Shown: positions 1 to 64,000 of the stretch, piece by piece
How the letters are laid out: each line of letters starts with the position of its first letter
Position numbering within the stretch: position 1 is the first letter of the stretch
NCBI GenBank assembly: GCA_000531095.1
Contig: HG799462.1
Span: forward strand, 417,743 to 481,742
Direction: 5' to 3'
Source: Gemmata massiliana
Lineage (GTDB): Bacteria; Planctomycetota; Planctomycetia; Gemmatales; Gemmataceae
Length of the DNA: 64,000 nucleotides
Translations under genes and position numbers: made by a program
The notes under the pieces: generated by a model
What the model was told of the DNA's origin: nothing
What the model saw: the letters and a program-made list of their open reading frames with translations, nothing else
The model's database searches: none

Positions 1-588
1 CACGGCATCGTGCCCACCGCGCAGGCCCTCGAAATGGCCCGCGAAGCCGGCTTGGACCTCGTCGAAGTGGCCGACAAGGAGCGGCCACCGGTGTGCAAGA
101 TCATGGACTACGGGAAGTTCAAATACGCCCAGTCCAAGAAGAGCCACCAGAAGACGCACCAACAGAAGCTCAAAGAGATTCGCGTTCGCCCCAAGACCGG
201 CGACCACGACATCCAAACGAAGATCAACCAGGCCCGTCAGTTCCTCGAGCACAACGACAAAGTGCAAGTGAACGTGCTGTTCCGCGGGCGCGAGATGCAG
301 CACATCGAGGAAGGTCAGCGGGTAATGAACCAGGTGCTCGAAGCGCTGCAAAACGACTGCAAGCTCGAGACGCCGGCGAAGATGGAAGGCAAGCGCATGG
401 TCGCGCTCCTGGCCCCCAAGAGCAGCGGGCCGGAAAAGGGCGGCAACCAGGGCGCGCCCAAGCCCAAACCGAAGCCCGCACCGGCCCAGGCCGTTGGAGC
501 CGCCGCCCCCGCGCCCAAGCCCCAGGCGCCCGCGGCAGTTACCAGCGCAGCACCCGCCGCGAAGCCGCCGGTCCCGCCTAAAGCATGA
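1..588 (+). CDS. infC: Translation initiation factor IF-3 (5' end outside window)
   Basis: IF-3 binds the 30S subunit, keeps it apart from 50S and checks start codon-initiator tRNA pairing. The reading frame is open from base 1, so roughly the first 20 residues lie upstream of the window; the GTG at position 10 is internal. The segment [20 protein letters not shown] followed by [14 protein letters not shown] is the classical IF-3 N-domain signature. The linker and C-domain follow ([13 protein letters not shown], then FRGREM). After the normal C-domain end near 'LLAPKSS' there is a tail of about 55 residues rich in Pro, Ala and Lys, a low-complexity extension probably disordered. Identity is secure; the role of the tail is unknown. 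Confidence 0.97.
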
Positions 589-624
589 ATTCGGCCGCCC
601 GCGTCCGATCGCATCGTAAAGCGT

Positions 625-653
625 AGTTCCGGGTGGTCCCGGCCCCCGGAACT
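625..653. terminator. Hairpin between convergent genes (infC end)
   Basis: A 9-bp perfect stem, AGTTCCGGG at 625-633 and CCCGGAACT at 645-653, with an 11-nt loop, lies between the stops of infC and the minus-strand WD40 gene. There is no clear T-run on either side, so its use as an intrinsic terminator is inferred from position and structure. Confidence 0.5.
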
Positions 654-664
654 GTGTCCCCAAA

Positions 665-2131
665 TCACTTCTGTCCCGCAACACGCAGCGTTTCCGGCCA
701 CGGCCAAACCGCGATCGTAGTACCGTGCTCCGAGCGGCCGGTGTTGTACGCTACCGCCAGCGCCTCACCACCGGGCGAGAACTCGATCTGACCGCCGCGC
801 CATGACAGATCTTCCAACACCGCCCGCACGAACCCCAGCGATTTCCCGTTCGAGACGTCCCAGAACCCGATCCACCCGTGTTCCGCCTCGGCCGTGATCG
901 CGTACAGCCCATCCGGACTGTACGCCAGATTCGTCGGTTGGTGCCAGTCAGGGATTTTCAGATCGACCGTCGGCCCGCCCGCCAACGGCACGTGTCGCAC
1001 CAGGACGCGGGACGGATAGTACGATTGGCGCCGAACCAACACGGCCGTCCCGTCGGGCGTAATCGCGAATTCCGTTGTTGCGTTGAACCCGCTCGGGAAC
1101 CCGTCAAAGGCATCGCGCCGGACCGCGTCCGAAGTTCCGCGCTCCACGTTCAGAACCTTCAGCTCACCGTTATACTTCATTCCTAACAGGCGCGAGCCGT
1201 CCGAGTTGTACCGGAGCGACGCGAAATCCTCGAACGCCGTCCGCCGCGTGTACTGCGGGTGTGCCGCGGTGAGGTCCGCGGTGTACGCTTGCTGATACGC
1301 AAGTAGCGTGAGGCGCGCCCCATTGGGGGCGAGAGCCCCGCGCCCCCAAATGTTCCGACTGTTAAGCACGATGTCGAGGTCACGGGCACCGGGCTGCCAT
1401 CGATATACAGCGCCGTTGTGGAGTACGATCACCGCACCGGTCGCGGTCGTCGCCATCCCGATCACGAGATTGCCGAGCTTCCGCTTCCCGACTTCTTCCG
1501 TTCCGTCGGCCCGATTCACGGCGCGGAACGCGCCGGACAGGTGCTGCCCGATCAGTTGGCTCCCGTCCGGGCTGAACCCGAACTGTGACAGGTGCGACGA
1601 CCACTCGCTGAACTGCCCGAACCCGCCGAGCGCGGTGCCACCGTCCGCGCGCCGGTCGAAGCACGGCCCGCAGGTGTCACCCATCCACCCGAGCGATTCC
1701 GGGCTGCCGACCGCACCGCACCGGCACACCGCAATGTACCGCTCCCCGTCGTTCTTTTCGCGCACGCCGAGCACGGCCTCCGGGTACACGTGCCACCACG
1801 GGGGCAGCGAGCGCAGTTCGACCTCGCGGCGCATGCGCGCGAACCGGTGCCGCGTGCGCCCGATGACCCGAACGTGCTTGCGCCCGGCCGGGTCGGTCCA
1901 CCACGCGGCGATCACCTCCGGCACCGCGCGCCCGCCCCGGCACGACCGGCGCCGGCCCTCCGGCCCGCTCCGGAGCACGTCTTGCGCGAACCGACCCCAG
2001 AACTGAGCGTCGCGCTCGATCAGGTTGGTTTGGGTTCGGTTCTCGCGATTCGCGGCTTTCATCGCCTTGCCGAGTACACCCGTCAGTGTGTCCTCGTCGG
2101 GATCGATGATCCGCTTGTCGAAAATCGCCAT
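665..2131 (-). CDS. WD40/beta-propeller-like protein with N-terminal Cys motif
   Basis: The 488-residue product starts at an ATG preceded by AAGGA at good spacing; the frame stays open further upstream but without a ribosome site. The N-terminal half (to about residue 150) is basic and contains CRCG...CGPC, a possible zinc-binding cluster. From about residue 165 onward there are repeated blades with 'FSPDGSQL', 'FAITPDGTAVLV', 'YSPDGLYAI' and 'FSPGGEALAV', typical of WD40 or YVTN-type propellers. No enzymatic motif and no signal peptide are seen. A cytoplasmic scaffold or binding protein is the most likely type; partner unknown. It is convergent with infC and divergent from the exchanger-like gene. 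Confidence 0.75.
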   Translation of the reverse strand: MAIFDKRIIDPDEDTLTGVLGKAMKAANRENRTQTNLIERDAQFWGRFAQDVLRSGPEGRRRSCRGGRAVPEVIAAWWTDPAGRKHVRVIGRTRHRFARMRREVELRSLPPWWHVYPEAVLGVREKNDGERYIAVCRCGAVGSPESLGWMGDTCGPCFDRRADGGTALGGFGQFSEWSSHLSQFGFSPDGSQLIGQHLSGAFRAVNRADGTEEVGKRKLGNLVIGMATTATGAVIVLHNGAVYRWQPGARDLDIVLNSRNIWGRGALAPNGARLTLLAYQQAYTADLTAAHPQYTRRTAFEDFASLRYNSDGSRLLGMKYNGELKVLNVERGTSDAVRRDAFDGFPSGFNATTEFAITPDGTAVLVRRQSYYPSRVLVRHVPLAGGPTVDLKIPDWHQPTNLAYSPDGLYAITAEAEHGWIGFWDVSNGKSLGFVRAVLEDLSWRGGQIEFSPGGEALAVAYNTGRSEHGTTIAVWPWPETLRVAGQK

Positions 2132-2343
2132 CAAACGTCCTTCGTTCGCCGCATTTCTAAACTGCGCCAATGATAGCCGCGCGTGGCAGAAATTCACTTG
2201 CGCCGGTTTGCTTTCAACAATGTGGGCTTTTCCAGCCATTTTTGACGCCGTTGCGCGAAACTGAGAGGTCAAGCGGTGCCCGTGCGAGTGGCACCTTGTA
2301 GTTTCAAACTCGTTGAGCGGTTCCGCTTTGGCCGGGGTGACGA

Positions 2344-3315
2344 ATGTCGGCACACGTGGCGTTGTACGCGGTCGGGTTGCTGCTACTCGCGCTGGGCGCG
2401 GTGGGGCTTGTGATCGGCGCGGCCCGCCTCGACCGGGCCACCGGGCGCAGCGCGTTTGCGATCGGGATTATCGCGATAGGCTTCGGACCATGTGTTGCGG
2501 GACTCGCGTTCGACCTCGCCGCGGTGCTCCACAAACTCCCGCCCCCGGCCAAAGTGATTGGCCTCCCGCGGCTCGCGATGGGTCACGTGATCGGCGGGAA
2601 CATCGCGAGTATCGGACTCGTGCTCAGTGTCGCGGCGCTCGTGCGCCCCATCGCAGGAACGGCGAAGTTATTCGCGACCGCGATCCCACTTGCCATCGTC
2701 GCGGCGCTTCTGTTTTGGTTCTTAGCACGCGACAACACCATCAACCGCGTTGAAGCCGGCGTGCTGTTGGTTGCAGGTTTGGGAGCACTCGCACTGCTTG
2801 TTCGCCAAGCGCGACGCGAACCGGACGCAGTTAAAGCGGAATTCGCGGCGTGGGTACCGAATCGACTGCCGATGTGGGCCGCCGTAGGACTGGTGCTGTC
2901 TGGCTTGGGTGGTCTGATCGGCGGTGCGATGCTGATCGCAACTCACGCGAACGCGACCGTCCGCGTCGTGCCACTCGATTCGCACCGGCTCGGACTGGTA
3001 TCGGCCGCTGTCCTTGCACTACCAACACTAGTTGCAGCGATCTGCGCGGCCCGACGCGGTCGGTCGGACCTCGTTCTGGGACTCGTCGTGGGACCGATTC
3101 TGTTCAATCTGCTGTTGGTCGTTGGCGTGGTCGCAGTGGTGCGCCCCCTCCTTGTGATCGAGGGGGCAATTCTGCACGAAGTGCCGGTGATGGCTCTGTT
3201 TACGCTGTTGCTTGTTCCCCCGTTGGCGAACGGCTTCCGGGTGTCGCGCTGGGAGGGGGCGATTCTCCTCACCGCGTTTGCCGGGTTCTTCGTGTGGCAG
3301 ATCACGAAGAAGTAG
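2344..3315 (+). CDS. Sodium/calcium exchanger-like membrane protein (divergent)
   Basis: The 323-residue protein has about ten hydrophobic segments and two internally related halves, the plan of the CaCA (YrbG/NCX) cation antiporters. The first half has 'GHVIGGNIASIGLVLSV' (about residues 80-96), like the alpha-repeat G-GSN-N block; the second half has 'GLVVGPILFNLLLVVG'. In canonical members each alpha repeat also carries an acidic ion ligand (GTSLPE-type motif). Here the equivalent stretches read 'GFGPCVAG' and 'LALPTLVAA', with no acidic residue. So the fold assignment is fair, but ion specificity and activity are doubtful. It overlaps the end of the convergent MFS gene by 14 bp. Confidence 0.7.
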   Translation: MSAHVALYAVGLLLLALGAVGLVIGAARLDRATGRSAFAIGIIAIGFGPCVAGLAFDLAAVLHKLPPPAKVIGLPRLAMGHVIGGNIASIGLVLSVAALVRPIAGTAKLFATAIPLAIVAALLFWFLARDNTINRVEAGVLLVAGLGALALLVRQARREPDAVKAEFAAWVPNRLPMWAAVGLVLSGLGGLIGGAMLIATHANATVRVVPLDSHRLGLVSAAVLALPTLVAAICAARRGRSDLVLGLVVGPILFNLLLVVGVVAVVRPLLVIEGAILHEVPVMALFTLLLVPPLANGFRVSRWEGAILLTAFAGFFVWQITKK

Positions 3316-4876
3316 CTGCCCCTTCCGCCTTCGCGGTGTCTTCGTCGAGGTACTTGGCACCCCAAATCCAAAGCACACCGCTGACCGGAATGAACAGCGA
3401 CACACCCACGAAAGCCGTGTGCAAGCTCGATAGGTCGGACACGAAGCCGATGATGAGCGGCGAGATCGCGTCGCCCAGTGCGTGAATGATGAGAATGTTG
3501 ATCGCGAACGCCGTGGCGCGGATCTCCGACCGGGTGACGTTGGCCAAAATGGTGTTGGCCGGTCCGGTGTTGAAGAATAGGAAGAAGACGGCCACGAACA
3601 AAAGCACCCACGCCAGCGGGAACGAAACGAACAGCATTCCCAAAAAGAACGGGAACGCGATCACCATCCCCCACCCGGCAACCTTGAAGTACGCGCCCTT
3701 CACACCGCGGTTCCGCAAATAGTCACCGCATGTGCCGCCCAAGAGTGTCGCGATCAACCCGCCGATCACCACGATGCCACCGATGTAAGTGCCAATGGCT
3801 CCGTTCGTCAGGTACCCTTCGGCCGGACTCGCGTCCAGGACATCACCCTGGTAGTTGGTGACTTCCGCCTCGGTCAACAGCCCGGGTGTGCCCGGGGCTC
3901 CTTTCAAGCGCGTTTCCACTTGAGCAAGGGTCAGCACGTCCGAACCGGCGGCGGCTTCGAGCTTCTTGATGACCGCTTCCGGCACGAGCAAACTGCCGTC
4001 GGAACGGCGGTACCGGTCTTCGGTCCGGAGTCGATCGATGGCCTTCGTATCGAGCGTGAACCGCGCCTCGCGCTCGAACACATAGAGCTGCATAACGGTC
4101 GCGACACCACCCAGCACAAACGTGGACGCGGTCATCCCCGCACAGCACAGCACGAACGAGCGGTTCAGCTTCAGTTCTCGCAACACCGCCCAGTAACTCG
4201 GAGCATGAACGTCGCTCCCTTCGCGCCGAGCGAGTGCTTCATGCGCCACGTGCCGCGGAGTTTCCTTCATGAAGAAGCACATGATCCCCAGCAGAAGTCC
4301 TGGGATCACGGCGAGGTAAAAGGCCCCGCGCCAACCGAGCGAGGTTTCCGCCACCTGCGAACCGATCACGAACCCCAGCGCGCTACCGACGGGAATGGCC
4401 ACATAGAACCACGCCATCACCCGACCGCGGTGATCCACAGGGTACATGTCGGACAACATCGCGGGCGCGACCGGACCGTAAGCGGCCTCGCCGATCCCGA
4501 CCAAACATCGTGTAAGGAACAAGATCAAGTATCCGGTCGCCAGGCCGGTGCCACCCGTCGCGAGGCTCCAACCGATCACCGCGACACCGACTAGGAGCCA
4601 CCGCGACAACTTGTCCCCGAGCCGCCCGAACACCGGCGACAGACACATGTACGCGACCATGAACGCGGTCGTGAGAGCGCCGAGCTTGGTATTCACCCAC
4701 TGAGAGTCGGGCGGGAAGATCGTCGCGTCCCGTTTGATCTTGGGCAGAGTAGCCGAAAGGATCTGGCGGTCGATGTAGTTGAACAGGTTGATGCCGATGA
4801 GCAGTGCAAGTGCCCACCCCGCGCCCGGTAGTGCTTTGCTCGGCCCGGCCGAATTGGTTGCGGTTCCGGTGTGCAT
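3302..4876 (-). CDS. MFS transporter, spinster-like, with extra loop domain
   Basis: A 524-residue major facilitator protein. N-terminal 'FNYIDRQILSATLPKIK', motif A 'GRLGDKLSRW' (about 84-93) and the TM4-TM5 region 'RCLVGIGEAAYGPVAPAML' match the spinster-type MFS subfamily. The second half is normal apart from a hydrophilic stretch of about 85 residues (about 268-355) between the predicted TM7 and TM8, where relatives have a short loop. The substrate cannot be read from sequence. The 3' end overlaps the convergent exchanger-like gene by 14 bp. Confidence 0.85.
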   Translation of the reverse strand: MHTGTATNSAGPSKALPGAGWALALLIGINLFNYIDRQILSATLPKIKRDATIFPPDSQWVNTKLGALTTAFMVAYMCLSPVFGRLGDKLSRWLLVGVAVIGWSLATGGTGLATGYLILFLTRCLVGIGEAAYGPVAPAMLSDMYPVDHRGRVMAWFYVAIPVGSALGFVIGSQVAETSLGWRGAFYLAVIPGLLLGIMCFFMKETPRHVAHEALARREGSDVHAPSYWAVLRELKLNRSFVLCCAGMTASTFVLGGVATVMQLYVFEREARFTLDTKAIDRLRTEDRYRRSDGSLLVPEAVIKKLEAAAGSDVLTLAQVETRLKGAPGTPGLLTEAEVTNYQGDVLDASPAEGYLTNGAIGTYIGGIVVIGGLIATLLGGTCGDYLRNRGVKGAYFKVAGWGMVIAFPFFLGMLFVSFPLAWVLLFVAVFFLFFNTGPANTILANVTRSEIRATAFAINILIIHALGDAISPLIIGFVSDLSSLHTAFVGVSLFIPVSGVLWIWGAKYLDEDTAKAEGAATSS

Positions 4877-4913
4877 CGGTGGGCTTCTCCGAGCCGAGGT
4901 CGAGTGTGGATAA

Positions 4914-4950
4914 AAACGCGAACTCCTCGCGCTTGCGGCGCGAGGAGTTC
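4914..4950 (-). terminator. Intrinsic terminator of the 5009-5785 gene
   Basis: A perfect 12-bp stem (GAACTCCTCGCG at 4920-4931, CGCGAGGAGTTC at 4939-4950, 7-nt loop) is followed on the minus strand by GCGTTTTTATC, a good U-tract. It lies about 60 bp downstream of the stop of the exported protein gene. Confidence 0.85.
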
Positions 4951-5008
4951 AAAATAGAAGCTCGTGCGGCGGCCGAACACCGTATCACTTCACGGCGTTC
5001 GGCGTCAA

Positions 5009-5785
5009 TTACTTCTGGTTAGACCGGTACCCGGTGGTCATGATCGGCCCTTGTGCGGGCTGCTGAGCAGCCCGGTAATCCGGCTGGGTGTAGCGGTACC
5101 CCGCGAGGGCCGGATCACTCGGCGTGGAGACCACACGACCCTGCCACGTCGGTTGAACCGCAGCGCCTTGCGTTCCGCGTGCCGGCATCATGACTGCCCC
5201 CGCGCCTGCTCCGGGCTGCATCGGTTGCGGCTGTTGCAGCGGTACGGGCGCGTTGTACGTCGGCTGAACCGGTGAGTTGTAACCGCCCGCGTAAGTCGCA
5301 CCGCAGCCGGTTGCGCACCCACCACCGGACGTGCAACTGAACAGTCCCTGGATCGGCCCGACATACGGGGCCGGGCGCATCTTGGGCAGTTCGGTCGGCG
5401 TGAGTTGGAAGCACAGCCACGACTTCATCCGCTCCCAGCACGGGCGCTCGCGCTCACAACCGACCGGCCCACACGCCACCGGTCCGCAGGCACTGTAGCC
5501 CGCACCGACACCCGGCGGGAGCGGCGGTACCGCGTACCCCGGTGCGGCGGAGATAGGAGCACTCGAATAACCCGCGACCACCGGACTGCGGACCGGCGAC
5601 CACGTGGTGCGCGAGAACATGCGTGATCCGCCACCCCATGCACCGCCCGCCGGCGCGACCAAGTTCCCGTTTTGCAGCGCAGGAGGCGGAACGACCGGGG
5701 AGGTAGGCGCGAGCCAGCCGTCTTGGGCGCCCACCGGTGCGACGCAACACACCCCAGCCACCGCCGCGATGTAAAACCGTTTCAT
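5009..5785 (-). CDS. Exported Pro/Gly/Tyr-rich protein with Cys cluster
   Basis: The 258-residue product starts at ATG with GGAGG nine bases upstream. Residues 1-21 (MKRFYIAAVAGVCCVAPVGA) form a signal peptide ending at an Ala-X-Ala-like site. The mature part is low complexity: Pro-rich segments, 'GYSACGPVACGPVGC', then a conserved-looking block 'CWERMKSWLCFQLTPTELPK' and a Cys/Gly stretch 'CTSGGGCATGCGATYAGG'. The C-terminus is Gln/Pro/Ala-rich. No known domain is recognised. Exported proteins of this build are frequent in Gemmata relatives; an envelope or surface role is inference. A strong terminator follows. Confidence 0.75.
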   Translation of the reverse strand: MKRFYIAAVAGVCCVAPVGAQDGWLAPTSPVVPPPALQNGNLVAPAGGAWGGGSRMFSRTTWSPVRSPVVAGYSSAPISAAPGYAVPPLPPGVGAGYSACGPVACGPVGCERERPCWERMKSWLCFQLTPTELPKMRPAPYVGPIQGLFSCTSGGGCATGCGATYAGGYNSPVQPTYNAPVPLQQPQPMQPGAGAGAVMMPARGTQGAAVQPTWQGRVVSTPSDPALAGYRYTQPDYRAAQQPAQGPIMTTGYRSNQK

Positions 5786-5979
5786 AGTTCCGCCTCCGTG
5801 CGGACGAGGTGATTCGACACTCCCAAACTCGACCACCCGGAGCCGGAAAGTGCAGTGCGAGAGGTTGTAGGGAAGGTGAACAAGTTGCGCACGATCGGCG
5901 CAACCGGCACAGATTACCAAACGGGCCGTTTCAGACGAATGGTGGGTGAAAGTCGGAAGGCGCACGCAGTTGGTCGGTA

Positions 5980-6915
5980 TCACCAATCCGAATCGTCGAA
6001 GAGAGAGGGTTGAACCGTTCGGCGCTTCGGTGCGGGGCGGTTCACACGAGCAACGGCACGGTTCGCGGAGTTGGGGCGCCGCACGAGGGTGATCGCTTTC
6101 GCCGCCACATCTTGCCGAGCGGTAATGACTTCCGTTGCCGGATTCAGAGCAACGAGTGCCTCGCGCCCGGCCACCGCCGCGAGTTCCGGTTTATTACAAT
6201 CTTTGCTCAAGTGTAGTTGAACGAGGTGCGAAGGGAATCCTTCGCCCGAGCGCCCCGCGATGGTCGCGGTCAGTTCCGCGGCCTGTTTGTTCGAGAGGTG
6301 CCCCATATCGCCGAGCACGCGGTCCACGAGGAATTTGGGCCGCGGACTAGCTCGCTCCATGAGTTCGTCGTGGTTGTATTCCAGAGCGAGCACATCCACA
6401 CCCGCGAACTCGGAAATCAGCTCCGGCGAACTGCACCCGAGGTCGGCCGCGTAGCCGATCGACCACGCGGGCGACGGCTGTTGGTCGTCGAGGCCGTCGA
6501 TACGGAAGGCGTAAGTGGGTACGGAATCGTGTGACACGCGGATCGGTAGACAGGTGAGACCTTTGGTGAGTTCGACGAGGCGGCCGTCGGAGTATTCCCG
6601 CGCCAATCCCGCTGCGTTGAAGGTGGCGAACGACGAAGCGACGCGCTCCATGTGCTCGAAGTGCCTGGGGTGGGCGTACATCGGGATGCGGCGAGAGCGC
6701 AGGTCCGCGAGCGTGGCGTCTTTCCAGTGATCAGTGTGCGTGTGCGTGAGGACTACGGCCGACACGCGCTCCCACGACGCACCGATCGACTGGAGCCGCG
6801 CGGTGAGGAGTTTTGGGTGCAACCCGCAATCGATGAGTAGGCCGAACCCGTCGAATTCGAGCAAACTGGCGTTCCCGCCGCTACCACTCGCCAGCACTGT
6901 GAACCGGGCCGTCAT
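5980..6915 (-). CDS. Metallo-beta-lactamase-fold hydrolase (YycJ-like)
   Basis: A 311-residue protein beginning 'FTVLASGSGGNASLLEF', the N-terminal signature of the YycJ/WalJ branch of the MBL superfamily. The metal site HTHTDH is present near residue 58, followed by His and Asp ligands ('RVSHDSVPT', 'GYAADLG', 'LALEYNHD', 'GHLSN'). Relatives are suspected nucleases or phosphodiesterases. The C-terminal 60 residues are basic and lack a domain. GGAGGGAAGG precedes the ATG. The following 545 bp toward 7460 are non-coding. Confidence 0.88.
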   Translation of the reverse strand: MTARFTVLASGSGGNASLLEFDGFGLLIDCGLHPKLLTARLQSIGASWERVSAVVLTHTHTDHWKDATLADLRSRRIPMYAHPRHFEHMERVASSFATFNAAGLAREYSDGRLVELTKGLTCLPIRVSHDSVPTYAFRIDGLDDQQPSPAWSIGYAADLGCSSPELISEFAGVDVLALEYNHDELMERASPRPKFLVDRVLGDMGHLSNKQAAELTATIAGRSGEGFPSHLVQLHLSKDCNKPELAAVAGREALVALNPATEVITARQDVAAKAITLVRRPNSANRAVARVNRPAPKRRTVQPSLFDDSDW

Positions 6916-7460
6916 CGGATGGCCTTCCCTCCGGTAACTTCAACTACCGCGTTGAGCGGGACATAAGTCGAAGAAAGTATGAAGGTAAGTTTTACCCGCG
7001 CGCGAACCGCATTGAAAGGGCGGTAGGTTTTGTGCGTCGTTCCGGCTGCTTCGCTTCTGAGGAACGAATCACTCGCTCGTCACCGTGCACCGGAGACTTG
7101 GCGGACCGCGCCCCCGCGGCGCGGGTGAAATTATCGGCACAAAATCGACACGCGATCACTATTTCATGGTATAATGTACAAAAATACAGAATTCCACACT
7201 GCAAGCGTTGATGAAATGCGTTCAACGCGAGCACAGAAAGGCCAACACGATGCGAAACGCCATTTCTCCACAAACAACTATTAACAAAGCAATTACGACG
7301 AATTACCAGCACTAGCCGGCCCCGGAAAGGTTAGCAAATGTTAGCCGCACTCTGTGCGAGCCGTTGAGAGACTGAAGCGCCCACGAAGTGAACCGCGTGC
7401 GTGTCCCGCGTGTCGCTTCAACAAAGCGAAACACGACTCGAACTTTGAGGCTTTGAGGTC
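6916..7460. other. Non-coding divergent intergenic region (545 bp)
   Basis: This stretch separates the minus-strand MBL hydrolase from the plus-strand phosphoesterase. It is more AT-rich than its surroundings, especially about 7130-7300. I find no convincing gene: the open frame on the minus strand at 6992-7312 lacks a ribosome site and resembles nothing. A possible promoter lies at 7145-7175. Confidence 0.6.
7145..7175 (+). promoter_or_regulatory. Possible sigma70-type promoter
   Basis: TATAAT at 7170-7175 is a perfect -10 element, and TCGACA at 7145-7150 is a partial -35 with a 19-bp spacer. It would serve the phosphoesterase gene at 7461 with a leader of about 280 nt. The long spacer and leader keep confidence low. 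Confidence 0.3.
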
Positions 7461-8105
7461 ATGCAATTCTGGTTCACAGCGGACACGCACTTCGGCCACG
7501 GCAACATCATCAAATATTGCCAGCGGCCGTTCATGTCGCGTGAGGAAAAAACCGCGACGCGGAACGATTCGCGCGCGAAACTCCGTCTCTCCAACGAAAC
7601 GGTCAAGCGCCACGACGACGCGATTCTGGACGCGATCAACTCCCGTGTTGCGCTCGACGACACGCTCTGGATCTTGGGCGACTTCTGTTGGGGCGGGTTC
7701 GCCGAAGCCCGACACTACCGCGATCGCATCCGGTGCGAGAACGTGTTTCTCGTGTGGGGCAACCACGACCGCGGCGATATCGCGCCCGTATTCAGTGACA
7801 CCATCGAACAGGGGATGATCCGCGCGGAGGGCCAAGAGATTTGGCTGAACCACTACCCGATGCGGAGCTGGAACAAGGCGTTCCACGGGAGCTGGCACCT
7901 CTACGGCCACGTCCACGGACGACTCCAGCGCGAGGACGACGCGAACCCCGCCATGTTGGTCAAGGATGTGGGTGTTGATGCGTGCGAGTACCGGCCAATT
8001 AGTCTCGCTGAGCTACGCGACTACATGGCGCCGCGAATCGATCGCTTCAACCGCAACAAGGCCGCGTTCGTAGCGGGTCAGGACGATGCCGCAATTCCAA
8101 TATGA
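7461..8105 (+). CDS. Calcineurin-like metallophosphoesterase
   Basis: The 214-residue protein carries the complete two-metal phosphoesterase set in order: 'TADTHFGH' (D-x-H), 'LGDF' (GD), 'GNHDR' (GNHD), 'LNHYPM' (H) and 'YGHVHGR' (GH-x-H). It has no signal peptide, so it is probably cytoplasmic. Close relatives include small phage and bacterial phosphatases or 2',3'-cyclic phosphodiesterases of unknown physiological substrate. It stands alone between two intergenic regions. Confidence 0.88.
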   Translation: MQFWFTADTHFGHGNIIKYCQRPFMSREEKTATRNDSRAKLRLSNETVKRHDDAILDAINSRVALDDTLWILGDFCWGGFAEARHYRDRIRCENVFLVWGNHDRGDIAPVFSDTIEQGMIRAEGQEIWLNHYPMRSWNKAFHGSWHLYGHVHGRLQREDDANPAMLVKDVGVDACEYRPISLAELRDYMAPRIDRFNRNKAAFVAGQDDAAIPI

Positions 8106-8288
8106 ACAAATTAACTGTCAAATCTAATAATTCAGATCTCATGTCACTCGGCGCCCACCACTGGATACGATTTAGCCAAATCATCCCCTCAAGCTAAAAT
8201 TTTGATACGAGTATTCATTTTGGCGTATCGCTTGCACTCAATATTCTTTCTGGTAACAATGTAGCCATCGAAGAATTGAGGGTCAGCT

Positions 8289-8756
8289 ATGCTCCGCGTG
8301 CTTGGCGCCGTCGCGGCTTTTCTCGTGTGCTTGCACACCAACGCCGCTCCTCCCGTCGCAAACCAAGCGGAAGCGTCCGCAGACAAGGCCCAAGCGATTG
8401 ACGGGAAGGTTGTGCCGCTTGCGGACGCGCTGAAGAAGCTCGGTGTGAAGGCCGACACAGACACTGCGGGCGTGGCACTCGTGACCGCCGATGGCACCAT
8501 CTACACACTCGTAAAAGACGAGAAAACAAGGCTTTTGTTCCTCGATCCGCAGCTCCACAATCGCGACGTGCGCCTCACCGCAAAGGTGCTTTCCGGCACC
8601 CGCGTTCTGCACGTCGAGCGCGTGCAAACGATCAAGAACGGGAAAGCTTTCAACGTAGATTACTGGTGCGAACAGTGTCAGCTCGATGCCACCGAACCGG
8701 GGCCGTGCAAGTGCTGCGGCGGTGAAACCGCGCTACGCGAACTCCCGGCCAAGTAA
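8289..8756 (+). CDS. Small exported protein with C-terminal Cys cluster
   Basis: A 155-residue protein with a cleavable signal (first 20 residues, ending at TNAAPP) and GAGGG before the ATG. The middle part, 'GVALVTADGTIYTLVKD' and 'VRLTAKVLSGTRVLHVERV', suggests a small beta-barrel like those seen in other planctomycete exported proteins. The end holds 'CEQCQLDATEPGPCKCCGGE', with five Cys that could bind a metal. No named family is recognised. A strong terminator follows. Confidence 0.75.
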   Translation: MLRVLGAVAAFLVCLHTNAAPPVANQAEASADKAQAIDGKVVPLADALKKLGVKADTDTAGVALVTADGTIYTLVKDEKTRLLFLDPQLHNRDVRLTAKVLSGTRVLHVERVQTIKNGKAFNVDYWCEQCQLDATEPGPCKCCGGETALRELPAK

Positions 8757-8780
8757 GCTCTGCGGTCCTTTGATTTCGTA

Positions 8781-8814
8781 CCCCAATCGGCCGTCCGGTT
8801 GGGGGCTTTTATTT
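8781..8814 (+). terminator. Intrinsic terminator of the 8289-8756 gene
   Basis: A 10-bp stem (CCCCAATCGG at 8781-8790, CCGGTTGGGG at 8795-8804, 4-nt loop, one G-T pair) is followed by GCTTTTATTT, a clear U-tract. Confidence 0.88.
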
Positions 8815-8965
8815 CCCCTCGTGCGATCAAATCGTGACCTCGTCCGGCTACACTTTGACCGCGTCTCATTAAGTTCAGGTAAGACAAAAGCCCGGCACGT
8901 TCCTTGCTATTGATCCGACGCTACCCAACTCTTTGCACCCGTTACATTACCCCAGGAGTGACCCG

Positions 8966-10126
8966 ATGAAGTTCGGGCGACAGGCCGCGCTTGCGGCCAT
9001 GATGATGGTTATTGGAATGTCTGCCGTTACCATCGGTGGCGCGCAAGAGAAGAAAGAGCAGCCCAAAGAGAAGCAAAAGGGCGGAGCCAAGCAGAAGACT
9101 TGGGACGAGGTCGCGGACGCGGGTGTCGCGTACCTCAAAACCACGCAGGCCGAAGACGGAACGTGGAGCAAGACGAGCCACCCCGGTATCACCGCCGTCG
9201 TGCTGACGGGCCTGTTCAAGAGCGGGAAGGCGACCGCGGACGATGCGTTCGCGGCGAAGGGGCTGAAGTTCGTCGAGACGCTCGTGGACGAGAAAGAGGG
9301 CCACATCGCGGCCGGCGAGAACCTGCGCCACAAGTTCTACACGACCAGCGTGAACCTCCAGGCGCTCAAAGCCTCCGGCTCCAAGAAGTACGACAAGGTG
9401 ATCGCGGATGCGGTCACGTACTTCAAGAAGGGCCAGGTCGGTTCGGCCGACGGTAAGAAGGAAGATGACTCAAACTACGGCGGCTTCGGGTACGGCCCGG
9501 GTACGCGCGGCGACATGTCCAACACGCACTTTGTTCTCGATTCGCTCGTCGCGGCCGGCGTTCCGAAGGACGACGAGGTTTACAAGAAGACGCTCGTGTT
9601 CGTGAGCCGGTCCCAGAACCTCGAAAGTGAAGCCAACAAACTGCCGTGGGCCGGGAAGATCAACGACGGCAGCTTCATCTACGTCAACGGCTCGGCTCCG
9701 GGTGGGACCGCCGCCGCGGACGCCGCGCGCCCGGGCTACGGCAGCATGACGTATGCCGGGCTCAAGAGCCTCGCGATCTGCGGCGTGAGCAAGGACGACC
9801 CGCGCTACAAGAAGGCGATGGAGTGGGTGACCAAGAACTACTCCGTGGACCTCAACCCGGGCCGCGCGGAAGGGGCCGGGGGACAGGGCTACTACTACTA
9901 CCTCGTCGCGATGGCGCGGTGCCTCAACACGCTCGGCGTCGATGAAGTGGTGGACGCGGCCGGGAAGAAGCACGACTGGCGCGCCGAAATCACCCGCGCG
10001 CTCACGTTCCGGCAGCGAAAGGACGGCAGTTGGGGTAACGACTTCACCACCTGGATGGAAGGCGATCCGAATCTCGATACCGCCTTCGCGCTGATCGCGT
10101 TGAGCTACACCAAGCCTAAAAAATAA
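8966..10126 (+). CDS. Exported squalene-cyclase/prenyltransferase-fold protein
   Basis: The ATG at 8966 follows AGGAG. The first 26 residues form a signal peptide, then a Lys/Gln-rich linker. The rest is an alpha-alpha barrel of the terpenoid cyclase/protein prenyltransferase fold, shown by QW-like repeats: 'AGVAYLKTTQAEDGTWSK', 'FRQRKDGSWGND' and the recurrent 'GYG.M.Y.GLKSL' segment. The catalytic DxDD motif of squalene-hopene cyclases is not visible, and the protein (386 residues) is shorter than those enzymes. Planctomycetes encode many such exported non-enzymatic-looking relatives. Probably periplasmic; function unknown. Confidence 0.8.
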   Translation: MKFGRQAALAAMMMVIGMSAVTIGGAQEKKEQPKEKQKGGAKQKTWDEVADAGVAYLKTTQAEDGTWSKTSHPGITAVVLTGLFKSGKATADDAFAAKGLKFVETLVDEKEGHIAAGENLRHKFYTTSVNLQALKASGSKKYDKVIADAVTYFKKGQVGSADGKKEDDSNYGGFGYGPGTRGDMSNTHFVLDSLVAAGVPKDDEVYKKTLVFVSRSQNLESEANKLPWAGKINDGSFIYVNGSAPGGTAAADAARPGYGSMTYAGLKSLAICGVSKDDPRYKKAMEWVTKNYSVDLNPGRAEGAGGQGYYYYLVAMARCLNTLGVDEVVDAAGKKHDWRAEITRALTFRQRKDGSWGNDFTTWMEGDPNLDTAFALIALSYTKPKK

Positions 10127-10290
10127 CCGCCTCAGTTATCAATCTGTAATGCGGTCGTCTTGTCACCCGGAACAAACGGTTGGCGAGACGACTGTACCAC
10201 CCCAAAGCTCTCACGCCCCACAAAGCGCGAACCGTTTATCTGCCAAATTGCTCGCAACGCGCTGCGGATTATCTTTCTTGGAGACGCCCC

Positions 10291-11400
10291 ATGCCCGCGA
10301 AGAAAAGGATCGGCTTCACGCTGATCGAATTGCTAGTTGTTATCGCCATCATCGCTATTCTCATCGGCCTGTTGTTGCCCGCGGTTCAGAAGGTGCGAGA
10401 AGCTGCCGCGCGCATGAAGTGCCAAAACAACCTCAAACAGATCGGCCTCGCCATTCACATGTACGACCAGACCCAAGGGGTGCTGCCGAACATGAGCTTT
10501 TGCGGCGGCGGCTGCGAGGATACCAACCCGGGTATGCAAAACATCTTTTTCCGCTTTCGCCACTACCCGGTGGCCTTCGAGCTACTGCCCTACGTCGAAC
10601 AGGACAATCTCTACAAGCAGTTCAACCTCAACAAATCCGGGACCGACAACACGACCCCCGGGATCGCCGGTGGCCTGACTAACCTCCAGTTGTCTTCCCA
10701 GCCCTTGAGCGTCTTCCTTTGCCCGTCCATGCCGGCCCCGGTCAACCCCGTGTTCGCCGGCTACGCGAGCTACGGATGGAACCGCGGCAACAGCGACGTC
10801 CGCTCCCCCGCTCAGTCGGGCGACATCTTCAAAACGGGGCAAGCATACGGGTTCACGCCCTCCGACGGGGTGTTCATCTCGGCGATGGACGCCGGCCTGA
10901 GTTACGACGGCGGTGTGGCGCTGGCAGCCAAGCACACCGCCGACCCGACCTGGTGGCAGCCCCCCAACACGTACAAGATCAAGCTCCAGAGCGTCACCGA
11001 CGGGCTATCCAACACGATCGCCGCGGGCGACATGCACAACATCCTCAAGGGATACACCACGACGACCGTGAACAGCGTGTCCATTGGCACCACGGCTGTG
11101 GAGTCGGGCGGCCCGATCGCCTGGGGAGCTAGCGGCGGCGACTACTACAGCGAGGGCCGGACCACGGTGCCGATGAACACGCTCAGCGGCCCGTACTACA
11201 GCCGGAGCATCACGGACCCGGCCGCCCTGCACGACATCCTCTTCAGCAGCCCGATCTATTCGTTCCGCAGTACGCACACCGGCGGGTGCAACTTCCTGCT
11301 CTGCGACGGCTCAGCGAAGTTCATCCGTCAGTCCATCGACATGACCACCTACAAGGCGCTGGGCAGCCGCAATGGAGGTGAGGTGATCGGTGACTACTAG
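10291..11400 (+). CDS. DUF1559 protein with type II pseudopilin N-terminus
   Basis: The 369-residue product starts at ATG with GGAG upstream. The N-terminus '[20 protein letters not shown]' is a prepilin methylation/cleavage signal and hydrophobic helix, followed by '[19 protein letters not shown]'. The body is the DUF1559 (SBP_bac_10) domain, ending 'THTGGCNFLLCDGSAKFI', the H-x-G-G-x-x-L-x-D-G motif near the C-terminus. Members are expected to be processed by a prepilin peptidase and anchored in the membrane; role unknown. Its stop overlaps the next gene by 11 bp, so the two are translationally coupled. Confidence 0.93.
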   Translation: MPAKKRIGFTLIELLVVIAIIAILIGLLLPAVQKVREAAARMKCQNNLKQIGLAIHMYDQTQGVLPNMSFCGGGCEDTNPGMQNIFFRFRHYPVAFELLPYVEQDNLYKQFNLNKSGTDNTTPGIAGGLTNLQLSSQPLSVFLCPSMPAPVNPVFAGYASYGWNRGNSDVRSPAQSGDIFKTGQAYGFTPSDGVFISAMDAGLSYDGGVALAAKHTADPTWWQPPNTYKIKLQSVTDGLSNTIAAGDMHNILKGYTTTTVNSVSIGTTAVESGGPIAWGASGGDYYSEGRTTVPMNTLSGPYYSRSITDPAALHDILFSSPIYSFRSTHTGGCNFLLCDGSAKFIRQSIDMTTYKALGSRNGGEVIGDY

Positions 11401-11809
11401 TCGCACACTGGTCGCCTTGGTCTGCGCGGCGGTGGCCGGGTGCGGCGGGGGGCTATCGGTCCCTGCCACCGCCCCGGTGTCCGGTACGGTGCAGTTTAGG
11501 GGCAAGCCGGTTGCCGGGGTGAAGGTGACGTTCCACCCCAAGTTCGACATGGGGGCCGTCAAGTTCACACCGAACGGGCTGACCGACAAGGACGGCCGGT
11601 TCGCCCTGAACACCGCCGCCCCGGGCGACGGCGCGCCGCCGGGCGAGTACGCGGTGACGTTCGAGTTGCCCCGCGTGACCGCGGACCAGCGCGGATTGGA
11701 CACCGAGGTGGACGTGTGGAAGGGGAAGTACTCCGACCCGGGGAAGAGTACCTTCAAGGTGACCGTCCAGAAGGGTGATAACGTCCTCGAAACCTTCAAA
11801 CTCGACTGA
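11390..11809 (+). CDS. Lipoprotein with carboxypeptidase-regulatory-like fold
   Basis: GTG start inside the end of the DUF1559 gene, with GGAGG at 11375-11379 giving good spacing. The 139-residue product has a lipobox (VAGC, about residue 18) and one beta-sandwich domain: 'PVSGTVQFRGKPVAGVKVTF', 'LTDKDGRFALNT' and 'PPGEYAVTFE', typical of transthyretin/carboxypeptidase regulatory-like domains. A DUF1559 gene followed by such a lipoprotein is a recurrent planctomycete pair. Envelope location is expected; binding partner unknown. Confidence 0.85.
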   Translation: MTTSRTLVALVCAAVAGCGGGLSVPATAPVSGTVQFRGKPVAGVKVTFHPKFDMGAVKFTPNGLTDKDGRFALNTAAPGDGAPPGEYAVTFELPRVTADQRGLDTEVDVWKGKYSDPGKSTFKVTVQKGDNVLETFKLD

Positions 11810-11817
11810 CGCTCGCC

Positions 11818-12342
11818 ATGCGCCCCTTCCTGTTGTTTGTCCTCGTAGCTCTCGCCGGGTGCGGTCGACCGACCGCACCCGCGATCGCCGTGTACCCGGT
11901 AGAAGGGCGGTTGGTCGTCAGCGGGATTCCGGCGGTAAACGCGCAGGTCGCGCTCCACCCGGTCGGTGAACCGACATCAAGTTATCATCCGGTCGGTACG
12001 ACCGGCGCGGACGGGCGGTTCCACCTCACGACGCGCACGACCGGGGATGGCGCGCCGGCCGGAGAGTATGTCGTCACGATCATTTGGACCAACCACGAGT
12101 TGTTCGGCGGCGACTGCCCGTGTGGTGCCGACCCGACACAACACGACCGCCTCTGTGGGGCTTACGCGGACCCCGCAACTTCGCGACTCCGCGCGACGGT
12201 TCGAGCGCAGCACAACGAGATCACGCTCGAGACAACGGTGGGTGGTGGCGGACGCGGGTGGGACTTACCTCGACTGCAAGACGCGGGGAAGAAAACCGAC
12301 CGAGTTACGCCGACCGAACGCGACCGTGAGTGGAAGCAATGA
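11818..12342 (+). CDS. Second lipoprotein with carboxypeptidase-regulatory-like fold
   Basis: Starts 8 bp after the preceding lipoprotein, so the three genes form one unit. Lipobox LAGC at residue 15. The domain is related to the upstream neighbour: 'YPVEGRLVVSGIPAVNAQVA', 'GTTGADGRFHLTT' and 'GAPAGEYVVTIIW'. It differs by a Cys-containing insertion ('FGGDCPCGAD...RLCG') and a longer charged C-terminus of about 40 residues. Likely arose by duplication. 174 residues. Confidence 0.8.
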   Translation: MRPFLLFVLVALAGCGRPTAPAIAVYPVEGRLVVSGIPAVNAQVALHPVGEPTSSYHPVGTTGADGRFHLTTRTTGDGAPAGEYVVTIIWTNHELFGGDCPCGADPTQHDRLCGAYADPATSRLRATVRAQHNEITLETTVGGGGRGWDLPRLQDAGKKTDRVTPTERDREWKQ

Positions 12343-12434
12343 GGCCGTAAACGAAGACTTCGTGCATCGGCCCAATCAGATCATTCACAAGCACAGCGCT
12401 TAATCGGACACTCGGACCATTCCGAACTTTCTGA

Positions 12435-12463
12435 TTGCGAGCTTCGTGCGCACAAGCTAATAT
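12435..12463 (+). promoter_or_regulatory. Predicted sigma70-type promoter of the DUF1501 gene
   Basis: TTGCGA (12435-12440), a 17-bp spacer and TAATAT (12458-12463) lie about 80 bp before the DUF1501 start. The -10 copy sits in a small inverted repeat (AGCTAA/TTAGCT). Based on consensus match and spacing only. Confidence 0.45.
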
Positions 12464-12545
12464 CTTGAGTTAGCTACAAACCACACTGCCTGCATTCTCA
12501 CACCTGCCTCTCTCCCACCGGTCTGTCCTCCTATCGGAGCCTCTC

Positions 12546-13838
12546 ATGTTGACCTTCTGGGGCGATCGTCAGAGGTACTGCGACAACATCAGCCGGCGCA
12601 ACTTCCTGCGGATCGGCGCGTTCGGGGCCGGTCTCACACTCGCCGACGTGCTCCGACTCCGGGCGGCACAAAACCCCGTCACCCCAGCAAAGTCCACGCC
12701 GCAGAAAGCGGCGATCATGATCTACCTGCCGGGCGGCCCGTCGCACATCGACATGTACGACCTGAAGCCCGAAGCCCCGAAGGAGTTCCGCGGGGAGTTC
12801 AAGCCCATTCAAACGAACGTCCCCGGGGCACAAATCTGCGAACACATGCCGCTCCAAGCCCGCATGTGGGACAAGCTCGCCTGCGTCCGTTCGCTCATTT
12901 CCACTGAGGAACACAGCGACTCGCTCGTGAGCACCGGTTACAGCGAGGTCGCGAACCGTATCTCGTCGCACCCGGCCTTCGGGTCCGTAATCTCGAAGCT
13001 CCGCGGGGATAGCGGGAATGACGTTCCGCCGTTCGTCAGTCTTCGTGGAGGTGGAAGTCCGGGCACCGAACCGGGCTACCTCGGCGTCGGGCACAGACCG
13101 TTCACGCCCAGCGGTGCCGGGGTCGAGAACCTCCGGCTCGCTAACGGCGTGAACACGAGCCGGATGGACGACCGCAAAGACCTCCTCGGCAAATTCGACA
13201 CCGCGTGCCGGGAGATCGACGCGAGCGGCACCATGAAGGGCATGGACTCGTTCGCCGGTCGCGCGTTCGACATGATCGCATCCGGAATCGTCCGAAAGGC
13301 TCTCGATCTGAAGAACGAAGATCCCAAGACACGCGACCGGTACAAGGGTGTTGAGCAGTTCCTCACCGCGCGCCGGCTCGTTGAAGCAGGGGTCGGCTGC
13401 GTCACGCTGAGCTACGGCGGGTGGGACACGCACACGAGCAACTTCAAAGAACTGAAGCGGATGCTCCCGGAACTGGACCGCGGGATCGCGAACTTGGTTC
13501 AAGACCTGCACGATCGCGGAATGCAGGACGACGTGATCACCGTAGTGTGGGGCGAGTTCGGACGCACCCCGAAGATCAACAGTTCGGACGCGGGCCGCGA
13601 TCACTGGGCGCCTGTAATGAGCGCGCTGGTTGCCGGCGGTGGACTCAAGATGGGCCAGATGATCGGGAGCACTTCTGCGAAGGGCGAGTACCCAAAGGAG
13701 CGGCCGTACAAGGTGCCGCACCTGTTGAGCACGATCTACAGCGCGATGGGCATCGACCCGAGCTACACGTTCCCGAACGGGGCCGGCCGACCGATGTACA
13801 TCCTCGACGACCGCGACAAGGTCGAAGAACTGCTCTGA
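12546..13838 (+). CDS. DUF1501 family protein with Tat-like signal
   Basis: The 430-residue protein begins with a twin-arginine type leader (SRRNFLRIGAFGAG) and then the DUF1501 core: 'MIYLPGGPSHIDMYDLKPEA', 'LACVRSLISTEEHSDSL', 'VTLSYGGWDTHTSN' and 'VVWGEFGRTPKIN'. The family is sulfatase/alkaline-phosphatase-like in fold and very abundant in Planctomycetes, usually next to a DUF1549/DUF1553 cytochrome gene; no such partner is adjacent here. Exported; substrate unknown. Confidence 0.92.
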   Translation: MLTFWGDRQRYCDNISRRNFLRIGAFGAGLTLADVLRLRAAQNPVTPAKSTPQKAAIMIYLPGGPSHIDMYDLKPEAPKEFRGEFKPIQTNVPGAQICEHMPLQARMWDKLACVRSLISTEEHSDSLVSTGYSEVANRISSHPAFGSVISKLRGDSGNDVPPFVSLRGGGSPGTEPGYLGVGHRPFTPSGAGVENLRLANGVNTSRMDDRKDLLGKFDTACREIDASGTMKGMDSFAGRAFDMIASGIVRKALDLKNEDPKTRDRYKGVEQFLTARRLVEAGVGCVTLSYGGWDTHTSNFKELKRMLPELDRGIANLVQDLHDRGMQDDVITVVWGEFGRTPKINSSDAGRDHWAPVMSALVAGGGLKMGQMIGSTSAKGEYPKERPYKVPHLLSTIYSAMGIDPSYTFPNGAGRPMYILDDRDKVEELL

Positions 13839-13864
13839 GGTAGCGCCACCAAGCCAAGTAACGA

Positions 13865-13893
13865 AACCGGGAGCCACAAAGCTCCCGGTTTTC
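13865..13893 (+). terminator. Terminator between DUF1501 gene and queA
   Basis: Perfect 10-bp stem (AACCGGGAGC at 13865-13874, GCTCCCGGTT at 13881-13890, 6-nt loop) followed by TTTC on the plus strand. It lies 26 bp after the DUF1501 stop and just past the convergent queA stop, so it may act both ways. Confidence 0.85.
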
Positions 13894-13905
13894 ATTTGAT
13901 CTGCG

Positions 13906-14994
13906 TCACAACACCAGCATCGCGTCGCCGTAACTGAAGAACCGGTATTCGTTCGCGACGGCTTCGGCGTAAGCCCGTTGAAGCAACTCGCTGCCAGTGA
14001 AGGCGCCAACGAGCAGCAAGAGCGTCGTTCGCGGAAGGTGGAAGTTCGTCACGAGAGCGCTAATCGCGCGGAACTCGAACGGCTCGTGGATGAACAGGTT
14101 CGTTTCGCCATAAAATGGCTGAGGCGTTCCGGACCGCGCTGCCGTTTCCAGCGTGCGGGTCGTGGTGGTGCCAACCGCGACTACGCGCCCCCCGCGCTCC
14201 TTTGTCGCGCGAACGGCATCCGCCACATCCTGTGTCACCGCGCACCACTCGCTGTGAATCACGTGCTTTGTCGGGTCTTCTTCTTTCACGGGCGCGAACG
14301 TGCCCAAGCCGACGTGCAGGGTAACGCGAGCCGTGCCGATTCCTTTGGCCGCAAGCCGGTCGAATAGTGCCGGGGTGAAGTGCAATCCCGCTGTTGGTGC
14401 CGCGACCGAGCCGGCCGCGTTCGCACTGGCGTAAACGGTCTGGTAGCGCTCGCGGTCAGCGGCCTCTTCGCGGCCCTTGCGAATGTACGGCGGCAGCGGG
14501 ATGTGTCCGTAGCGCCCGAGCAGTTCCGGAGGCGTCCCCTCTTCGTCGGGCCGCATGAGCCAGTGCCGCTCGACCGTTCGGCCGCAAAGCACGAGGCGCA
14601 AGTTCGTGTCCGTCACGAACGCGGTGCCGATTTCGGGGTACCCGCGTGTCTGTGCGAGCATCTCCCACGAGCCGTCTTCGGTTGTGCGGAGGAACAAGCC
14701 CTCCCACTTCCCGCCGGTCTGTTCGCGCCGGCCCACCACGCGCGCGGGAAGTACCCGCGTGTCGTTGAGCACGACGAGATCACCAGGGCTAAGAAGATCG
14801 GGTAGATCGCGGAACGTGTGGTGCGTGATCGAATTCTCAGAGCGACGCACGACGAGCAGCCGGGCGGAGTCACGCTCCGCAGCCGGGTGTTGCGCGATCA
14901 GATGTTCGGGCAGGTGGTAGTCGAAGAAATGCACGAAATGTTCCGGAGCGGGGTTCCGAGTTTCTGTGGTTGAAGCGAACTCGGAACCCGGCAT
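13906..14994 (-). CDS. queA: tRNA preQ1(34) S-adenosylmethionine ribosyltransferase-isomerase
   Basis: QueA transfers and isomerises the ribosyl part of SAM to preQ1 in tRNA, giving epoxyqueuosine. The 362-residue sequence has the family blocks 'FDYHLPEHLIAQHPAAERD', 'LVVLNDTRVLPARVVGRR', 'AAPTAGLHFTP', 'VTLHVGLGTFAPV' and 'TNFHLPRTTLLLLVGAF'. The ATG lies 7 bp after the stop of the upstream exported-protein gene, suggesting cotranscription. About 20 residues before 'FFDYHLPE' are extra relative to typical members. Confidence 0.96.
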   Translation of the reverse strand: MPGSEFASTTETRNPAPEHFVHFFDYHLPEHLIAQHPAAERDSARLLVVRRSENSITHHTFRDLPDLLSPGDLVVLNDTRVLPARVVGRREQTGGKWEGLFLRTTEDGSWEMLAQTRGYPEIGTAFVTDTNLRLVLCGRTVERHWLMRPDEEGTPPELLGRYGHIPLPPYIRKGREEAADRERYQTVYASANAAGSVAAPTAGLHFTPALFDRLAAKGIGTARVTLHVGLGTFAPVKEEDPTKHVIHSEWCAVTQDVADAVRATKERGGRVVAVGTTTTRTLETAARSGTPQPFYGETNLFIHEPFEFRAISALVTNFHLPRTTLLLLVGAFTGSELLQRAYAEAVANEYRFFSYGDAMLVL

Positions 14995-15001
14995 TGGGGA
15001 C

Positions 15002-15535
15002 TTACTTGAAGTTCTTCAGCCACTCGTCGAACTCTTTCTTGTGCTTCTCGACGGTCTTCGCCGGCCCGAGGAGGGTGAGCGAGTACACCGCGTCCTTCCC
15101 CTCGAAAATGACGTAGATCTGGCGGTAGTTTTCGACCTTCGTGACCTTCGCGTTCGGATCGAACGGCGGGAACTTCTTCAGGAACGTGCCGCTGATGTCC
15201 TGATAAGTGGCGTCTTCTTTACCAATCTTGATCTTGGACACGGCCGGCTTCTTGTCCGCGGCCAGCTCGAACTTCTTCACTTGGCGGTCGAGGTTCGCTT
15301 CGACCGTTCCGCCCCCGGGCGAGGCAAAGAGGGCCAGTTCCGCGTCCTCGGGGTCACCCGCTTCCTTGGCCAATTTGAATTGGGCCAATCGCATCTTGTT
15401 CGATGGGGTTTCTTCCTTCCACCCGGTTGGCGTGGTGGATTTTAGCCCGCCCCACTCGACCGCGACGCCCTTATCGGCAGCGCCCACGGCGCTCGCGAAG
15501 ACCGCAGTCAATACGGAAGCGAACAGCATACGCAT
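15002..15535 (-). CDS. Small exported protein (PsbP/Mog1-like look)
   Basis: ATG at 15535 with GAAGGG upstream; the first 19 residues (MRMLFASVLTAVFASAVGA) are a signal peptide. The 177-residue product contains 'WGGLKSTTPTGWKEETPSN', 'EDATYQDISGTF' and the C-terminal 'YSLTLLGPAKTVEKHKKEFD', a layout like secreted PsbP/Mog1-fold proteins, where a lipophilic strand precedes a final helix. Homology is inferred from pattern only. It is directly upstream of queA in the same direction. Confidence 0.75.
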   Translation of the reverse strand: MRMLFASVLTAVFASAVGAADKGVAVEWGGLKSTTPTGWKEETPSNKMRLAQFKLAKEAGDPEDAELALFASPGGGTVEANLDRQVKKFELAADKKPAVSKIKIGKEDATYQDISGTFLKKFPPFDPNAKVTKVENYRQIYVIFEGKDAVYSLTLLGPAKTVEKHKKEFDEWLKNFK

Positions 15536-15597
15536 GGAGATGACCCTTCGGAAGGAACAGACGAGTTCCGACACCGGGGACATTCTACACCCGTCGT

Positions 15598-16059
15598 TCA
15601 GAAGTAGAACCCCATCGCCCGTATCTGCTGATACTGTTGAGTGAGAGCTTCGTTAAGTTGGCGAGGGATGAGTAAAGAACCGTACCACGCGGCCCGGTGT
15701 GAGTCGAGAGTGGGGCGAACACCGACTGCTCGCGGCATCGGTGCCACTTCCGCGGTGTCCGGTTCGTTCTCGTCTTCGTCCGCGGCAGGCGGGATGGGCT
15801 TCGCCGAGGTGGGAACGGTGAACTCGTTCGCTTCGGTCGTGTCGAATGGAATGCCAGTCACTTTGCTTGGAACTGGGTCGAGCAGGGCATCCGTGTCGGT
15901 CACTTCAACGACGTTTGCCAGCACCACCGACTCTGCGGACGCCTGAACCGCAGTCGTTTCTGGTTCCGTGGTCGATGTCGGCTTCGCGAAGAACGCAAAG
16001 TGAATGATCGCGTACCCCAGGACGGCGCTCGTTGCGCTAATTGCCACGACCATTCGCAT
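15598..16059 (-). CDS. Membrane-anchored acidic protein of unknown function
   Basis: AAGGAG precedes the ATG. The 153-residue product has one N-terminal membrane helix (about residues 4-24), then an acidic, Thr/Pro/Glu-rich linker, and a short C-terminal segment 'AAWYGSLLIPRQLNEALTQQ' that could be a helix. No known domain. Topology suggests an extracytoplasmic tail. It lies in a minus-strand series with the preceding exported gene and queA. Confidence 0.65.
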   Translation of the reverse strand: MRMVVAISATSAVLGYAIIHFAFFAKPTSTTEPETTAVQASAESVVLANVVEVTDTDALLDPVPSKVTGIPFDTTEANEFTVPTSAKPIPPAADEDENEPDTAEVAPMPRAVGVRPTLDSHRAAWYGSLLIPRQLNEALTQQYQQIRAMGFYF

Positions 16060-16128
16060 GGCGGCTCCTTAGATTGCCGGGAAATGACAAGCGCGGAGCA
16101 ATAGCGGTGCGCGGGAGTTGGGGCAAGC

Positions 16129-17247
16129 TCAACCGATCACGGGTTGTCGTTCGGCAATATCCAGTCGAGTCACCCACTCGCTCAAGAATGCCGCCCTTAC
16201 CCGGGCCGCGTGGTCAGCCTCGTCCGGCGAAACACACACAAATTGCACCCGGTCGTTTGGGCGGAGTTGGGCGAGTAGGTCGAGATCGGCGCGGATGACG
16301 TGTGCGACCTTTGGGTACCCACCAATCGTTTGACCGTCGACCCCGAGAACGATCGGCAGCCCGTCGTTCGTCACTTGCACGGCTCCTGGGGCTACCGCTT
16401 CTGACACGAGTTCGCCGGGCACACGCGAAAGAGGCGCTCCCTTCAAGCGAAGCCCCATGCGATTACTCGCGGCCGATACTTCGTAGGTCTGGGTGAAGAA
16501 TGTGTCGTCAGTGAACCAATCACGTTGGGGACCGTTGAGCACACGGAGTGAGTGGACAGAACCTACCCCCCCATCCCCCCTCCCTAAAGGGAAGGGGGAG
16601 CAAGAACCTAACCCCCTAACCCCCTTCCCTAGGAAGGAAGGGGGAACAGGACCAAAACCAGCATAAACAAAGCAATCCGCGATGGTTTTAAGCCCCTCTC
16701 CGTTTAGGGGAGGGGTTGGGGAGGGGTTCTTCTCCCCCTTCCCTTCAGGGAGGGGGGACGAGGGAGTAGGTCTTGCCTCACAGAACGGCAAGCTACGCGA
16801 CTCTGTGCGGCTTACAGCACACTGGAGCGTGTCCCCGGCCCGAATCGGCTCCAGTGCCGAACGGCTGCCGAGTATCTCTTCTGCGTGAAAGCCCCCTGCG
16901 ACGCACAGATATGCTCGTGCGCCGGTGCGCGTGCCACCTACACGCAATACGTTACCGGGTTCGAGTGTGAATGTAGTGCCCGTTGGCAGCGGGTTCCCGT
17001 TTAGCGTGCTCTGAAACGGCGCACCGAAGATGACGCACGCGACCGGGTGATGAGCCTCAAGTGTTGGTCCTGCAAATGCGACTTCCAGCGCGACCGCGTG
17101 GAGCGGATTGCCGACAAGTGCGTTGCCCAAAGTGAGTGCGGCGCGGTCGGCGGCGCCGCCAACGGATACGCCCAGCGCCCGGCTGCGCTCGCGTCCGAAA
17201 TCAACGAGCAGCGATTGCAACCCGGGTTCACGAACAGTCAGGCTCAT
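16129..17247 (-). CDS. pxpC: 5-oxoprolinase subunit C (biotin-dependent carboxyltransferase type), with repeat insertion
   Basis: PxpC with PxpA and PxpB hydrolyses 5-oxoproline to glutamate using ATP. The 372-residue product has the family blocks 'REPGLQSLLVDFGRERSRAL', 'SVGGAADRAALTLGNALVGN', 'LRVGGTRTGARAYLCVAGGF', 'LRVLNGPQRDWF', 'SNRMGLRLKGAPL' and 'TIGGYPKVAHVI'. Its ATG overlaps the pxpA stop (ATGA). Residues about 158-230, between two conserved blocks, are encoded by GC-rich palindromic repeats and make the protein longer than its family. Whether it is still active is unclear. No pxpB gene is adjacent. Confidence 0.9.
   Translation of the reverse strand: MSLTVREPGLQSLLVDFGRERSRALGVSVGGAADRAALTLGNALVGNPLHAVALEVAFAGPTLEAHHPVACVIFGAPFQSTLNGNPLPTGTTFTLEPGNVLRVGGTRTGARAYLCVAGGFHAEEILGSRSALEPIRAGDTLQCAVSRTESRSLPFCEARPTPSSPLPEGKGEKNPSPTPPLNGEGLKTIADCFVYAGFGPVPPSFLGKGVRGLGSCSPFPLGRGDGGVGSVHSLRVLNGPQRDWFTDDTFFTQTYEVSAASNRMGLRLKGAPLSRVPGELVSEAVAPGAVQVTNDGLPIVLGVDGQTIGGYPKVAHVIRADLDLLAQLRPNDRVQFVCVSPDEADHAARVRAAFLSEWVTRLDIAERQPVIG
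16559..16770. repeat. GC-rich palindromic repeat cluster inside pxpC (four units)
   Basis: Two units in one direction (about 16559-16600 and 16603-16650) and two in the other (about 16687-16730 and 16731-16770). Each has a core such as CCCCCTTCCCT paired with AGGGAAGGGGG and a flank like AACCTAACCCCCTAA. The reading frame of pxpC continues through all four units. The same family occurs at 36907-37026 and 54949-55102. Confidence 0.85.
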
Positions 17248-17939
17248 ACGAACGCCTTGAGCGTGAACCCGCGCTCCAGAAGCGACGCACGAACGGCCTT
17301 CGTAAACGCGACCGCGTCCGGATTGTCGCCATGAACGCAGATCGTTTGCACGCCCTTTTCGCGCACCAGCCATTCAATCTGCTTCACGGCCTCGGACGGC
17401 TCGTGTATGAACGCATCCGGTTCGCTGCGTGGTACCAGCGACCCATCCGAGCGGTACCGGCGATCCGCGAACCCTTCCGCAAAGAACGAAACACGGTCTG
17501 TAGCCTCGGCTCCGAGCCAGGATTGGGGGAGTCCAATCACCGGTAGCTCAAACACTTTGGCGGCGTCGATGACACCAACGGCGATGTCCTCGTCACGACA
17601 CGCTTGGTTGTAGAGTGCGCCGTGTGGTTTGATGTATTTCACACCAATACCACACGCTTTGGCTAGCGCTATCAGCGCCCCAACTTGGTACAGGCACTCG
17701 TGCGCGATCTCGCGCGGAGTCAGGTTGAGTTCGCGCCGACCGAAATTCTCGCGGTCCGCGTAGCCGGGGTGGGCACCGATCGTAACGCCAAACTGCTTCG
17801 CGAGAGCCAGCGTGGACGCGATCTCATTCGGTCCGCCCGCGTGCGCGCCGCAGCACACGTTCGCGGAGGTGATGAACGGCATCAACTCGGCGTCGAAGCC
17901 CGCCCCCTCGCCGAGATCCGCGTTCAGATCGATTTCCAT
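17244..17939 (-). CDS. pxpA: 5-oxoprolinase subunit A (LamB/YcsF family)
   Basis: 231 residues, full length for the family: 'MEIDLNADLGEGAGFD' at the start, 'ITSANVCCGAHAGGPNEIA', 'IGAHPGYADRENFGRRELNL', 'VKYIKPHGALYNQACRDE' and 'ICVHGDNPDAVAF' near the end. PxpA is the lyase-type subunit acting with PxpB and PxpC. It begins 12 bp after uppP and overlaps pxpC by 4 bp, so the three genes appear to be one minus-strand operon. Confidence 0.95.
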   Translation of the reverse strand: MEIDLNADLGEGAGFDAELMPFITSANVCCGAHAGGPNEIASTLALAKQFGVTIGAHPGYADRENFGRRELNLTPREIAHECLYQVGALIALAKACGIGVKYIKPHGALYNQACRDEDIAVGVIDAAKVFELPVIGLPQSWLGAEATDRVSFFAEGFADRRYRSDGSLVPRSEPDAFIHEPSEAVKQIEWLVREKGVQTICVHGDNPDAVAFTKAVRASLLERGFTLKAFV

Positions 17940-17951
17940 CGGGTGGTCTCG

Positions 17952-18794
17952 TTACTTCAGCAAGCCCTTTGCAATCAGTCCGAAAATGACCCCGGCCAAG
18001 AGCAGTCGATACACGACGAACGTGGCCGTGCTGTTCCGCTTGAGGAAGCTCAACAGAAACGCGATTGCCAAGTACCCAACGACTGCCGACACGAGCAACC
18101 CGACACCCAGTGCTGCGATCTGATCACTCGCGAACAGCGTGGCTCGCTCGTCGTACATCTCCTTCATCCCGGCACCCAGAATGGCGGGGAGGGAGAGCAA
18201 GAATGAAAACCGCGCCGCGACCGGACGCGCGAAGCCTGCGAACAGCCCGGCGGTGATTGTTGTTCCGGACCGTGAGCCGCCCGGCATCAGCGCGAGGGCC
18301 TGAAACAACCCGACCCACAGCGCATCGAGCCAGTTGATGTTCCCTTCTTCACGCGGGGGCAGTCCGCGATTCGTCCGCCTCGTGACCCACCATTCGGAGG
18401 CCGCCATTAGCAGTGCGAACACAATCGCCACAACAGCGATTGGCGCGGGGTGAAAGAAGTTCGCCTTCAGCCACTTCTTGAGAGTGAACCCGATGACCAC
18501 CACGGGCACGGTCCCGAGCACAATGAGCCAGCCGATTCGCGAATCGGGTGTGCTCGCGAGTCGTCGGGCGCGGATGTCCGCCCAAAGCCCGTTCAGCATC
18601 CGAATAATGTCCGCGCGGAAGTACACAAACACGGCCGCGAGTGTACCGAGCTGGATGACAACGGTGAAAGCGTCTTCGGGGTTCTCGTGCCCGAGTAGTT
18701 GTCGCGCAATGAGCAAGTGGGCCGTGCTACTGATCGGGAGGAATTCGGTCAGTCCTTGAATGAGGCCGAGTAACGCGGCTTCCCAGATGGGCAT
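17952..18794 (-). CDS. uppP: Undecaprenyl-diphosphatase
   Basis: UppP/BacA dephosphorylates undecaprenyl diphosphate, recycling the lipid carrier for envelope polysaccharides. The 280-residue integral membrane protein has both signatures: 'GLIQGLTEFLPISSTAHLLI' near residues 10-30 and 'ALMPGGSRSGTTITAGLFAG' near 165-185, plus about eight hydrophobic segments. GGGAGG precedes the ATG. First gene of the uppP-pxpA-pxpC run. Confidence 0.95.
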   Translation of the reverse strand: MPIWEAALLGLIQGLTEFLPISSTAHLLIARQLLGHENPEDAFTVVIQLGTLAAVFVYFRADIIRMLNGLWADIRARRLASTPDSRIGWLIVLGTVPVVVIGFTLKKWLKANFFHPAPIAVVAIVFALLMAASEWWVTRRTNRGLPPREEGNINWLDALWVGLFQALALMPGGSRSGTTITAGLFAGFARPVAARFSFLLSLPAILGAGMKEMYDERATLFASDQIAALGVGLLVSAVVGYLAIAFLLSFLKRNSTATFVVYRLLLAGVIFGLIAKGLLK

Positions 18795-18843
18795 TCGCCC
18801 TCCCCAATCGGTATGATGACTCGACTGTTATTCGGAGCGTTCC

Positions 18844-19296
18844 ATGCACGTTTTGCGTTCTACCGTTCTAGCGATCTCGGTAACCGCCGGCGCTCTGTTC
18901 GCGCCGAGTTCCGCTCGCGCACACGACATGAACGCGACGGTCAAAGTCGAACCGACATCGGTGCGCGTGGAAGTGTTCTTCGAGGACGATCTGCCCGCCG
19001 AACTAGCCAAAGTGAGCGTCACCAATTCTGCAGGCACGGAGGTTGTCACCGGCACGACCGACGATCGCGGCGTATGGACGTTCCCAACACCCGCACCGGG
19101 CGAGTACACGCTCACGGCCAAGTGCATCGGGCACACCACGACGGTACGGTTCTCGGTCGCGGGCAGCCCAGAGGCGCCTCCCGTTTCTTACACCGGCGCG
19201 CGACTGAATAAGACCGTTGGCTTGACTATTGGTGTGGGTGGATTGCTCGGGGTTTCCGCGGTGTTTTGGCTATTGCGCCGCCGACACCGCGAGTAA
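18844..19296 (+). CDS. Exported carboxypeptidase-regulatory-like protein with C-terminal anchor
   Basis: 150 residues. Signal peptide about 1-26 (ending SARAHD), then one beta-sandwich: 'VRVEVFFEDDLPAELAKVSV', 'GTTDDRGVWTFPTPAPGEYT', and finally a membrane helix 'VGLTIGVGGLLGVSAVFWLL' with a basic tail. The layout (AHD after signal cleavage, sandwich, C-terminal helix) recalls NikL-type accessory components of nickel/cobalt uptake, but no transporter gene is adjacent, so this remains a suggestion. Confidence 0.75.
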   Translation: MHVLRSTVLAISVTAGALFAPSSARAHDMNATVKVEPTSVRVEVFFEDDLPAELAKVSVTNSAGTEVVTGTTDDRGVWTFPTPAPGEYTLTAKCIGHTTTVRFSVAGSPEAPPVSYTGARLNKTVGLTIGVGGLLGVSAVFWLLRRRHRE

Positions 19297-19326
19297 AATG
19301 CCCGTGCCCGTCTCCGGAGTGTTTTC

Positions 19327-22300
19327 ATGTCGCCCGAAAACCAGATTTCGACGGATACCCCCAACGAACTCACCATCGGTCACACGGCCGATGTCCCGAT
19401 GGCGGACGGCGCCACGTCGGGAGCCGAGTCGCTACTCAATCACCTCAAACAAGCCTCCAAGTTTGTTCCTCGACCCGCCCCCGGTGCGCCCCAAATTCCG
19501 GACTACGAGATCCTCGAAGAACTCGGGCACGGGGGAATGGGAATCGTTTTTAAGGCGCGGCACCTGCCACTGAATCGCGTTGTTGCGCTCAAAATGGTCC
19601 TCACGTCCGATCAGCTCTCGCCCAGCGAGATCGCGCGGTTCCGAGGGGAAGCCGAAGCGGTCGCGGCGATCAAGCATACGAACGTGGTCCGTGTGTATGA
19701 ACTCAGTCCGTTCGAGTCGGAGCGGCCGTACTTCACAATGGAGTTCGTGGAAAACGGGAGTTTGGCCAAGTTCCTGAAAGAGCACAAGCGACTTGATCCT
19801 TACCAGGCGGCCGAACTCATTGCGCGCGTCGCCGACGGTCTGCAAGCCGCACACGACGCGGACGTCGTTCATCGCGATATCAAACCCGCCAACATTCTGC
19901 TGAGTGCGGAACCCAAGTCTAACGGCTCGTCTCCGACGTCGCGGTTCCCGTTCCTTCCACAGGTATCCGACTTCGGTCTCGCCAAGCGCCTCGCCACGGA
20001 CGTCACGCGCACACAAGGGCCGGCCGGAACTCCGGCGTACATGGCCCCGGAACAAGCCGGCGGTAAGGCCAAGTTCGTTGGCCCCGCAGCAGACGTATAC
20101 GCACTGGGAGTCGTTCTCTACGAGTGCCTCACCGAGAAACCACCGTTCGATGACCAGAACCAGTGGGTCACGGTGCAGCAAGTCCTCGACGCCACGCCTG
20201 TTTCACCGCGGGTGGCGGTCCCGAGCCTGCCGCGCGACCTGGAACTGATCTGCCTCAAGTGTCTGGAAAAAGAGCCGCACCACCGCTACCCGAGTGCCGC
20301 GACGCTGGCCGACGATCTGCGACGGTTTCTTGCTGGGTTGCCGGTGAGTGTCCGCCCGATCGGTCCCGTCACGCGCGTTCTGCGATGGGCGCGCCGTCGC
20401 CCGACGGCCGCGGCGCTGGTAGCCCTGTGCGCGGGTCTTTTATTCGCGGTGCCACCGCTGGCTGTTTGGGAACAGGGGCGTCTCGATCAGCGCGGTGCCG
20501 ATGCCGCCGCCGCGCAAGAAGCCGCGCGCCTGGCTAAACTCGCGGAAGACCGAGAAAAAGAGGCGCACGCCGCTACTGCCAAGTCCGTGGTCGCGGCACT
20601 GAAACTTGCTGATGCGCAAGAACTGTTCGCGATCCAAAACAAGCTCCGGACTCGCGCCGCGGATCGCCCTCTGTCTTGGACGCTCGCCAATCACGCGGAC
20701 TTGTCCAAAGCAGTGAAACTGGCCACAAACGACCCGGCCGCGGTGATCGATCTTCGCTCCGCGGCCGCTGTTGCCCTTCTCAATGCGGACCTACAAGAAC
20801 TTCCGCCAGTTGTTAAAGGCTTCAGCGCGTCGGCTGCGGCAACCGACCCGAAAACAGGAATGGTTGCCATCGGACAGTACCTCATTTGGGCCTCGTTACC
20901 GGTGAGGGTACACCTCATCGAACCATCCATCGGTACAATTACTCGTGAATTGACTTTCACCGCGGGTTTGGTTCGCGATCCGGCGGCAAACATTAAGAGA
21001 GCCCCGGACTACGTGTCTTCCCTCGTTTTCAGTTCCGATGGGAAGCGCCTTTATGTCGGAACGAGAAGTTCCCAGGTGATCCGATTCGACCTGGATAAGC
21101 CCGGGAAAGAACCTGCCAAAGTGTGGAAAGCCTCGATAACGGCGCTCGAGCAAATTGCTCTCAGCCCAGACGGTAAAACGCTCTACGGTCTCTGTCGGCC
21201 CGAGAAAGCGGTGCATGCGTGGTCGACCGATACCGGTAAGTTGCTCGGCAAACTGGAACCCGCAGGGGAAGCTCCGATCACATCGTTTGCGGTACTCGCG
21301 AACGGTGAGGTGCTTACATGCGATGCCGCTCAAATTCGGCGATGGGGACCGAACCGACGTATGACGCAAGCGGTTACGAACCCCGGCGCGTGGCGCCTCG
21401 CGGTCACTTCGACGAACTGCTTGCTCGTCGGCGATAGGCGCAACCTCGATACATACGACCGACAGGCACTCACCCCGCTCGAACGATTCGAGACGCCCGA
21501 GCTGCGGCGCGGAATTCACGAAGACTACGTCAGAACAATTGTGGAACACCCGTCGGGCGCGTACATCGCAACCTCGTCCGGTGACTCTGACCGCACCGTG
21601 CGCGTGTGGGAACTGGCGTCTGGCAAGCTCGTGGGGACCGTTTCAGTAACGGGTACGGGACCGATCGCGCTTGCGTGGTCCGGTGACGGGAAGACGCTGT
21701 TTGCGACGGCCTACGACCAACTGGCGCGGTGGTCGTTCCGGGCACCAGATGCACAGCAGTTCGCGTGTGTTGACGGGTCAACGATTGCCGCAGCCGCGTT
21801 CGGTTCGAGTGACCGAATCGCGGCGCTCACCGATCAAATTGGTGTCAACCGCGAGTTCCTGATGGGGCCGGTCGGCACGATCAAAGCGTCGACTCAGATT
21901 CCGGATCGTGGAGGCAACGGGCGCGCAGGCGTTGCGTCGGCGCCTGATGGTAAGTTAGCTGTTACTCCCGCGATGCCGGGGCTCATCGGGTGGTCGTCCG
22001 GCACTCCGATTCCTTCTCCCGCGTTCACAACAAAAATCACCTGGTGCCCGCGCTTCGACCCGAGCGGGAATACGCTTTGGGCACTTGTGGATGCCACCGA
22101 ACTAATGGCATTCGACCCAGCAACGAAAGCGGTGCGCGCGACCTGGAGCAACGCCGCGAGTACCGTCGCGAGCGGCGTGGCAAGTCTGGATGCACTCGCT
22201 GTGGGGCGAGCGGTCGTCGCTGTGGGCAGCCGCAACGGTTCGGTTTACTGGTTGAAACCCGAGACGTGTGAACTCGTCACTTCGTTTCCGAACTTCGGTG

Positions 22301-22692
22301 ATCCGGTCCAGTCTGTTGCGATCACCCCGGACGAATCACTTATCGTCGCGGGTACGCAGAATGGGAAACTGCGCGTTATTCGGACCGCGGATCAGAAAGA
22401 ACAGGCTGCCGCTACTGCTCACACCGGAGGGACGACTGCAATCTCCGTGAGTTGCGACGGATTGCTGCTCGCGACCGGGGGACGCGACCGCGTGGTGCGT
22501 TTGTGGAAGCGTGTCGGCGATCGGTTCGAGCCACTCTTCGCGGTGTCCGATCTCAGCGGACCGGTGCGCGAGCTTCAGTTCCATTCTGCGGATAATCGCT
22601 TGCTGGTGCTGATGGCTCAGGAGCACGCAGTTCGTGTATGGGATATGGACGCGCTGAAAGCACAACTCGGCCAGTTTCAGCTCGCGTGGTGA
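19327..22692 (+). CDS. Ser/Thr protein kinase with C-terminal WD40 repeats
   Basis: 1121 residues. The PknB-type kinase domain spans about 60-340: glycine loop 'LGHGGMGIVFKA', Lys 'VVALKMV', catalytic loop 'HRDIKPANILL', 'SDFGLAKRL' (DFG) and 'GTPAYMAPEQAGG'. A hydrophobic stretch near 365-385 is probably a membrane helix; a charged coiled coil (about 390-435) follows. The rest contains WD40-like blades ('LVFSSDGKRLYVGTRSS', 'IALSPDGKTLYGL', 'SVAITPDESLIVAGTQNGKL', 'ISVSCDGLLLATGGRDRVVR'). Kinase inside and propeller outside is the expected topology. All catalytic residues are present. Confidence 0.95.
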   Translation: MSPENQISTDTPNELTIGHTADVPMADGATSGAESLLNHLKQASKFVPRPAPGAPQIPDYEILEELGHGGMGIVFKARHLPLNRVVALKMVLTSDQLSPSEIARFRGEAEAVAAIKHTNVVRVYELSPFESERPYFTMEFVENGSLAKFLKEHKRLDPYQAAELIARVADGLQAAHDADVVHRDIKPANILLSAEPKSNGSSPTSRFPFLPQVSDFGLAKRLATDVTRTQGPAGTPAYMAPEQAGGKAKFVGPAADVYALGVVLYECLTEKPPFDDQNQWVTVQQVLDATPVSPRVAVPSLPRDLELICLKCLEKEPHHRYPSAATLADDLRRFLAGLPVSVRPIGPVTRVLRWARRRPTAAALVALCAGLLFAVPPLAVWEQGRLDQRGADAAAAQEAARLAKLAEDREKEAHAATAKSVVAALKLADAQELFAIQNKLRTRAADRPLSWTLANHADLSKAVKLATNDPAAVIDLRSAAAVALLNADLQELPPVVKGFSASAAATDPKTGMVAIGQYLIWASLPVRVHLIEPSIGTITRELTFTAGLVRDPAANIKRAPDYVSSLVFSSDGKRLYVGTRSSQVIRFDLDKPGKEPAKVWKASITALEQIALSPDGKTLYGLCRPEKAVHAWSTDTGKLLGKLEPAGEAPITSFAVLANGEVLTCDAAQIRRWGPNRRMTQAVTNPGAWRLAVTSTNCLLVGDRRNLDTYDRQALTPLERFETPELRRGIHEDYVRTIVEHPSGAYIATSSGDSDRTVRVWELASGKLVGTVSVTGTGPIALAWSGDGKTLFATAYDQLARWSFRAPDAQQFACVDGSTIAAAAFGSSDRIAALTDQIGVNREFLMGPVGTIKASTQIPDRGGNGRAGVASAPDGKLAVTPAMPGLIGWSSGTPIPSPAFTTKITWCPRFDPSGNTLWALVDATELMAFDPATKAVRATWSNAASTVASGVASLDALAVGRAVVAVGSRNGSVYWLKPETCELVTSFPNFGDPVQSVAITPDESLIVAGTQNGKLRVIRTADQKEQAAATAHTGGTTAISVSCDGLLLATGGRDRVVRLWKRVGDRFEPLFAVSDLSGPVRELQFHSADNRLLVLMAQEHAVRVWDMDALKAQLGQFQLAW

Positions 22693-22698
22693 AGTGAT

Positions 22699-23034
22699 CT
22701 ACGTCCCTGCAGTTCTCCGCACAGCGGGGCGATTGCTCTGTGTCGCAGCGGCTCGCACATCCGAGGGGCAGGTACGTTGTAAGAGTACGTGGCACATCAT
22801 CGCGGTGCCGAGATTATGGTCCGGCTCGGCTTCGCCCAGTGCGTAAGCCGTTCGGCACTCGTCTGGTGCCAGTCGCTCGCGCTCCTCGGACCAGTCGCGG
22901 AACGCGGCCCAGAGCCAGTGACGTGCCGGATGGTTCGGCGACGCTTGTGCGTAGCGCGCGAAATCACTCGCGCTTTCCGGGGTCACGATTCCGGCCGCGA
23001 ACCAACTGATCGGGAATAGCGCGGGTGGGTTCAT
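22699..23034 (-). CDS. Small protein of unknown function, coupled to GNAT gene
   Basis: 111 residues, starting in an ATGA overlap with the stop of the GNAT acetyltransferase gene, which is the main support that it is real. The sequence is hydrophilic with Trp-rich stretch 'ARHWLWAAFRDWSEERERL'; no membrane helix, signal or known domain is seen. It is convergent with the kinase gene, 6 bp apart. Confidence 0.55.
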   Translation of the reverse strand: MNPPALFPISWFAAGIVTPESASDFARYAQASPNHPARHWLWAAFRDWSEERERLAPDECRTAYALGEAEPDHNLGTAMMCHVLLQRTCPSDVRAAATQSNRPAVRRTAGT

Positions 23035-23510
23035 CCGACGTGTGTGTCGCGCCCCGGTAGCGGGTACACTTCCATCATACCGTAGGTGGTGTCGCTCATG
23101 CCCAAGGCGCGGTAGGTCGATTGGGCGCGCACGTTTTCCAGATCGAAATAGAGTCGCAGTCCGATTACATTAGGGTCGGCCGCGGCCCGTTGTTCGATCG
23201 CGCGGTAGAGTACACGGAATACTCCCCCGTGGCGCGCGTCCTCGCGCACGTACACGCTCTGGACCCACCAGAACCAGCCGTTTCGCCAGTCGCTCCACTC
23301 GAACGTGACCATCATCTGCCCGACGACTTCCCCGTTGCGCTCGGCCACGGTGTAGAACCCGCGCGCGGGATCGGCGAGAACCGCGCGGACGCCGGCCGCG
23401 AGCACCGCCGGGTCGAGTCGCTTGTGTTCTGTCTCCCATGCGATTGCAGTGTTGAACGCGACGAGCACCGCTTCGTCGGCCGGTGTCGCGGGGCGAATGG
23501 TCAGATTCAT
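23031..23510 (-). CDS. GNAT family N-acetyltransferase
   Basis: 159 residues; ATG at 23510 preferred because GGAG lies 6 bases upstream. The GNAT fold is shown by 'LTIRPATPADEAVLVAFN', 'ERNGEVVGQMMVTFEWSD', the acetyl-CoA-binding strand and loop 'WVQSVYVREDARHGGVFRVL', and 'IGLRLYFDLENVRAQSTYRA' with 'LGM' near the end. Acceptor substrate unknown. Confidence 0.9.
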   Translation of the reverse strand: MNLTIRPATPADEAVLVAFNTAIAWETEHKRLDPAVLAAGVRAVLADPARGFYTVAERNGEVVGQMMVTFEWSDWRNGWFWWVQSVYVREDARHGGVFRVLYRAIEQRAAADPNVIGLRLYFDLENVRAQSTYRALGMSDTTYGMMEVYPLPGRDTHVG

Positions 23511-23603
23511 ATCACTCTCCACTAACAGAGTGCGGTTCTTCCCGTTTCGGCGCGGTACGCTAAGACAAGCCCCCAGAGTCCCGAGTTCCGCCAGGAGCCG
23601 ACA

Positions 23604-24116
23604 GTGGATCTCAGATCGTACATTCGCGACGTGCCGGACTTCCCCAAACCCGGCGTCCTGTTCAAAGACATCATGCCGCTACTCGGCAGCCCCGAGGCGT
23701 TCGCGGCCGCGGTCGCTCAACTCGCGGGCCACTATCCGGTTAACAGTATCGATGTGATCGCCGCGGCCGAGGCCCGGGGGTTCTTGTTTGCCGCGCCGAT
23801 GGCGCTAACGCTCCAGAAACCGCTCGTGCCGCTCCGCAAGCCGGGTAAACTGCCGGGGGCGACCCACAGTTTCAAATACGACCTCGAGTACGGTTCGGCC
23901 GAACTGCACGTCCATGCGGACGCGATTCGACCCAAGGCGCGGGTGCTGGTCGTGGACGACGTGCTGGCGACCGGCGGTACGATGGCCGCTGCGTGCAAGC
24001 TCATCGGGCACGCCGGGGGTACCGTCGTCGGGTGCGCGTTCCTCCTCGAGCTGGCGTTCCTGAACGGCCGCGCGCCGTTGACCGGTTACGACGTTTTCAG
24101 CCTCCTGACCTACTGA
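23604..24116 (+). CDS. apt: Adenine phosphoribosyltransferase
   Basis: Converts adenine and PRPP to AMP (purine salvage). 170 residues from a GTG start. Family blocks: 'IRDVPDFPKPGVLFKDIMPL' at the N-terminus, 'VIAAAEARGFLFAAPMALTL' and the PRPP-binding motif 'RVLVVDDVLATGGTMAAACK'. Length is normal for the family. The next gene follows 23 bp later. Confidence 0.96.
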   Translation: MDLRSYIRDVPDFPKPGVLFKDIMPLLGSPEAFAAAVAQLAGHYPVNSIDVIAAAEARGFLFAAPMALTLQKPLVPLRKPGKLPGATHSFKYDLEYGSAELHVHADAIRPKARVLVVDDVLATGGTMAAACKLIGHAGGTVVGCAFLLELAFLNGRAPLTGYDVFSLLTY

Positions 24117-24139
24117 CCTCTTTCACATCTGAGGCGCTC

Positions 24140-24717
24140 ATGTCCCGCGACCCACGCGACGATTACTACGACAACGATCCGGACCGCGCCGAACGCGAGC
24201 GCGATTTCGATGACGATCAAAGTGAGCGCGACGAGGCCGTTATTCAGCGCGCGAAGGGCAAGGTCATGGCGCCCGCGATCGGGCTGATAGTGGTGGCTGC
24301 GTTCGGGTTGGTCTCGCTCGTTTGGGGCGCGGTCCGGTATTCGGCACTGGACGCTCAATTTGACGAAAACATTAAGCAAATCGAAGACAATCCAGGTATA
24401 CCCAAGAATCAAAAAAAGATCAAATTCAACTGGTCAACCAGATCCGCGACGTGACGAAAGCCGCTTGGTTCCCGTGTTACGGCCTGATTGTGGTTCTCTC
24501 GGCGGTGATACTTGTTGGTGCGGTGAAGCTGATGACTTTAGGTGGTACCTTCTGGCCAATGACTGCGTCCATTCTTTCGATCATCCCATGTACGAATGGG
24601 TGCTGCTTTATCGGCATTGTGTTTGGTATCTGGACACTGGTAGTTCTCGGTCAGCCGGACGTGAAGGCCGGGTTCGCCGCGCGCCGTCGGGCCGCGTATT
24701 CCCCCGATCGGTACTAA
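24140..24717 (+). CDS. Membrane protein of unknown function, reading frame broken at A7 run
   Basis: The zero frame from ATG 24140 gives a very acidic/basic N-terminus (about 40 residues) and one membrane helix (IGLIVVAAFGLVSLVWGAVR), then stops at 24452. A -1 shift at CAA-AAA-AAG (24410-24418) instead continues as '..KKDQIQLVNQIRDVTKAA' into two or three more membrane segments ending at 24717, total 192 residues. The shifted product resembles the next gene ('WPMTASILSII' and 'FGIWTLVVLGQPDV' against 'WAMTASVVGIV' and 'FGIWGMVTLNNPVV'), so the long form is the ancestral design. Alternatives: indel mutation, sequencing error or programmed frameshift. Confidence 0.6.
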
Positions 24718-24736
24718 ACGCCGACAGGACACCTGA

Positions 24737-25402
24737 ATGCCCACGGTTAGTTGCCCGTCGTGTGCCCGCGCGCTAGAAGTGGACGACGATTACCGCGACT
24801 GGACGGTTCGGTGCCCGCATTGCGCCACCGAGTTCGTTCCGGCCGAAGTCGCCCCGGCCCCGTTCGAGCGCGAGCCGCGTCGTCGGCGCGACGACCGGGG
24901 CAGTGACGAGAACGACGACTACGATCGCCCGCGCCGACGGCGGCGCGAGCGCGACGAATGGGAGTTTCAGGAAGCAACCCGCTTGGCCCACGGTCCGGGC
25001 ACGTGGTTGGAGGTTTGTGGTTGGATCGGTGGGCTTCTGTTGGCTGGGGGTGCGGTCTATTGGTTCATCGTCGCCGCGGACATGGCGAACGGCAACGACG
25101 ATGGGGCGGGTGCTGTCCTGTTTGGGGTGTTCTCGGCATTGTGCGTGGTGCCGTACACGATTGTTATGGTCATCGGCGGCCGGAAACTGCGTTCGCTGTC
25201 TAGCTACGGCTGGGCCATGACCGCGTCCGTTGTGGGGATCGTGTCTTTCTTCCTACCGTGCTTCATGTGCTTTTGTGCGTTCATCCCTGTCGGGTTTGGC
25301 ATTTGGGGCATGGTCACGCTGAATAACCCCGTCGTCAGTCGCGCCATCGACAGAAACAGTAACGGGCGCGCTCGTGAGTATTCTCGTGGGTGGGACGATT
25401 GA
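24737..25402 (+). CDS. Zinc-ribbon membrane protein of unknown function
   Basis: 221 residues. N-terminal zinc ribbon with two CxxC pairs ('CPSCAR' and 'CPHCAT', residues 6-30), an Arg/Asp-rich linker (about 45-85), then four hydrophobic segments ('GGLLLAGGAVYWFIVAADMA', 'GVFSALCVVPYTIVMVIGG', 'MTASVVGIVSFFLPCFMCF', 'FIPVGFGIWGMVTL'). The last two are related to the end of the upstream neighbour, indicating paralogy. The type is common in planctomycete genomes; function unknown. Confidence 0.8.
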   Translation: MPTVSCPSCARALEVDDDYRDWTVRCPHCATEFVPAEVAPAPFEREPRRRRDDRGSDENDDYDRPRRRRRERDEWEFQEATRLAHGPGTWLEVCGWIGGLLLAGGAVYWFIVAADMANGNDDGAGAVLFGVFSALCVVPYTIVMVIGGRKLRSLSSYGWAMTASVVGIVSFFLPCFMCFCAFIPVGFGIWGMVTLNNPVVSRAIDRNSNGRAREYSRGWDD

Positions 25403-25478
25403 TTCTCGCTGATTCAGCGACCGTTCTGTGTAGAATCACAGGAACGTCACCATACGAATTAGCAGAATCAACGAACCG

Positions 25479-25859
25479 ATGAACACCACACTCGATTTTG
25501 ACAAAGCCGGCGGACTGGTTCCCGCAGTTGCACAGGACGCGGACACGGGTGAAGTGCTGATGCTCGCGTGGATGAACCGCGAAGCGTTTGACGAAACGGT
25601 GCGCACCGGTCGCGCCGTGTACTTCAGTCGGAGCCGCAACAAACTGTGGCGCAAGGGGGAAGAGAGCGGGCATTTCCAGGAAGTGCGCGGCGTGTTCGTT
25701 GATTGTGACGCCGACACTGTGCTTCTGAAGGTCAAGCAAATCGGTGGGGCGGCGTGTCACGAGGGGTACAAGAGTTGCTTCTTCCGCCAACTCAACGAAG
25801 GCGAATTGAAGGTCGTTGCGGAACGCATCTTCGACCCGAAAGCTGTGTACAAGAAGTAA
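25479..25859 (+). CDS. hisI: Phosphoribosyl-AMP cyclohydrolase
   Basis: Third step of histidine synthesis: opens the purine ring of PR-AMP. 126 residues with '[20 protein letters not shown]', '[20 protein letters not shown]', the metal-binding '[12 protein letters not shown]' and '[12 protein letters not shown]'. It is the single-domain form, without the fused HisE pyrophosphohydrolase. No other his gene lies in the window. Confidence 0.96.
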
Positions 25860-25871
25860 GGTCGGTAAGTC

Positions 25872-25944
25872 GCAAAGAACAGAGAGAAAAGGTAACAAGG
25901 TCATTCACTTACCCTGTTTTCCCTACTCTCTGTTCTTTGCTTTT
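25872..25944 (+). repeat. Long inverted repeat downstream of hisI, possible terminator
   Basis: Perfect 15-bp arms GCAAAGAACAGAGAG (25872-25886) and CTCTCTGTTCTTTGC (25926-25940) enclose 39 nt that are themselves partly complementary. TTTT follows at 25941-25944, so a terminator role for hisI is possible. Confidence 0.65.
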
Positions 25945-26079
25945 CGCCCAATTCCCCCTGTCTTTTCCAGCTTCCGACCCGGCGCCCGACCCCTCATCTT
26001 CTCATCTTGCCTGCGGACACTTGCTCGCGGTATTGTGCCGGGTGGAGGTTGTTGCCCCGACTTCGCACGGACGCACATC

Positions 26080-27180
26080 ATGATGATCCGCACGTTGGCG
26101 TTCTGTTCGCTCGTCGCTCTGCTCGCGGGCTGCACGCGATACCACTCGCGCGCCCAGGGGCCGTTCGCGAAATCCGAGTTACCAACACCTGCTGGGGCAA
26201 ACGTACCCAAACCTCTCGGGAACCAACCGTCACTGGGGATTGCCGCAGCGGATGCTTCCCGTTCGGCCGCATTGGATGAACGACAGCTCGTTCCCCCGCG
26301 AACCGATAGCCTTGCGCCGGCTGCTGGCTCGACCCCGTCCGAAGGTGATACGGACGCGAACACGTTCCCGCCGTTTCGCAAGCGGCCCGATCCGAAGTCC
26401 ATGCCCTCACCGTTCGCGCCGAAACAACCCAGTATAGAAATCGCGCCCAGCACCCCGACTCCGGCGGCGAAATCTCTTGCGGAACTGAAGACGGTCGTCA
26501 CAACGGCGAACACCGCGTGGAAGGCGGTGGACACGTTCGAGGCCACGGTGACGCGGCGGGAAATCAATCCTCAAGGCGCACAAACCAGTGAAGTCGTCCT
26601 GTTCCAGTTCCGACGCGAACCGATGAGCGTGTTTACGCGCACGATCGGCGAGAACGGTAAGGGACGCGAGATGTTGTACAACCCCAAGAAGCACGACGAC
26701 AAACTGTACCTGATGCTCGGTCAGGGGGACCACAAGCTGTTCAAGGCCGGGTTCATTGTGCCGCCCGTTTCGCCCGATGATCCGCGCGTGAAAGAGAAGG
26801 CTCGAAACAGCATCCGTGATGCTGGCTTCGAGAAGGCTCTTACCAGGCTCGCAGATACAGTCACAAAGATCGAAGCGGGTAAAGTGCCGGCTGATGCCCT
26901 CGTCCTTCACGGACCGGTCAAGCGCGATGAATACCCGTACCCGCTTACAGCCGTCACGCAGCAATTCCGTGTGGGTGACGATCCCCTGTTCCCGAAGGGG
27001 GGCAGTCGCACGTACTTCTTCGACCTGAAGGAGAAATCGACCTCGTATGGGCTACCAGTGCTGATTGTTGCTGCGGACTCGATGGGGAAAGAAGCCGAAT
27101 ACTACCTGCTCGAAAAGGTGAAGCTCCCGGCCAACCTCACGGATGCGGACTTCAACCCGGATCGGTTGGGGAAGAAATAG
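26080..27180 (+). CDS. DUF1571 lipoprotein
   Basis: ATG at 26080; lipobox LLAGC near residue 18. About 110 residues of Pro/Ser/Ala-rich linker follow. The C-terminal domain is DUF1571: 'VDTFEATVTRREINPQG', 'VVLFQFRREPMSVFTRTIGE', 'GREMLYNPKKHDDKLYLMLG', and a final beta-rich part 'LILH..' to 'YYLLEKVKLPANLTDADFNP'. The fold is like lipoprotein carriers (LolA/LolB type). Its end overlaps a convergent gene by 29 bp. 366 residues. Confidence 0.85.
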   Translation: MMIRTLAFCSLVALLAGCTRYHSRAQGPFAKSELPTPAGANVPKPLGNQPSLGIAAADASRSAALDERQLVPPRTDSLAPAAGSTPSEGDTDANTFPPFRKRPDPKSMPSPFAPKQPSIEIAPSTPTPAAKSLAELKTVVTTANTAWKAVDTFEATVTRREINPQGAQTSEVVLFQFRREPMSVFTRTIGENGKGREMLYNPKKHDDKLYLMLGQGDHKLFKAGFIVPPVSPDDPRVKEKARNSIRDAGFEKALTRLADTVTKIEAGKVPADALVLHGPVKRDEYPYPLTAVTQQFRVGDDPLFPKGGSRTYFFDLKEKSTSYGLPVLIVAADSMGKEAEYYLLEKVKLPANLTDADFNPDRLGKK

Positions 27181-27703
27181 TCGAGGTCGCTTGAGGTTCG
27201 GCCGACGCCATTGGCCGAATTGTTTCGAGCGTGCGGTACGGTGTTTCGATGACGTACCGCCGTGTAAAGACTTTCTCGACTAACTGGGGAAGTTGCAGCG
27301 ACGGGTCTTGAAACCCGAGCCAAACTGTTGCTGCGTTCTCGTAGAGAAGCGGAATCACTTCACGCGACACCGACGTCCACCCACCTTCGACCGCGGTCAT
27401 CACGTCTAAGTGCGGTATCGCGAAGATCACGCCCTCGGCTTCCGTCGCGCGAACGGCCCAGCGCATTTGGGCCACGGCCGCGAGCATGACTCCGCCTTCA
27501 CCGTTCGTGGTCGCGTCCTTGACACGGCCATCTAAATAGCCGCACTTTGCGTTCGCTGCGTGGAGCCGTTCCTTCAAGCCAATGTAAAGCGGAAGCGTCC
27601 ACCCCTTGTCACACACCACGAGACAACACGATCCGCGGCGCAAGTCCGTCGCGAGGTCGGCGAGTGCCTCGGCGAACGGAGCAATATTCGGAGGAGCGGG
27701 CAT
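27152..27703 (-). CDS. Protein of unknown function
   Basis: 183 residues, no signal peptide or membrane helix. Segments 'CCLVVCDKGWTLPLYIGLKE', 'RWAVRATEAEGVIFAIPHLD', 'AATVWLGFQDPSLQLPQLVE' and 'VFTRRYVIETPYRTLETIRP' have the alternating strand-helix look of an AAA-type ATPase or regulatory subunit, but no Walker A or B motif is present. Overlaps the DUF1571 gene 3' end by 29 bp (convergent). Might be a degenerate ATPase-like partner; low certainty. Confidence 0.65.
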   Translation of the reverse strand: MPAPPNIAPFAEALADLATDLRRGSCCLVVCDKGWTLPLYIGLKERLHAANAKCGYLDGRVKDATTNGEGGVMLAAVAQMRWAVRATEAEGVIFAIPHLDVMTAVEGGWTSVSREVIPLLYENAATVWLGFQDPSLQLPQLVEKVFTRRYVIETPYRTLETIRPMASAEPQATSTISSPTDPG

Positions 27704-28043
27704 CGGTCCCTTCGGGTTAAGGGCGCACTACGACGATTTCGCCTGAACCAGCGCGAGACTATTGCCGCATACTAAACGAGTGAATGAAGCCGGTCAAATC
27801 CAACACCCTGTCATCGTGTCAGCGGGAATGATGGACGTGGCAGCCGAATGGTTCGGAGAATGGTCCGGACCGACTTGACGTGATATCCGCATCTAACGTA
27901 TCTTGCAGGGGTTAGTGCTGTCCCGCAATCCTCTCAGCGGCCTTCGGCACCCCGTTTGCTCCAACCTGTTTCCCAGACTCCTTCCACGCGATGTTGCCCA
28001 GTCGGTCCTTCCCGATAGGTCGCGCGTCCGGGGAGGTTAAACG
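27704..28043. other. Non-coding divergent intergenic region (340 bp)
   Basis: Lies between the minus-strand unknown gene and the response-regulator gene. No supported gene. A possible promoter is at 27875-27904, and the region from about 27900 to 28043 would be a leader of about 130 nt. Confidence 0.6.
27875..27904 (+). promoter_or_regulatory. Possible promoter of response-regulator gene
   Basis: TTGACG (27875-27880) and TATCTT (27899-27904) with an 18-bp spacer match the sigma70 consensus 5/6 and 4/6. Predicted by pattern only. Confidence 0.4.
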
Positions 28044-28535
28044 ATGATTCCTGTGCCGCGCCCCGCAGAGGGCGAACCAACAAACGCTGCTCCCGCGAAC
28101 GCCCCCTGGCGGTTCTCGATTCTCATTGCTGACGACGATCGCGGAACGCGCGAGACGCTCGGTGAGATGCTGGACGCCCGCGGGTTCCGGACCGTGTTGG
28201 CCGCGGACGGGAGCGAGGCTGTTGAACTGGTTCAGGTGGACCTCGTTCACCTCGTACTGTTCGACATGCACATGCCCCGGCTCACGGGTCTGGAAGCGTT
28301 CGCGGTGATCCGCCAAACGCTCGACCGCATTCTGCCGGCCGTACTCATGACCGCGGACGCGAACAACGACCTGATCCGCCAGGCGTTCGCGGCGCAAGTG
28401 TATAGTGTGATTCCGAAGCCGGTGAACGGGAACGTCGTATTACACACCCTGGAACGGGCGCTCGCGAGGGTGTACGGCCCGCGCCCGGAACCACAAGACA
28501 AGGTCGAGGCGCCGCGCCCGCCGACCGACGAGTAA
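28044..28535 (+). CDS. Single-domain response regulator (receiver domain)
   Basis: 163 residues: a short Pro/Ala-rich leader (about 24 residues), then one CheY-like receiver domain with all key residues: acidic pair 'LIADDDRG', phosphoacceptor Asp in 'VLFDMHMPRLTG', Thr in 'LMTADAN' and Lys in 'IPKPVNG'. No output domain; a charged tail of about 20 residues ends the protein. No histidine kinase gene is adjacent. groES follows 28 bp later. Confidence 0.92.
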   Translation: MIPVPRPAEGEPTNAAPANAPWRFSILIADDDRGTRETLGEMLDARGFRTVLAADGSEAVELVQVDLVHLVLFDMHMPRLTGLEAFAVIRQTLDRILPAVLMTADANNDLIRQAFAAQVYSVIPKPVNGNVVLHTLERALARVYGPRPEPQDKVEAPRPPTDE

Positions 28536-28563
28536 CTAATTGATTCCCCAGGAGAGTTGACTC

Positions 28564-28860
28564 ATGGCAGCGTTGAAGATCGTCCCGCTGAACGACAAGA
28601 TCGTGGTCGAGCGCCTCGAGGCCGACGACAAGACGGTGGGCGGGATCATCCTCCCGGACAGCGCGAAGGAAAAGCCGAAGCAGGGCAAAGTGCTCGCGGT
28701 CGGTGAGGGCAAGCCGCTGGACGACGGCAAGCGCGCCCCGTTCCAGGTGAAGGTCGGCGACCGCGTGCTGTTCACGAGCTACGCGGGCAGCGAAGTCACC
28801 ATCGACAACAAGGAATACCTCATCGTGACCGAGGACGACCTCCTCGCCGTTGTAGATTAA
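28564..28860 (+). CDS. groES: Co-chaperonin GroES
   Basis: 98 residues, 10-kDa lid of the chaperonin. Signature 'IVPLNDKIVVERLEADDKTV' at the start, mobile loop 'KTVGGIILPDSAKEKPKQGK', and end 'NKEYLIVTEDDLLAVVD'. AGGAG precedes the ATG. No groEL follows, so this is an orphan groES. I see no CIRCE (HrcA) operator upstream. A long hairpin lies directly downstream. Confidence 0.97.
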   Translation: MAALKIVPLNDKIVVERLEADDKTVGGIILPDSAKEKPKQGKVLAVGEGKPLDDGKRAPFQVKVGDRVLFTSYAGSEVTIDNKEYLIVTEDDLLAVVD

Positions 28861-28883
28861 GCGCGATTCAAACGCGGAATGCA

Positions 28884-28940
28884 AAACGCGGCCGTTGAAA
28901 GGTTCGGACATTGATCCAAGTCCTCTCAACGGCCGCGTTT
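28884..28940 (+). terminator. Long-stem hairpin after groES
   Basis: Perfect 15-bp arms, AAACGCGGCCGTTGA (28884-28898) and TCAACGGCCGCGTTT (28926-28940), loop 27 nt, 23 bp after the stop. The sequence continues CGTATTTCTTC, a weak U-rich tail. Confidence 0.7.
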
Positions 28941-28971
28941 CGTATTTCTTCACTGATTGTGCGAAAATTTC

Positions 28972-28999
28972 TTGCGGTGGGATTTGCGCCGATTATAGT
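28972..28999 (+). promoter_or_regulatory. Possible promoter of the RRM gene
   Basis: TTGCGG (28972-28977), 16-bp spacer and TATAGT (28994-28999). A transcript starting shortly after would have a leader of about 115 nt before the RNA-binding protein gene. Confidence 0.4.
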
Positions 29000-29124
29000 G
29001 TGACGAATATTCCGGCATGGGCCGGGTGTTTGCGTGTTGGTCTCCCTCACGACATGTACTCGCTCCGTGTGTGAGCGAGGTCGGAGGTGTCCCCGGCACG
29101 GGCGCACGGTGGCTGCGGTTCCGC

Positions 29125-29532
29125 ATGGCTACGAACATTTACGTCGGTAACTTGCCTTGGTCCACTACGGACGAAGAACTGTCCGCAATGTTCCAACAAT
29201 TCGGCGCGGTAACCCGCGCCCAAGTGGTCATGGATCGCGAAACCGGCCGCTCGCGCGGGTTCGGGTTTGTGGAGATGGCCAATGAAAACGAGGCCCAGGC
29301 TGCCATCGCCGCGCTCAATAACCAAGCGATCAACGGCCGCCCGCTTACTGTGAACATCGCGAAGCCGCGTGAGGGCGGCGGTGGTGGCGGCGGGCGCGGT
29401 GGGTATGGCGGCGGTGGCGGTGGTGGCCGACGCGGAGGCGGCGGTGGCGGCGGATACGGTGGTGGAGGAGGCGGGTACGGCGGTGGATACGGTGGTGGAG
29501 GTGGCGGCGGATACGGCGGCGACCGTTACTAA
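29125..29532 (+). CDS. RRM RNA-binding protein with glycine-rich tail
   Basis: 135 residues. One RNA recognition motif (residues 1-80): RNP2 'NIYVGNLPW' and RNP1 'RGFGFVEM', ending 'LTVNIAKPREGGGG'. The remaining 50 residues are almost only Gly, Tyr and Arg (GGYGGGGGGG type), as in plant and cyanobacterial glycine-rich RNA-binding proteins, many of them cold-induced. A role as RNA chaperone is inference. ATG at 29125 is chosen because it begins directly at the RRM; the upstream open frame has no similarity. Confidence 0.94.
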   Translation: MATNIYVGNLPWSTTDEELSAMFQQFGAVTRAQVVMDRETGRSRGFGFVEMANENEAQAAIAALNNQAINGRPLTVNIAKPREGGGGGGGRGGYGGGGGGGRRGGGGGGGYGGGGGGYGGGYGGGGGGGYGGDRY

Positions 29533-29580
29533 GCTGCTTTCCTACTCCCGTTTATTTGCATTGCGCGTATATTAACCAAC

Positions 29581-29636
29581 GCGCCCGACTTATGAGGTTA
29601 CAACAAACCTCAGTCGGGTGCGTATTTGTTTCATTT
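29581..29636 (+). terminator. Hairpin after the RRM gene
   Basis: GAGGTT (29594-29599) pairs with AACCTC (29606-29611), extended outwards by CCCGACT with AGTCGGG (imperfect), followed by TATTTGTTTCATTTT. It lies about 50 bp after the stop. The inner hairpin is duplicated in the tandem repeat that follows. Confidence 0.65.
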
Positions 29637-29720
29637 TATGCTGCGGCCATTCCGGAATGAGGTTACAACAAACCTCAGTCGGGTGCGTATTTGTTTCATT
29701 TATGCTGCGGCCATTCCGGA
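29592..29720 (+). repeat. Tandem duplication of a 64/65-bp segment
   Basis: 29592-29656 and 29657-29720 are identical except for one T in a T-run. Each copy contains a GAGGTT-ACAACA-AACCTC hairpin and ends with TGCTGCGGCCATTCCGGA. It separates the RRM gene from infA, giving two consecutive terminator-like hairpins. Confidence 0.95.
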
Positions 29721-29762
29721 CTGGAAGCCACGAACGACCACAGCCCTTTAACCGGAGTCCCT

Positions 29763-29984
29763 ATGGCAAAAGAAGAAGCCATTGAAGTCGAAGGTCGGGT
29801 CAAAGAAGCCCTTGCGAACACGCAGTTCCGCGTGGAACTGGACATCGGCGGCGAAGTTATCGCCCACGTTTCGGGCAAGATGCGCAAGAACTTCATCCGC
29901 ATCATCCCGGGGGACCGGGTGAAGGTGGAAATCTCTCCTTACGATCTTACCCGCGGGCGAATCACGTTCCGTGTTCGGGGTTGA
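29763..29984 (+). CDS. infA: Translation initiation factor IF-1
   Basis: 73 residues, the usual length. S1-type OB fold: '[20 protein letters not shown]', '[20 protein letters not shown]', '[16 protein letters not shown]'. IF-1 occupies the 30S A site during initiation. The ATG at 29763 matches the family start. It is monocistronic here, right after the tandem hairpin repeat. Confidence 0.97.
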
Positions 29985-30153
29985 GCGCCCCCCATTTCAC
30001 ACTCGTCGTATCGCGATTCAGATCTCGGACTTGAGGCAAAGTTTACATATTGAGCACTTTTTCCTTGACCTCAAACCCTCCAATTGTCAAGTTATCTGCA
30101 CGTCGCTCGATGGATCAGCGACGCCCATCACTCAAGCCAGGGAGGGTCACACC

Positions 30154-30426
30154 ATGCTCATTACCACCGAATCCAAGGCTCAAGGTTGGCGCGCGGTTGC
30201 GGTTTTCGATGACCGCGCCGATGCACTCGTTTTCGTTGGTCGTTCGTCTACTCAGGTCCGCCAGCAGTACGCCGAAGCGTTCGCTGAAGTCCTCGACGAC
30301 GAAGAACGCGAACACGTCACCACCGTCCAACTCCAACAGTGGAGCGGCGCCCCGGACGCGGGCCGCTGGACGCTGAAGGGCACGCTGAAGGTTCCGGCTC
30401 CGGTCAAGCTCCGCCTCGTTGCCTGA
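30154..30426 (+). CDS. Small protein of unknown function
   Basis: 90 residues; strong ribosome site GGGAGG ahead of the ATG. The sequence 'SKAQGWRAVAVFDDRADALV', 'VRQQYAEAFAEVLDDEEREH' and 'VTTVQLQQWSGAPDAGRWTL' suggests a small alpha/beta protein with two strands, a helix and further strands. No signal peptide or known motif. Codon use is like its neighbours. Confidence 0.65.
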   Translation: MLITTESKAQGWRAVAVFDDRADALVFVGRSSTQVRQQYAEAFAEVLDDEEREHVTTVQLQQWSGAPDAGRWTLKGTLKVPAPVKLRLVA

Positions 30427-30857
30427 TTGGTGCTCGACGAATTTCGATAGTAGCAGTCAACACAGAATGTGATCCGTACCCGGCCGCTCTCGCCTCGTGG
30501 AACCTACCGCGACCCGAGAGCGGCCGAGTTCACTTCCGTCTCGGTTCCGACTCTCACTGTGGTCACGGCACACACCGGGACCGCCCGTCGATCTCGAAGC
30601 AGCCGTTCTAATCCGAATGCGTTCTAGTGTTTTGCGACGGCCGATTCGTTTCTCGCGCCCGAACCCCGCTTCTTGTCCCTGCGTCACTTGGGATTGCCCC
30701 GTTCGCGCGGTCGGTGCGGTCGACACAATCTGGCTCACTTACCGGGCTTGCAACCGGACATCCCGCGTCGAACAATAGAGCAGTCACCTTGTCGGTTGCG
30801 CCCTGATTAACGCAGGAGCCCTCTCCCGCGCGCCGGCCCAGACGAGAGGAACCGTAG
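30427..30857. other. Non-coding intergenic region (431 bp)
   Basis: Between the 90-residue gene and the 248-residue gene. It begins with a long hairpin (30481-30526). The open frames here on both strands lack ribosome sites and similarity. The remainder, about 30530-30857, shows nothing I can assign; it should contain the promoter of the next gene. Confidence 0.55.
30481..30526 (+). terminator. Hairpin after the 30154-30426 gene
   Basis: Perfect 12-bp arms CGGCCGCTCTCG (30481-30492) and CGAGAGCGGCCG (30515-30526), 22-nt loop. There is no U-tract, so termination is inferred from position and stem strength. Confidence 0.5.
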
Positions 30858-31604
30858 ATGAACTCTTACGCTTCGCTGTGCGACGACTTCGGTGTCTCGA
30901 CCTACGTTCACGGCAAACTCGAAATGCCGACGGGTCGCGAAACCGTGTTGCACTTCTTCGAGGCCGTCCAAAAGGTGGCCCCGAAGATGACCGAATTCGA
31001 GAAGCGCAGTGATACCGAATACATGCTCGAAGAGGATCGCGAGTCGGGCAGCTACCGCTGGACCTCGCTGGACCACCGCCGGCTGAGTGCCGGCTTCGTG
31101 AACCCGCCGACGCTCGAAGACGCGGACCAGCACAACGAGCGCGTCCTCGAAATCGCGCCGTACCACCTCGACCTGAACGGGATGCAAACCGAGTCGATGG
31201 ACGTGCTGTACTACTTCGACTTCCTCTACCAAGGGAACCACGACGAAGTGGTGGCCGAAGCGCTCACCAGCGGGACGCCGCTCGAAGGGTTGGTCCAGGT
31301 GCCCGCCGCCCGAGTGCTCCACTACCAACCGACCATGATGCTGGCCCTTGATGACGCTTGTCAGCTTCAGGCGCGGCTGAGCATCGAGACGCGCACCAAC
31401 GCTTACCAAGTGCGAACGAACAGTTTCTCGGAATCACCCGTGACCGTGTACTTCACGGTTCGACAGTTCTGGGGGAAGCAGCCGTTCAAGTCGTTCGCGG
31501 AGAGTTACCATAACCAGCGCCGCGTGCTCGACGAACTGGTGAGCACCTACGTTGTTCCGCAGGTTATCAACCCGCTCGCAAAGGCCATTAGCGCGAAGCA
31601 GTGA
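30858..31604 (+). CDS. Conserved-looking protein of unknown function
   Basis: 248 residues, no signal or membrane helix. Segments: 'MNSYASLCDDFGVSTYVHGK', 'RETVLHFFEAVQKVAPKMTE', 'SYRWTSLDHRRLSAGFVNPP', 'PYHLDLNGMQTESMDVLYYF', 'RLSIETRTNAYQVRTNSF' and 'VYFTVRQFWGKQPFKSFAES'. The composition is that of a compact cytoplasmic alpha/beta protein, perhaps with an internal duplication of a beta-sheet domain. I do not recognise the family. It has its own terminator and a long upstream spacer, so it is probably a single-gene unit. Confidence 0.75.
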   Translation: MNSYASLCDDFGVSTYVHGKLEMPTGRETVLHFFEAVQKVAPKMTEFEKRSDTEYMLEEDRESGSYRWTSLDHRRLSAGFVNPPTLEDADQHNERVLEIAPYHLDLNGMQTESMDVLYYFDFLYQGNHDEVVAEALTSGTPLEGLVQVPAARVLHYQPTMMLALDDACQLQARLSIETRTNAYQVRTNSFSESPVTVYFTVRQFWGKQPFKSFAESYHNQRRVLDELVSTYVVPQVINPLAKAISAKQ

Positions 31605-31626
31605 TCGAGAAGTGTGAAGTCGGAAG

Positions 31627-31670
31627 GGTGGCGCCCACAAGCTCTGATCCCATCACGGGCGCCATCTTTC
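31627..31670 (+). terminator. Intrinsic terminator of the 30858-31604 gene
   Basis: Stem GGTGGCGCCC (31627-31636) with GGGCGCCATC (31657-31666), 10 bp including one G-T pair, loop 20 nt, then TTTC. Confidence 0.65.
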
Positions 31671-31777
31671 AAAGCGTTGTGACGAAACACGCATCTCTGT
31701 CAGTTAACCAGCAACAACAAGCAACGCATTTTCTCGAGCTGTCACAGCAGCCCGCGACACCCTTATGTTAAGGGCAG

Positions 31778-32284
31778 TTACTCACTGCTTGTCGTCCCCT
31801 TGAAGATTGCGCCCAACCCGATGACGAACAGGATCGGTGGGTAGAAGTAAAGTGTATCGTTCGCCAGACCAGCAAAGAACCAAATGACCGCGACCACCAT
31901 CGCGAGAAGGCCACCCCAGAAGCCACTGTTGAACACCCGTCCTTCCAGACTCTGCTCGGTGCCCTCTGCGTTCTCTGATTGTGGTGCACGCTTCTTTTTC
32001 TTCTTCGCAAGAGAGTCCGTGTTGTACTCGTCCGGTTTGAGATACTTCGCAGTGGCGAGCACCATCTGACCACCCGACGATGATTCGCTAGTTTCTACTT
32101 CCGCGGATGGCTTCGCATCGAACCGACCCGGAAGTGCCGGGATCTTTTTGGGAACTTTGGGTTCGAGCTCGCCCGAGATCGGCTCGCCTGTTTCGAGTTC
32201 TTCCTGCACCAGTTGAGACGTCTCACCCGACACGTCCTCGTGCCCCCATTCCCCTTCGTTGGCACGTTCCGTGTCACAATTCAT
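31778..32284 (-). CDS. Membrane protein with acidic N-terminal region
   Basis: 168 residues. The first 120 are highly charged and low complexity (Glu-rich, then 'AKKKKKRAPQ'), with no fold visible. Two membrane helices close the protein: 'GGLLAMVVAVIWFFAGLAN' and 'YFYPPILFVIGLGAIFKG'. Cytoplasmic N-terminus is likely. No family recognised; similar small two-helix proteins with disordered heads are frequent in Gemmata relatives. Confidence 0.7.
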   Translation of the reverse strand: MNCDTERANEGEWGHEDVSGETSQLVQEELETGEPISGELEPKVPKKIPALPGRFDAKPSAEVETSESSSGGQMVLATAKYLKPDEYNTDSLAKKKKKRAPQSENAEGTEQSLEGRVFNSGFWGGLLAMVVAVIWFFAGLANDTLYFYPPILFVIGLGAIFKGTTSSE

Positions 32285-32448
32285 GGCGCACCTGATTTCG
32301 AGTGTCGAGCGCAGCTTGGGACGTTGTCTCGAATCTAGTTCACAAATCGAGTCACGGACGGGGTTGAGTGGACGACGAATGGCGGCGTTCGTTTGATGAG
32401 CGTATCACCTCTCACCATGATAATTCGACCACAACGAGTACTACCCCG

Positions 32449-33705
32449 ATGAGTACCAGCGCTCCCGCTTTGTCTTCTTTTGCCAGTGGCCTGACCACCG
32501 AAACCGCGTTCGACGTGCTTGCAGTTGCGCGGAAACTGATGACCGGCGGGAAAGACGTGATCGCGCTTCAGATCGGTGATTCGCCGTTCCCGACGACAGC
32601 CAGTGCGATCAAAGCAGCGCACGCGGCCATTGATGCGGGCCTCACGCGGTACTGCCCGTCAGCCGGGTTACTCGAGTTTCGTGAAACTATCGCTCGCACG
32701 GTGAAGGCTGAATTCAACATCCCTGCGACCGCAGACAACGTGGTTGTTGGTCCCGGTGCGAAAGTGTTCGAGACGTACTTCTGCGAAGCGTTCCTCGAAC
32801 CGGGCGACGCGGTCCTCGTGTTCCAGCCGGCGTTCCCGACCTTCGAGCCGAACATTCTCCGGCGCGGGGCGAAGCCGGTGTACGTCCCGCTCAAACAAGA
32901 GAATCAGTTCCGCCCCGATGTGGCGGCTATCGAAAAGTTCGTGAAGACCGAACCGCGTGCCCGCGCGCTGTTCCTCAACTTCCCCCACAACCCGACCGGC
33001 GGCGTCGCGACCCCGGAGGACCTGAAAGCGATCGCGAACATCGTCCGCGGAACGAACATCGCGGTGTTCAGCGACGAACCGTATTGCCACATGGTTTGGG
33101 GGGGCAAACACAGTAGCATTTTGGCCGAACCGGGAATGCTGGATCAGTGCGTGGGGTCGTACACGTTCTCGAAGAGCTACAGCATGAGTGGGTGGCGCTG
33201 CGGGTACATGATCGCGGCACCTTCGATCGCGCAGATCGTGAGCAAGATGATTAACACTTCGCTCTCGTGCGTGCCGCCTATTGTGCAAATGGCGGGTAAG
33301 GCGGCGCTCGAACACGATGCGGCCGAGCGCGACGAGGTGATGAAGAAGTTCCACGCGAAGGTCGAGTTGCTCGTCAACGAACTGCGGAAGGTGCCCGACG
33401 TAACTGTGCTGATGCCGGAAGGCACGTTCTACGTGTTTCCGCAAGTCGCCCCAATCTGCCAGCGACTTGGGATCACATCACACGGTCTCGCGATGTACCT
33501 GCTCGAAGGTGCGGACGACAAGCGCGGGGTCGCGTGCCTCGGTGGGGAATGTTTCGGCGCGGCCGGGCAAGGGTTCCTGCGCTTCAGTTGCGCAGAACCA
33601 GATGACCGGCTCGTGCAAGCGGTCGCGTTCTTCGCTGATGCCATCACTCGCACCGACCGCGTGAAGACATACCTGGACGCGAACCCGAAGTACCGCGCCA
33701 AGTAA
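32449..33705 (+). CDS. PLP-dependent aminotransferase, class I/II
   Basis: 418 residues, fold type I. Markers: 'IALQIGDSPFPTTASAIKAA', 'PSAGLLEFRETIARTVKAEF', 'LFLNFPHNPTGGVATPEDLK', 'VFSDEPYCHMVW' and the PLP lysine in 'SYTFSKSYSMSGWRCGYMI'. C-terminal Arg region 'GQGFLRFSCAEPDDRL'. Likely an aspartate/alanine-type aminotransferase; substrate not predictable. The ATG at 32449 is preferred over a GTG at 32368 since the family begins close to it, although neither has a strong ribosome site. It ends 2 bp before the convergent DedA gene. Confidence 0.92.
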   Translation: MSTSAPALSSFASGLTTETAFDVLAVARKLMTGGKDVIALQIGDSPFPTTASAIKAAHAAIDAGLTRYCPSAGLLEFRETIARTVKAEFNIPATADNVVVGPGAKVFETYFCEAFLEPGDAVLVFQPAFPTFEPNILRRGAKPVYVPLKQENQFRPDVAAIEKFVKTEPRARALFLNFPHNPTGGVATPEDLKAIANIVRGTNIAVFSDEPYCHMVWGGKHSSILAEPGMLDQCVGSYTFSKSYSMSGWRCGYMIAAPSIAQIVSKMINTSLSCVPPIVQMAGKAALEHDAAERDEVMKKFHAKVELLVNELRKVPDVTVLMPEGTFYVFPQVAPICQRLGITSHGLAMYLLEGADDKRGVACLGGECFGAAGQGFLRFSCAEPDDRLVQAVAFFADAITRTDRVKTYLDANPKYRAK

Positions 33706-33707
33706 CC

Positions 33708-34409
33708 TCACCCTTCGAGTACGGTTCGCGCTTCTCGTTGCGCGGCTACTGCAGCGGCCGGATTCATTGCTGGCTCACCCGGGGGCACCGATCCTTCTGG
33801 TCCTTGAAGGACGGAGATCGGTGCCTCGGACGCGCCTCTCAGTTCGCGGCGTCGCAGCAAGCGGTAATACATGTACAGACCGTAGGCCATCACGAGCAGC
33901 GCACCAACAACCAGCGCGGTGCTCTCGAACCGGTGAATGAGAGCGAGAATCCACGTCCCGCAAAAGAAGAACAGTCCCACGCCCACAACCGCATAGACCA
34001 AATCGGCGATCAGGAACTTCAGGAACGAGTACCGCGTTGCCCCTGCGATGAGGAACACACCCGTTCTTAAAGGGGGGAGAAAGCGCGCCAGGATGAGCAA
34101 CTTCATCCCGTGCTGTGTGAAGTGACCTTCAAGTCTCTGGCGCCGTTCGTTGCTTAGAACCTTCTGCACCCAACGATACTCGAACAGCTTCGCTCCCCAC
34201 CTCCATCCGACGCCGTAAAGCACGCAGTCCGCGGCGATGATCCCGAGACCACACGAAGCCCAAGCTAGCGACCACCACACTTCCGAGTGGAGTGCGTTCA
34301 CGCTCGCGGCGTATAGGATGCCGGCTTCCTCGGGCGCGGGTGGGATGCCGATGCCGGTGAGAAACAGCCAGAAGAAAATCGAAACGTACCAGTAAATGGC
34401 GTCGGTCAT
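33708..34409 (-). CDS. DedA family membrane protein
   Basis: 233 residues, DedA/SNARE-associated type, now regarded as lipid-scramblase-like or proton-dependent transporters. Markers: reentrant acidic 'GIPPAPEEAGILYAASV', the 'GWRWGAKLFEY' region and 'LLILARFLPPLRTGVFLIAG' (F-x-R-x-x-P-x-x-R). Four to five hydrophobic segments. The C-terminal 50 residues are Pro/Ala-rich and hydrophilic. Convergent with the aminotransferase gene. Confidence 0.92.
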   Translation of the reverse strand: MTDAIYWYVSIFFWLFLTGIGIPPAPEEAGILYAASVNALHSEVWWSLAWASCGLGIIAADCVLYGVGWRWGAKLFEYRWVQKVLSNERRQRLEGHFTQHGMKLLILARFLPPLRTGVFLIAGATRYSFLKFLIADLVYAVVGVGLFFFCGTWILALIHRFESTALVVGALLVMAYGLYMYYRLLRRRELRGASEAPISVLQGPEGSVPPGEPAMNPAAAVAAQREARTVLEG

Positions 34410-34540
34410 GTGCCGGCTCCTGTGCGCGGTGAACCGCTTCGCACAAGGAATGCACTTCCCGTTCCAATTGGTATTCAGCCGGGCTGGAAGCAGACGCTGG
34501 TGCGCCAGTAAACTGCGACGCCCACCAATTCGGAGGCGTC

Positions 34541-35038
34541 ATGATGAGCGCGGATACAACCACTGCCAACTCAGACAGCGATGGGAAACTAAGGACCAAC
34601 GACACTCTTCAATGGAACTGGATGGTCAAGATCCTCGGCGAGCTGCGCGAGTTGTTCGCCGGCCAACAGGTATTCGTTGCCGGTGATTTGTTGTGGTACC
34701 CGGTGCAGGGCGATCCCAAGATGCGCCAACAATGGGAAAGCGACGCCTTTGCTCCACAGGTCGTGTTTTGGGTGCGTTCGGCTCTGCGAACAGCAAGCGC
34801 ACTGCGCGAAGAAACCACTGAGATGGTGAGGTTCTGCGACCAGCAGAAAGTTGAAGAACTTTACTGTGTTGAACCACGTCGGAACCGCGTGGTCGCCCTC
34901 GTTCGTAATGACAGCCAACTTAAAGTAGTCTACCCGCTCGAAGGCTACATCAGCCCACGCCTCGGTATCGGTTTTGGAGAAGACTTCTCGCAAAGGCTCT
35001 TTGATTGGAAGCCGGACCTTGTGGTTACGATCACGTGA
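34541..35038 (+). pseudogene. Decayed Uma2-family (PD-(D/E)XK) protein
   Basis: 165 residues with clear landmarks of the Uma2 family: 'ELFAGQQVFVAGDLLWYPVQ' and 'QQWESDAFAPQVVFWVRSA', then 'RFCDQQKVEELYCVEPRRNR' and 'EGYISPRLGIGF'. Between 'GDPKMRQ' and 'QWESD' the usual stretch carrying the APD...G-P-K part of the nuclease site is missing (about 20 residues), and the 'FEVLSP' Glu is replaced (FWVRSA). The frame is intact, so a stable non-catalytic protein cannot be excluded. Family recognition is from memory of typical members. Confidence 0.6.
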
Positions 35039-35080
35039 TGTGTGCCATCAGCCCCAAAGATCCGGTTCCGGGTGACTACC

Positions 35081-36832
35081 TCAAGTTATCGGGTTCTGCT
35101 TTCGGCGCGCGAGTTCCTTCATCACATCGGCCAACCCGCGTGTGTTGAACACATCGTCCTTTGTAAGCCACCCGCGGCGCGCGACTTGAACTCCGAACGT
35201 GTAAAGCGCCAGTTCGCCGGTGCTGTGAGCGTCCGGGTTTATGACGATCGGAATACCCATCGCCTTGGCCTGCTTCACGTACTTCCAGTCGAGATCGAGG
35301 CGCGACGGCTGGGCGTTGATCTCGATCATCTTGCCGTGCTTCGCGGCGACCTTCAGCACTTCGTCGAGGTTGATTTTGTACCCCTCGCGCTTGAGCAGCA
35401 AGCGCCCGGTCGCGTGCCCGAGCATCGTCACCGCGGGATGCGAGAGCGCCTTGCACACGCGGGCCGTCATTTCGGCTTCCGTCATCCCGAAGTGCGAGTG
35501 AACGCTCGCGACGACGTACTCAAAACCCGCAAGCAGCTCATCGGTGTAGTCGAGCGAGCCGTCTTCGAGGATATCCACCTCGCTGCCCTTCAGAATGCGC
35601 ACGCCGTCAAGCTTCGCGTTCACGCGATCAATCTCGGCCCACTGCTTCCGCACCACGTTAGACGGAAGCCCCCGCGCGATGGTCAGGGACTGGGAGTGAT
35701 CGCCGACGCCGAAATACTCGAAGCCGAGTTGCTTCGCCGCGAGCGCCATCTCCTCGAGGGACGCGGTGCCGTCGCTGTAGGTGGTATGGTTGTGAAACAC
35801 GCCGCGGATGTCGGAGTCCACAACCAGAGCGGGGAGTTTCTTCTGCTCGCCGGCTTCGATCTCTCCAGTGTCTTCTCGCAGTTCGGGCTGAATGTACGGC
35901 AGGTCGAGCGCGGCGAAGATGTCCGCTTCGTCCTTGCACGGCACCGAGCGCGTTTCGTTCGCGAGCGCGTACTCGTTGAGGGAAAGGCCGCGGTCGATCG
36001 CGCGCTGGCGCATCCGAATGTTGTGCTCCTTGCTCCCGGTGAAGTAGTGGAGCGCGAACGGGTATTGAGCGTCTTCAACGACGCGGAGGTCGGCCTGGAG
36101 CGTGACCTTCGTGCCGTGAACGTGCAGCCCGGCGACCACGCTCGACTTCGTTGGCCCCTGCCCCAAGACCTGGATCACTTCGGGAATCTTGACGAACGCA
36201 TCCATGATGGGCTGGGCGTTCGCGCTACTCACTAGGATGTCGAGGTCCGCGACCGTCTCCTTCCGCCGCCGAAGACTCCCACACAACTCGGCGCGAATGA
36301 CCCCCGGGAACATGCGGATCTGTTCGAGGAGCGCCTGGCCCAGCGGCAGCGCGAGATCGATCCGCACGCGGTGCCCGACTTGGTCGATGTACGCGATCCC
36401 TTCGAGGATCCGGGTCTGAGTCTTCGCGCCGAACCCTTTTTGCTTCGCGACCTCACCCGACTCGCACGCAGCCTTCAGCTTCTCAATCGAGTCGATGTTC
36501 AGCAGATCGTGAAGCGCCTTGACTTTCTTCGGCCCGAGTCCCGGCAGCCGGAGCATCTTCACGAGCCCCGCCGGAATCGAAGCGCGCAGGTCTTCGAGGT
36601 ACGGTAAATTCCCGGTCGTTACGAGCGTGGTGATCTTCAGCGCGAGCGCTTCACCGATGCCGCGCACCTCGGCCAGTTTCCTGTCCGCGACCATCTGCGC
36701 CAGGTCGCCGGGCAACTGCTGAACGAGCCGCGCCGCGTTGTGGTAGGCGTTCGTGCGGAACGTGTTCTCGCCCTTGAGTTCGAGAAGGGTGCCGATCTCG
36801 TCGAGGGCGTCGGCAACGTCGTCTTTGGTCAC
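35081..36832 (-). CDS. polX: DNA polymerase/3'-5' exonuclease PolX (PHP type)
   Basis: 583 residues from a GTG with GAGGAA nine bases upstream; the longer open frame upstream is only readthrough of palindromic repeats. Order: helix-hairpin-helix N-terminal domain ('LEDLRASIPAGLVKMLRLPG'), family X nucleotidyltransferase domain ('GSLRRRKETVADLDILVSS', with DxD), fingers/thumb, and C-terminal PHP domain (about 335-580) with 'FHNHTTYSDGTASLEEM', 'GVGDHSQS', 'GSEVDILEDG', 'VASVHSHFG' and 'VINPDAHST', all metal ligands present. Role in base-excision/gap repair by family analogy. Confidence 0.95.
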   Translation of the reverse strand: MTKDDVADALDEIGTLLELKGENTFRTNAYHNAARLVQQLPGDLAQMVADRKLAEVRGIGEALALKITTLVTTGNLPYLEDLRASIPAGLVKMLRLPGLGPKKVKALHDLLNIDSIEKLKAACESGEVAKQKGFGAKTQTRILEGIAYIDQVGHRVRIDLALPLGQALLEQIRMFPGVIRAELCGSLRRRKETVADLDILVSSANAQPIMDAFVKIPEVIQVLGQGPTKSSVVAGLHVHGTKVTLQADLRVVEDAQYPFALHYFTGSKEHNIRMRQRAIDRGLSLNEYALANETRSVPCKDEADIFAALDLPYIQPELREDTGEIEAGEQKKLPALVVDSDIRGVFHNHTTYSDGTASLEEMALAAKQLGFEYFGVGDHSQSLTIARGLPSNVVRKQWAEIDRVNAKLDGVRILKGSEVDILEDGSLDYTDELLAGFEYVVASVHSHFGMTEAEMTARVCKALSHPAVTMLGHATGRLLLKREGYKINLDEVLKVAAKHGKMIEINAQPSRLDLDWKYVKQAKAMGIPIVINPDAHSTGELALYTFGVQVARRGWLTKDDVFNTRGLADVMKELARRKQNPIT

Positions 36833-36906
36833 GGTTCGGTTCCTCACTAAAGGTGGTGTGAGGATACCAAAAGAGAGGATCAGAGGGGATGTTGGAGGCG
36901 GCCGAG

Positions 36907-37026
36907 AACCTACCCCCTCAACCCCCTCCCTAAAGGGAAGGAAAACCACTTACCGAGTGCGTTCCCAATCACAGAGATTTCGCGCGCCTGTTCCCCTTCC
37001 CTTTAGGGAGGGGTTGGGGGTAGGTG
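36907..37026. repeat. GC-rich palindromic repeat pair, inverted
   Basis: One unit at about 36907-36947 (AACCTACCCCCTCAACCCCC..., TCCCTAAAGGGA core) and an inverted unit at about 36990-37026 (...CCCTTTAGGGAGG...). Same family as inside pxpC and the FAD/Fe-S gene, but here non-coding, between polX and the next minus-strand gene. Confidence 0.85.
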
Positions 37027-37044
37027 TGCCTTGCTCGGTGAGAA

Positions 37045-37608
37045 CTACTCGTAGTCATCGTCCTCGTCATCATCGTCGGGGTACGGAACCATTCGCGCGA
37101 GCCGGTCCTGGCGATCCTTGCCGGCGTAGGCTTTGATGTAAATGTAAGGCTCTTCCAATCGGCGCGCGGGGAGCCACTTGCACTGGACATCGACAGTCGA
37201 GGTGTACGCGACGAGCCGACCGGTGATCCGCTTCGGGATTCGTAAGGGCCAGCCGTAGCCGTACTCCGTTCGCACCACTTGGCCGATGATCCGCTCGTCT
37301 TCGTCCTCCTCGTCTTCCGTTTCAAACTCGCGGATCTCTTCCGCCAAGTCTTCCAGCACGTCGTCCAAATTCCGGACGTCCTCGACGAGTGTGAACACCA
37401 CCTGGGCAGGCCAGAAATTGTCCCGCGCGTTTTTCTTGTAGAGGTTGTCGTTGGCGAACACGATCCACGCCTTCACGACGCGGCCCCTCCGTTTCAACTT
37501 CTCTTCCCGCGCCGCCTCCTGGCGCATGAACCACACATAGTAGCCGACCGCCAGCCCAACGAGGATCAACGGGATTCCGATACAAAGGCTGCCGAGGAGC
37601 CACCACAT
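37045..37608 (-). CDS. Membrane-anchored acidic-tailed protein of unknown function
   Basis: 187 residues; GAAGG before the ATG. One N-terminal membrane helix (residues 3-27, MWWLLGSLCIGIPLILVGLA), a basic stretch, then a soluble domain 'VVKAWIVFANDNLYKKNARD', 'AQVVFTLVEDVRNLDDVLED' and 'YTSTVDVQCKWLPARRLEEP', ending in a run of Asp/Glu. Resembles other planctomycete inner-membrane anchored proteins; no named family. Lies upstream of polX in the same direction. Confidence 0.75.
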   Translation of the reverse strand: MWWLLGSLCIGIPLILVGLAVGYYVWFMRQEAAREEKLKRRGRVVKAWIVFANDNLYKKNARDNFWPAQVVFTLVEDVRNLDDVLEDLAEEIREFETEDEEDEDERIIGQVVRTEYGYGWPLRIPKRITGRLVAYTSTVDVQCKWLPARRLEEPYIYIKAYAGKDRQDRLARMVPYPDDDDEDDDYE

Positions 37609-37631
37609 CGCGCCTTCAGGGGTTATCAGGA

Positions 37632-37678
37632 AACGAAACGTCCCGGTCCGCTCTCGACAGAGCCTACAGGACCGGGAC
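37632..37678 (-). terminator. Terminator of the PseG-like gene
   Basis: Perfect 10-bp stem GTCCCGGTCC (37640-37649) and GGACCGGGAC (37669-37678) followed on the minus strand by GTTTCG. It lies 35 bp after the PseG-like stop. Confidence 0.7.
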
Positions 37679-37712
37679 ACGCGGAACAAGTTTCAAGGCA
37701 CCACACTCGGCG

Positions 37713-38816
37713 TCACGCGGCGATCTTCAGCCCGTGTGTCGGAGCGAACGAAGCGGCCCGCTTGCGCGTCGGGCCGTGGAGCATGATCTCCAGACCGTTC
37801 ACGATGCGATCCGGCCCGCGCCCGTCGAACGTGTTCCGCGCGCAGCGGGTCATGCTCTTCCGTTCCATCGAGTCGTCGTGGAACAGGTCGACCGCTTCAC
37901 GCAGTTGGTCGAAGGTCACGTCCGCCGCGTTGCCCAAGTAAGTCGCGACACCGTCCTCGTCGAGCTTCTTCCCGTTGCCCGCGTGCCGCTTGGTCTGGCT
38001 CAGGATCAGTTGCGGGATACCCACCACGCACAACTCCGGCGACCACCCGTCGCCGCTCGTCAGCGCGAAGTGAGCGCGGACGAGGCGCGTCATCAGCTCC
38101 TTGGTTTCGGTGATGACTTCGACCTTCCCGCCGCTGTCGTCGGCGAGGGCCAGCAGGTCGTCGTAACGCGGGTGATGCGTGCGGGCCGAGATCGTGATCT
38201 TCGCGACCTTCGGCATCTCCATGAGCTGCTGCGTGCGGGTCAGCGCTTCGCCCGCGAGGTCGTCGTCGCCCATCGCGACTAGGGCGCGGAACGGCATCGG
38301 CGGCTCGGTCGCGCGGATCGTGCGCTGCCGACGGAACACCCCACGGCAGAGCGCGAAGCGGGTGCCGAGCAGGAGCTGGCAGCCCGGCTCCACGCGGTAC
38401 GTCTTCCGCGTCGGGAACAGGAGCGGGTTCACCACGAGGTCGGCCGGGAACCGCATGTCCGCGGTCGAGTCAAACACCATCACCAGCGCGCCGGTCTTCT
38501 TCAGCTCGCGGAGGTAGTCGGCCGAGTAGCCCTCACCCGCGACGACGATGGCGGCAGCGTTCATCTTCCGTGCGGCGGCGATGGTGGCTTCGAGGTCACC
38601 GTCGTCACCGATCTTGCGTTCGGCGGGCACCCAGTCGTTGTTGCCGCGGTTCACGACGGTCGCCAGCGAGAGCGGATCGAGGTAGCTGAGGAAGTTCGTT
38701 CCCCGGCGCCGGCGCTGGAGCGCCGCGGCGAGCGAGAGGCACTGGTAGAACGGCTCCCAGCCGTGCTCGCTTGTGCCGTCGCAGCGAAACAGAATCGGGC
38801 CACGAGTCGCATCCAT
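37713..38816 (-). CDS. PseG/SpsG-like sugar-nucleotide hydrolase or glycosyltransferase
   Basis: 367 residues from an ATG with AGGAG upstream. 'GPILFRCDGTSEHGWEPFYQ', 'VVAGEGYSADYLRELKKTGA', 'VMVFDSTADMRFPADLVVNP', 'LLGTRFALCRGVFRRQR', and a GT-B C-terminal part 'ALVAMGDDD', 'RAHFALTSGDGWSPELCVVG' match the PseG/SpsG group (UDP-sugar hydrolase of pseudaminic-acid synthesis and relatives). The catalytic His region (typically 'GxGHxxR') is replaced by 'DGTSEHGWEP', so exact chemistry is uncertain. No other pse gene is nearby. Confidence 0.75.
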   Translation of the reverse strand: MDATRGPILFRCDGTSEHGWEPFYQCLSLAAALQRRRRGTNFLSYLDPLSLATVVNRGNNDWVPAERKIGDDGDLEATIAAARKMNAAAIVVAGEGYSADYLRELKKTGALVMVFDSTADMRFPADLVVNPLLFPTRKTYRVEPGCQLLLGTRFALCRGVFRRQRTIRATEPPMPFRALVAMGDDDLAGEALTRTQQLMEMPKVAKITISARTHHPRYDDLLALADDSGGKVEVITETKELMTRLVRAHFALTSGDGWSPELCVVGIPQLILSQTKRHAGNGKKLDEDGVATYLGNAADVTFDQLREAVDLFHDDSMERKSMTRCARNTFDGRGPDRIVNGLEIMLHGPTRKRAASFAPTHGLKIAA

Positions 38817-39272
38817 GCGCAACGCTCCTGAGCAACCAGCGATTGAAAAGGTGCGCGAACGAGACACCACGAGCGCCCGCGGAGATCCACTCGCGGTCGT
38901 TGGGCCATAGCGTTCGCGCGTTCCGGTTGGTGTGGAGTGTGCTTCCGCTGCGGACGAGCGAGCGTCCATGCGCGAGCGAGACGCGCGGCGGGGAGCCAAC
39001 TTCGACACCTCTTCTCCGGCCGGGTCATTGCTGACCCGAACGACTCACCACTGGGTTCCGGTCCGGTGGTGCGTCGTGCTCGGCCTTCGGGTTCCGGTCC
39101 GTTGGCCGAGCGGGGCGGATGGTAATTCAGTTTTCTCACAACCGACAAGGCCACTTTCTTCGCCCTCGATCACAATCCAAATTCCGAGTGTTGCGCGCCG
39201 ATTTTTCGTGGTCCGGACGGCATCATTTGGGGCAAAAATACCGCTTACGCGGACCGTTCCGATTGCGCAGAA

Positions 39273-39288
39273 CGTTCCACGTGGAACA
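39273..39288. promoter_or_regulatory. parS centromere-like site 1
   Basis: CGTTCCACGTGGAACA contains the full palindrome GTTCCACGTGGAAC, fitting the universal parS consensus tGTTNCACGTGNAACa. It is the binding and CTP-loading site of ParB. 160-175 bp upstream of parB. Confidence 0.9.
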
Positions 39289-39340
39289 CTGTCAAAGACC
39301 CGAATTTCATGGCAGTTGCGATTCGTCCTCACGTTTGCGG

Positions 39341-39356
39341 CGTTCCACGTGGAACC
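39341..39356. promoter_or_regulatory. parS centromere-like site 2
   Basis: CGTTCCACGTGGAACC carries the same perfect 14-bp palindrome, 68 bp from site 1 and about 100 bp before parB. Two close copies just upstream of parB also suggest autoregulation. Confidence 0.9.
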
Positions 39357-39447
39357 CCTCTCGGACCACGTCACTTTGATTCCACTTCTCACAACCGCAG
39401 AGGTTGCTATGAGTCGGTCCAGATTGATTGACCCCGGAGACCTTCGC

Positions 39448-40338
39448 ATGGAAGCGACCGTCAAAGCCCCGCCCCGTTTGGCCCGCGGACTCAACGCCCT
39501 CCTCGGCGACATCTCGGCCCCGCAATCCGCGGACACACCCGTGTCTCGGCTCGCGGTCGAGAAGATCGGGTTCAACCCGTACCAGCCGCGCAAGCAGTTC
39601 GACAACGACGAACTCGCCTCGCTCACCGCGAGCGTGAAGAACCACGGCATCCTCCAACCGCTCGTGGTGCGAGCCGTGGGGGACAGCTACCAACTCATCG
39701 CCGGCGAGCGCCGGCTCCGCGCGGCCAAGGACGCCGGGCTGATCGAGGTGCCCGTTCACGTGGTGACCTTCGACGACCAACAGGTCTTCGAGGCTGCCCT
39801 CGTCGAGAACATCCAGCGCACCGACCTGAACCCCATTGAGAAGGCCCAGGGGTTCAAGGAGTACATGGACAAGTTCCGGATGACGCAGGACCAACTCGGC
39901 GGGCGCCTCGGGCTGGACCGTTCGACCGTGAGCAACCTGCTCGGTCTCCTGAACCTGCACCCCGAAGTGCAGACCGCAGTTCGCAACGGTCAGCTCACGA
40001 TGGGCCACGCAAAGGTGCTGAAGGGTGTAACAGACTTGGAGCAGCAGGTCGCGTTCTCGAAGGACGCGATCATGAAGAACTACTCTGTTCACGCACTGGA
40101 GCTGCTCGTCAAGCAACACAAGCTCGCGGCGGCGGGAGCCGAAGTCGCGGCCGAGGCAGTCGCCCGCAAAGAGCCGGTCGAGAAGACGGCCCACGTGAAG
40201 GGGCTGGAAGACGATCTCCGCCAGCGGCTCGCGGTGAAGATCGAGATCAAGGTGAAGGCGAAGGATAAGGGCCAAATCGTGATCGGATTCGACTCCAACG
40301 ACGACTTCGAGCGGATCGTCCAGGCTCTTCAGAAGTGA
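39448..40338 (+). CDS. parB: Chromosome-partitioning protein ParB
   Basis: ParB loads on parS and spreads as a CTP-dependent clamp. Domains: N-terminal CTPase part 'KIGFNPYQPRKQFDNDEL', 'LIAGERRLRAAKDAGL' (GERR motif); HTH DNA-binding part 'MTQDQLGGRLGLDRSTVSNL'; C-terminal dimerisation region. 296 residues from the ATG at 39448 (GGAG upstream); an ATG at 39409, 13 codons earlier, also has a ribosome site (AGAGG), and I cannot decide between them. No parA gene lies next to it. Confidence 0.95.
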   Translation: MEATVKAPPRLARGLNALLGDISAPQSADTPVSRLAVEKIGFNPYQPRKQFDNDELASLTASVKNHGILQPLVVRAVGDSYQLIAGERRLRAAKDAGLIEVPVHVVTFDDQQVFEAALVENIQRTDLNPIEKAQGFKEYMDKFRMTQDQLGGRLGLDRSTVSNLLGLLNLHPEVQTAVRNGQLTMGHAKVLKGVTDLEQQVAFSKDAIMKNYSVHALELLVKQHKLAAAGAEVAAEAVARKEPVEKTAHVKGLEDDLRQRLAVKIEIKVKAKDKGQIVIGFDSNDDFERIVQALQK

Positions 40339-40364
40339 GCACCTGACCCGAACGCGATCGAAAC

Positions 40365-40396
40365 AAACAGGGGGCTGATGCCCCCTGTTTGCGTTT
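40365..40396 (+). terminator. Terminator of parB
   Basis: Perfect 11-bp stem AAACAGGGGGC (40365-40375) and GCCCCCTGTTT (40380-40390) with a TGAT loop, followed by GCGTTT. It lies 27 bp after the parB stop. Confidence 0.9.
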
Positions 40397-40550
40397 AAAT
40401 GCCTCTCGCAAACCACGGAAGCGATTTCATTTCGAGTAACGGCTCACCCCTCCGGTTAAGCTAACATCCGCTGAAATGACCAGGATCGGGTAACGTTGAC
40501 ACCGCGTTCCGCTGTCTACGATTCGTGGAGAAGTCCACGCCGAGGGTCTG

Positions 40551-41653
40551 ATGAAAGTTCGTACCCGCTGGATCTTTCTCCTGATCGCCATCGCCCTCGT
40601 AGTGGTGGGTACAGTTGGCGCGACGGCTGTTTGGTGGCACATCGACCGAAACCGGCTCGACCCGCCGAAGGCCACGCTCTTGGCTCCCGAAGGCACCGTC
40701 AGCACAATCGCGTTCAGTCCCGATGGTCGCTGCCTGGCTGCTGGTAGCGGCCATGCAATCGTGGTGTGGGACCGGGCGACGCAACAACCCGTCCGGACCC
40801 TCAATCACCCCGCGACTGCTGCCGTGGTGTCTGTGGCGTATTCCCCAGACGGGAAACGGCTGGCTTCGGGATGCATAGACGGGCACTTGGCGGTGTGGGG
40901 CGTTGAACGAGGCGAGAAGCAACTGACACTTCAGGAAGGCGGATACGGGCCGCCCCCAAACAGAGAAACTGAGAGGTGCGTTGCAGCGGTACGCTTTTCA
41001 CCGGACGGTCGAAACGTGGCGGCGGCTCACCACCCTTCATCGGGCGACGCCGTACCTAGCGAAGCCCGCGTGTGGGACGCTGTGAATGGGAAGGAAAAGC
41101 TGGTCCTGAAGGGGCACCGTGGCCGGGTGAAGGCGGTCGCGTACTCACCCGACGGGATGTATCTCGTTTCCGGCGACGACAAGGGCGACGTGAAGCTATG
41201 GGATTCTGTAGACGGGAGCCTCCGCCGGAATCTCCCTCAACGGCATAATATTTTGGCCCTGTCGTTCGTCCCCAAGTGCGGGATGGTAGCCTACGGCGGC
41301 GGGTGGTCAGAGGCGACGGACGTCGTCACTATGTGCGACACGGTGACTGGGTCGGAAACCCGATTCCCGGGCTTGCCCCCGAACAGTATTGGCACCTACG
41401 TGATGTGCCTCGCGTTCTCTCCGGACAGCCGGACAATGGCGACAGGAGAGGTACTCAAAGACGGGAAGCATCCACACTGCGTGCGGCTGTGGGACGTGCC
41501 CACCGGCCGACTGATCCGAGTTTTCCGGTGTCCCTACCGGTGAATGCCGTGGCCTTCTCCCCCGACGGAACCGAACTGGCAGCCGGGTGTACTGACAACG
41601 TGTCGGCAGGAGTGAGTGAAATTCGCGTCTGGGACGTTCCCCCGAAGCCCTGA
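40551..41653 (+). CDS. Membrane-anchored WD40 protein, frameshifted near its end
   Basis: One N-terminal membrane helix (residues 8-28) followed by WD40 blades: 'VSTIAFSPDGRCLAAGSG', 'VVSVAYSPDGKRLASGCIDG', 'VAAVRFSPDGRNVAAAHH', 'VKAVAYSPDGMYLVSGDDKG', 'MCLAFSPDSRTMATGE'. The frame stops at 41543 (330 residues), but one more blade ('VNAVAFSPDGTELAAGCTDN' to 'EIRVWDVPPKP') continues in the -1 frame to 41653. The break is at the T4 run 41521-41524, consistent with loss of one T. Either a recent mutation or an error in the sequence. Confidence 0.75.
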
Positions 41654-41700
41654 GCGGATACGGCCGATCGCAGTTCGCCTTTGGTGAAAGTCACGTAAAC

Positions 41701-41727
41701 CGAGAGCGCGGGCGCGCCGCACTCTCG
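41701..41727 (+). terminator. Possible terminator after the WD40 gene
   Basis: CGAGAGCGCG (41701-41710) pairs with CGCACTCTCG (41718-41727), 10 bp with one G-T pair and a 7-nt loop. No clear U-tract. Confidence 0.35.
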
Positions 41728-41803
41728 AAGCGATCACTTCTCTTGCCTGACTCGACGCGCATCGGCTACGCTCTCCGTGTTCGATTCCTCACGGAGATCA
41801 CCC

Positions 41804-42325
41804 ATGCGGGCACGGACGTTCGCGCTGGTTGCGTTTTTAGCGGCCTCACCACTCGTTGCTCACGCGCAGGATTTCAAGCAGTACGCCTCGGCGGACGGGA
41901 AGTACAAGGTGCTGTTCCCGGGGGCAGTGAAGACCGAAACGACCGACGTCCAAGCGGGCAAGGACACACTAAAGCTGACGATCGACTCGGTGGAGTTGAA
42001 GGGCGACACCACGTTCGTCGTGAGCTACATCGACGCCTCGGACGAGGTCGCGAAGAAGCCCGCCGGCCCGCGCCTCGAAAAGGTTCGCGACGGGAACAAA
42101 GGCGAGAAGGGGACGGTACTCGACGACAAGGAAATCACCATCGCAGTAGGCGACGAGAAGTTCTCCGGGCGCGACGTGCTGATCGAAACCCCCACCGGTT
42201 TTATTCGCAATAGAATGGTGATCGTCGGGAAGCGGCTCTACCAGGTGGTGGTGCAGGGGTCGAAGGAAGTCGTGACCTCGTCTTCCGCCGACAAGTTCAT
42301 CACCTCGTTTGAAATCACCAAGTGA
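41804..42325 (+). CDS. Exported protein, tandem paralogue 1 of 3
   Basis: 173 residues; GGAG before the ATG, signal peptide about 1-21 (ending VAHAQD). The mature part begins 'YASADGKYKVLFPGAVKTET' and ends 'RLYQVVVQGSKEVVTSSSAD' plus 'FITSFEIT'. The pattern (K-[YF]-x-[VI]-x-FPG near the start, RLYQV near the end) is shared with the next two genes. The fold is probably PsbP/Mog1-like; function unknown. Confidence 0.82.
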   Translation: MRARTFALVAFLAASPLVAHAQDFKQYASADGKYKVLFPGAVKTETTDVQAGKDTLKLTIDSVELKGDTTFVVSYIDASDEVAKKPAGPRLEKVRDGNKGEKGTVLDDKEITIAVGDEKFSGRDVLIETPTGFIRNRMVIVGKRLYQVVVQGSKEVVTSSSADKFITSFEITK

Positions 42326-42336
42326 CCGGAGGCGGC

Positions 42337-42861
42337 ATGCGCGCAGCCGTTATACTCGGGGTGGCGGTCCTCTGCGTTACGGCGCCGGCCGTGGGCCAGC
42401 GCCCAAAGGACACCTACACCTCGACCGAAGGCAAGTACGCGATCAAGTTCCCGAACCAGCCAAAGACCTCGCGCCAGACCGCGAAGAGCGCGCTGGGCGA
42501 CCTGGAAGTCAACATCGCGACCTTCGCCACTTCGGACGGGAACGTGTATGTGATGAGCTACACCGACTACCCGGTTGAAGCGACAAAGGCCGAAAACCAC
42601 AAGACCCTGTTCAGCGGAATTCAGGACGGCGTCAAGGGAAGTAAAGGCGAGATCGTCAGTGAAAAGGCGCTCGAGTTCGGCCCGGAAAAGTTGCCCGGTC
42701 GCGAACTCATCGTAGATAGAGACAAGGGGAAGCAGCGAACAAAGTTCCGCGCGATACTCCGCGAGAACCGGCTTTACCAAGTGGCCGTTATTGGGACGGC
42801 TGAATTCGTGTCCGGCAAGGACGCGACTGCCTTCCTTGATTCGCTCGAACTGACCAAGTAA
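42337..42861 (+). CDS. Exported protein, tandem paralogue 2 of 3
   Basis: 174 residues; starts 11 bp after paralogue 1 with GGAGG ahead of the ATG. Signal peptide about 1-19, then 'YTSTEGKYAIKFPNQPKTSR', 'EKLPGRELIVDRDKGK' and 'ENRLYQVAVIGTAEFVSGKD'. Clearly homologous to both flanking genes; same direction and spacing suggest one operon. Confidence 0.82.
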   Translation: MRAAVILGVAVLCVTAPAVGQRPKDTYTSTEGKYAIKFPNQPKTSRQTAKSALGDLEVNIATFATSDGNVYVMSYTDYPVEATKAENHKTLFSGIQDGVKGSKGEIVSEKALEFGPEKLPGRELIVDRDKGKQRTKFRAILRENRLYQVAVIGTAEFVSGKDATAFLDSLELTK

Positions 42862-42877
42862 CGAGGAGACGGTTCAC

Positions 42878-43390
42878 ATGCGAACGATGTTCACAGTAGC
42901 CGCGTTGATGGTGTTCGTTGGCACGGTTGGCGCCGACGACAAGAAGTTCGAGTCGAAGGAAGGCAAGTTCAGTGTAAAGTTCCCCGGCGATGAGAAGCCG
43001 AAGGCACTAACTCCGAAAGCCGGCGGTCTGGACCTGAACATCACGATTGTGGAGAAGGGCAAGAACGGCTTCGCGGTGATCTACTCGGACATGCCCGCGG
43101 ACGTCATCAAAGGAGCCACGCCGCCCAAGTTGCTCGAAGGTGGTGAGAAAGGCCTCGTCGACATCTTCAAGGCGAAGGTCAACAAGTCGGCCGAAACGAA
43201 ATTCAAAGCGAACGGGAAAGAGTTCCCGGCGCGCGAAATCTTCGCGGAGAAAGATAGCCTGAACCTGCGCGTGACACTCGTGCTGGTAGAAAACCGGCTG
43301 TACCAAGTGTTCGTCGTGTCCGAAGCGAAGGACGTTGTGACGGGGAAAGAAGCGGAGGACTTCGTGAAGTCGTTCGAGCTGGCAAAGTGA
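42878..43390 (+). CDS. Exported protein, tandem paralogue 3 of 3
   Basis: 170 residues; 16 bp after paralogue 2, with GAGGAG upstream. Signal peptide about 1-18 (MRTMFTVAALMVFVGTVGA), then 'FESKEGKFSVKFPGDEKPKA', 'ANGKEFPAREIFAEKD' and 'VENRLYQVFVVSEAKDVVTG'. Third member of the tandem family. The tRNA-Pro gene follows 67 bp later. Confidence 0.82.
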   Translation: MRTMFTVAALMVFVGTVGADDKKFESKEGKFSVKFPGDEKPKALTPKAGGLDLNITIVEKGKNGFAVIYSDMPADVIKGATPPKLLEGGEKGLVDIFKAKVNKSAETKFKANGKEFPAREIFAEKDSLNLRVTLVLVENRLYQVFVVSEAKDVVTGKEAEDFVKSFELAK

Positions 43391-43457
43391 ACCTGGCCTA
43401 CCGCGGCCGTGTCCGAATCGATAACATGAGTGCGGGTCGGTTGTCACCCGCACGAAT

Positions 43458-43532
43458 CGGGGCGTAGCGCAGTCTGGCTAGCGCGCCTGCCTTGGGAGCA
43501 GGAGGCCGTGGGTTCAAATCCCGCCGCCCCGA
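43458..43532 (+). tRNA. tRNA-Pro (anticodon TGG)
   Basis: All four stems pair: acceptor CGGGGCG/CGCCCCG, D stem GCGC/GCGC, anticodon stem CCTGC/GCAGG with loop CTTGGGA (TGG anticodon), variable AGGCC, T stem GTGGG/CCCGC with loop TTCAAAT, and A as discriminator. CCA is not encoded. 75 nt. A very long hairpin begins 15 bp downstream. Confidence 0.97.
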
Positions 43533-43540
43533 CTTTTGAC

Positions 43541-43612
43541 CGAGTACGAACGTTGTGAGGCTCGCGCGAACGGATTCACCGATCGCGCGAGCCTCACAAC
43601 GTTCTATACTCG
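43541..43612. repeat. 28-bp inverted repeat after tRNA-Pro
   Basis: Perfect 22-bp arms at 43548-43569 and 43583-43604 (GAACGTTGTGAGGCTCGCGC... and its reverse complement), 13-nt loop, with six further pairs (CGAGTA/TACTCG) beyond a small mismatch. It ends five bases before the start of the next gene. Likely terminates or processes the tRNA transcript; no U-tract is seen. Confidence 0.85.
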
Positions 43613-43616
43613 CACA

Positions 43617-44753
43617 ATGACCCCGAATCCCACGCCACGGTTCCTACCCCTATTCCTGATTGCGCTCGCGGTCCGAATTTGTACGGTTGCACTTGGTCTA
43701 GTGCTCGCGACACTTCCCCCCGATCCCTACTCCCACAACGAAACTCCCACGCACATTCGCGACGCCTGCAGTCTCAGCTCCGCGCGCCACATCGAACCGT
43801 GGTACCGGTGGGACGCAGTGTGGATGGCTGAAATCGCGGAGAAGGGGTTCGCCAATAGCACCCGCCCGGATGGTCAAAGTGGGGTCGCGTTTCAGCCCGC
43901 GATGCCCGCGAGCATGGCCCTCGCGAACCTGCTCGGCCTGAACATGTTTTGGGCCGGAGTGATAATCGCGAACCTCATTGGGGCAGCGGGTGCGGCGGTA
44001 TTCGGGCGCGTCGCCTCGCACCTCCTCAACGATCCCGGTACGGCCTGGCGAACACTGGCGCTCCTGCTCACGTTCCCTACCGCGTTCTTTTTTTCCGCGG
44101 CCTACAATGAATCGTTCGGCCTGTTCTTCACCGCACTCGCACTTACGGCTTGGCTCCGGCACCGACCCATCACGGCCGGGCTCGCCTCACTCGGTGGATC
44201 ACTCGCGCGATTAACAGGTGTCGCGCTCGGGGTCGCAGCCGCTTGTGATTGGGTCGCCAAGCGCGACCGAAAAGAACTCCCGCGCACTCTGGCTCTCGTG
44301 ATCGGTAGCGCTGGCGGCATCGCGCTCTTCTGGGGCTTTCTGTGGTGGATCGTGGACGACCCATTCGCGAGCCTAAAAGCGCACTCGAAGTGGGGACGGG
44401 CGCCGCTATCGTGGGAGAACCCGTTCCGCACTATCGAATCTATCTACGATCCCACGGTGCCCCATTGGGGTGAAGCATTTCTCGTGCTGGGTGTCACGGT
44501 CCTCGGGATTCGCGCGTGGCGCAAGCGCGGGACATTTTGGGGCGTGCTCACGTTGGTACCCGTGGCCCAGATGTTTGCTTCGGGTACGCTCCTTAGTGCC
44601 CACCGCGTCGTACTCGCATCGCTCCCCGCGTTCATCGAACTCGCCGATCTGTTCCGCACCCGAAGATCACTATTCGCTGTGACATTAATCGGGTTCGCCT
44701 TCGCGCAACTCGTTTTGCTGAATCGTTTCGTCCGCTGGCAGTTCGCGGGGTAG
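43617..44753 (+). CDS. PIG-V-like mannosyltransferase family membrane protein
   Basis: 378 residues, about eight to ten hydrophobic segments. The motifs 'WYRWDAVWMAEIAEKGF', 'GVAFQPAMPASMALANLLGL', 'LTFPTAFFFSAAYNESFGLF' and 'LGGSLARLTGVALGVAAACD' match the PIG-V/GT76-like family of lipid-linked sugar mannosyltransferases, also common in bacteria without GPI anchors. The ATG lies at the edge of the long hairpin and has no evident ribosome site, so translation start is uncertain. Acceptor unknown. Confidence 0.82.
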   Translation: MTPNPTPRFLPLFLIALAVRICTVALGLVLATLPPDPYSHNETPTHIRDACSLSSARHIEPWYRWDAVWMAEIAEKGFANSTRPDGQSGVAFQPAMPASMALANLLGLNMFWAGVIIANLIGAAGAAVFGRVASHLLNDPGTAWRTLALLLTFPTAFFFSAAYNESFGLFFTALALTAWLRHRPITAGLASLGGSLARLTGVALGVAAACDWVAKRDRKELPRTLALVIGSAGGIALFWGFLWWIVDDPFASLKAHSKWGRAPLSWENPFRTIESIYDPTVPHWGEAFLVLGVTVLGIRAWRKRGTFWGVLTLVPVAQMFASGTLLSAHRVVLASLPAFIELADLFRTRRSLFAVTLIGFAFAQLVLLNRFVRWQFAG

Positions 44754-44921
44754 GGCGGTGCAATTGCGCTAATTCTGCTTTGCGCTCCAATTGTCGCGCC
44801 AGTGATTCGGACAATTCCATTTCGCTTTCCTTGCACTCTCCAGAACACGCACTAGTATTTCGACCCCCTCTTTACCTATCTTGGTCACTGGCGAGTTCGG
44901 TTCCTTCATCGAGTGCCCGCG

Positions 44922-45749
44922 ATGAATCGTCGGATCTTTCTGAAAGCGGCTCTTGCTTCGGTCGTGCCGGGGTTGGGGTGTGGTGTTGCGTATGGACTGT
45001 TCGAGTCGGGTTGGGTTCAAGTCACGCGGCCCACGATCACGCTCCCACACCTGCCAAAAGAATTCGACGGTACGACGGTCGCCCTGCTCACCGACATCCA
45101 CCACGGCCCGTTCACCTCGCTCGATTACGTCAACGCGGTCGTGCGAACTACCCTCGCGCTGCGCCCCGACCTGATCGTCCTGGGTGGCGACTACTCCCTC
45201 AAGGAAGAGAAGTACATTCGCCCGTGCTTCAACGCGATGGCCGCGCTGGACGCCCCGCTGGGAGTGTTCGGCGTTCTCGGAAATCACGATTACTGGCACG
45301 GGCTGGATGCAACTCGGGCCGGCTTTCAGGAAGCGGAAATCGGCGAATTGACGAACCGCGGCGTCTGGATCGAGCGCAACGGCAGCCGGTTCCGCCTTGC
45401 GGGTGTCGATGATTTGTGGATGGGCAAAGTCGATGTAAAAGCCGCGCTCGGCGACGCCACGACCGAAGATGCGTGCTTGCTCCTGAGCCACAACCCGGAC
45501 GTCGCGGAGAAAATGCGAGACCCGCGCGTCGGCCTGATCCTGAGCGGTCACACGCACGGCGGGCAAGTCGTGTTCCCGACCGGGGACGCACCGTTCGTCC
45601 CCAGCCATTACGGGACCAAGTACCTGAAGGGACTCGTTCAAGCTCCGAACACGCAGGTGTACATCTCGCGCGGCCTCGGTACCACGAGCGCGCCGTTCCG
45701 CGTCGGGAGCCGCCCCGAGTTGACGTTCATGACGCTGCGAAGTGCATAG
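44922..45749 (+). CDS. Metallophosphoesterase (YkuE/YaeI-like) with membrane/Tat leader
   Basis: 275 residues from the ATG at 44922 (a GTG at 44913 is also possible). N-terminal 'NRRIFLKAALASVVPGLGCG' is a twin-Arg-like hydrophobic leader. Catalytic set complete: 'ALLTDIHHGPF', 'VLGGDYSL', 'GVLGNHDYW', 'LLLSHNPDV' and 'ILSGHTHGGQVVFP'. Family members hydrolyse UDP-2,3-diacylglucosamine-type or other phosphodiesters at the membrane surface; substrate here unknown. Confidence 0.92.
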   Translation: MNRRIFLKAALASVVPGLGCGVAYGLFESGWVQVTRPTITLPHLPKEFDGTTVALLTDIHHGPFTSLDYVNAVVRTTLALRPDLIVLGGDYSLKEEKYIRPCFNAMAALDAPLGVFGVLGNHDYWHGLDATRAGFQEAEIGELTNRGVWIERNGSRFRLAGVDDLWMGKVDVKAALGDATTEDACLLLSHNPDVAEKMRDPRVGLILSGHTHGGQVVFPTGDAPFVPSHYGTKYLKGLVQAPNTQVYISRGLGTTSAPFRVGSRPELTFMTLRSA

Positions 45750-45919
45750 TTCTACCACCGCGCTCGTGTGGCAAAAACAAAGCCACCGAGTACGAACCAC
45801 GCAAGTAGCCTGAAAGCGCCGCGGCGCGGCAGTTTTCCACCTCCTGCCGCTTTACCAACTCCCGCTATACCATTCCCGGCCCGCGCTTCCGCGGGCGAAT
45901 AGCACTTAAAGGAGTGACC

Positions 45920-46351
45920 ATGCGCACGCTGCTCGCACTGGGATTAGTGGCCACGGTGTTCGGGGCTTATGCTGTTGCCGACGACAAGAAAGACCCGACG
46001 ACCGGTAAGTGGGTGATCGAATCCGTCACCCGCGACGGAAAGCCGAACAACGCGCTCAAGGGAGCAACCCGCGAACACACCGACGGCAAGTACACGCTCA
46101 CACCGGCGAAGGACTCGAAGGCCGCCCCCACGACCGGCACCTACACGCTCGACACCACCAAGTCGCCGGTCACCATCGACATCAAACCGAAGGGCGGCAC
46201 CTACGACGGCAAAACGCTCCTCGGCATCGCGAAGCTTGATGGCGACACATTGACGGTCGCGTTCGCCGAACCGGGCAAGGATCGGCCGACGAAGTTCGAG
46301 AGCGCTGAAGGCAGTGGGATCGTGGTCGCAGTCCACAAGAAGGCGAAGTAG
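45920..46351 (+). CDS. TIGR03067-type exported protein
   Basis: 143 residues; AAAGGAGTGACC before the ATG. Signal peptide 1-20 (MRTLLALGLVATVFGAYAVA). Domain typical of this planctomycete/verrucomicrobial family: 'TTGKWVIESVTRDGKPNN', 'YTLDTTKSPVTIDIKPKGG', 'GIAKLDGDTLTVAFAEPG' and 'RPTKFESAEGSGIVVAVHKK'. Lipocalin-like small barrel expected; ligand unknown. A 28-bp inverted repeat follows. Confidence 0.9.
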   Translation: MRTLLALGLVATVFGAYAVADDKKDPTTGKWVIESVTRDGKPNNALKGATREHTDGKYTLTPAKDSKAAPTTGTYTLDTTKSPVTIDIKPKGGTYDGKTLLGIAKLDGDTLTVAFAEPGKDRPTKFESAEGSGIVVAVHKKAK

Positions 46352-46362
46352 TCGCGTAAATG

Positions 46363-46445
46363 CGAACGGCCGGTGTGAGCCGATCGGTGAAACTCCACAT
46401 CGTACTGTGTGGAAGTCTCACCGATCGGCTCACACCGGCCGTTCG
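46363..46445. terminator. 28-bp perfect inverted repeat between convergent genes
   Basis: Arms 46363-46390 and 46418-46445 are exact reverse complements (CGAACGGCCGGTGTGAGCCG... on the left), and the 27-nt interior holds a second small stem (CCACA/TGTGG). It separates the TIGR03067 gene from the minus-strand CxxCH gene, suggesting bidirectional termination; on the minus strand CATTTACG follows. Confidence 0.85.
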
Positions 46446-46462
46446 CCAAACGAGTCGACCGT

Positions 46463-49400
46463 TTACTTCTTCAGCGGCTCTTTCAGACTCGATAAGAACT
46501 CGACCAAATCACGCAGTTCGCGCCGCGACAACTTCTTGTGCAAGTCGTCCGGCATCGCACTCGGCCCGGTCCGCCGAGCGACGATGTCTTCCGTCGGGAT
46601 CGTCAGTTCCTTCGCCTCCGCGGTGACGAGTTTCACCTGCTTCTTGTCCTCGGCCTTAATGATGCCGGTCACGACGCGGTCGTCGGCCAGCGTCAACACC
46701 GCAGTCTCGTAACCCTTCGCGATCTTCGCGTTCGGGAGTGCGATCGCTTCGAGCAGGTAGCGCCGGTCTTTTTGCACATCAGCCGCGATCCCGTTCAGCG
46801 CGGGACCAACGTCACCACCCTGACCGTCGAGCCGGTGGCACCGCTGACAGTAAACCGCGGAGTTATTCAGGAAGATGTTGCGACCCTTCTCGATGTCGCC
46901 GCCTTCGAGCGATTCGAGGAACGGTGCGAGCTTGTTACCGTTCGCCTCGTTCGCAATCTTGTTTTGACCCGAGCGGTACTTCTCCACCTTCGGCTTGAGC
47001 TGTGTGTACAGCTTCAGCTTGGATGTGTTAGCCCGCTGTTCGGCCGCATCGAGCACGTCGAGGACGAGCGCGGCGGGAACCTTGCCGCTACTCACCCGAT
47101 CGAGCCACTCGGACAGCAGCTTATCCGTTTCCTCCGAAGCCTTCTGAGTCGCGAGAATCGCGAAAGCACCCTGTTTCTCAGCAAGCGAGGTCTTCTCGTC
47201 TTCGAGAAGGGCGGGTAGCGATTTCAAAACGGTACTCGCATCAAAGTGCGACTGCACGGTTCGCCCCGCAGCGCGAAGGCGCGGTTCGTCACTCGATAGT
47301 GCGTAAGCCGCGAGTCCCTTGGTGCCCGCGTCCTTGAGGGCCTCCACCGCAAACAGCGCTTCCACTCGGGTACCAACTGGGTTCTTCGCGTCCTTCACGA
47401 GCGCGGCCATCGCCGGACCGAACTCCTTGAGGTTCAACTTCGCAGCGACTTGAGCAGCTTCTTTGCGAACGGTGTCCGAACCCGCGAACACACCGACACC
47501 CGCCTTCTTGAGCGCGTTGACGGCAATGCTCGAGTCGCGCGGAGCGATGTCGAGCGTCAGCCCGGTGATCGGATCACGACGCGGCGGCTTCGTCCAGTCG
47601 CCGAGTAACTTGAGTGCGAACGCGCGAACGTAGTCCGGTTCACTCTGACGTGCAGCGAAGGTCGCAACGCGGTCCGCGGCCTCGGGCGTACCCAGACAGT
47701 AGTTCGCAGCCAGCGCACGGAAGGAGATGGCATCCGGTTGGCCGGCCTTGTCCGCGAACTTCGCCAGTGCCTCGCCATTACCAATGCGCTCGTCGTAGAT
47801 CGCCCGCGCCGCTTCGGTGACGATCCCGGCATCAGCGTCCGCGAGGAACTCGGCAACCTTGTCACTCTTGTGCTTCCGGAGTGCGAGCACAACGCCCAGG
47901 CGCACTGCGGGCACGTCGTACTTATCTTTCTCCCGCTCCTTCGCAACCTTCAACACATTCACTAGGTCCGCAGGATTACGAGCAGCGTGAACCAATCCCA
48001 TTACGGCCGCGTGCCGGAGGTACGGATCTTTGTTGTTGTTTGCCTTGAGCAAATCAAAGAGAGGAGCAAACTGTGTCATCTCCGACGCGGGGTAGGTCGG
48101 CAAAGCGAATCCTGGACCAGCACTCTTACCAAATGCGACTGCGGCAGCGGCCTTCACGCGATCATCCGGGTCGACAAAAGCTTTCAGAATCGCTGCCCGA
48201 ATATCATTTATCTCTGACACATTCCTGCCGGAGTGGACTACTACCCGGCCCAGTTGCTCAATTGCCGCACGCTTCACCTCAGTATTTTCGTTCGTCACGA
48301 GAGCGAGCAACGCCCCCCAAGCAGACTCGGTATTCCGAGCAATTTGGCCAAGGCCCCACACCGCGTGCAGCCGAGCGAGTTGGCTCTGCGAGCCATTCAG
48401 CACCCTGCTAAACGCCTTCGTCGCATCTTCCACTTTTCGCGAAGCCAACTCAAATTGCGCCTCCTGACGAACTTGTTGGTGAGAGAATTCGAGCAGCTTG
48501 GCCAACTCCGCAATGGTCTTCTTCTCGAAGCCCTCTGCGAGCAACTTCTGGGCCTCGGCCACTTGAGGGTTCTTCATCGCCGTCGGATCGGTGACGCGGA
48601 AGATGCGCCCGCGGTTCTGCGGCGCCCACCCGCCGACCCAGTCGGACCAGTAGAACGCGCCGTCCGGTCCGAATTCACAGTCGGTCGGCACCAGCCCGCG
48701 CACGAACGGTTCGGGCTTGCTGATCTCGAAACCCGCGCCCTTCGGCTTCACGGCCAGCGACCAAATCACACTGTTGCTGGCGCTCGATGTGAAGTCGCAC
48801 GCGAAGAAGTGATCCTTGTACTTGTCGTTCAGTCCGATGCCGGGATAGTGCGTGATGCCCGCGGGACCGTTCCCGAAGTTTGCCAGAGGCGGCACGATCC
48901 ACGCCGGTTGCCCATCGTGCTGCGGCAGCCACAACTTCTCCGTGTTCCATGCGCCACGATTACCCTGTGGCACCGCCGGCGTGTGGTAACCGGTGCTGTA
49001 CTGGAAGCCCCCGCGCCACCCGCTGTCACCACCCTCGACGATGTGAACCCACCGCGCCCGGTCGCCGCTGTCACAGTTGTTATCAAAAGTGAACAGGTTG
49101 CCGAAGTCGTCGAACGCGATCTCCTGCGGGTTCCGCAACCCGGAGTGAACGACTTCGAGGTTCCTCCCGTCCGGGTCGCACCGCAGCACTGCGCCAGTGT
49201 TCGGATATTCGAGTTTCTTTCCTTCCTTAGTGGTCACCGTGAACCCGCGGTCGCCGATGCTGAAGTACAGCTTCCCGTCCGGTCCCATACGGAGGCCGTG
49301 CAGGTCGTGACCGAGGAACTGCACCGTCGGCCCGAACCCGGTGAACAGCGACTTCTTTTCGTCGGCCTTGTTCGTCCCCTTCGTGTCCTTCAGAACGTAC

Positions 49401-49930
49401 AGGTCGGGGATACACGTGAAGTACACCTGCCCCTTGCGGGCGAGTACGCCGGCCGCGAGTCCGTCCTGGGGCCGGTTGTAACCGCCCGAAAACACTTCAC
49501 TCTTGTCCGCCTTACCGCTCCCGGTACTGTCCCACACCACCCGCAGTTGGTCCTCGTACTTCTCGTAGCCCTTGAAGTTGTGCTTCCGGTACATCGCGAG
49601 CAGGTCGTCGATGCTCCGGTTCGCGAGGTCTTCGTCGAGCCAGTACATGTGCGCGCGAGTGTCGGGCACGCCATGCTCGAAGCGCGTCGTCTCCGCGACG
49701 AACGCGCGCCCCTTCTCATCAAAGCAAAAACTCACGGGATTCATCATCAGTGGGGCCGCGGCCCACACGTCTACCTTCAACCCCTTCTCAGCGGGTTGAA
49801 CCTGGGCCAGTGCGTCCTCGTCGCCGGACTTTCCCTTCGCGGGTTGAGCGCCCGCAGTCGGCGTACTGTTGGGCGAAATTGTGAAAAGTAACGCGACCAA
49901 CGGCGGTAGCGCAACGAAATAGCGAGACAT
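46463..49930 (-). CDS. PVC-type heme-binding CxxCH protein (dehydrogenase-like propeller, HEAT repeats, cytochrome c)
   Basis: 1155 residues. Signal peptide about 1-28. Then a six-bladed glucose/sorbosone-dehydrogenase-like propeller (about 50-430: 'GRAFVAETTRFEHGVPDTRA', 'LRMGPDGKLYFSIGDRGFTV', 'CDPDGRNLEVVHSGLRNPQE', 'NFGNGPAGITHYPG'), alpha-helical HEAT-like repeats (about 460-980: 'KRAAIEQLGRV', 'LRHAAVMGLVHAARNP'), and a C-terminal cytochrome c domain with 'NSAVYCQRCHRLDGQGGDVG' (CxxCH) and a distal Met region. Predicted periplasmic electron-transfer protein of sugar or polysaccharide oxidation; substrate unknown. Start 49930 chosen by the signal peptide. Confidence 0.94.
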   Translation of the reverse strand: MSRYFVALPPLVALLFTISPNSTPTAGAQPAKGKSGDEDALAQVQPAEKGLKVDVWAAAPLMMNPVSFCFDEKGRAFVAETTRFEHGVPDTRAHMYWLDEDLANRSIDDLLAMYRKHNFKGYEKYEDQLRVVWDSTGSGKADKSEVFSGGYNRPQDGLAAGVLARKGQVYFTCIPDLYVLKDTKGTNKADEKKSLFTGFGPTVQFLGHDLHGLRMGPDGKLYFSIGDRGFTVTTKEGKKLEYPNTGAVLRCDPDGRNLEVVHSGLRNPQEIAFDDFGNLFTFDNNCDSGDRARWVHIVEGGDSGWRGGFQYSTGYHTPAVPQGNRGAWNTEKLWLPQHDGQPAWIVPPLANFGNGPAGITHYPGIGLNDKYKDHFFACDFTSSASNSVIWSLAVKPKGAGFEISKPEPFVRGLVPTDCEFGPDGAFYWSDWVGGWAPQNRGRIFRVTDPTAMKNPQVAEAQKLLAEGFEKKTIAELAKLLEFSHQQVRQEAQFELASRKVEDATKAFSRVLNGSQSQLARLHAVWGLGQIARNTESAWGALLALVTNENTEVKRAAIEQLGRVVVHSGRNVSEINDIRAAILKAFVDPDDRVKAAAAVAFGKSAGPGFALPTYPASEMTQFAPLFDLLKANNNKDPYLRHAAVMGLVHAARNPADLVNVLKVAKEREKDKYDVPAVRLGVVLALRKHKSDKVAEFLADADAGIVTEAARAIYDERIGNGEALAKFADKAGQPDAISFRALAANYCLGTPEAADRVATFAARQSEPDYVRAFALKLLGDWTKPPRRDPITGLTLDIAPRDSSIAVNALKKAGVGVFAGSDTVRKEAAQVAAKLNLKEFGPAMAALVKDAKNPVGTRVEALFAVEALKDAGTKGLAAYALSSDEPRLRAAGRTVQSHFDASTVLKSLPALLEDEKTSLAEKQGAFAILATQKASEETDKLLSEWLDRVSSGKVPAALVLDVLDAAEQRANTSKLKLYTQLKPKVEKYRSGQNKIANEANGNKLAPFLESLEGGDIEKGRNIFLNNSAVYCQRCHRLDGQGGDVGPALNGIAADVQKDRRYLLEAIALPNAKIAKGYETAVLTLADDRVVTGIIKAEDKKQVKLVTAEAKELTIPTEDIVARRTGPSAMPDDLHKKLSRRELRDLVEFLSSLKEPLKK

Positions 49931-50028
49931 AGAGGAGATGCTCCGGGGCGGGAATTCAGCGGATGTATTGAGGCTACCGCAGACGGGTAAATGCGGCAAC
50001 CGCGGGAAGTGGGTCCGGCGGCAATCAA

Positions 50029-50086
50029 TTAAAACACCGACCCGGGTATCGGCGCCAGATTATTCTGACACCAAAACCCGGGTCGG
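50029..50086 (-). terminator. Terminator of the small lipoprotein gene
   Basis: Perfect 11-bp stem CCGACCCGGGT (50037-50047) and ACCCGGGTCGG (50076-50086); on the minus strand it is followed by TGTTTTAATTG. 32 bp after the stop of the 50118-50303 gene. Confidence 0.8.
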
Positions 50087-50117
50087 CATATTGTTTCAAA
50101 TTTAACAAACCACAGAA

Positions 50118-50303
50118 TCAGGGGCCTTTCTTCGGCATTTTGAGGCCTGTGGGGTCACCCGATCCCTTTTGCAAAGGAGTCATCGTCCCGATCGTCTTGT
50201 TCGGGTCAGACGTGTCAACAGCGCCGCTCGGGAACTTCTTGTCTTCGCACCCGACAGCCGTCAAGAACACACCGGCAACAAGGAGAGAAAAGCACTTCTT
50301 CAT
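50118..50303 (-). CDS. Small lipoprotein
   Basis: 61 residues. N-terminal 'MKKCFSLLVAGVFLTAVGCE' has a lipobox (AVGC at 16-19), then a short hydrophilic part 'DKKFPSGAVDTSDPNKTIGT' and 'GLKMPKKGP'. It has its own hairpin terminator. Such tiny lipoproteins often follow DUF1559 genes in planctomycetes, and here a DUF1559 gene lies just upstream in the same direction. Confidence 0.78.
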   Translation of the reverse strand: MKKCFSLLVAGVFLTAVGCEDKKFPSGAVDTSDPNKTIGTMTPLQKGSGDPTGLKMPKKGP

Positions 50304-50389
50304 CGGAGTTTGGCCTCGATTCGATGGAACGGGTCCGTGCCGGGGAGTTGGCGACAGACCGGAGAGAATTTAACGTGTTTCAACGGAAC

Positions 50390-50430
50390 GGGCCGCGGGG
50401 CGACGGGGATGAATCCCGGTCCCGCGGCCC
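50390..50430 (-). terminator. Hairpin after the DUF1559 gene
   Basis: Perfect 10-bp stem GGGCCGCGGG (50390-50399) and CCCGCGGCCC (50421-50430), 21-nt loop. It lies 48 bp after the DUF1559 stop on the minus strand; the U-tract is weak. Confidence 0.55.
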
Positions 50431-50478
50431 AGCAAACCGGGCCAGTCACCGCCTCATCCGCAGAGGCGGACACGGGCG

Positions 50479-51462
50479 TCACTCGCTCACGACGGAGCCG
50501 TCACCGACACCGTTTACCGCGACCCAAATCGGCCAGGACATACTGGTGCTAATACTGCCGACCGAACCGTCCGCACGGGCCACGTTGACCGAACTCCCGT
50601 GCATCGAACTGGCGCCCGGCCACTCACAGTTAATGCCCCACGCGGTCAGGTAGGTCGGCGGGAAGCTATACGGCGCGGTGAGCCCGCTGAGCCATTGTCC
50701 GTCCACGCTCGGAGTGGCGGAACCGTCCGGACCCATGAACGGAGGGAACTTCGAGGTGCCAGCGTACCCGGTGAAGACAAACGCCGCGCGGAACACCGAT
50801 TCGCCGCCACGGGCCCGGCGAATGCCGCCGCCCTGCGCGTTAAACGGACCGTTCTTGAAGCCGTAGCTCGTGACTTCAGCGACGGCCACGACGTTCGACG
50901 TACCGTCGGTGACGTCGGCGAACTTGAACGTCCGGTTGACCGTGAACAACCCAGAATAGTCACCCGTCGTGCCCGTGCCCGGGTTAAAAACAGCGGTCGT
51001 CCACCAGTGATAACCTTCGCTACCGGCGTAGTTCGTAACGGCGAGGTTGTGCGTTTCGTCAGACTTGCCGAAGCCGCCGTCGGACGGACAACGCAAGAGC
51101 CCCACGTCGGTCGCGGTGATCGCTTGCCCCCACGCGGGAGCGTTGATATTCGTCTGCTTGAACAGATTGTCTTGCTCCACAAACGGTAGCAAGTACGTCA
51201 GCCAGGTGTGGTGATTGGGCGGAGCATTCGTGGCCGGCACCGGCTTGGCCACCGTGAGTACACCAGCCGCCGGGAACTTCCCGTTGGAGTCGTGGAAGTT
51301 GTGCAGCGCCAACCCGATCTGCTTGAGGTTGTTCTGACACTTCATCCGGGCCGCGGCCTCACGGACCTTTTGGACCGCGGGAAGCAGCAGCCCAATCAGG
51401 ATCGCGATGATCGCAATGACGACCAACAACTCGATTAGCGTAAATCCCCTACGCGAACGCAT
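50479..51462 (-). CDS. DUF1559 protein with type II pseudopilin N-terminus
   Basis: 327 residues from the ATG at 51462. N-terminus '[20 protein letters not shown]' (prepilin cleavage site and helix), followed by '[20 protein letters not shown]', identical in style to the protein at 10291-11400. The body is DUF1559 ('[20 protein letters not shown]', '[20 protein letters not shown]'), ending '[20 protein letters not shown]'. It is shorter than the first copy. No clear ribosome site, so the start rests on the conserved N-terminus. Confidence 0.92.
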
Positions 51463-51725
51463 AAAACACCGTTGGGAGAGAGAAAAAATGACAGCGGGAA
51501 CGGCTCCGAGCAAAGAACGGCTTGAGCAAAAAAGAGAATTGGAAGCAGAAACCACCTCGGTTTCTACTCGTCAGCTACATGATCCTAAACCGACCTGATA
51601 ATTATCGCCAGCAAAAAATTCATAAGAACGGGCAGTACCTTCTCATAGTTCAGTACAATATTGTGCCAGAACCGGACCGCCCGCGAACGGTCGCGTGCAC
51701 CTCCCGTTCGTAACGAGATCCCATC

Positions 51726-53525
51726 TCAGAACTTCGCGATCGTGCTCTTCGCACTCTCAAGCAAGCTGGTATCGTCGTTGTCGTCGAGGGCCGCGAAGCG
51801 GTCACGGATGCGGCGGAAGGCGAGCTTCAAGAAGTATTTACCGGCTACGCTGTCTGCGTAGGGATCAGTGCCGATCGATTTACCGTTACCGCCCTTGCCC
51901 GCGAGCAAGTGATCGAGACGCGCTAGTACACACGAACTCACATACAGGTCAATCGCAATGTCCGCGATGCGTTCGTGAACCAACTCGGCCTGTGCAAAGG
52001 CCGCTTCGTCCTTCAGCGCCATGAACACGTGCGGTAACTTCAACCCGAACTCGCGAACCAGGCGCGCCAGTGTGTAACCGTCTTCGGTGAGCTCATTCGA
52101 CTGAACCGGCACGGTCGGCGCGCTGGTCGTCAGCCACGGCGCCGCGAGTTTACCGACCACGCCCAACGACTGACCAATCTTGCGCAGACTCCAGCGCCCG
52201 CCGAGCATGTCGTCTTGCAGGCCCTTTAGATACATCCCCGGTCCACGGCACCCCACCACCGCGATGAACGCCTTCAGGACGTCGTTCGCGCCCTCACCGA
52301 TGGTGTTAATGCGAGCGTCGCGCATCCAGCGCTCGATCGGCTGGTCACAGAAGTACCCCTTCCCGCCATAGACCTGGAGCGTGTCGTTCACGATTGTCCA
52401 CAGGTGCTCCGTCGCGAACACTTTCAGAATGGCCGTTTCAAGCATGTAGTCCGGCGCACCCCGATCGATGAACGCGGCACACTCCGCGGTCGCGGCCTCC
52501 ATCGCAAAACAGTGCGCCGCAGCGAACGCGATCTTCTTCTGAACGAGGTGGAACTCACTGAGCGGCTGTTGGAACTGCACGCGCTTCTTGGCGTGCTCGG
52601 TCATCGCCTTGATGCACGCCTTCGCATGACCGGTACACGTCGCTCCGAACGTCACCCGGCCGTAGTTGAGCACCGTGAGTGCGGCCTGGAGCCCGCGCCC
52701 GATCTGCCCCAGAATGTTTTCTTTTGGCACGCGCATGTTGGTGAACCGCATCTTGCCTGTTGCGGTTCCCCGAATGCCGCACTTCTCCGCGCGCGCTTCA
52801 ATGACCTCGAACCCCGGCATGTCGGGAGTCACAAGAAACGCCGTCACCTTCCCCTTCGGGTTGGACGGGTCCGGTGTACGGGCCATGACGGTGAGGATGT
52901 GCGCGATCCCACCATTCGTGATGTAGTGCTTCGTGCCATTGAGGATGTAAGCCGAACCGTCGTCCGTCGGCGTCGCGACCGTCTGCACGTTACCCGCGTC
53001 CGAGCCCGCTTCCGGTTCCGTGAGCGCGAACGCACACAACTTCGAGCCGTCGTACAACCCCGGCAGCCACTTGGCTTGTTGTTCCTTGCTGCCGAACAGA
53101 CACAGTGCCCGAACGCCAATGCTGTGGTGCGCGTTCACGAACACAGCGACACTTGCGTCATGTCCACCGAGGATCTCCATCGTCTTGAGGTACTGCTGTT
53201 GGCCGAAGCCCAGGCCACCGTATTCGGGCGGGATCGTCAGTTTGTACATGCCGATGTCGGCCAGCCCCTGAACCACGCTGTCCGGGATTCGGGCCTCGCG
53301 GTCGATCTTCATGTGGTCGATGTGAGCGTCCGCGTAGCTCCTCACCTTCGCGGCCATCTCGTCCGCGGCGGCCTGCTTGTCGGCCGGGAGAGTGGGGTAC
53401 GGGTAAAGCAGTTCGCCCTTGAACTTGCCGAAGAACAGCGCTTTCGCGAAGCCGACGTCCGGCCCCGCGATGAGTTCTTCGACTTCCTTGCGCTGTTCGT
53501 CGATTTGCTGCGCAGTGAGAGCCAT
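51726..53525 (-). CDS. Acyl-CoA dehydrogenase (VLCAD-like, extended)
   Basis: 599 residues with AAGGGG before the ATG. The N-terminal helical, beta and C-terminal helical ACAD domains are complete: 'YGGLGFGQQQYLKTMEILGG', 'CAFALTEPEAGSDAGNVQT', 'HYITNGGIAHILTVMAR', 'MRFTNMRVPKENILGQIGRG', 'LQVYGGKGYFCDQPIERWMR' and the catalytic Glu region 'RINTIGEGANDVLK'. The extra C-terminal 170 residues form a second helical bundle, as in VLCAD/ACAD9. Catalyses FAD-dependent alpha,beta-dehydrogenation of acyl-CoA; chain length unknown. Confidence 0.95.
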   Translation of the reverse strand: MALTAQQIDEQRKEVEELIAGPDVGFAKALFFGKFKGELLYPYPTLPADKQAAADEMAAKVRSYADAHIDHMKIDREARIPDSVVQGLADIGMYKLTIPPEYGGLGFGQQQYLKTMEILGGHDASVAVFVNAHHSIGVRALCLFGSKEQQAKWLPGLYDGSKLCAFALTEPEAGSDAGNVQTVATPTDDGSAYILNGTKHYITNGGIAHILTVMARTPDPSNPKGKVTAFLVTPDMPGFEVIEARAEKCGIRGTATGKMRFTNMRVPKENILGQIGRGLQAALTVLNYGRVTFGATCTGHAKACIKAMTEHAKKRVQFQQPLSEFHLVQKKIAFAAAHCFAMEAATAECAAFIDRGAPDYMLETAILKVFATEHLWTIVNDTLQVYGGKGYFCDQPIERWMRDARINTIGEGANDVLKAFIAVVGCRGPGMYLKGLQDDMLGGRWSLRKIGQSLGVVGKLAAPWLTTSAPTVPVQSNELTEDGYTLARLVREFGLKLPHVFMALKDEAAFAQAELVHERIADIAIDLYVSSCVLARLDHLLAGKGGNGKSIGTDPYADSVAGKYFLKLAFRRIRDRFAALDDNDDTSLLESAKSTIAKF

Positions 53526-53760
53526 TGGCGCACCCCTTAGTGCCGGCACGAGAGAGGAAAAAGCGGCCGAGCTGTAATGCAGTATTATACCGCACTCAGC
53601 AAAGGTGAATCGTGTCTGCTCGCGTGCCCCCGGATTTCCGAAACCGCGTACAATATCACAACGAACGCCAGGATTCGCTCTCCCGGAGCCACAGTTGAGT
53701 AAGACGACCCATAGCGCCGTTCCCTGCGAAGCCGACGAAGCCCCGCGCCCACCGAACCAC

Positions 53761-54333
53761 ATGCCTGCACTGACAGTGGATCACGAACGGTTACGGCACG
53801 CGGTGCGCGAAATCCTGATTGCCGTGGGTGAGAACCCGGACCGCGAGGGACTGCTAGAAACGCCGGACCGCGTCGCGCGCATGTACGCGGAGATCTTCTC
53901 GGGGCTGCGCACCGACCCGGCGATCTACCTCCAGAAGACGTTCACACAAAAGCACGACGAAATGGTGCTGGTGAAGGACATCGAGTTCTCGTCGTGCTGC
54001 GAGCACCACCTGCTCCCGTTCCTCGGGAAAGCCCACATCGCGTACCTGCCAAACGGCCAAATCGTCGGCCTCTCGAAGCTCGCCCGCGTGGTAGAAGCCG
54101 TCGCGAAGCGCCCGCAGGTTCAGGAGCGCATGACGGAAGAGATCGCCGACCTCATCATGACGCACCTGAAGGCCCGCGGGGTCGGCGTGGTGATCGAAGC
54201 GAGTCACTCGTGTATGACCATTCGTGGCGTGCGCAAACCGGGAGCGATGACCATTACGAGTTCCATGCGCGGCGGGTTCCTCGACAACCCCGCCACCCGC
54301 GCCGAAATGATGGCGCTCGTTTTCGGGCGCTAG
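53761..54333 (+). CDS. folE: GTP cyclohydrolase I
   Basis: First step of tetrahydrofolate/pterin synthesis: GTP to dihydroneopterin triphosphate. 190 residues with '[19 protein letters not shown]', zinc ligand region '[20 protein letters not shown]', '[20 protein letters not shown]' and '[20 protein letters not shown]'. A TTG at 53695 in the same frame has a better ribosome site (GGAG) and would add 22 residues; I keep the ATG as the family start but this is open. Not in an operon with other folate genes. Confidence 0.96.
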
Positions 54334-54417
54334 CCAAATGAACGAGTTTCGGGGAGAAACAGCGCTACCCTGCCTGTATTCTGGACGCCTTCGCCCGAAT
54401 CCCGGACCCCGAATCCC

Positions 54418-57400
54418 GTGCTAGACGAGAAGCAAATCACCGACGACCTCCGCGGCCAGTTCCGCGGGCGGTTGCACTTCGACCGGCTCACGCGCGGGCT
54501 ATTCGCCACCGACGCCAGCCCGTTCCAGATCGAACCCCACGCGGTCGCGGTTCCCGAAGACACCGAAAGTGTTGCGGCGCTCGTTCGCTACTGCCACGAA
54601 CACGCCATCCCCCTCACTCCACGCGGCGCGGGAACCGGCCTCGCCGGGGAGTCTCTGAACTCCGGCATCGTGTTGGATCTGAGCGTTCATTTCCGCCGCG
54701 TGCTCGCTGTGGGGGCGGATACGGTAACGGTTCAACCCGGTGTAGTGCTAAACGAACTCAATGCGGCGCTCGCAAAAGTGGGTCGGCGATTCGCCCCGAA
54801 CCCGGCCAGTTCCGCGACCTGCACCATCGGCGGGATGATCGCGACGAACGCCTCTGGCGGAAATTCCTTCCACTACGGCTACACGCGCGATTATGTCGCC
54901 GGGCTGGAAGTCGTGTGGGACAACGGAGAAATAACTTGGGTGGGCGTAGGTAAGAGACCTCCCCCCCCGTTCCCGGCAGAGCAGGCACCCACTGAGTTTC
55001 CTCCCCCTTCCTTCTTAGGGAAGGGCGTTAGGGGGTTAGGTTCTACCTCTAACCCCTCACCAACCACGCCCCTAAACGGAGAGGGGCTTAAAACAACACG
55101 CCACGACACGATCAACCGAGAAGTCACCAAGCTCCTGAACTTCAACGCCGAACGCATCGCGATCACGCGCACGCGGACACCGTTCGACCGATGTGCGTAC
55201 CAGCTCCACGGCATCCTCAATGGAGATGTAGTCGATCTCGCGAAATTACTCGTCGGGTCCGAAGGCACGCTCGGGGTTATTACCGAGGCCACTCTGCGCA
55301 CAATCCCGCTCCCCGGTGGAACGTGTCTCGCGCTGATCGGTTTCCCCACACTCGACGCGGCCGTGCGCGCGGGGCTCGCACTGCGACGGTACGGCCCGGT
55401 CGCGTGCGATTTACTCGACCGTCGGCTGCTCTCGCTCACACGCGGAACGGGCATTCCGGACGTAGGCGCGGCGCTCATGGTTGTATTTGAGGCCAGCACT
55501 GAGCGCGAAGCGACCGAGCGCGCATGGGGCGCAATCGAATCCCTGCAACGGGAGCACATTCTGCGCGTGCTCGCCGAACCGACCTGCGACCCCGAGGGCA
55601 TCGCACACATTCGCGGTATTCGCGCGGCCGCGGTATCGGGCCTGTACGCACAAAATGGCCAGCGCCCGGTCGCGTTCGTCGAAGACATCGGGGTACCGGC
55701 CGATTCGCTCCCCGAGTTCCTCACCAAAGCGCAGGACATCCTGAAGCAGTTCGAGACGAGCGGCACGTTCCTCGTTCACGCGCTCACCGGCCAAGTTCAT
55801 ACGCGCCCGCTGCTCGACCTCAACGAACCCACGGACCGCGCCAAGCTGTGGCCGCTCGCGGAAGCCATACACGGACTGGCACTCGCGCTCCACGGAACCG
55901 TTAGCACACAGCACGGTACCGGCATCGCCCGCACGCCGTGGGTCGAGCGACAGTACGGACCGCTCGTTCCCGTGTTTCGCGAACTCAAGCGCATTTTCGA
56001 CCCGAAGGGCATTCTGAACCCGGGGAAGATCGTCGGCCCCGATCCGAGCCGCGAAGCGTGGCCCCTGCGCCCAGCGTTCCGAAATCAGGAACCCGAGACA
56101 ACCACCACCGAAAAGGAAAGCAAAAAGCACGACACGGAGGTGGACGCACCACCAGCCGAGCCTTCCGTTCGACCATCTTCTGCTACCCCGCTACTCGTGT
56201 GGTCTTCGTCTTCCCCGGAAGCGGAAGTGCGCCGGTGCAACGGGTGCGGCGACTGCCGAACTCGCACCGCACCAGACCGAATGTGTCCGTCCTTCCGAGC
56301 GACTGGAAATGAAGTCACCACCCCGCGTGCGATGGCGAACACGCTCCGCGTGCTGGCCGACCCGACGGCCGCGACCCCAGAAGAGGTGCGTGCGGTCGCC
56401 GAGTTGTGTGTGAACTGCAAGATGTGCCGCGACGATTGCAACGCGAAGGTCAACGTCCCCAAACTCATGCTCGAAGCCAAGGCCCAACGCTTCGCAGAAC
56501 ACGGTTTGGAGCGCGGCGACTGGATTCTAGCCCGAGCGGAAGGGCTGGCGTCGATCGGGAGCAATTTCGCACCCATCGTGAACGCGATGCTCGGTCGGCG
56601 TTCGGTGCGCTGGCTCATGGAGAAGTTCGTTGGTATCTCGCGCCAACGCCGGCTCCCCGCATTTTCGCTCCGCACCTTCTTCCGGCGCGCACGCGGACTC
56701 GGCCTGACGCGCCGAAAACGACGGGCCGGAGATCAAAGAACGAACCACGCGCTCCCATCCCTGGTGCCTCACACATCGGACCGCGTCGCGCTCTTCGTCG
56801 ATGTGTTCGCAGCGTACAACGACCCGCTCATCGGAATGGCCGCGGTCGCGGTGTTACAGCACCACGGAATCGAAGTGTTCGTTCCACCGCGACAGGTCGG
56901 CAGCGGCATCGCACCGTTCGCGAAGGGCGATCTCGAATCCGCGCGCGAGTCAGCCCTACGCAACGTGCGCGTATTCGCAGACCTCACGCGCGAAGGCTAC
57001 CGCATCGTCTGCCTGGAACCGACGTCTGCCCTCATGCTGACGCAGGACTACCTAGACATTCTGCCGGACCCCGACACCGCGGCCGTCGCTGCGAACACGA
57101 TCGAACTCACCGCGTACCTCAACGAGTTGCACACTGCGGGGCGGCTCCGCACCGACTTCCGCAAGCTCGAAGTAACGCTCGGGCACCACGTCCCCTGTCA
57201 CATGAAAGCTCTACGCCGCACCGCACCGGCCCTCACACTGCTCCAACTCATTCCCGGTCTGCGGGTGCATACAATTGATGCGGGTTGTTCGGGCATGGCA
57301 GGCACTTGGGGCTTGAAATCCGAGAACTACGCGACGTCACTCGCGGCCGGTGCGGGGATGCTCGCGGAACTGAACCGCCCGCGCGTGCTATTCGGTTCGA

Positions 57401-57549
57401 CCGAGTGCAGTGCCTGCCGGATGCAGATGGAAGAAGGTAGCGGAAAGCGCACGCTCCACCCGGTGCAGTACCTCGCTTACGCTTACGGCCTGCTCCCCGA
57501 ACTCGAACCGCGGTTCCACAAGCCCCTCGGCGACCTCGTGAGCGACTGA
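54418..57549 (+). CDS. FAD-linked oxidase fused to Fe-S/CCG oxidoreductase (GlcD-GlcF type)
   Basis: 1043 residues from GTG. FAD_binding_4 domain about 30-175 ('VPEDTESVAALVRYCHEHAI', 'PRGAGTGLAGESLNSGIVLD', 'TIGGMIATNASGGNSFHYGY'), oxidase C-terminal domain to about 540 ('GTVSTQHGTGIARTPWVERQ'), then two 4Fe-4S clusters ('CNGCGDCRTRTAPDRMC', 'CVNCKMCRDDC') and CCG-type domain ('HHVPCHMKALRR', 'DAGCSGMAGTWG', 'GSTECSACRMQM'). Likely a D-2-hydroxyacid (lactate/glycolate) dehydrogenase. Residues about 178-228, just after the FAD domain, are encoded by palindromic repeats. moaD starts 1 bp after the stop. Confidence 0.93.
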   Translation: MLDEKQITDDLRGQFRGRLHFDRLTRGLFATDASPFQIEPHAVAVPEDTESVAALVRYCHEHAIPLTPRGAGTGLAGESLNSGIVLDLSVHFRRVLAVGADTVTVQPGVVLNELNAALAKVGRRFAPNPASSATCTIGGMIATNASGGNSFHYGYTRDYVAGLEVVWDNGEITWVGVGKRPPPPFPAEQAPTEFPPPSFLGKGVRGLGSTSNPSPTTPLNGEGLKTTRHDTINREVTKLLNFNAERIAITRTRTPFDRCAYQLHGILNGDVVDLAKLLVGSEGTLGVITEATLRTIPLPGGTCLALIGFPTLDAAVRAGLALRRYGPVACDLLDRRLLSLTRGTGIPDVGAALMVVFEASTEREATERAWGAIESLQREHILRVLAEPTCDPEGIAHIRGIRAAAVSGLYAQNGQRPVAFVEDIGVPADSLPEFLTKAQDILKQFETSGTFLVHALTGQVHTRPLLDLNEPTDRAKLWPLAEAIHGLALALHGTVSTQHGTGIARTPWVERQYGPLVPVFRELKRIFDPKGILNPGKIVGPDPSREAWPLRPAFRNQEPETTTTEKESKKHDTEVDAPPAEPSVRPSSATPLLVWSSSSPEAEVRRCNGCGDCRTRTAPDRMCPSFRATGNEVTTPRAMANTLRVLADPTAATPEEVRAVAELCVNCKMCRDDCNAKVNVPKLMLEAKAQRFAEHGLERGDWILARAEGLASIGSNFAPIVNAMLGRRSVRWLMEKFVGISRQRRLPAFSLRTFFRRARGLGLTRRKRRAGDQRTNHALPSLVPHTSDRVALFVDVFAAYNDPLIGMAAVAVLQHHGIEVFVPPRQVGSGIAPFAKGDLESARESALRNVRVFADLTREGYRIVCLEPTSALMLTQDYLDILPDPDTAAVAANTIELTAYLNELHTAGRLRTDFRKLEVTLGHHVPCHMKALRRTAPALTLLQLIPGLRVHTIDAGCSGMAGTWGLKSENYATSLAAGAGMLAELNRPRVLFGSTECSACRMQMEEGSGKRTLHPVQYLAYAYGLLPELEPRFHKPLGDLVSD
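54949..55102. repeat. GC-rich palindromic repeats inside the FAD/Fe-S gene
   Basis: Three units: a degenerate one (about 54954-54975), one at about 54999-55043 (CCTCCCCCTTCCTTCTTAGG start) and an inverted one (about 55043-55090, ending CCCTAAACGGAGAGGGGCTT). They keep the gene frame open and encode 'PPSFLGKGVRGLGS' and 'PLNGEGLKT', the same peptides as in pxpC. Confidence 0.85.
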
Positions 57550-57550
57550 C

Positions 57551-57796
57551 ATGACCCTCACCGTGAAACTCTTCGCCGCAATGCGCGACTTGGCCGGGTC
57601 CGACACGGTCGAAGTCGAACTCCCCGCTGACGCGACCGTGGGCGACTTGCGACGCGAGGTCGCCAAACAAATCCCGCTCGCACGCACGCTGCTACTGCGT
57701 TCAAATATTGCAGTGAACCACGAAGCCGTGGAGAACGAGCATGTCCTCAGCCCCTCCGACGAGTGCGCCGTCATCCCACCCGTCAGCGGCGGGTAA
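57551..57796 (+). CDS. moaD: Molybdopterin synthase small subunit
   Basis: 81 residues, ubiquitin-like fold: 'MTLTVKLFAAMRDLAGSDTV', 'GDLRREVAKQIPLARTLLLR' and the C-terminal 'DECAVIPPVSGG', whose Gly-Gly is thiocarboxylated to supply sulfur. It starts 1 bp after the fused oxidoreductase gene. The next gene begins inside its last 56 bp in another frame. Confidence 0.95.
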   Translation: MTLTVKLFAAMRDLAGSDTVEVELPADATVGDLRREVAKQIPLARTLLLRSNIAVNHEAVENEHVLSPSDECAVIPPVSGG

Positions 57797-58229
57797 GCGA
57801 TTCCGGTTCCTGTGGTGGGCGCTTCCGTTATTCGGTAGCATCACTCTGTTTGCGTCGTTGGCGTTCGCGGTACTCCTACAAGTACCACTCGACCGAACCC
57901 GTGCGCGGCGGGAACAACCGAACAACATCAACTACGAGAGCCACGACCCGTATGTGCTCCTGGTCGTAGACCGCTCGTCATGGTGGAACGAGTTCAACCG
58001 TCATCGGCACTGCCGAATCGGGGTCGTTTCACACGTCCAATTGACACCGAACGCCCAAGTCAGTTCGTCCTACGGTCACTGGATCGAATACGAGTTCCAG
58101 AACTACACCAGTGACCCGGATTACTTCACGCGGTGTACCGTAGTTTGGGAATCCGAAGGGGTTACGATCACGGAACCGACCGGTCACAAGCTGTTCGTCC
58201 CAAAGAAAGCGTTCATCGGTGGGCGCTAA
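57741..58229 (+). CDS. Membrane-anchored protein of unknown function (overlaps moaD)
   Basis: 162 residues. ATG at 57741 with GGAGAACGAGC upstream, overlapping moaD by 56 bp. Ser/Pro-rich N-terminus, one membrane helix (about 25-47, FLWWALPLFGSITLFASLAF), then a soluble part 'YVLLVVDRSSWWNEFNRHRH' and 'YGHWIEYEFQNYTSDPDYFT' to 'GVTITEPTGHKLFVPKKAF'. No known domain. Set between moaD and moaE, but nothing links it to molybdopterin chemistry. Confidence 0.7.
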   Translation: MSSAPPTSAPSSHPSAAGKRFRFLWWALPLFGSITLFASLAFAVLLQVPLDRTRARREQPNNINYESHDPYVLLVVDRSSWWNEFNRHRHCRIGVVSHVQLTPNAQVSSSYGHWIEYEFQNYTSDPDYFTRCTVVWESEGVTITEPTGHKLFVPKKAFIGGR

Positions 58230-58246
58230 CACGCTACACTTCTGAT

Positions 58247-58675
58247 ATGTTCCGGCTCACGCACGACGTCATCGACCACGCGAACCTCCTGGAAACCGCG
58301 CGTTCCCCGCATTGCGGGGCGGTCGTGTTGTTCCTCGGCACCGTGCGCGACCTGACCGGTCAACAGGTTACGGTGTTCCTCGAATACGAAGCCTACGCGC
58401 CGATGGCGGAAAAGAAGCTCGCTGAGATCGAAGCCGACGCGCGCCAGCGATGGCCAATCGGCGAAATTGCGATCGCTCACCGGCTCGGTCGGCTCGAAGT
58501 GGGTGAAGTCAGTGTCGCGGTCGCGGTCAGTTGCCCGCACCGCACTGATGCGTTCGAGGCGTGCCGCTACGTTATCGACACGCTGAAAGAACTCGTGCCA
58601 ATTTGGAAGAAGGAGAACGCCCCGGACGGAACCGGAGAGTGGGTCCACCAATCCGCGAAACCCGGAGCACCATGA
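58247..58675 (+). CDS. moaE: Molybdopterin synthase large subunit
   Basis: 142 residues. MoaE binds precursor Z (cPMP) and MoaD to make molybdopterin. Blocks 'PHCGAVVLFLGTVRDLTGQ', 'VTVFLEYEAYAPMAEKKLAE', 'IAIAHRLGRLEVGEVSVAVA', 'RTDAFEACRYVIDTLKELVP' and 'IWKKENAPDGTGEW' (catalytic Lys region) are all present. The stop overlaps the next gene start by ATGA. Confidence 0.96.
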   Translation: MFRLTHDVIDHANLLETARSPHCGAVVLFLGTVRDLTGQQVTVFLEYEAYAPMAEKKLAEIEADARQRWPIGEIAIAHRLGRLEVGEVSVAVAVSCPHRTDAFEACRYVIDTLKELVPIWKKENAPDGTGEWVHQSAKPGAP

Positions 58676-59244
58676 GCGCCCTCCCGACTGTGTACCTCGC
58701 ACGCCACGGCGAAACCGAATGGTCGAAGTCCGGACAACACACCGGACGCACGGACCTTCCACTCACCCCCGACGGCGAGGATTCGGCCCGAAAACTCGGC
58801 GAACGGCTCGTCGGGCTGAAGTTCGAGTACCTGTTCACGAGCCCGCTGTCGCGCGCGCGCCGGACGGCGGAACTCGCCGGGTTTTCGCCCGTCGTGGACC
58901 CGGATTTGCTCGAATGGAACTACGGTGACTTCGAGGGGCTTAAAAGCGCGGAGATCAAAGTCCGGAAGCCGGGCTGGAACCTGTTTCGCGACGGTGCCCC
59001 GGGCGGCGAATCACCGGACGAAGTTACGGCGCGAGTAGATCGCCTCGTGGCGAAGCTAAAGGGACTAACCGGAAACGTGATCTGTTTCGCACACGGTCAC
59101 ATTCTCCGCGTCATCGCGGCCCGGTGGATCGAGCAGCCGGTGACACTCGCAACCTCCATGCTGCTCAGCACCGCGACACTAAGCGTCCTGAGTTTCAACC
59201 ACCACAACCTCGCCGAACCCGCCATCAAAGTGTGGAACAGCTAA
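58672..59244 (+). CDS. Histidine phosphatase (phosphoglycerate-mutase-like)
   Basis: 190 residues. RHG motif in 'VYLARHGETEWSKSGQHTGR', 'FTSPLSRARRTAELAG', 'EWNYGDFEGLKSAEI' and the second His 'VICFAHGHILRVIAARWI'. Typical of cofactor-dependent phosphatases such as CobC or GpmB-like enzymes; substrate unknown. Coupled to moaE by ATGA, with moaA following 19 bp later. Confidence 0.92.
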   Translation: MSALPTVYLARHGETEWSKSGQHTGRTDLPLTPDGEDSARKLGERLVGLKFEYLFTSPLSRARRTAELAGFSPVVDPDLLEWNYGDFEGLKSAEIKVRKPGWNLFRDGAPGGESPDEVTARVDRLVAKLKGLTGNVICFAHGHILRVIAARWIEQPVTLATSMLLSTATLSVLSFNHHNLAEPAIKVWNS

Positions 59245-59263
59245 ACGAAGACGGAACGAAGGC

Positions 59264-60322
59264 GTGAGCGCGCGACACCCATTACGATTGGCCTCGGATC
59301 GAATCCCGGTACTGCACCCTGAGTCCCAGGCACCGGGTTCCGCGCTCGTGGATTCCTTTGGTCGGGTTCACAACAACCTGCGAATCTCGGTCACGGATCG
59401 GTGTAACCTCCGCTGCACGTACTGCATGCCCGAAGATGTGACGTTCCTCGATCGCGGTGAACTTCTCACGTTCGAGGAAATCGCGTCCTTCGTCCGCGTG
59501 GCAGCAAGTCTCGGGGTAAACAAGATACGGCTCACCGGCGGCGAGCCGCTGATGCGGCGAGATCTGCACAAGCTCGTGCGCATGATCGCGAACGTGCCCG
59601 GCATCACGGACATCGGCCTCACCACTAACGGCATCCTACTTGCTGAACAGACCACCCAGTTATTCGACGCGGGACTGCGGCGTTTGAACGTCTCGCTCGA
59701 CACACTCGACCCCGACCGCTTTCGTGCTCTTGCCCGACGCGGTGGTGTCGAGAAGGTTCTTGCGGGTTTAAATGCAGCCAAACGTGCGGGGTTCGACCCA
59801 ATCAAGATTAACGCTGTTGCAATACGCGGGTTCGCGGAGCATGATGTTGTACCGCTCGCACAGTATTGCAAAGATAACAGCTTCGAGTTGCGCTTTATCG
59901 AGTACATGCCCATTGGCGCGGATTCGTGGGAGCGCGAGAAGGTCTTCTTCGCGGCGGAAATCCTGGAGCTGATCGGTAACGAAGTCGGTCCGCTGGTACC
60001 CGTCCCCGCGGACCCGTCCGCACCCGCACTCGACTACGCCTACCGGGACGGGAGCGGGACCGTGGGGGTGATTGCGTCCGTGTCGCGGCCGTTCTGCCGG
60101 TCGTGTAACCGCATCCGCCTCACTGCGGACGGGAAACTGAGAAACTGCCTGTTTGCTCTCGACGAAACCGATGTGAAAGGATTGCTCCGCTCGCTGCCTA
60201 TTAACGATGAGACGATCCGAAACGCGCTGAGACAAAGCGCGTGGGCCAAGTGGGAAGGCCACGAAATCAACGCCGCGACCTTTGTGAAACCAGACCGTAC
60301 CATGCACGCCATCGGCGGCTAG
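59264..60322 (+). CDS. moaA: GTP 3',8-cyclase (molybdenum cofactor radical SAM)
   Basis: 352 residues from GTG. Radical SAM cluster 'DRCNLRCTYCMPEDV', 'NKIRLTGGEPLMRRDLHKLV', 'FELRFIEYMPIG', and the second Fe-S site 'RPFCRSCNRIRLTADGKLRN' (C-x2-C plus later Cys 'CLFALDE'). C-terminal 'HAIGG' GG tail. MoaA with MoaC makes cPMP; no moaC is seen in the window. moaD, moaE and moaA are collected here with two unrelated genes among them. Confidence 0.97.
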   Translation: MSARHPLRLASDRIPVLHPESQAPGSALVDSFGRVHNNLRISVTDRCNLRCTYCMPEDVTFLDRGELLTFEEIASFVRVAASLGVNKIRLTGGEPLMRRDLHKLVRMIANVPGITDIGLTTNGILLAEQTTQLFDAGLRRLNVSLDTLDPDRFRALARRGGVEKVLAGLNAAKRAGFDPIKINAVAIRGFAEHDVVPLAQYCKDNSFELRFIEYMPIGADSWEREKVFFAAEILELIGNEVGPLVPVPADPSAPALDYAYRDGSGTVGVIASVSRPFCRSCNRIRLTADGKLRNCLFALDETDVKGLLRSLPINDETIRNALRQSAWAKWEGHEINAATFVKPDRTMHAIGG

Positions 60323-60341
60323 CGCCCCGGAGCACCCCCCC

Positions 60342-60650
60342 ATGAGCCGGTTCGACGACGAGTACGAGAGCAACCGCGACGACTTCGACAGCCCCGAAAA
60401 AACCGACTCCGTTATTCGCGAACTCCGGACCGAAATCATTCGGCTCGAAGCGCAACTGGACCAACTCACCGCCAGCGTCCGCGAACAGTCCGAAGAATCG
60501 GCCATCATCGTCGCGCGGCTCGCGGAACTGGAACGGGCCGTCGACCGGCTCCGGGCGCGCCAGCGGCACGACACCAAGCTCCTCGTGATCGCGTGGGTGA
60601 TGGTCGTCGCCTCCCTACTGATGTCACTTTTCACGTATCTCGCGTCGTAA
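60342..60650 (+). CDS. Small coiled-coil membrane protein
   Basis: 102 residues. Acidic head (about 1-20), long amphipathic coiled coil (about 24-75: 'IRELRTEIIRLEAQLDQLTA', 'RLAELERAVDRLRARQRHDT') and one membrane helix at the C-terminus (LLVIAWVMVVASLLMSLFTY). Tail-anchored topology expected. No named family. It starts 19 bp after moaA. Confidence 0.7.
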   Translation: MSRFDDEYESNRDDFDSPEKTDSVIRELRTEIIRLEAQLDQLTASVREQSEESAIIVARLAELERAVDRLRARQRHDTKLLVIAWVMVVASLLMSLFTYLAS

Positions 60651-60735
60651 CAGCGACATTTCTATTGGCGTTGTCGCGCCGGGCGGCCCACAAGTACAAT
60701 TCCCGCAACTCACTACACTGCGGGAGTTTCACAAG

Positions 60736-61221
60736 GTGACTGTTCGCGTCGGCAGCGGCCACGACACCCACCGGTTGGCGGAAAACCGCCCCCTCATCCT
60801 CGGCGGGGTCATAATCCCGCACACAAAAGGGCTCGTCGGCCATTCCGACGCGGACGCGGTGCTGCACGCAGTCACCGACGCCCTTCTCGGCGCAGCAGCT
60901 CTCGGCGATATCGGTGACGCCTACCCGGACACCGACCCAAAGTGGAAGGACGCAGACTCGCGCCTCTTTCTGCGTGAAGCACTCGCCAACCTGAACCAGA
61001 TGGGCTGGAAACCGGTCAATCTGGACGTGACCATCTTCGCGCAAGAGCCGAAACTCGGCCCCGTGAAGACCGCGATCAAGAACAACTTGGCAAACTTGCT
61101 CGGTTTGGGTACGGACTGCGTGAACGTGAAGGCCAAGACCGGCGAAAAGGTCGGGCACATCGGCCGCGGTGAAGCCATCGGCTGCCACGCGGTCGTTTTA
61201 ATCGAGAAAGCGAAGAATTAG
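60736..61221 (+). CDS. ispF: 2-C-methyl-D-erythritol 2,4-cyclodiphosphate synthase
   Basis: Fifth step of the MEP isoprenoid pathway. 161 residues from a GTG: 'VGSGHDTHRLAENRPLILGG' (metal ligands DxH), 'GHSDADAVLHAVTDALLGAA', 'GDIGDAYPDTDPKWKDADS' and 'VNVKAKTGEKVGHIGRGEAI'. Complete active site. Stop at 61219-61221 abuts a palindromic repeat. Confidence 0.97.
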   Translation: MTVRVGSGHDTHRLAENRPLILGGVIIPHTKGLVGHSDADAVLHAVTDALLGAAALGDIGDAYPDTDPKWKDADSRLFLREALANLNQMGWKPVNLDVTIFAQEPKLGPVKTAIKNNLANLLGLGTDCVNVKAKTGEKVGHIGRGEAIGCHAVVLIEKAKN

Positions 61222-61300
61222 CCGCAGATAAACGCAGATAGAACGCGGATCAAAACAAAAATCATTGTTCTAAATCGGCGTTATCTGCGTCATCTGCGGC
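61221..61300. repeat. Nested inverted repeat between ispF and cysS
   Basis: GCCGCAGAT (61221-61229) pairs with ATCTGCGGC (61292-61300), and ACGCAGAT (61232-61239) with ATCTGCGT (61283-61290); the middle is AT-rich. Repeats built from GCAGAT/ATCTGC units are known between genes in several bacteria. It could also act as a terminator for ispF (TCTTTG follows). Confidence 0.75.
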
Positions 61301-61319
61301 TCTTTGAAAAGGATTCGGT

Positions 61320-62879
61320 ATGGCTCTGCGAGTGTACAGCACTCTCGACCGCGAGAAGAAAGACTTCGAGAAAGTCACTGGAAAGAAGCCCCAGAGCGCG
61401 GATTACCTGGGCGACACGGTCACGATGTACGTCTGCGGGCCGACGGTCTACAAGCCGAGTCACATCGGGCACATGGTTGGCCCGGTCATCTTCGACACGG
61501 TGAAGCGCTACCTCACCTACCTCGGCTACAAGGTGAAATGGATCGTCAACATCACGGACGTCGACGACAAGCTCATCAACCGTGCGAAGGAACTGAACAC
61601 CACGGTGCCGGAACTGTCCGCGAAGATGACGGAAGACTACTTTGCGTGCCTCAAATCGCTGAACGTCACGGGCATCGATCACTTCCCGAAAGCGACCGAC
61701 CACATCGGCGGGATGATCGAGGTCATTCAGGCGCTCATCAAAAAGGACTATGCCTACGAGGTGGACGACGGCGTTTACTTCGACGTGGCGAAAGACGCCG
61801 ACTACGGCAAACTCTCGAACCGCGACCCAGAGCAAATGGAAGCGGGCGCGCGCCTCGAACCGAATCCCAAGAAGCGCAACCCCGGCGACTTCGCGCTCTG
61901 GAAGTCCAAGCCCGGCGAGCCGAAGGAAGTGCAGTTCGAGAGTCCGTTTAAGTGCGGTCGCGGGCGCCCCGGGTGGCACATCGAATGCACCTGCATGGCG
62001 ATCAAGGAACTCGGCGAAACACTCGACATTCACGGCGGCGGGCTGGATCTCCAGTTCCCGCACCACGAAAACGAACTGGCCCAGAGCGAAAGCTGGACCG
62101 ACAAGCCCTTTGCGCACATTTGGATGCACAACGGGCTGCTGAAGATGGGTTCAGCAAAGATGGCCGGCTCCGTCGGCAACGTCGTGAACATCGCCGACTT
62201 GCTAAAGAAACACACCGCCGAAACTGTACGGTTCCTGCTCCTCAGCACACACTACCGCAGCCCAATCGAGTACAGCGAAGAACGACTCGACGAGATCGCA
62301 CGGTCACTGCAAGGCTTCTATCGCTTCTTCGAGAGATACGAACGCTACACGGGCGTAAACTTCTACTCCATCAAGGCACCCGAGACGCAAGAAGCTTTCA
62401 GCAAACTGTACAATCGTCGGACTGAGGGAGAAAACTGGTTTGAAAGCTTTTGCGGAGCGTTAGACGAGGATTTTAACACAGGTAACGCAATCGGCTTTCT
62501 TTATCAACTCTTGAACGAGTTGAACCGGCACGCAGATCGGGAAGGCTACGAAGAACACCCCGAGAAGCGAAAGGGACAACAGTTCGTAGACTTCACCGAG
62601 GGAGGGATCGCTCTCCGCACGATGGGCACAATCCTCGGACTTTTCTGGGAACCGCCGGCAAAACAATCACTCGGCGGAAACGACGCCCTCGTCTCTGGAC
62701 TCATGCAACTCCTCCTCGACCTGCGGAACAATTTGCGTGCGACCGCAAAGGAAGCCGCGAAGGACAACCCGCTGAAGAAGCCGCTGTTCGACCAAACGGA
62801 CCTGATTCGGAAGCGGCTCGGCGAACTCGGCGTCACCCTCGAAGACCGGCCCGGCGGTACGACGTGGCGCGTCGGATAA
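61320..62879 (+). CDS. cysS: Cysteinyl-tRNA synthetase
   Basis: 519 residues, class I synthetase. 'VTMYVCGPTVYKPSHIGHMV' (first zinc Cys and HIGH motif), 'KVKWIVNITDVDDKLINRAK', 'WHIECTCMAIKELGETLDIH' and 'GGGLDLQFPHHENELAQSES' (other zinc ligands) are typical. The KMSKS loop reads 'LKMGSAKMAGSVGN', so the second Lys of the signature (position 4) is replaced. The C-terminal helical domain is present. Complete otherwise. Confidence 0.95.
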   Translation: MALRVYSTLDREKKDFEKVTGKKPQSADYLGDTVTMYVCGPTVYKPSHIGHMVGPVIFDTVKRYLTYLGYKVKWIVNITDVDDKLINRAKELNTTVPELSAKMTEDYFACLKSLNVTGIDHFPKATDHIGGMIEVIQALIKKDYAYEVDDGVYFDVAKDADYGKLSNRDPEQMEAGARLEPNPKKRNPGDFALWKSKPGEPKEVQFESPFKCGRGRPGWHIECTCMAIKELGETLDIHGGGLDLQFPHHENELAQSESWTDKPFAHIWMHNGLLKMGSAKMAGSVGNVVNIADLLKKHTAETVRFLLLSTHYRSPIEYSEERLDEIARSLQGFYRFFERYERYTGVNFYSIKAPETQEAFSKLYNRRTEGENWFESFCGALDEDFNTGNAIGFLYQLLNELNRHADREGYEEHPEKRKGQQFVDFTEGGIALRTMGTILGLFWEPPAKQSLGGNDALVSGLMQLLLDLRNNLRATAKEAAKDNPLKKPLFDQTDLIRKRLGELGVTLEDRPGGTTWRVG

Positions 62880-62886
62880 CGCGACC

Positions 62887-62956
62887 GCGCGGAAAGGATC
62901 GCTCTGACATTCCGAGAAATCGCATTCTCGGCTATTTGCGGGGCATCCTTCCGCGC
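62887..62956. repeat. Nested hairpin between cysS and ruvC
   Basis: Outer arms GCGCGGAAAGGAT (62887-62899) and ATCCTTCCGCGC (62945-62956) with one bulged A; inner perfect stem CCGAGAA (62912-62918) and TTCTCGG (62925-62931). It lies right after the cysS stop, probably ending its transcript. Confidence 0.6.
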
Positions 62957-62969
62957 TAAGGCCGTTCCC

Positions 62970-63616
62970 ATGACCACGCCTTCCACCCCGTTCCCCCCAT
63001 CCCGCGCCGTATCCTCGGCCTCGATCCGGGCTTACAAACGACCGGCTACGGCGTCCTCGAAGTGACCGATCGCGGTCCGCGTGTCGTCGATGCCGGTGTT
63101 ATCCGTTCTGCCGAAGGGCGCGATACTTCCGACATGGCACGGCGCGTCAAAGCCCTTTACGATGGGTTGTGTGAGGTACTCGACGAGTGGAAGCCGTCCG
63201 GAATGGCCGTTGAGCAGCTCTACGCCCACTACGAACACCCGCGAACCGCAATCCTCATGGCCCACGCCCGCGGCGTGTACTTCCTCGCGGGCGCCCAGCG
63301 AAACATCCCCGTAACGAGCTACGCCGCCACCAAGGTGAAGAAACTCGTGACGGGTAGCGGGCGCGCGAGCAAAGAGCAGATGCAGTACGCGGTCGCACGC
63401 GAACTCAACCTCGCCGGTCCGCCCGAACCACACGACGTGGCCGACGCGCTCGGTATCGCCCTCTGCCACTACTTCGCGACCGGTAGCGGAATCATGGGCG
63501 GCGCACGCGGAGCCACCTTCACCGGCGTTAACATGCAAGCTCTACTCGGTAACGACCCCGACGAAGACCTGGAACCGAGCAGCGAAGCCTCACTGATCGA
63601 GGACGAACCGCAATGA
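62970..63616 (+). CDS. ruvC: Holliday junction resolvase RuvC, frame break near the start
   Basis: RuvC cleaves Holliday junctions after RuvAB migration. The body 'RRILGLDPGLQTTGYGVLEV' (first Asp), 'GMAVEQLYAHYEHPRTAILM' (Glu), 'TKVKKLVTGSGRASKEQMQY' and 'EPHDVADALGIALCHY' (two last acids) is complete. In its frame there is no ATG before this; the nearest ATG, 62970, is out of frame by one base, and a C6 run (62993-62998) lies between. One additional C would give 'MTTPSTPFPPIPRRILGL'. So either one C is missing from the sequence or translation starts at a rare codon. ruvA overlaps its stop by ATGA. Confidence 0.85.
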
Positions 63617-64000
63617 TTACCAAAATGACGGGCGTACTGACGCGCGTTCTCGACGAAGAAGCCCGGCTGCAAATCGGCGCGTTCGAGTATCAGGTGATGG
63701 TGTCCGAAGCGGTTCGTCGGCAAATTCAGATGCGCGTCGGCCAGGAGATCACGTTCCACGTCACGGAATACCTGGAAGGCAATTCCGTCGGGAGCCGGTT
63801 CGTTCCGCGGCGCATTGGTTTCATCAGCGAGGCGGAACTGGACTTCTTCGACCTGTTCTGCACCGTCGAAAAGATCGGTGTGAAGAAGGCGCTCAAGGCG
63901 ATGGCGTTCCCCATCAAAACCATCGCCGACGCGATCAGCCGCCAGGACGCAAAATGGCTCTCGTCGCTCCCCGGCATCGGCCCGACGACCGCGGAGCAAA
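63613..64000 (+). CDS. ruvA: Holliday junction helicase subunit RuvA (3' end outside window)
   Basis: The frame opens at ATG 63613, in the ruvC stop overlap, and stays open to the window edge; about 129 residues are visible. N-terminal OB-like part 'MITKMTGVLTRVLDEEARLQ' and 'IGAFEYQVMVSEAVRRQI', then 'IGFISEAELDFFDLFCTVEK', 'KKALKAMAFPIKTIADAISR' and helix-hairpin-helix 'WLSSLPGIGPTTAEQ'. This matches RuvA domains I and II; domain III lies beyond. The ATGA coupling with ruvC is the usual order. Confidence 0.92.
   Translation, partial: MITKMTGVLTRVLDEEARLQIGAFEYQVMVSEAVRRQIQMRVGQEITFHVTEYLEGNSVGSRFVPRRIGFISEAELDFFDLFCTVEKIGVKKALKAMAFPIKTIADAISRQDAKWLSSLPGIGPTTAEQ

Follow-up and report, generated by a model that had tools for sequence, protein, structure and literature searches.

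The window analysed here, i.e. the whole stretch of 64,000 nucleotides at C1:417743-481742 of the Gemmata massiliana genome (G000; 9.27 Mb in 22 contigs), contains three arrays of palindromic units, the largest of which was predicted to interrupt pxpC without breaking its frame (Table 1). The pxpC product was matched by PF02626 (E 6.5e-74) as two stretches on either side of an insert comprising residues 159-230 approximately, counted from the MSL start. The nearest solved structure by sequence is E. coli YbgK (PDB 5dud), and a predicted PxpC model (25 aligned sequences) resembles it in fold (TMt 0.85). When mapped on this model the insert was placed between two strands, one of which ends at residue 142 while the next starts at residue 231, and pLDDT was below 50 over most insert residues (161-165, 170-218 and 221-227). 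The insert is thus predicted to be mostly disordered.

The claim that palindromic units reside in frame in pxpC is borne out by four matches to unit HMMs, an open frame and the flanking PF02626 stretches. The four units are not equivalent, however, as the middle two make up a 124-nt composite that recurs genome-wide as a block. The insert consists of nested inverted hairpins, with an outer B pair (40 nt, 90% complementary) enclosing this composite, and the composite itself consists of two inverted hairpins with a spacer, as seen in an alignment of 24 copies. The pxpC composite (C1:434347-434470 in genome coordinates) scored 131 bits with nhmmer over positions 1-124, and 147 bits with R1, the model built from the alignment of the 24 composites. 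Folded as single-stranded DNA, the insert reached -72.2 kcal/mol (z -9.58 against 200 dinucleotide shuffles). A palindrome pattern scan over the entire window gave 12 matches, all in pxpC or at 55003, compared to 0.11 expected from shuffles. GTAG REPs are marked by a GTAG tetranucleotide at one stem end; many B units, as read, end with GGGTAGG, though at the 3′ side of their hairpin.

Table 1. Features of the window discussed in the text, with positions counted from the first nucleotide of the window.
Feature	Position	Strand	Remarks
pxpC (5-oxoprolinase subunit C, carboxyltransferase subdomain A and B)	16129..17247	-	372 aa from MSL start; host of insert
In-frame palindromic insert, about 71 codons	16561..16771	-	frame open throughout; fold; low pLDDT
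Outer hairpin unit (B type), 5′ in pxpC	16733..16771	.	unit HMM match; inverted partner 16561-16600; peptide SPLPEGKGE
Composite (A type), 124 nt: hairpin AL + spacer + inverted hairpin AR	16605..16728	-	ends AACCCC...TTAGGTT
AL hairpin unit of pxpC composite	16687..16727	-	unit HMM 51.1 bits; peptide NPSPTPPLNGEGLKT
AR hairpin unit of pxpC composite	16606..16649	-	unit HMM 49.8 bits; peptide PPSFLGKGVRGLGS
Outer hairpin unit (B type), 3′ in pxpC	16561..16599	.	unit HMM 42.9 bits; peptide SPFPLGRGDGGVG
Third window array, inverted pair of units	36908..37025	.	unit HMM 26-29 bits; 5′ side of ORF 35081-36949 (-)
FAD-linked oxidase / Fe-S protein gene, second host	54418..57549	+	PF01565, PF02913, Fer4
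AR unit in frame in FAD/Fe-S gene	55001..55041	+	unit HMM 44.5 bits
AL unit in frame in FAD/Fe-S gene	55052..55092	+	unit HMM 39.1 bits

The recurrence of the pxpC peptides PPSFLGKGVRGLGS and PLNGEGLKT in the FAD/Fe-S ORF was confirmed, and the AR and AL units follow each other there in the reverse of the pxpC order. The repeat had originally been drawn from 54949 onwards, where judgement by eye against G001, the genome of the sister species, suggests a truncated third unit. In relatives this site holds a different mix of units (G001) or a linker without detected units (G002). The called ORF at 35081-36949 (-), whose product presumably resembles a PolX-type polymerase, begins inside the third array and thereby acquires an N-terminal repeat peptide (MVFLPFREGVEGVGS); its true start probably lies downstream of the array.

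A reading of the insert as structured RNA was dropped, since not one of the 26 pairs in model R1 changed on both sides and Rfam matches in window positions 16400-16900 were all below the curated cut-offs.

A dispersed hairpin family in Gemmata

A DNA search with the pxpC insert returned at least 96 matches (40 of 158 candidates scored), and a search of G000 with R1 returned at least 136 matches at E<=1e-3; as 150 of 2492 candidates were scored, the true number of R1 copies may be higher. After exclusion of opposite-strand and overlapping rows, 116 of the 136 matches were merged into 107 stretches. Within the genus, R1 matches at E<=1e-6 were found in 14 of 19 genomes, among them G001 with 111 and G003 with 94, and were absent from G006, G007, G013, G014 and G015. 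Under stricter filters, 30 of 95 genomes at the family level contained matches.

Nearly all of the 42 full-length composites inspected in G001 start with AACCCCTCCCC and finish with TAGGTT, while the sequence beyond varies. Their ends are inverted and alike, their flanks tend to be G-rich on the left and C-rich on the right, and inspection of these flanks by eye showed no target duplication. Mobility of the element, previously inferred from the window, is supported by the large number of copies that share their ends and reside in unrelated genes.

With two inverted hairpins around a spacer the composite is REPIN-like in anatomy, and its units might be mobilised, as has been suggested for REPs, by a RAYT-like Y1 (HUH) tyrosine transposase. 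We consider this unlikely. Y1_Tnp matches were found in 16 of the 19 genus genomes, and two of the three in G000 have a composite nearby, C11:21804 at a distance of about 1.2 kb (C11:20539) and C6:505787 at about 3.0 kb (C6:509138). The probability that two of three Y1 matches fall within 3.02 kb of a copy, given 107 stretches in 9.27 Mb, is about 0.013, computed after seeing the data. In G003, too, a Y1 match (C1:3636373) is located about 3 kb from a copy (C1:3633252), perhaps representing the same ancestral locus. On the other hand, the complete genome G001 contains 111 repeat matches and zero Y1_Tnp (PF01797) matches, and G006, G007 and G014 contain four to seven Y1_Tnp matches each and zero repeat matches. 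RAYT genes are described in the literature as being flanked by REPs; at the 30 loci inspected, which extended up to 1.5 kb to either side of a Y1 gene, neither a composite nor a single unit was found. Because two of the three Y1 matches in G000 are near copies, mobilisation by a RAYT is kept as a rival explanation, though not a favoured one.

Shared sites and their occupants

In the complete, single-contig genome G001, 40 stretches around the best-scoring copies yielded 44 arrays, a sample that is the top-scoring part of the 111 matches and may favour coding copies. Both flanks of 37 arrays were located within one G000 stretch, and 36 of these 37 paired sites carry units in G000. At least 36 of the 44 G001 sites are therefore shared, a figure that is a lower bound and silent on empty sites, because the G000 stretches were, apart from 13 sample stretches, mostly chosen for holding arrays and empty G000 sites could hardly appear.

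Full composites on both sides were available for 23 of the 37 paired arrays and, together with pxpC, gave 24 comparisons between the sister species. In 15 of the 24 the orthologue had the most similar spacer among all G000 copies compared. In the remaining nine it did not, and three of these have their identity lowered because the spacers compared differ greatly in length. Orientation differs in five of the nine composites with changed spacers, compared to none of the 15 retained ones (Fisher p about 0.003, by hand). As far as can be read from the sequences, sites persist while their occupants change, with nine of the 24 same-site composites appearing to have been replaced and five of those flipped. 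The clearest case is L249/L164, where the composite spacer has changed and the arms, the flanks and the spacer of the neighbouring B pair were kept; this looks like a cassette copied between conserved arms rather than a fresh insertion. No donor of the replaced cassettes was found among the composites of the 24 comparisons.

Inversion of the resident element was not favoured as the cause of the flips, since flipped spacers are no closer mutually than to other copies.

Comparison of PxpC homologues was possible in 17 genomes, the gene being cut by a contig end in G012 and not found in G005. Unit HMMs detected units at the pxpC site in eight of these (G000, G001, G003, G004, G009, G011, G016 and G018) and none in the other nine, which include the five genomes without an R1 match. 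The layouts vary from the B pair alone in G003 to the B pair around the composite in G000 and a composite in the other orientation in G001; related composites are present in G004 and G016, and the arrays of several species start at nearly the same codon. A ParA-like gene contains a 100-nt copy in G001 and a few extra residues only in G000. Both this near absence in the sister species and the lack of detectable units in pxpC of nine readable genomes further support mobility.

The recD2 loop, readable in 18 of the 19 genomes, carries the hairpin family of the window in seven. Perfect inverted repeats of 18-30 nt with sequences unrelated to the family were found in the loops of G004, G006, G007, G011 and G017 (0/300 shuffles each); they sit between the HHH and AAA domains, where the family of the window was undetected. 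Shorter inverted repeats of 10 and 8 nt occur in G010 and G018 (2/300 shuffles each), the repeat-like linker of G014 is not significant by the inverted-repeat measure (76/300 shuffles), and the search against shuffles gave no inverted repeat in the loops of G002, G013 and G015. The G006 palindrome matches a second G006 locus at 29 of 29 positions and that of G011 is 93-96% identical over 28 nt to stretches in G000 and G001; the G007 palindrome had no second copy in the sequence stretches compared.

It could be argued that every site received its copy just once, in an ancestor, all later differences representing only drift, deletion and mutation of that copy. The sharing of at least 36 of 44 G001 sites with G000 and the nearly identical codon at which pxpC arrays begin in several species would fit such a history. 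It appears very unlikely nevertheless, given that orientation is opposite in five of the 24 comparisons and that in nine the spacer resembles other copies at least as closely as its orthologue. Moreover, presence in pxpC and recD2 is patchy on a tree of both genes (some nodes of which are weak), and unrelated perfect palindromes occupy the same recD2 loop.

Several further observations concern these loops. The five recD2-loop palindromes (L342 in G004, L351 in G006, L350 in G007, L354 in G011 and L353 in G017) are five unrelated sequences, each in frame. The MoeA loop contains units of the family in G000 and G001, and inverted repeat-rich linkers of another kind in G007 (L373), G006 (L375), G014 (L377) and G016 (L370), which encode peptides such as SPLHPFTPSP. 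A repeat encoding the peptide GTRNAE is in frame in two G018 genes, one parA-like (L398) and one recD2 (L343), and is also listed for recD2 of G014 (L352). It occupies loops that are used by the hairpin family in other species, and DNA resembling it also occurs in stretches of G000 and G001.

Reading frame and encoded peptide

The quantitative frame test was carried out in G001, because G000 arrays gave mixed frames and comparison of the two genomes revealed single-base gaps and N runs. Arrays less than 400 nt from a stretch end or with duplicate flanks were excluded in both genomes. In G001, 32 of the 44 arrays are located in ORFs that remain open through the array and have coding signal on both sides. 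Gene calls place one of the remaining 12 within a called gene (L262), one across a gene start (L250) and most others beside genes, and no split gene was seen at any of the 12. Pfam searches on the genes flanking five of these 12 gave different families on the two sides in four pairs and no family on one side of L259. At L242 (2916-3557) an array reads as the C-terminal tail of an RnpA-like (RNase P protein) ORF just before a YidD gene. The coding fraction was 0.86 in 400 kb of G001, and 400 kb sampled regardless of copies held just two arrays, too few for statistics. Tolerance of the element within genes, likewise inferred beforehand, is supported by the 32 of 44 sampled arrays in frame and by the lack of split genes among these gene calls.

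Pfam families were assigned to 18 of 20 scanned host ORFs in G001, where 29 distinct host ORFs existed, and to 16 of 20 scanned in G000. Host families include RsmB, GlnE, CCA nucleotidyltransferase, RecD2, RecO and MoeA. Inserts lie within a single domain match in RNB (287-659, insert 428-469), a ParA-like ATPase (43-317, insert 159-191), Flavoprotein and Methyltransf_11, between domains in RsmB, RecD2, an SNF2 helicase and a CheA-like protein, and after the matched part of MoCF_biosynth in MoeA. The inserts of two paralogous G000 PSCyt2/PSD1 proteins (L101 and L137) share their position but are oppositely oriented.

On each strand the consensus is open in one frame, encoding NPSPTPPLNGEGLKT...PPSFLGKGVRGLGS in one direction and EPNPLTPFPKKEGG...SPSPFRGGVGEGL in the opposite one. 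Phases in the 32 in-gene G001 arrays were nearly uniform: antisense and sense, respectively, AL units agree in 24/25 and 8/8, AR units in 24/30 and 8/9, and B units in 9/9 and 9/9. The original prediction had argued from a shared phase, an argument that does not hold, since stop codons by themselves close all frames but one on each strand, and 849 of 3000 shuffled versions of the consensus are likewise open on both strands. Phase as evidence of design was rejected on these grounds. In G000 many arrays look out of frame, with 21 of 121 passing a threshold that is different from and stricter than the one used for G001, and this counts against tolerance of the element within genes.

Lengths were counted in the top listed matches only (41 of 136 for G000). 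Composite lengths of the form 3n+1 made up 42/47 of those listed in G001, 39/42 in G003 and 17/20 in G004, G016 and G017 together. When the commonest lengths, 124 and 100, are left out, the counts are 9/14, 10/13 and 14/17 (binomial p 0.017, 0.0016 and 5e-5, respectively), or 33 of 44 listed copies when pooled, although these p values are optimistic because the copies are related. Triplet lengths are not a feature of G000 copies, where the count is 9/25. RecD2 linkers are divisible by 3 in all 18 readable genomes out of 19.

For 11 of the 26 in-gene G001 arrays with a G000 counterpart, the two differ by a length not divisible by 3, which speaks against the explanation proposed below unless sequencing error is the cause. 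The flanks of the two genomes show 19 one-base gaps in 62.5 kb aligned, which could belong to either genome, and G000 arrays such as L100, L176 and L128 show shortened C/G runs and N runs relative to G001. Array lengths and frame calls in G000 are unreliable because of these gaps and runs, and we ascribe its out-of-frame arrays to indel errors of the assembly, while some may be real broken alleles.

Eight of the 15 retained composites, namely those in genes, were used to examine constraint on the encoded peptide. Their arrays contain 47 differences, distributed over codon positions 1, 2 and 3 as 11, 12 and 24, compared to 52, 22 and 188 of 262 differences in their flanks. The share of position 3 thus differs between arrays and flanks (24/47 against 188/262, p 0.0013), and deviates in arrays from the uniform expectation with p 0.035. 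Since this bias is far below that of the flanks, the frame of the inserts appears to be kept while their residues are hardly constrained, and the inserts behave as nearly neutral peptide. The option, previously raised, that the element uses coding sites finds no favour in these counts.

There would be only a slim chance, in our view, that the peptide is put to use, i.e. that the inserts are domesticated linkers or interaction segments favoured by selection. The persistence of inserts in core enzymes, the excess of changes at position 3 and the peptide of one strand being commoner in genes (25 AL units antisense, eight sense) would agree with such a use. Besides the weak position bias, it is contradicted by pxpC, recD2 and moeA genes without the insert in related species, by the mostly disordered prediction for the PxpC insert, and by orientation and layout that vary. 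It is scarcely conceivable that gene calling in GC-rich sequence merely produced the open frame, with inserts being intergenic or the genes dead. In favour of such a view, GC-rich DNA yields long chance ORFs, only the 21 of 121 G000 arrays pass, and in the draft assembly of G011 (1430 contigs) the frame of pxpC changes from one side of its array to the other, be this real or an error; the G011 gene also counts against tolerance. Against the view, known domains run in one frame on both sides (several within a single Pfam domain), the recD2 linkers are triplet in length and codon position bias in the flanks is strong.

Proposed explanation and known systems

We consider it probable that these arrays represent a dispersed hairpin family that resides largely within Gemmata protein-coding genes, spreads rarely, exchanges its occupants, is selected for frame and encodes nearly neutral peptide. 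Its core would be the 124-nt composite (ends AACCCC...TTAGGTT), around which additional hairpin units are often found, either beside it or enclosing it. Copies would reach new sites rarely, whereas at an existing site the occupant could be swapped for another copy in either orientation, leaving the flanking gene untouched. Such an exchange might proceed through ectopic recombination or gene conversion between hairpin arms, e.g. during repair after hairpin cleavage. Selection in genes would mainly retain arrays of 3n length in the single stop-free phase of each strand, frame-breaking copies presumably being purged rather than avoided, and arrays sitting in loops or between domains would read as almost neutral peptide. 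This explanation would accommodate what was observed, namely dispersed copies with the same ends, their location in frame and their triplet lengths, sites that persist while occupants change, and weak constraint on the peptide.

More tentatively, and with the odds somewhat against it, certain protein loops could be docking sites in which hairpin breakage and repair keeps exchanging palindromes, even of unrelated families, in either orientation. If this were true, selection for frame would make mobile DNA a steady source of in-frame segments in proteins such as RecD2 and PxpC. From sequence comparison it would seem that short segments of ordinary enzymes are continually rewritten by mobile DNA, by means of swappable in-frame hairpins placed in loops.

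Protein-coding palindromes are best known from Rickettsia. The genus Gemmata adds another phylum that carries them, mostly inside genes in the best-sampled genome G001. Sister species have many sites in common, though not in every case the same occupants, which allows the turnover of mobile DNA inside enzymes to be traced directly. Two questions become testable, namely how hairpins spread without an obvious transposase, and whether inserts are merely tolerated or sometimes feed protein evolution. The arrays also constitute a warning for annotation, as genes that contain them can be intact and some assemblies seem to misread them. Among the matches listed, the literature searched, which covered few subscription papers, gave no report of such elements in Gemmata, and both uses of "palindromic" in the Gemmata massiliana paper concern CRISPR.

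Among known systems, bacterial MITEs with open frames (Correia with 107 nt, ERIC) are described in the available part of one review as short, with inverted ends and frames fused into genes (PMC2229807). The Gemmata repeat is similar in all these respects, whereas the flanks of the 42 composites inspected by eye showed no target duplication; Y1 was the only parent transposon searched for. REPINs with RAYTs have two inverted hairpins with a spacer and many copies, according to the portions seen of PMC3116915 and PMC2817692. Unlike REPINs, Gemmata copies reside in genes rather than mainly between them (32/44 G001 arrays), and they do not track Y1_Tnp across genomes, though two of the three Y1 matches in G000 are near copies. 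The intragenic GTAG and CGTC REPs, as far as the consulted part of PMC3733652 describes them, are hairpin units often paired in opposite orientation, mainly extragenic with some inside ORFs; several are in genes for replication or repair, the carriers comprise several species including a member of the PVC group (O. terrae), and the authors suggest flexible linkers or loops. Gemmata hairpins are likewise paired in opposite orientation inside ORFs, including some repair genes, but their units have an extra CCCC/GGGG arm.

Rickettsia palindromic elements, in the sections available of reviews and a research paper, are 105-146 nt long, in frame in many genes, among them conserved genes unrelated to each other, also present in Wolbachia, and encode a recurrent peptide thought to be neutral or slightly harmful; the first one described had 44 copies, 19 of them in reading frames (PMC2229807, PMC10969869, PMC3733652). 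The comparison with these elements made in the original prediction holds in size, copy number and in-frame shared peptide: the Gemmata composite is a palindrome of 124 nt with at least 136 matches in G000, and its copies are in frame in unrelated genes with shared peptide (32 of 44 G001 arrays). Differences are the host, a planctomycete with a genome of 9-10 Mb, the approximately three quarters of sampled G001 arrays that are in genes, and the exchange of occupants at a fixed site, of which those sections give no description for the Rickettsia elements. The kind as such is already known, and in the portions of the sources consulted mostly intragenic residence together with occupant exchange at fixed sites was not found described. 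Set beside the Rickettsia palindromic elements by description, the Gemmata family appears to have its closest known kind there, in the sense that it works like these elements rather than that it is one of them.
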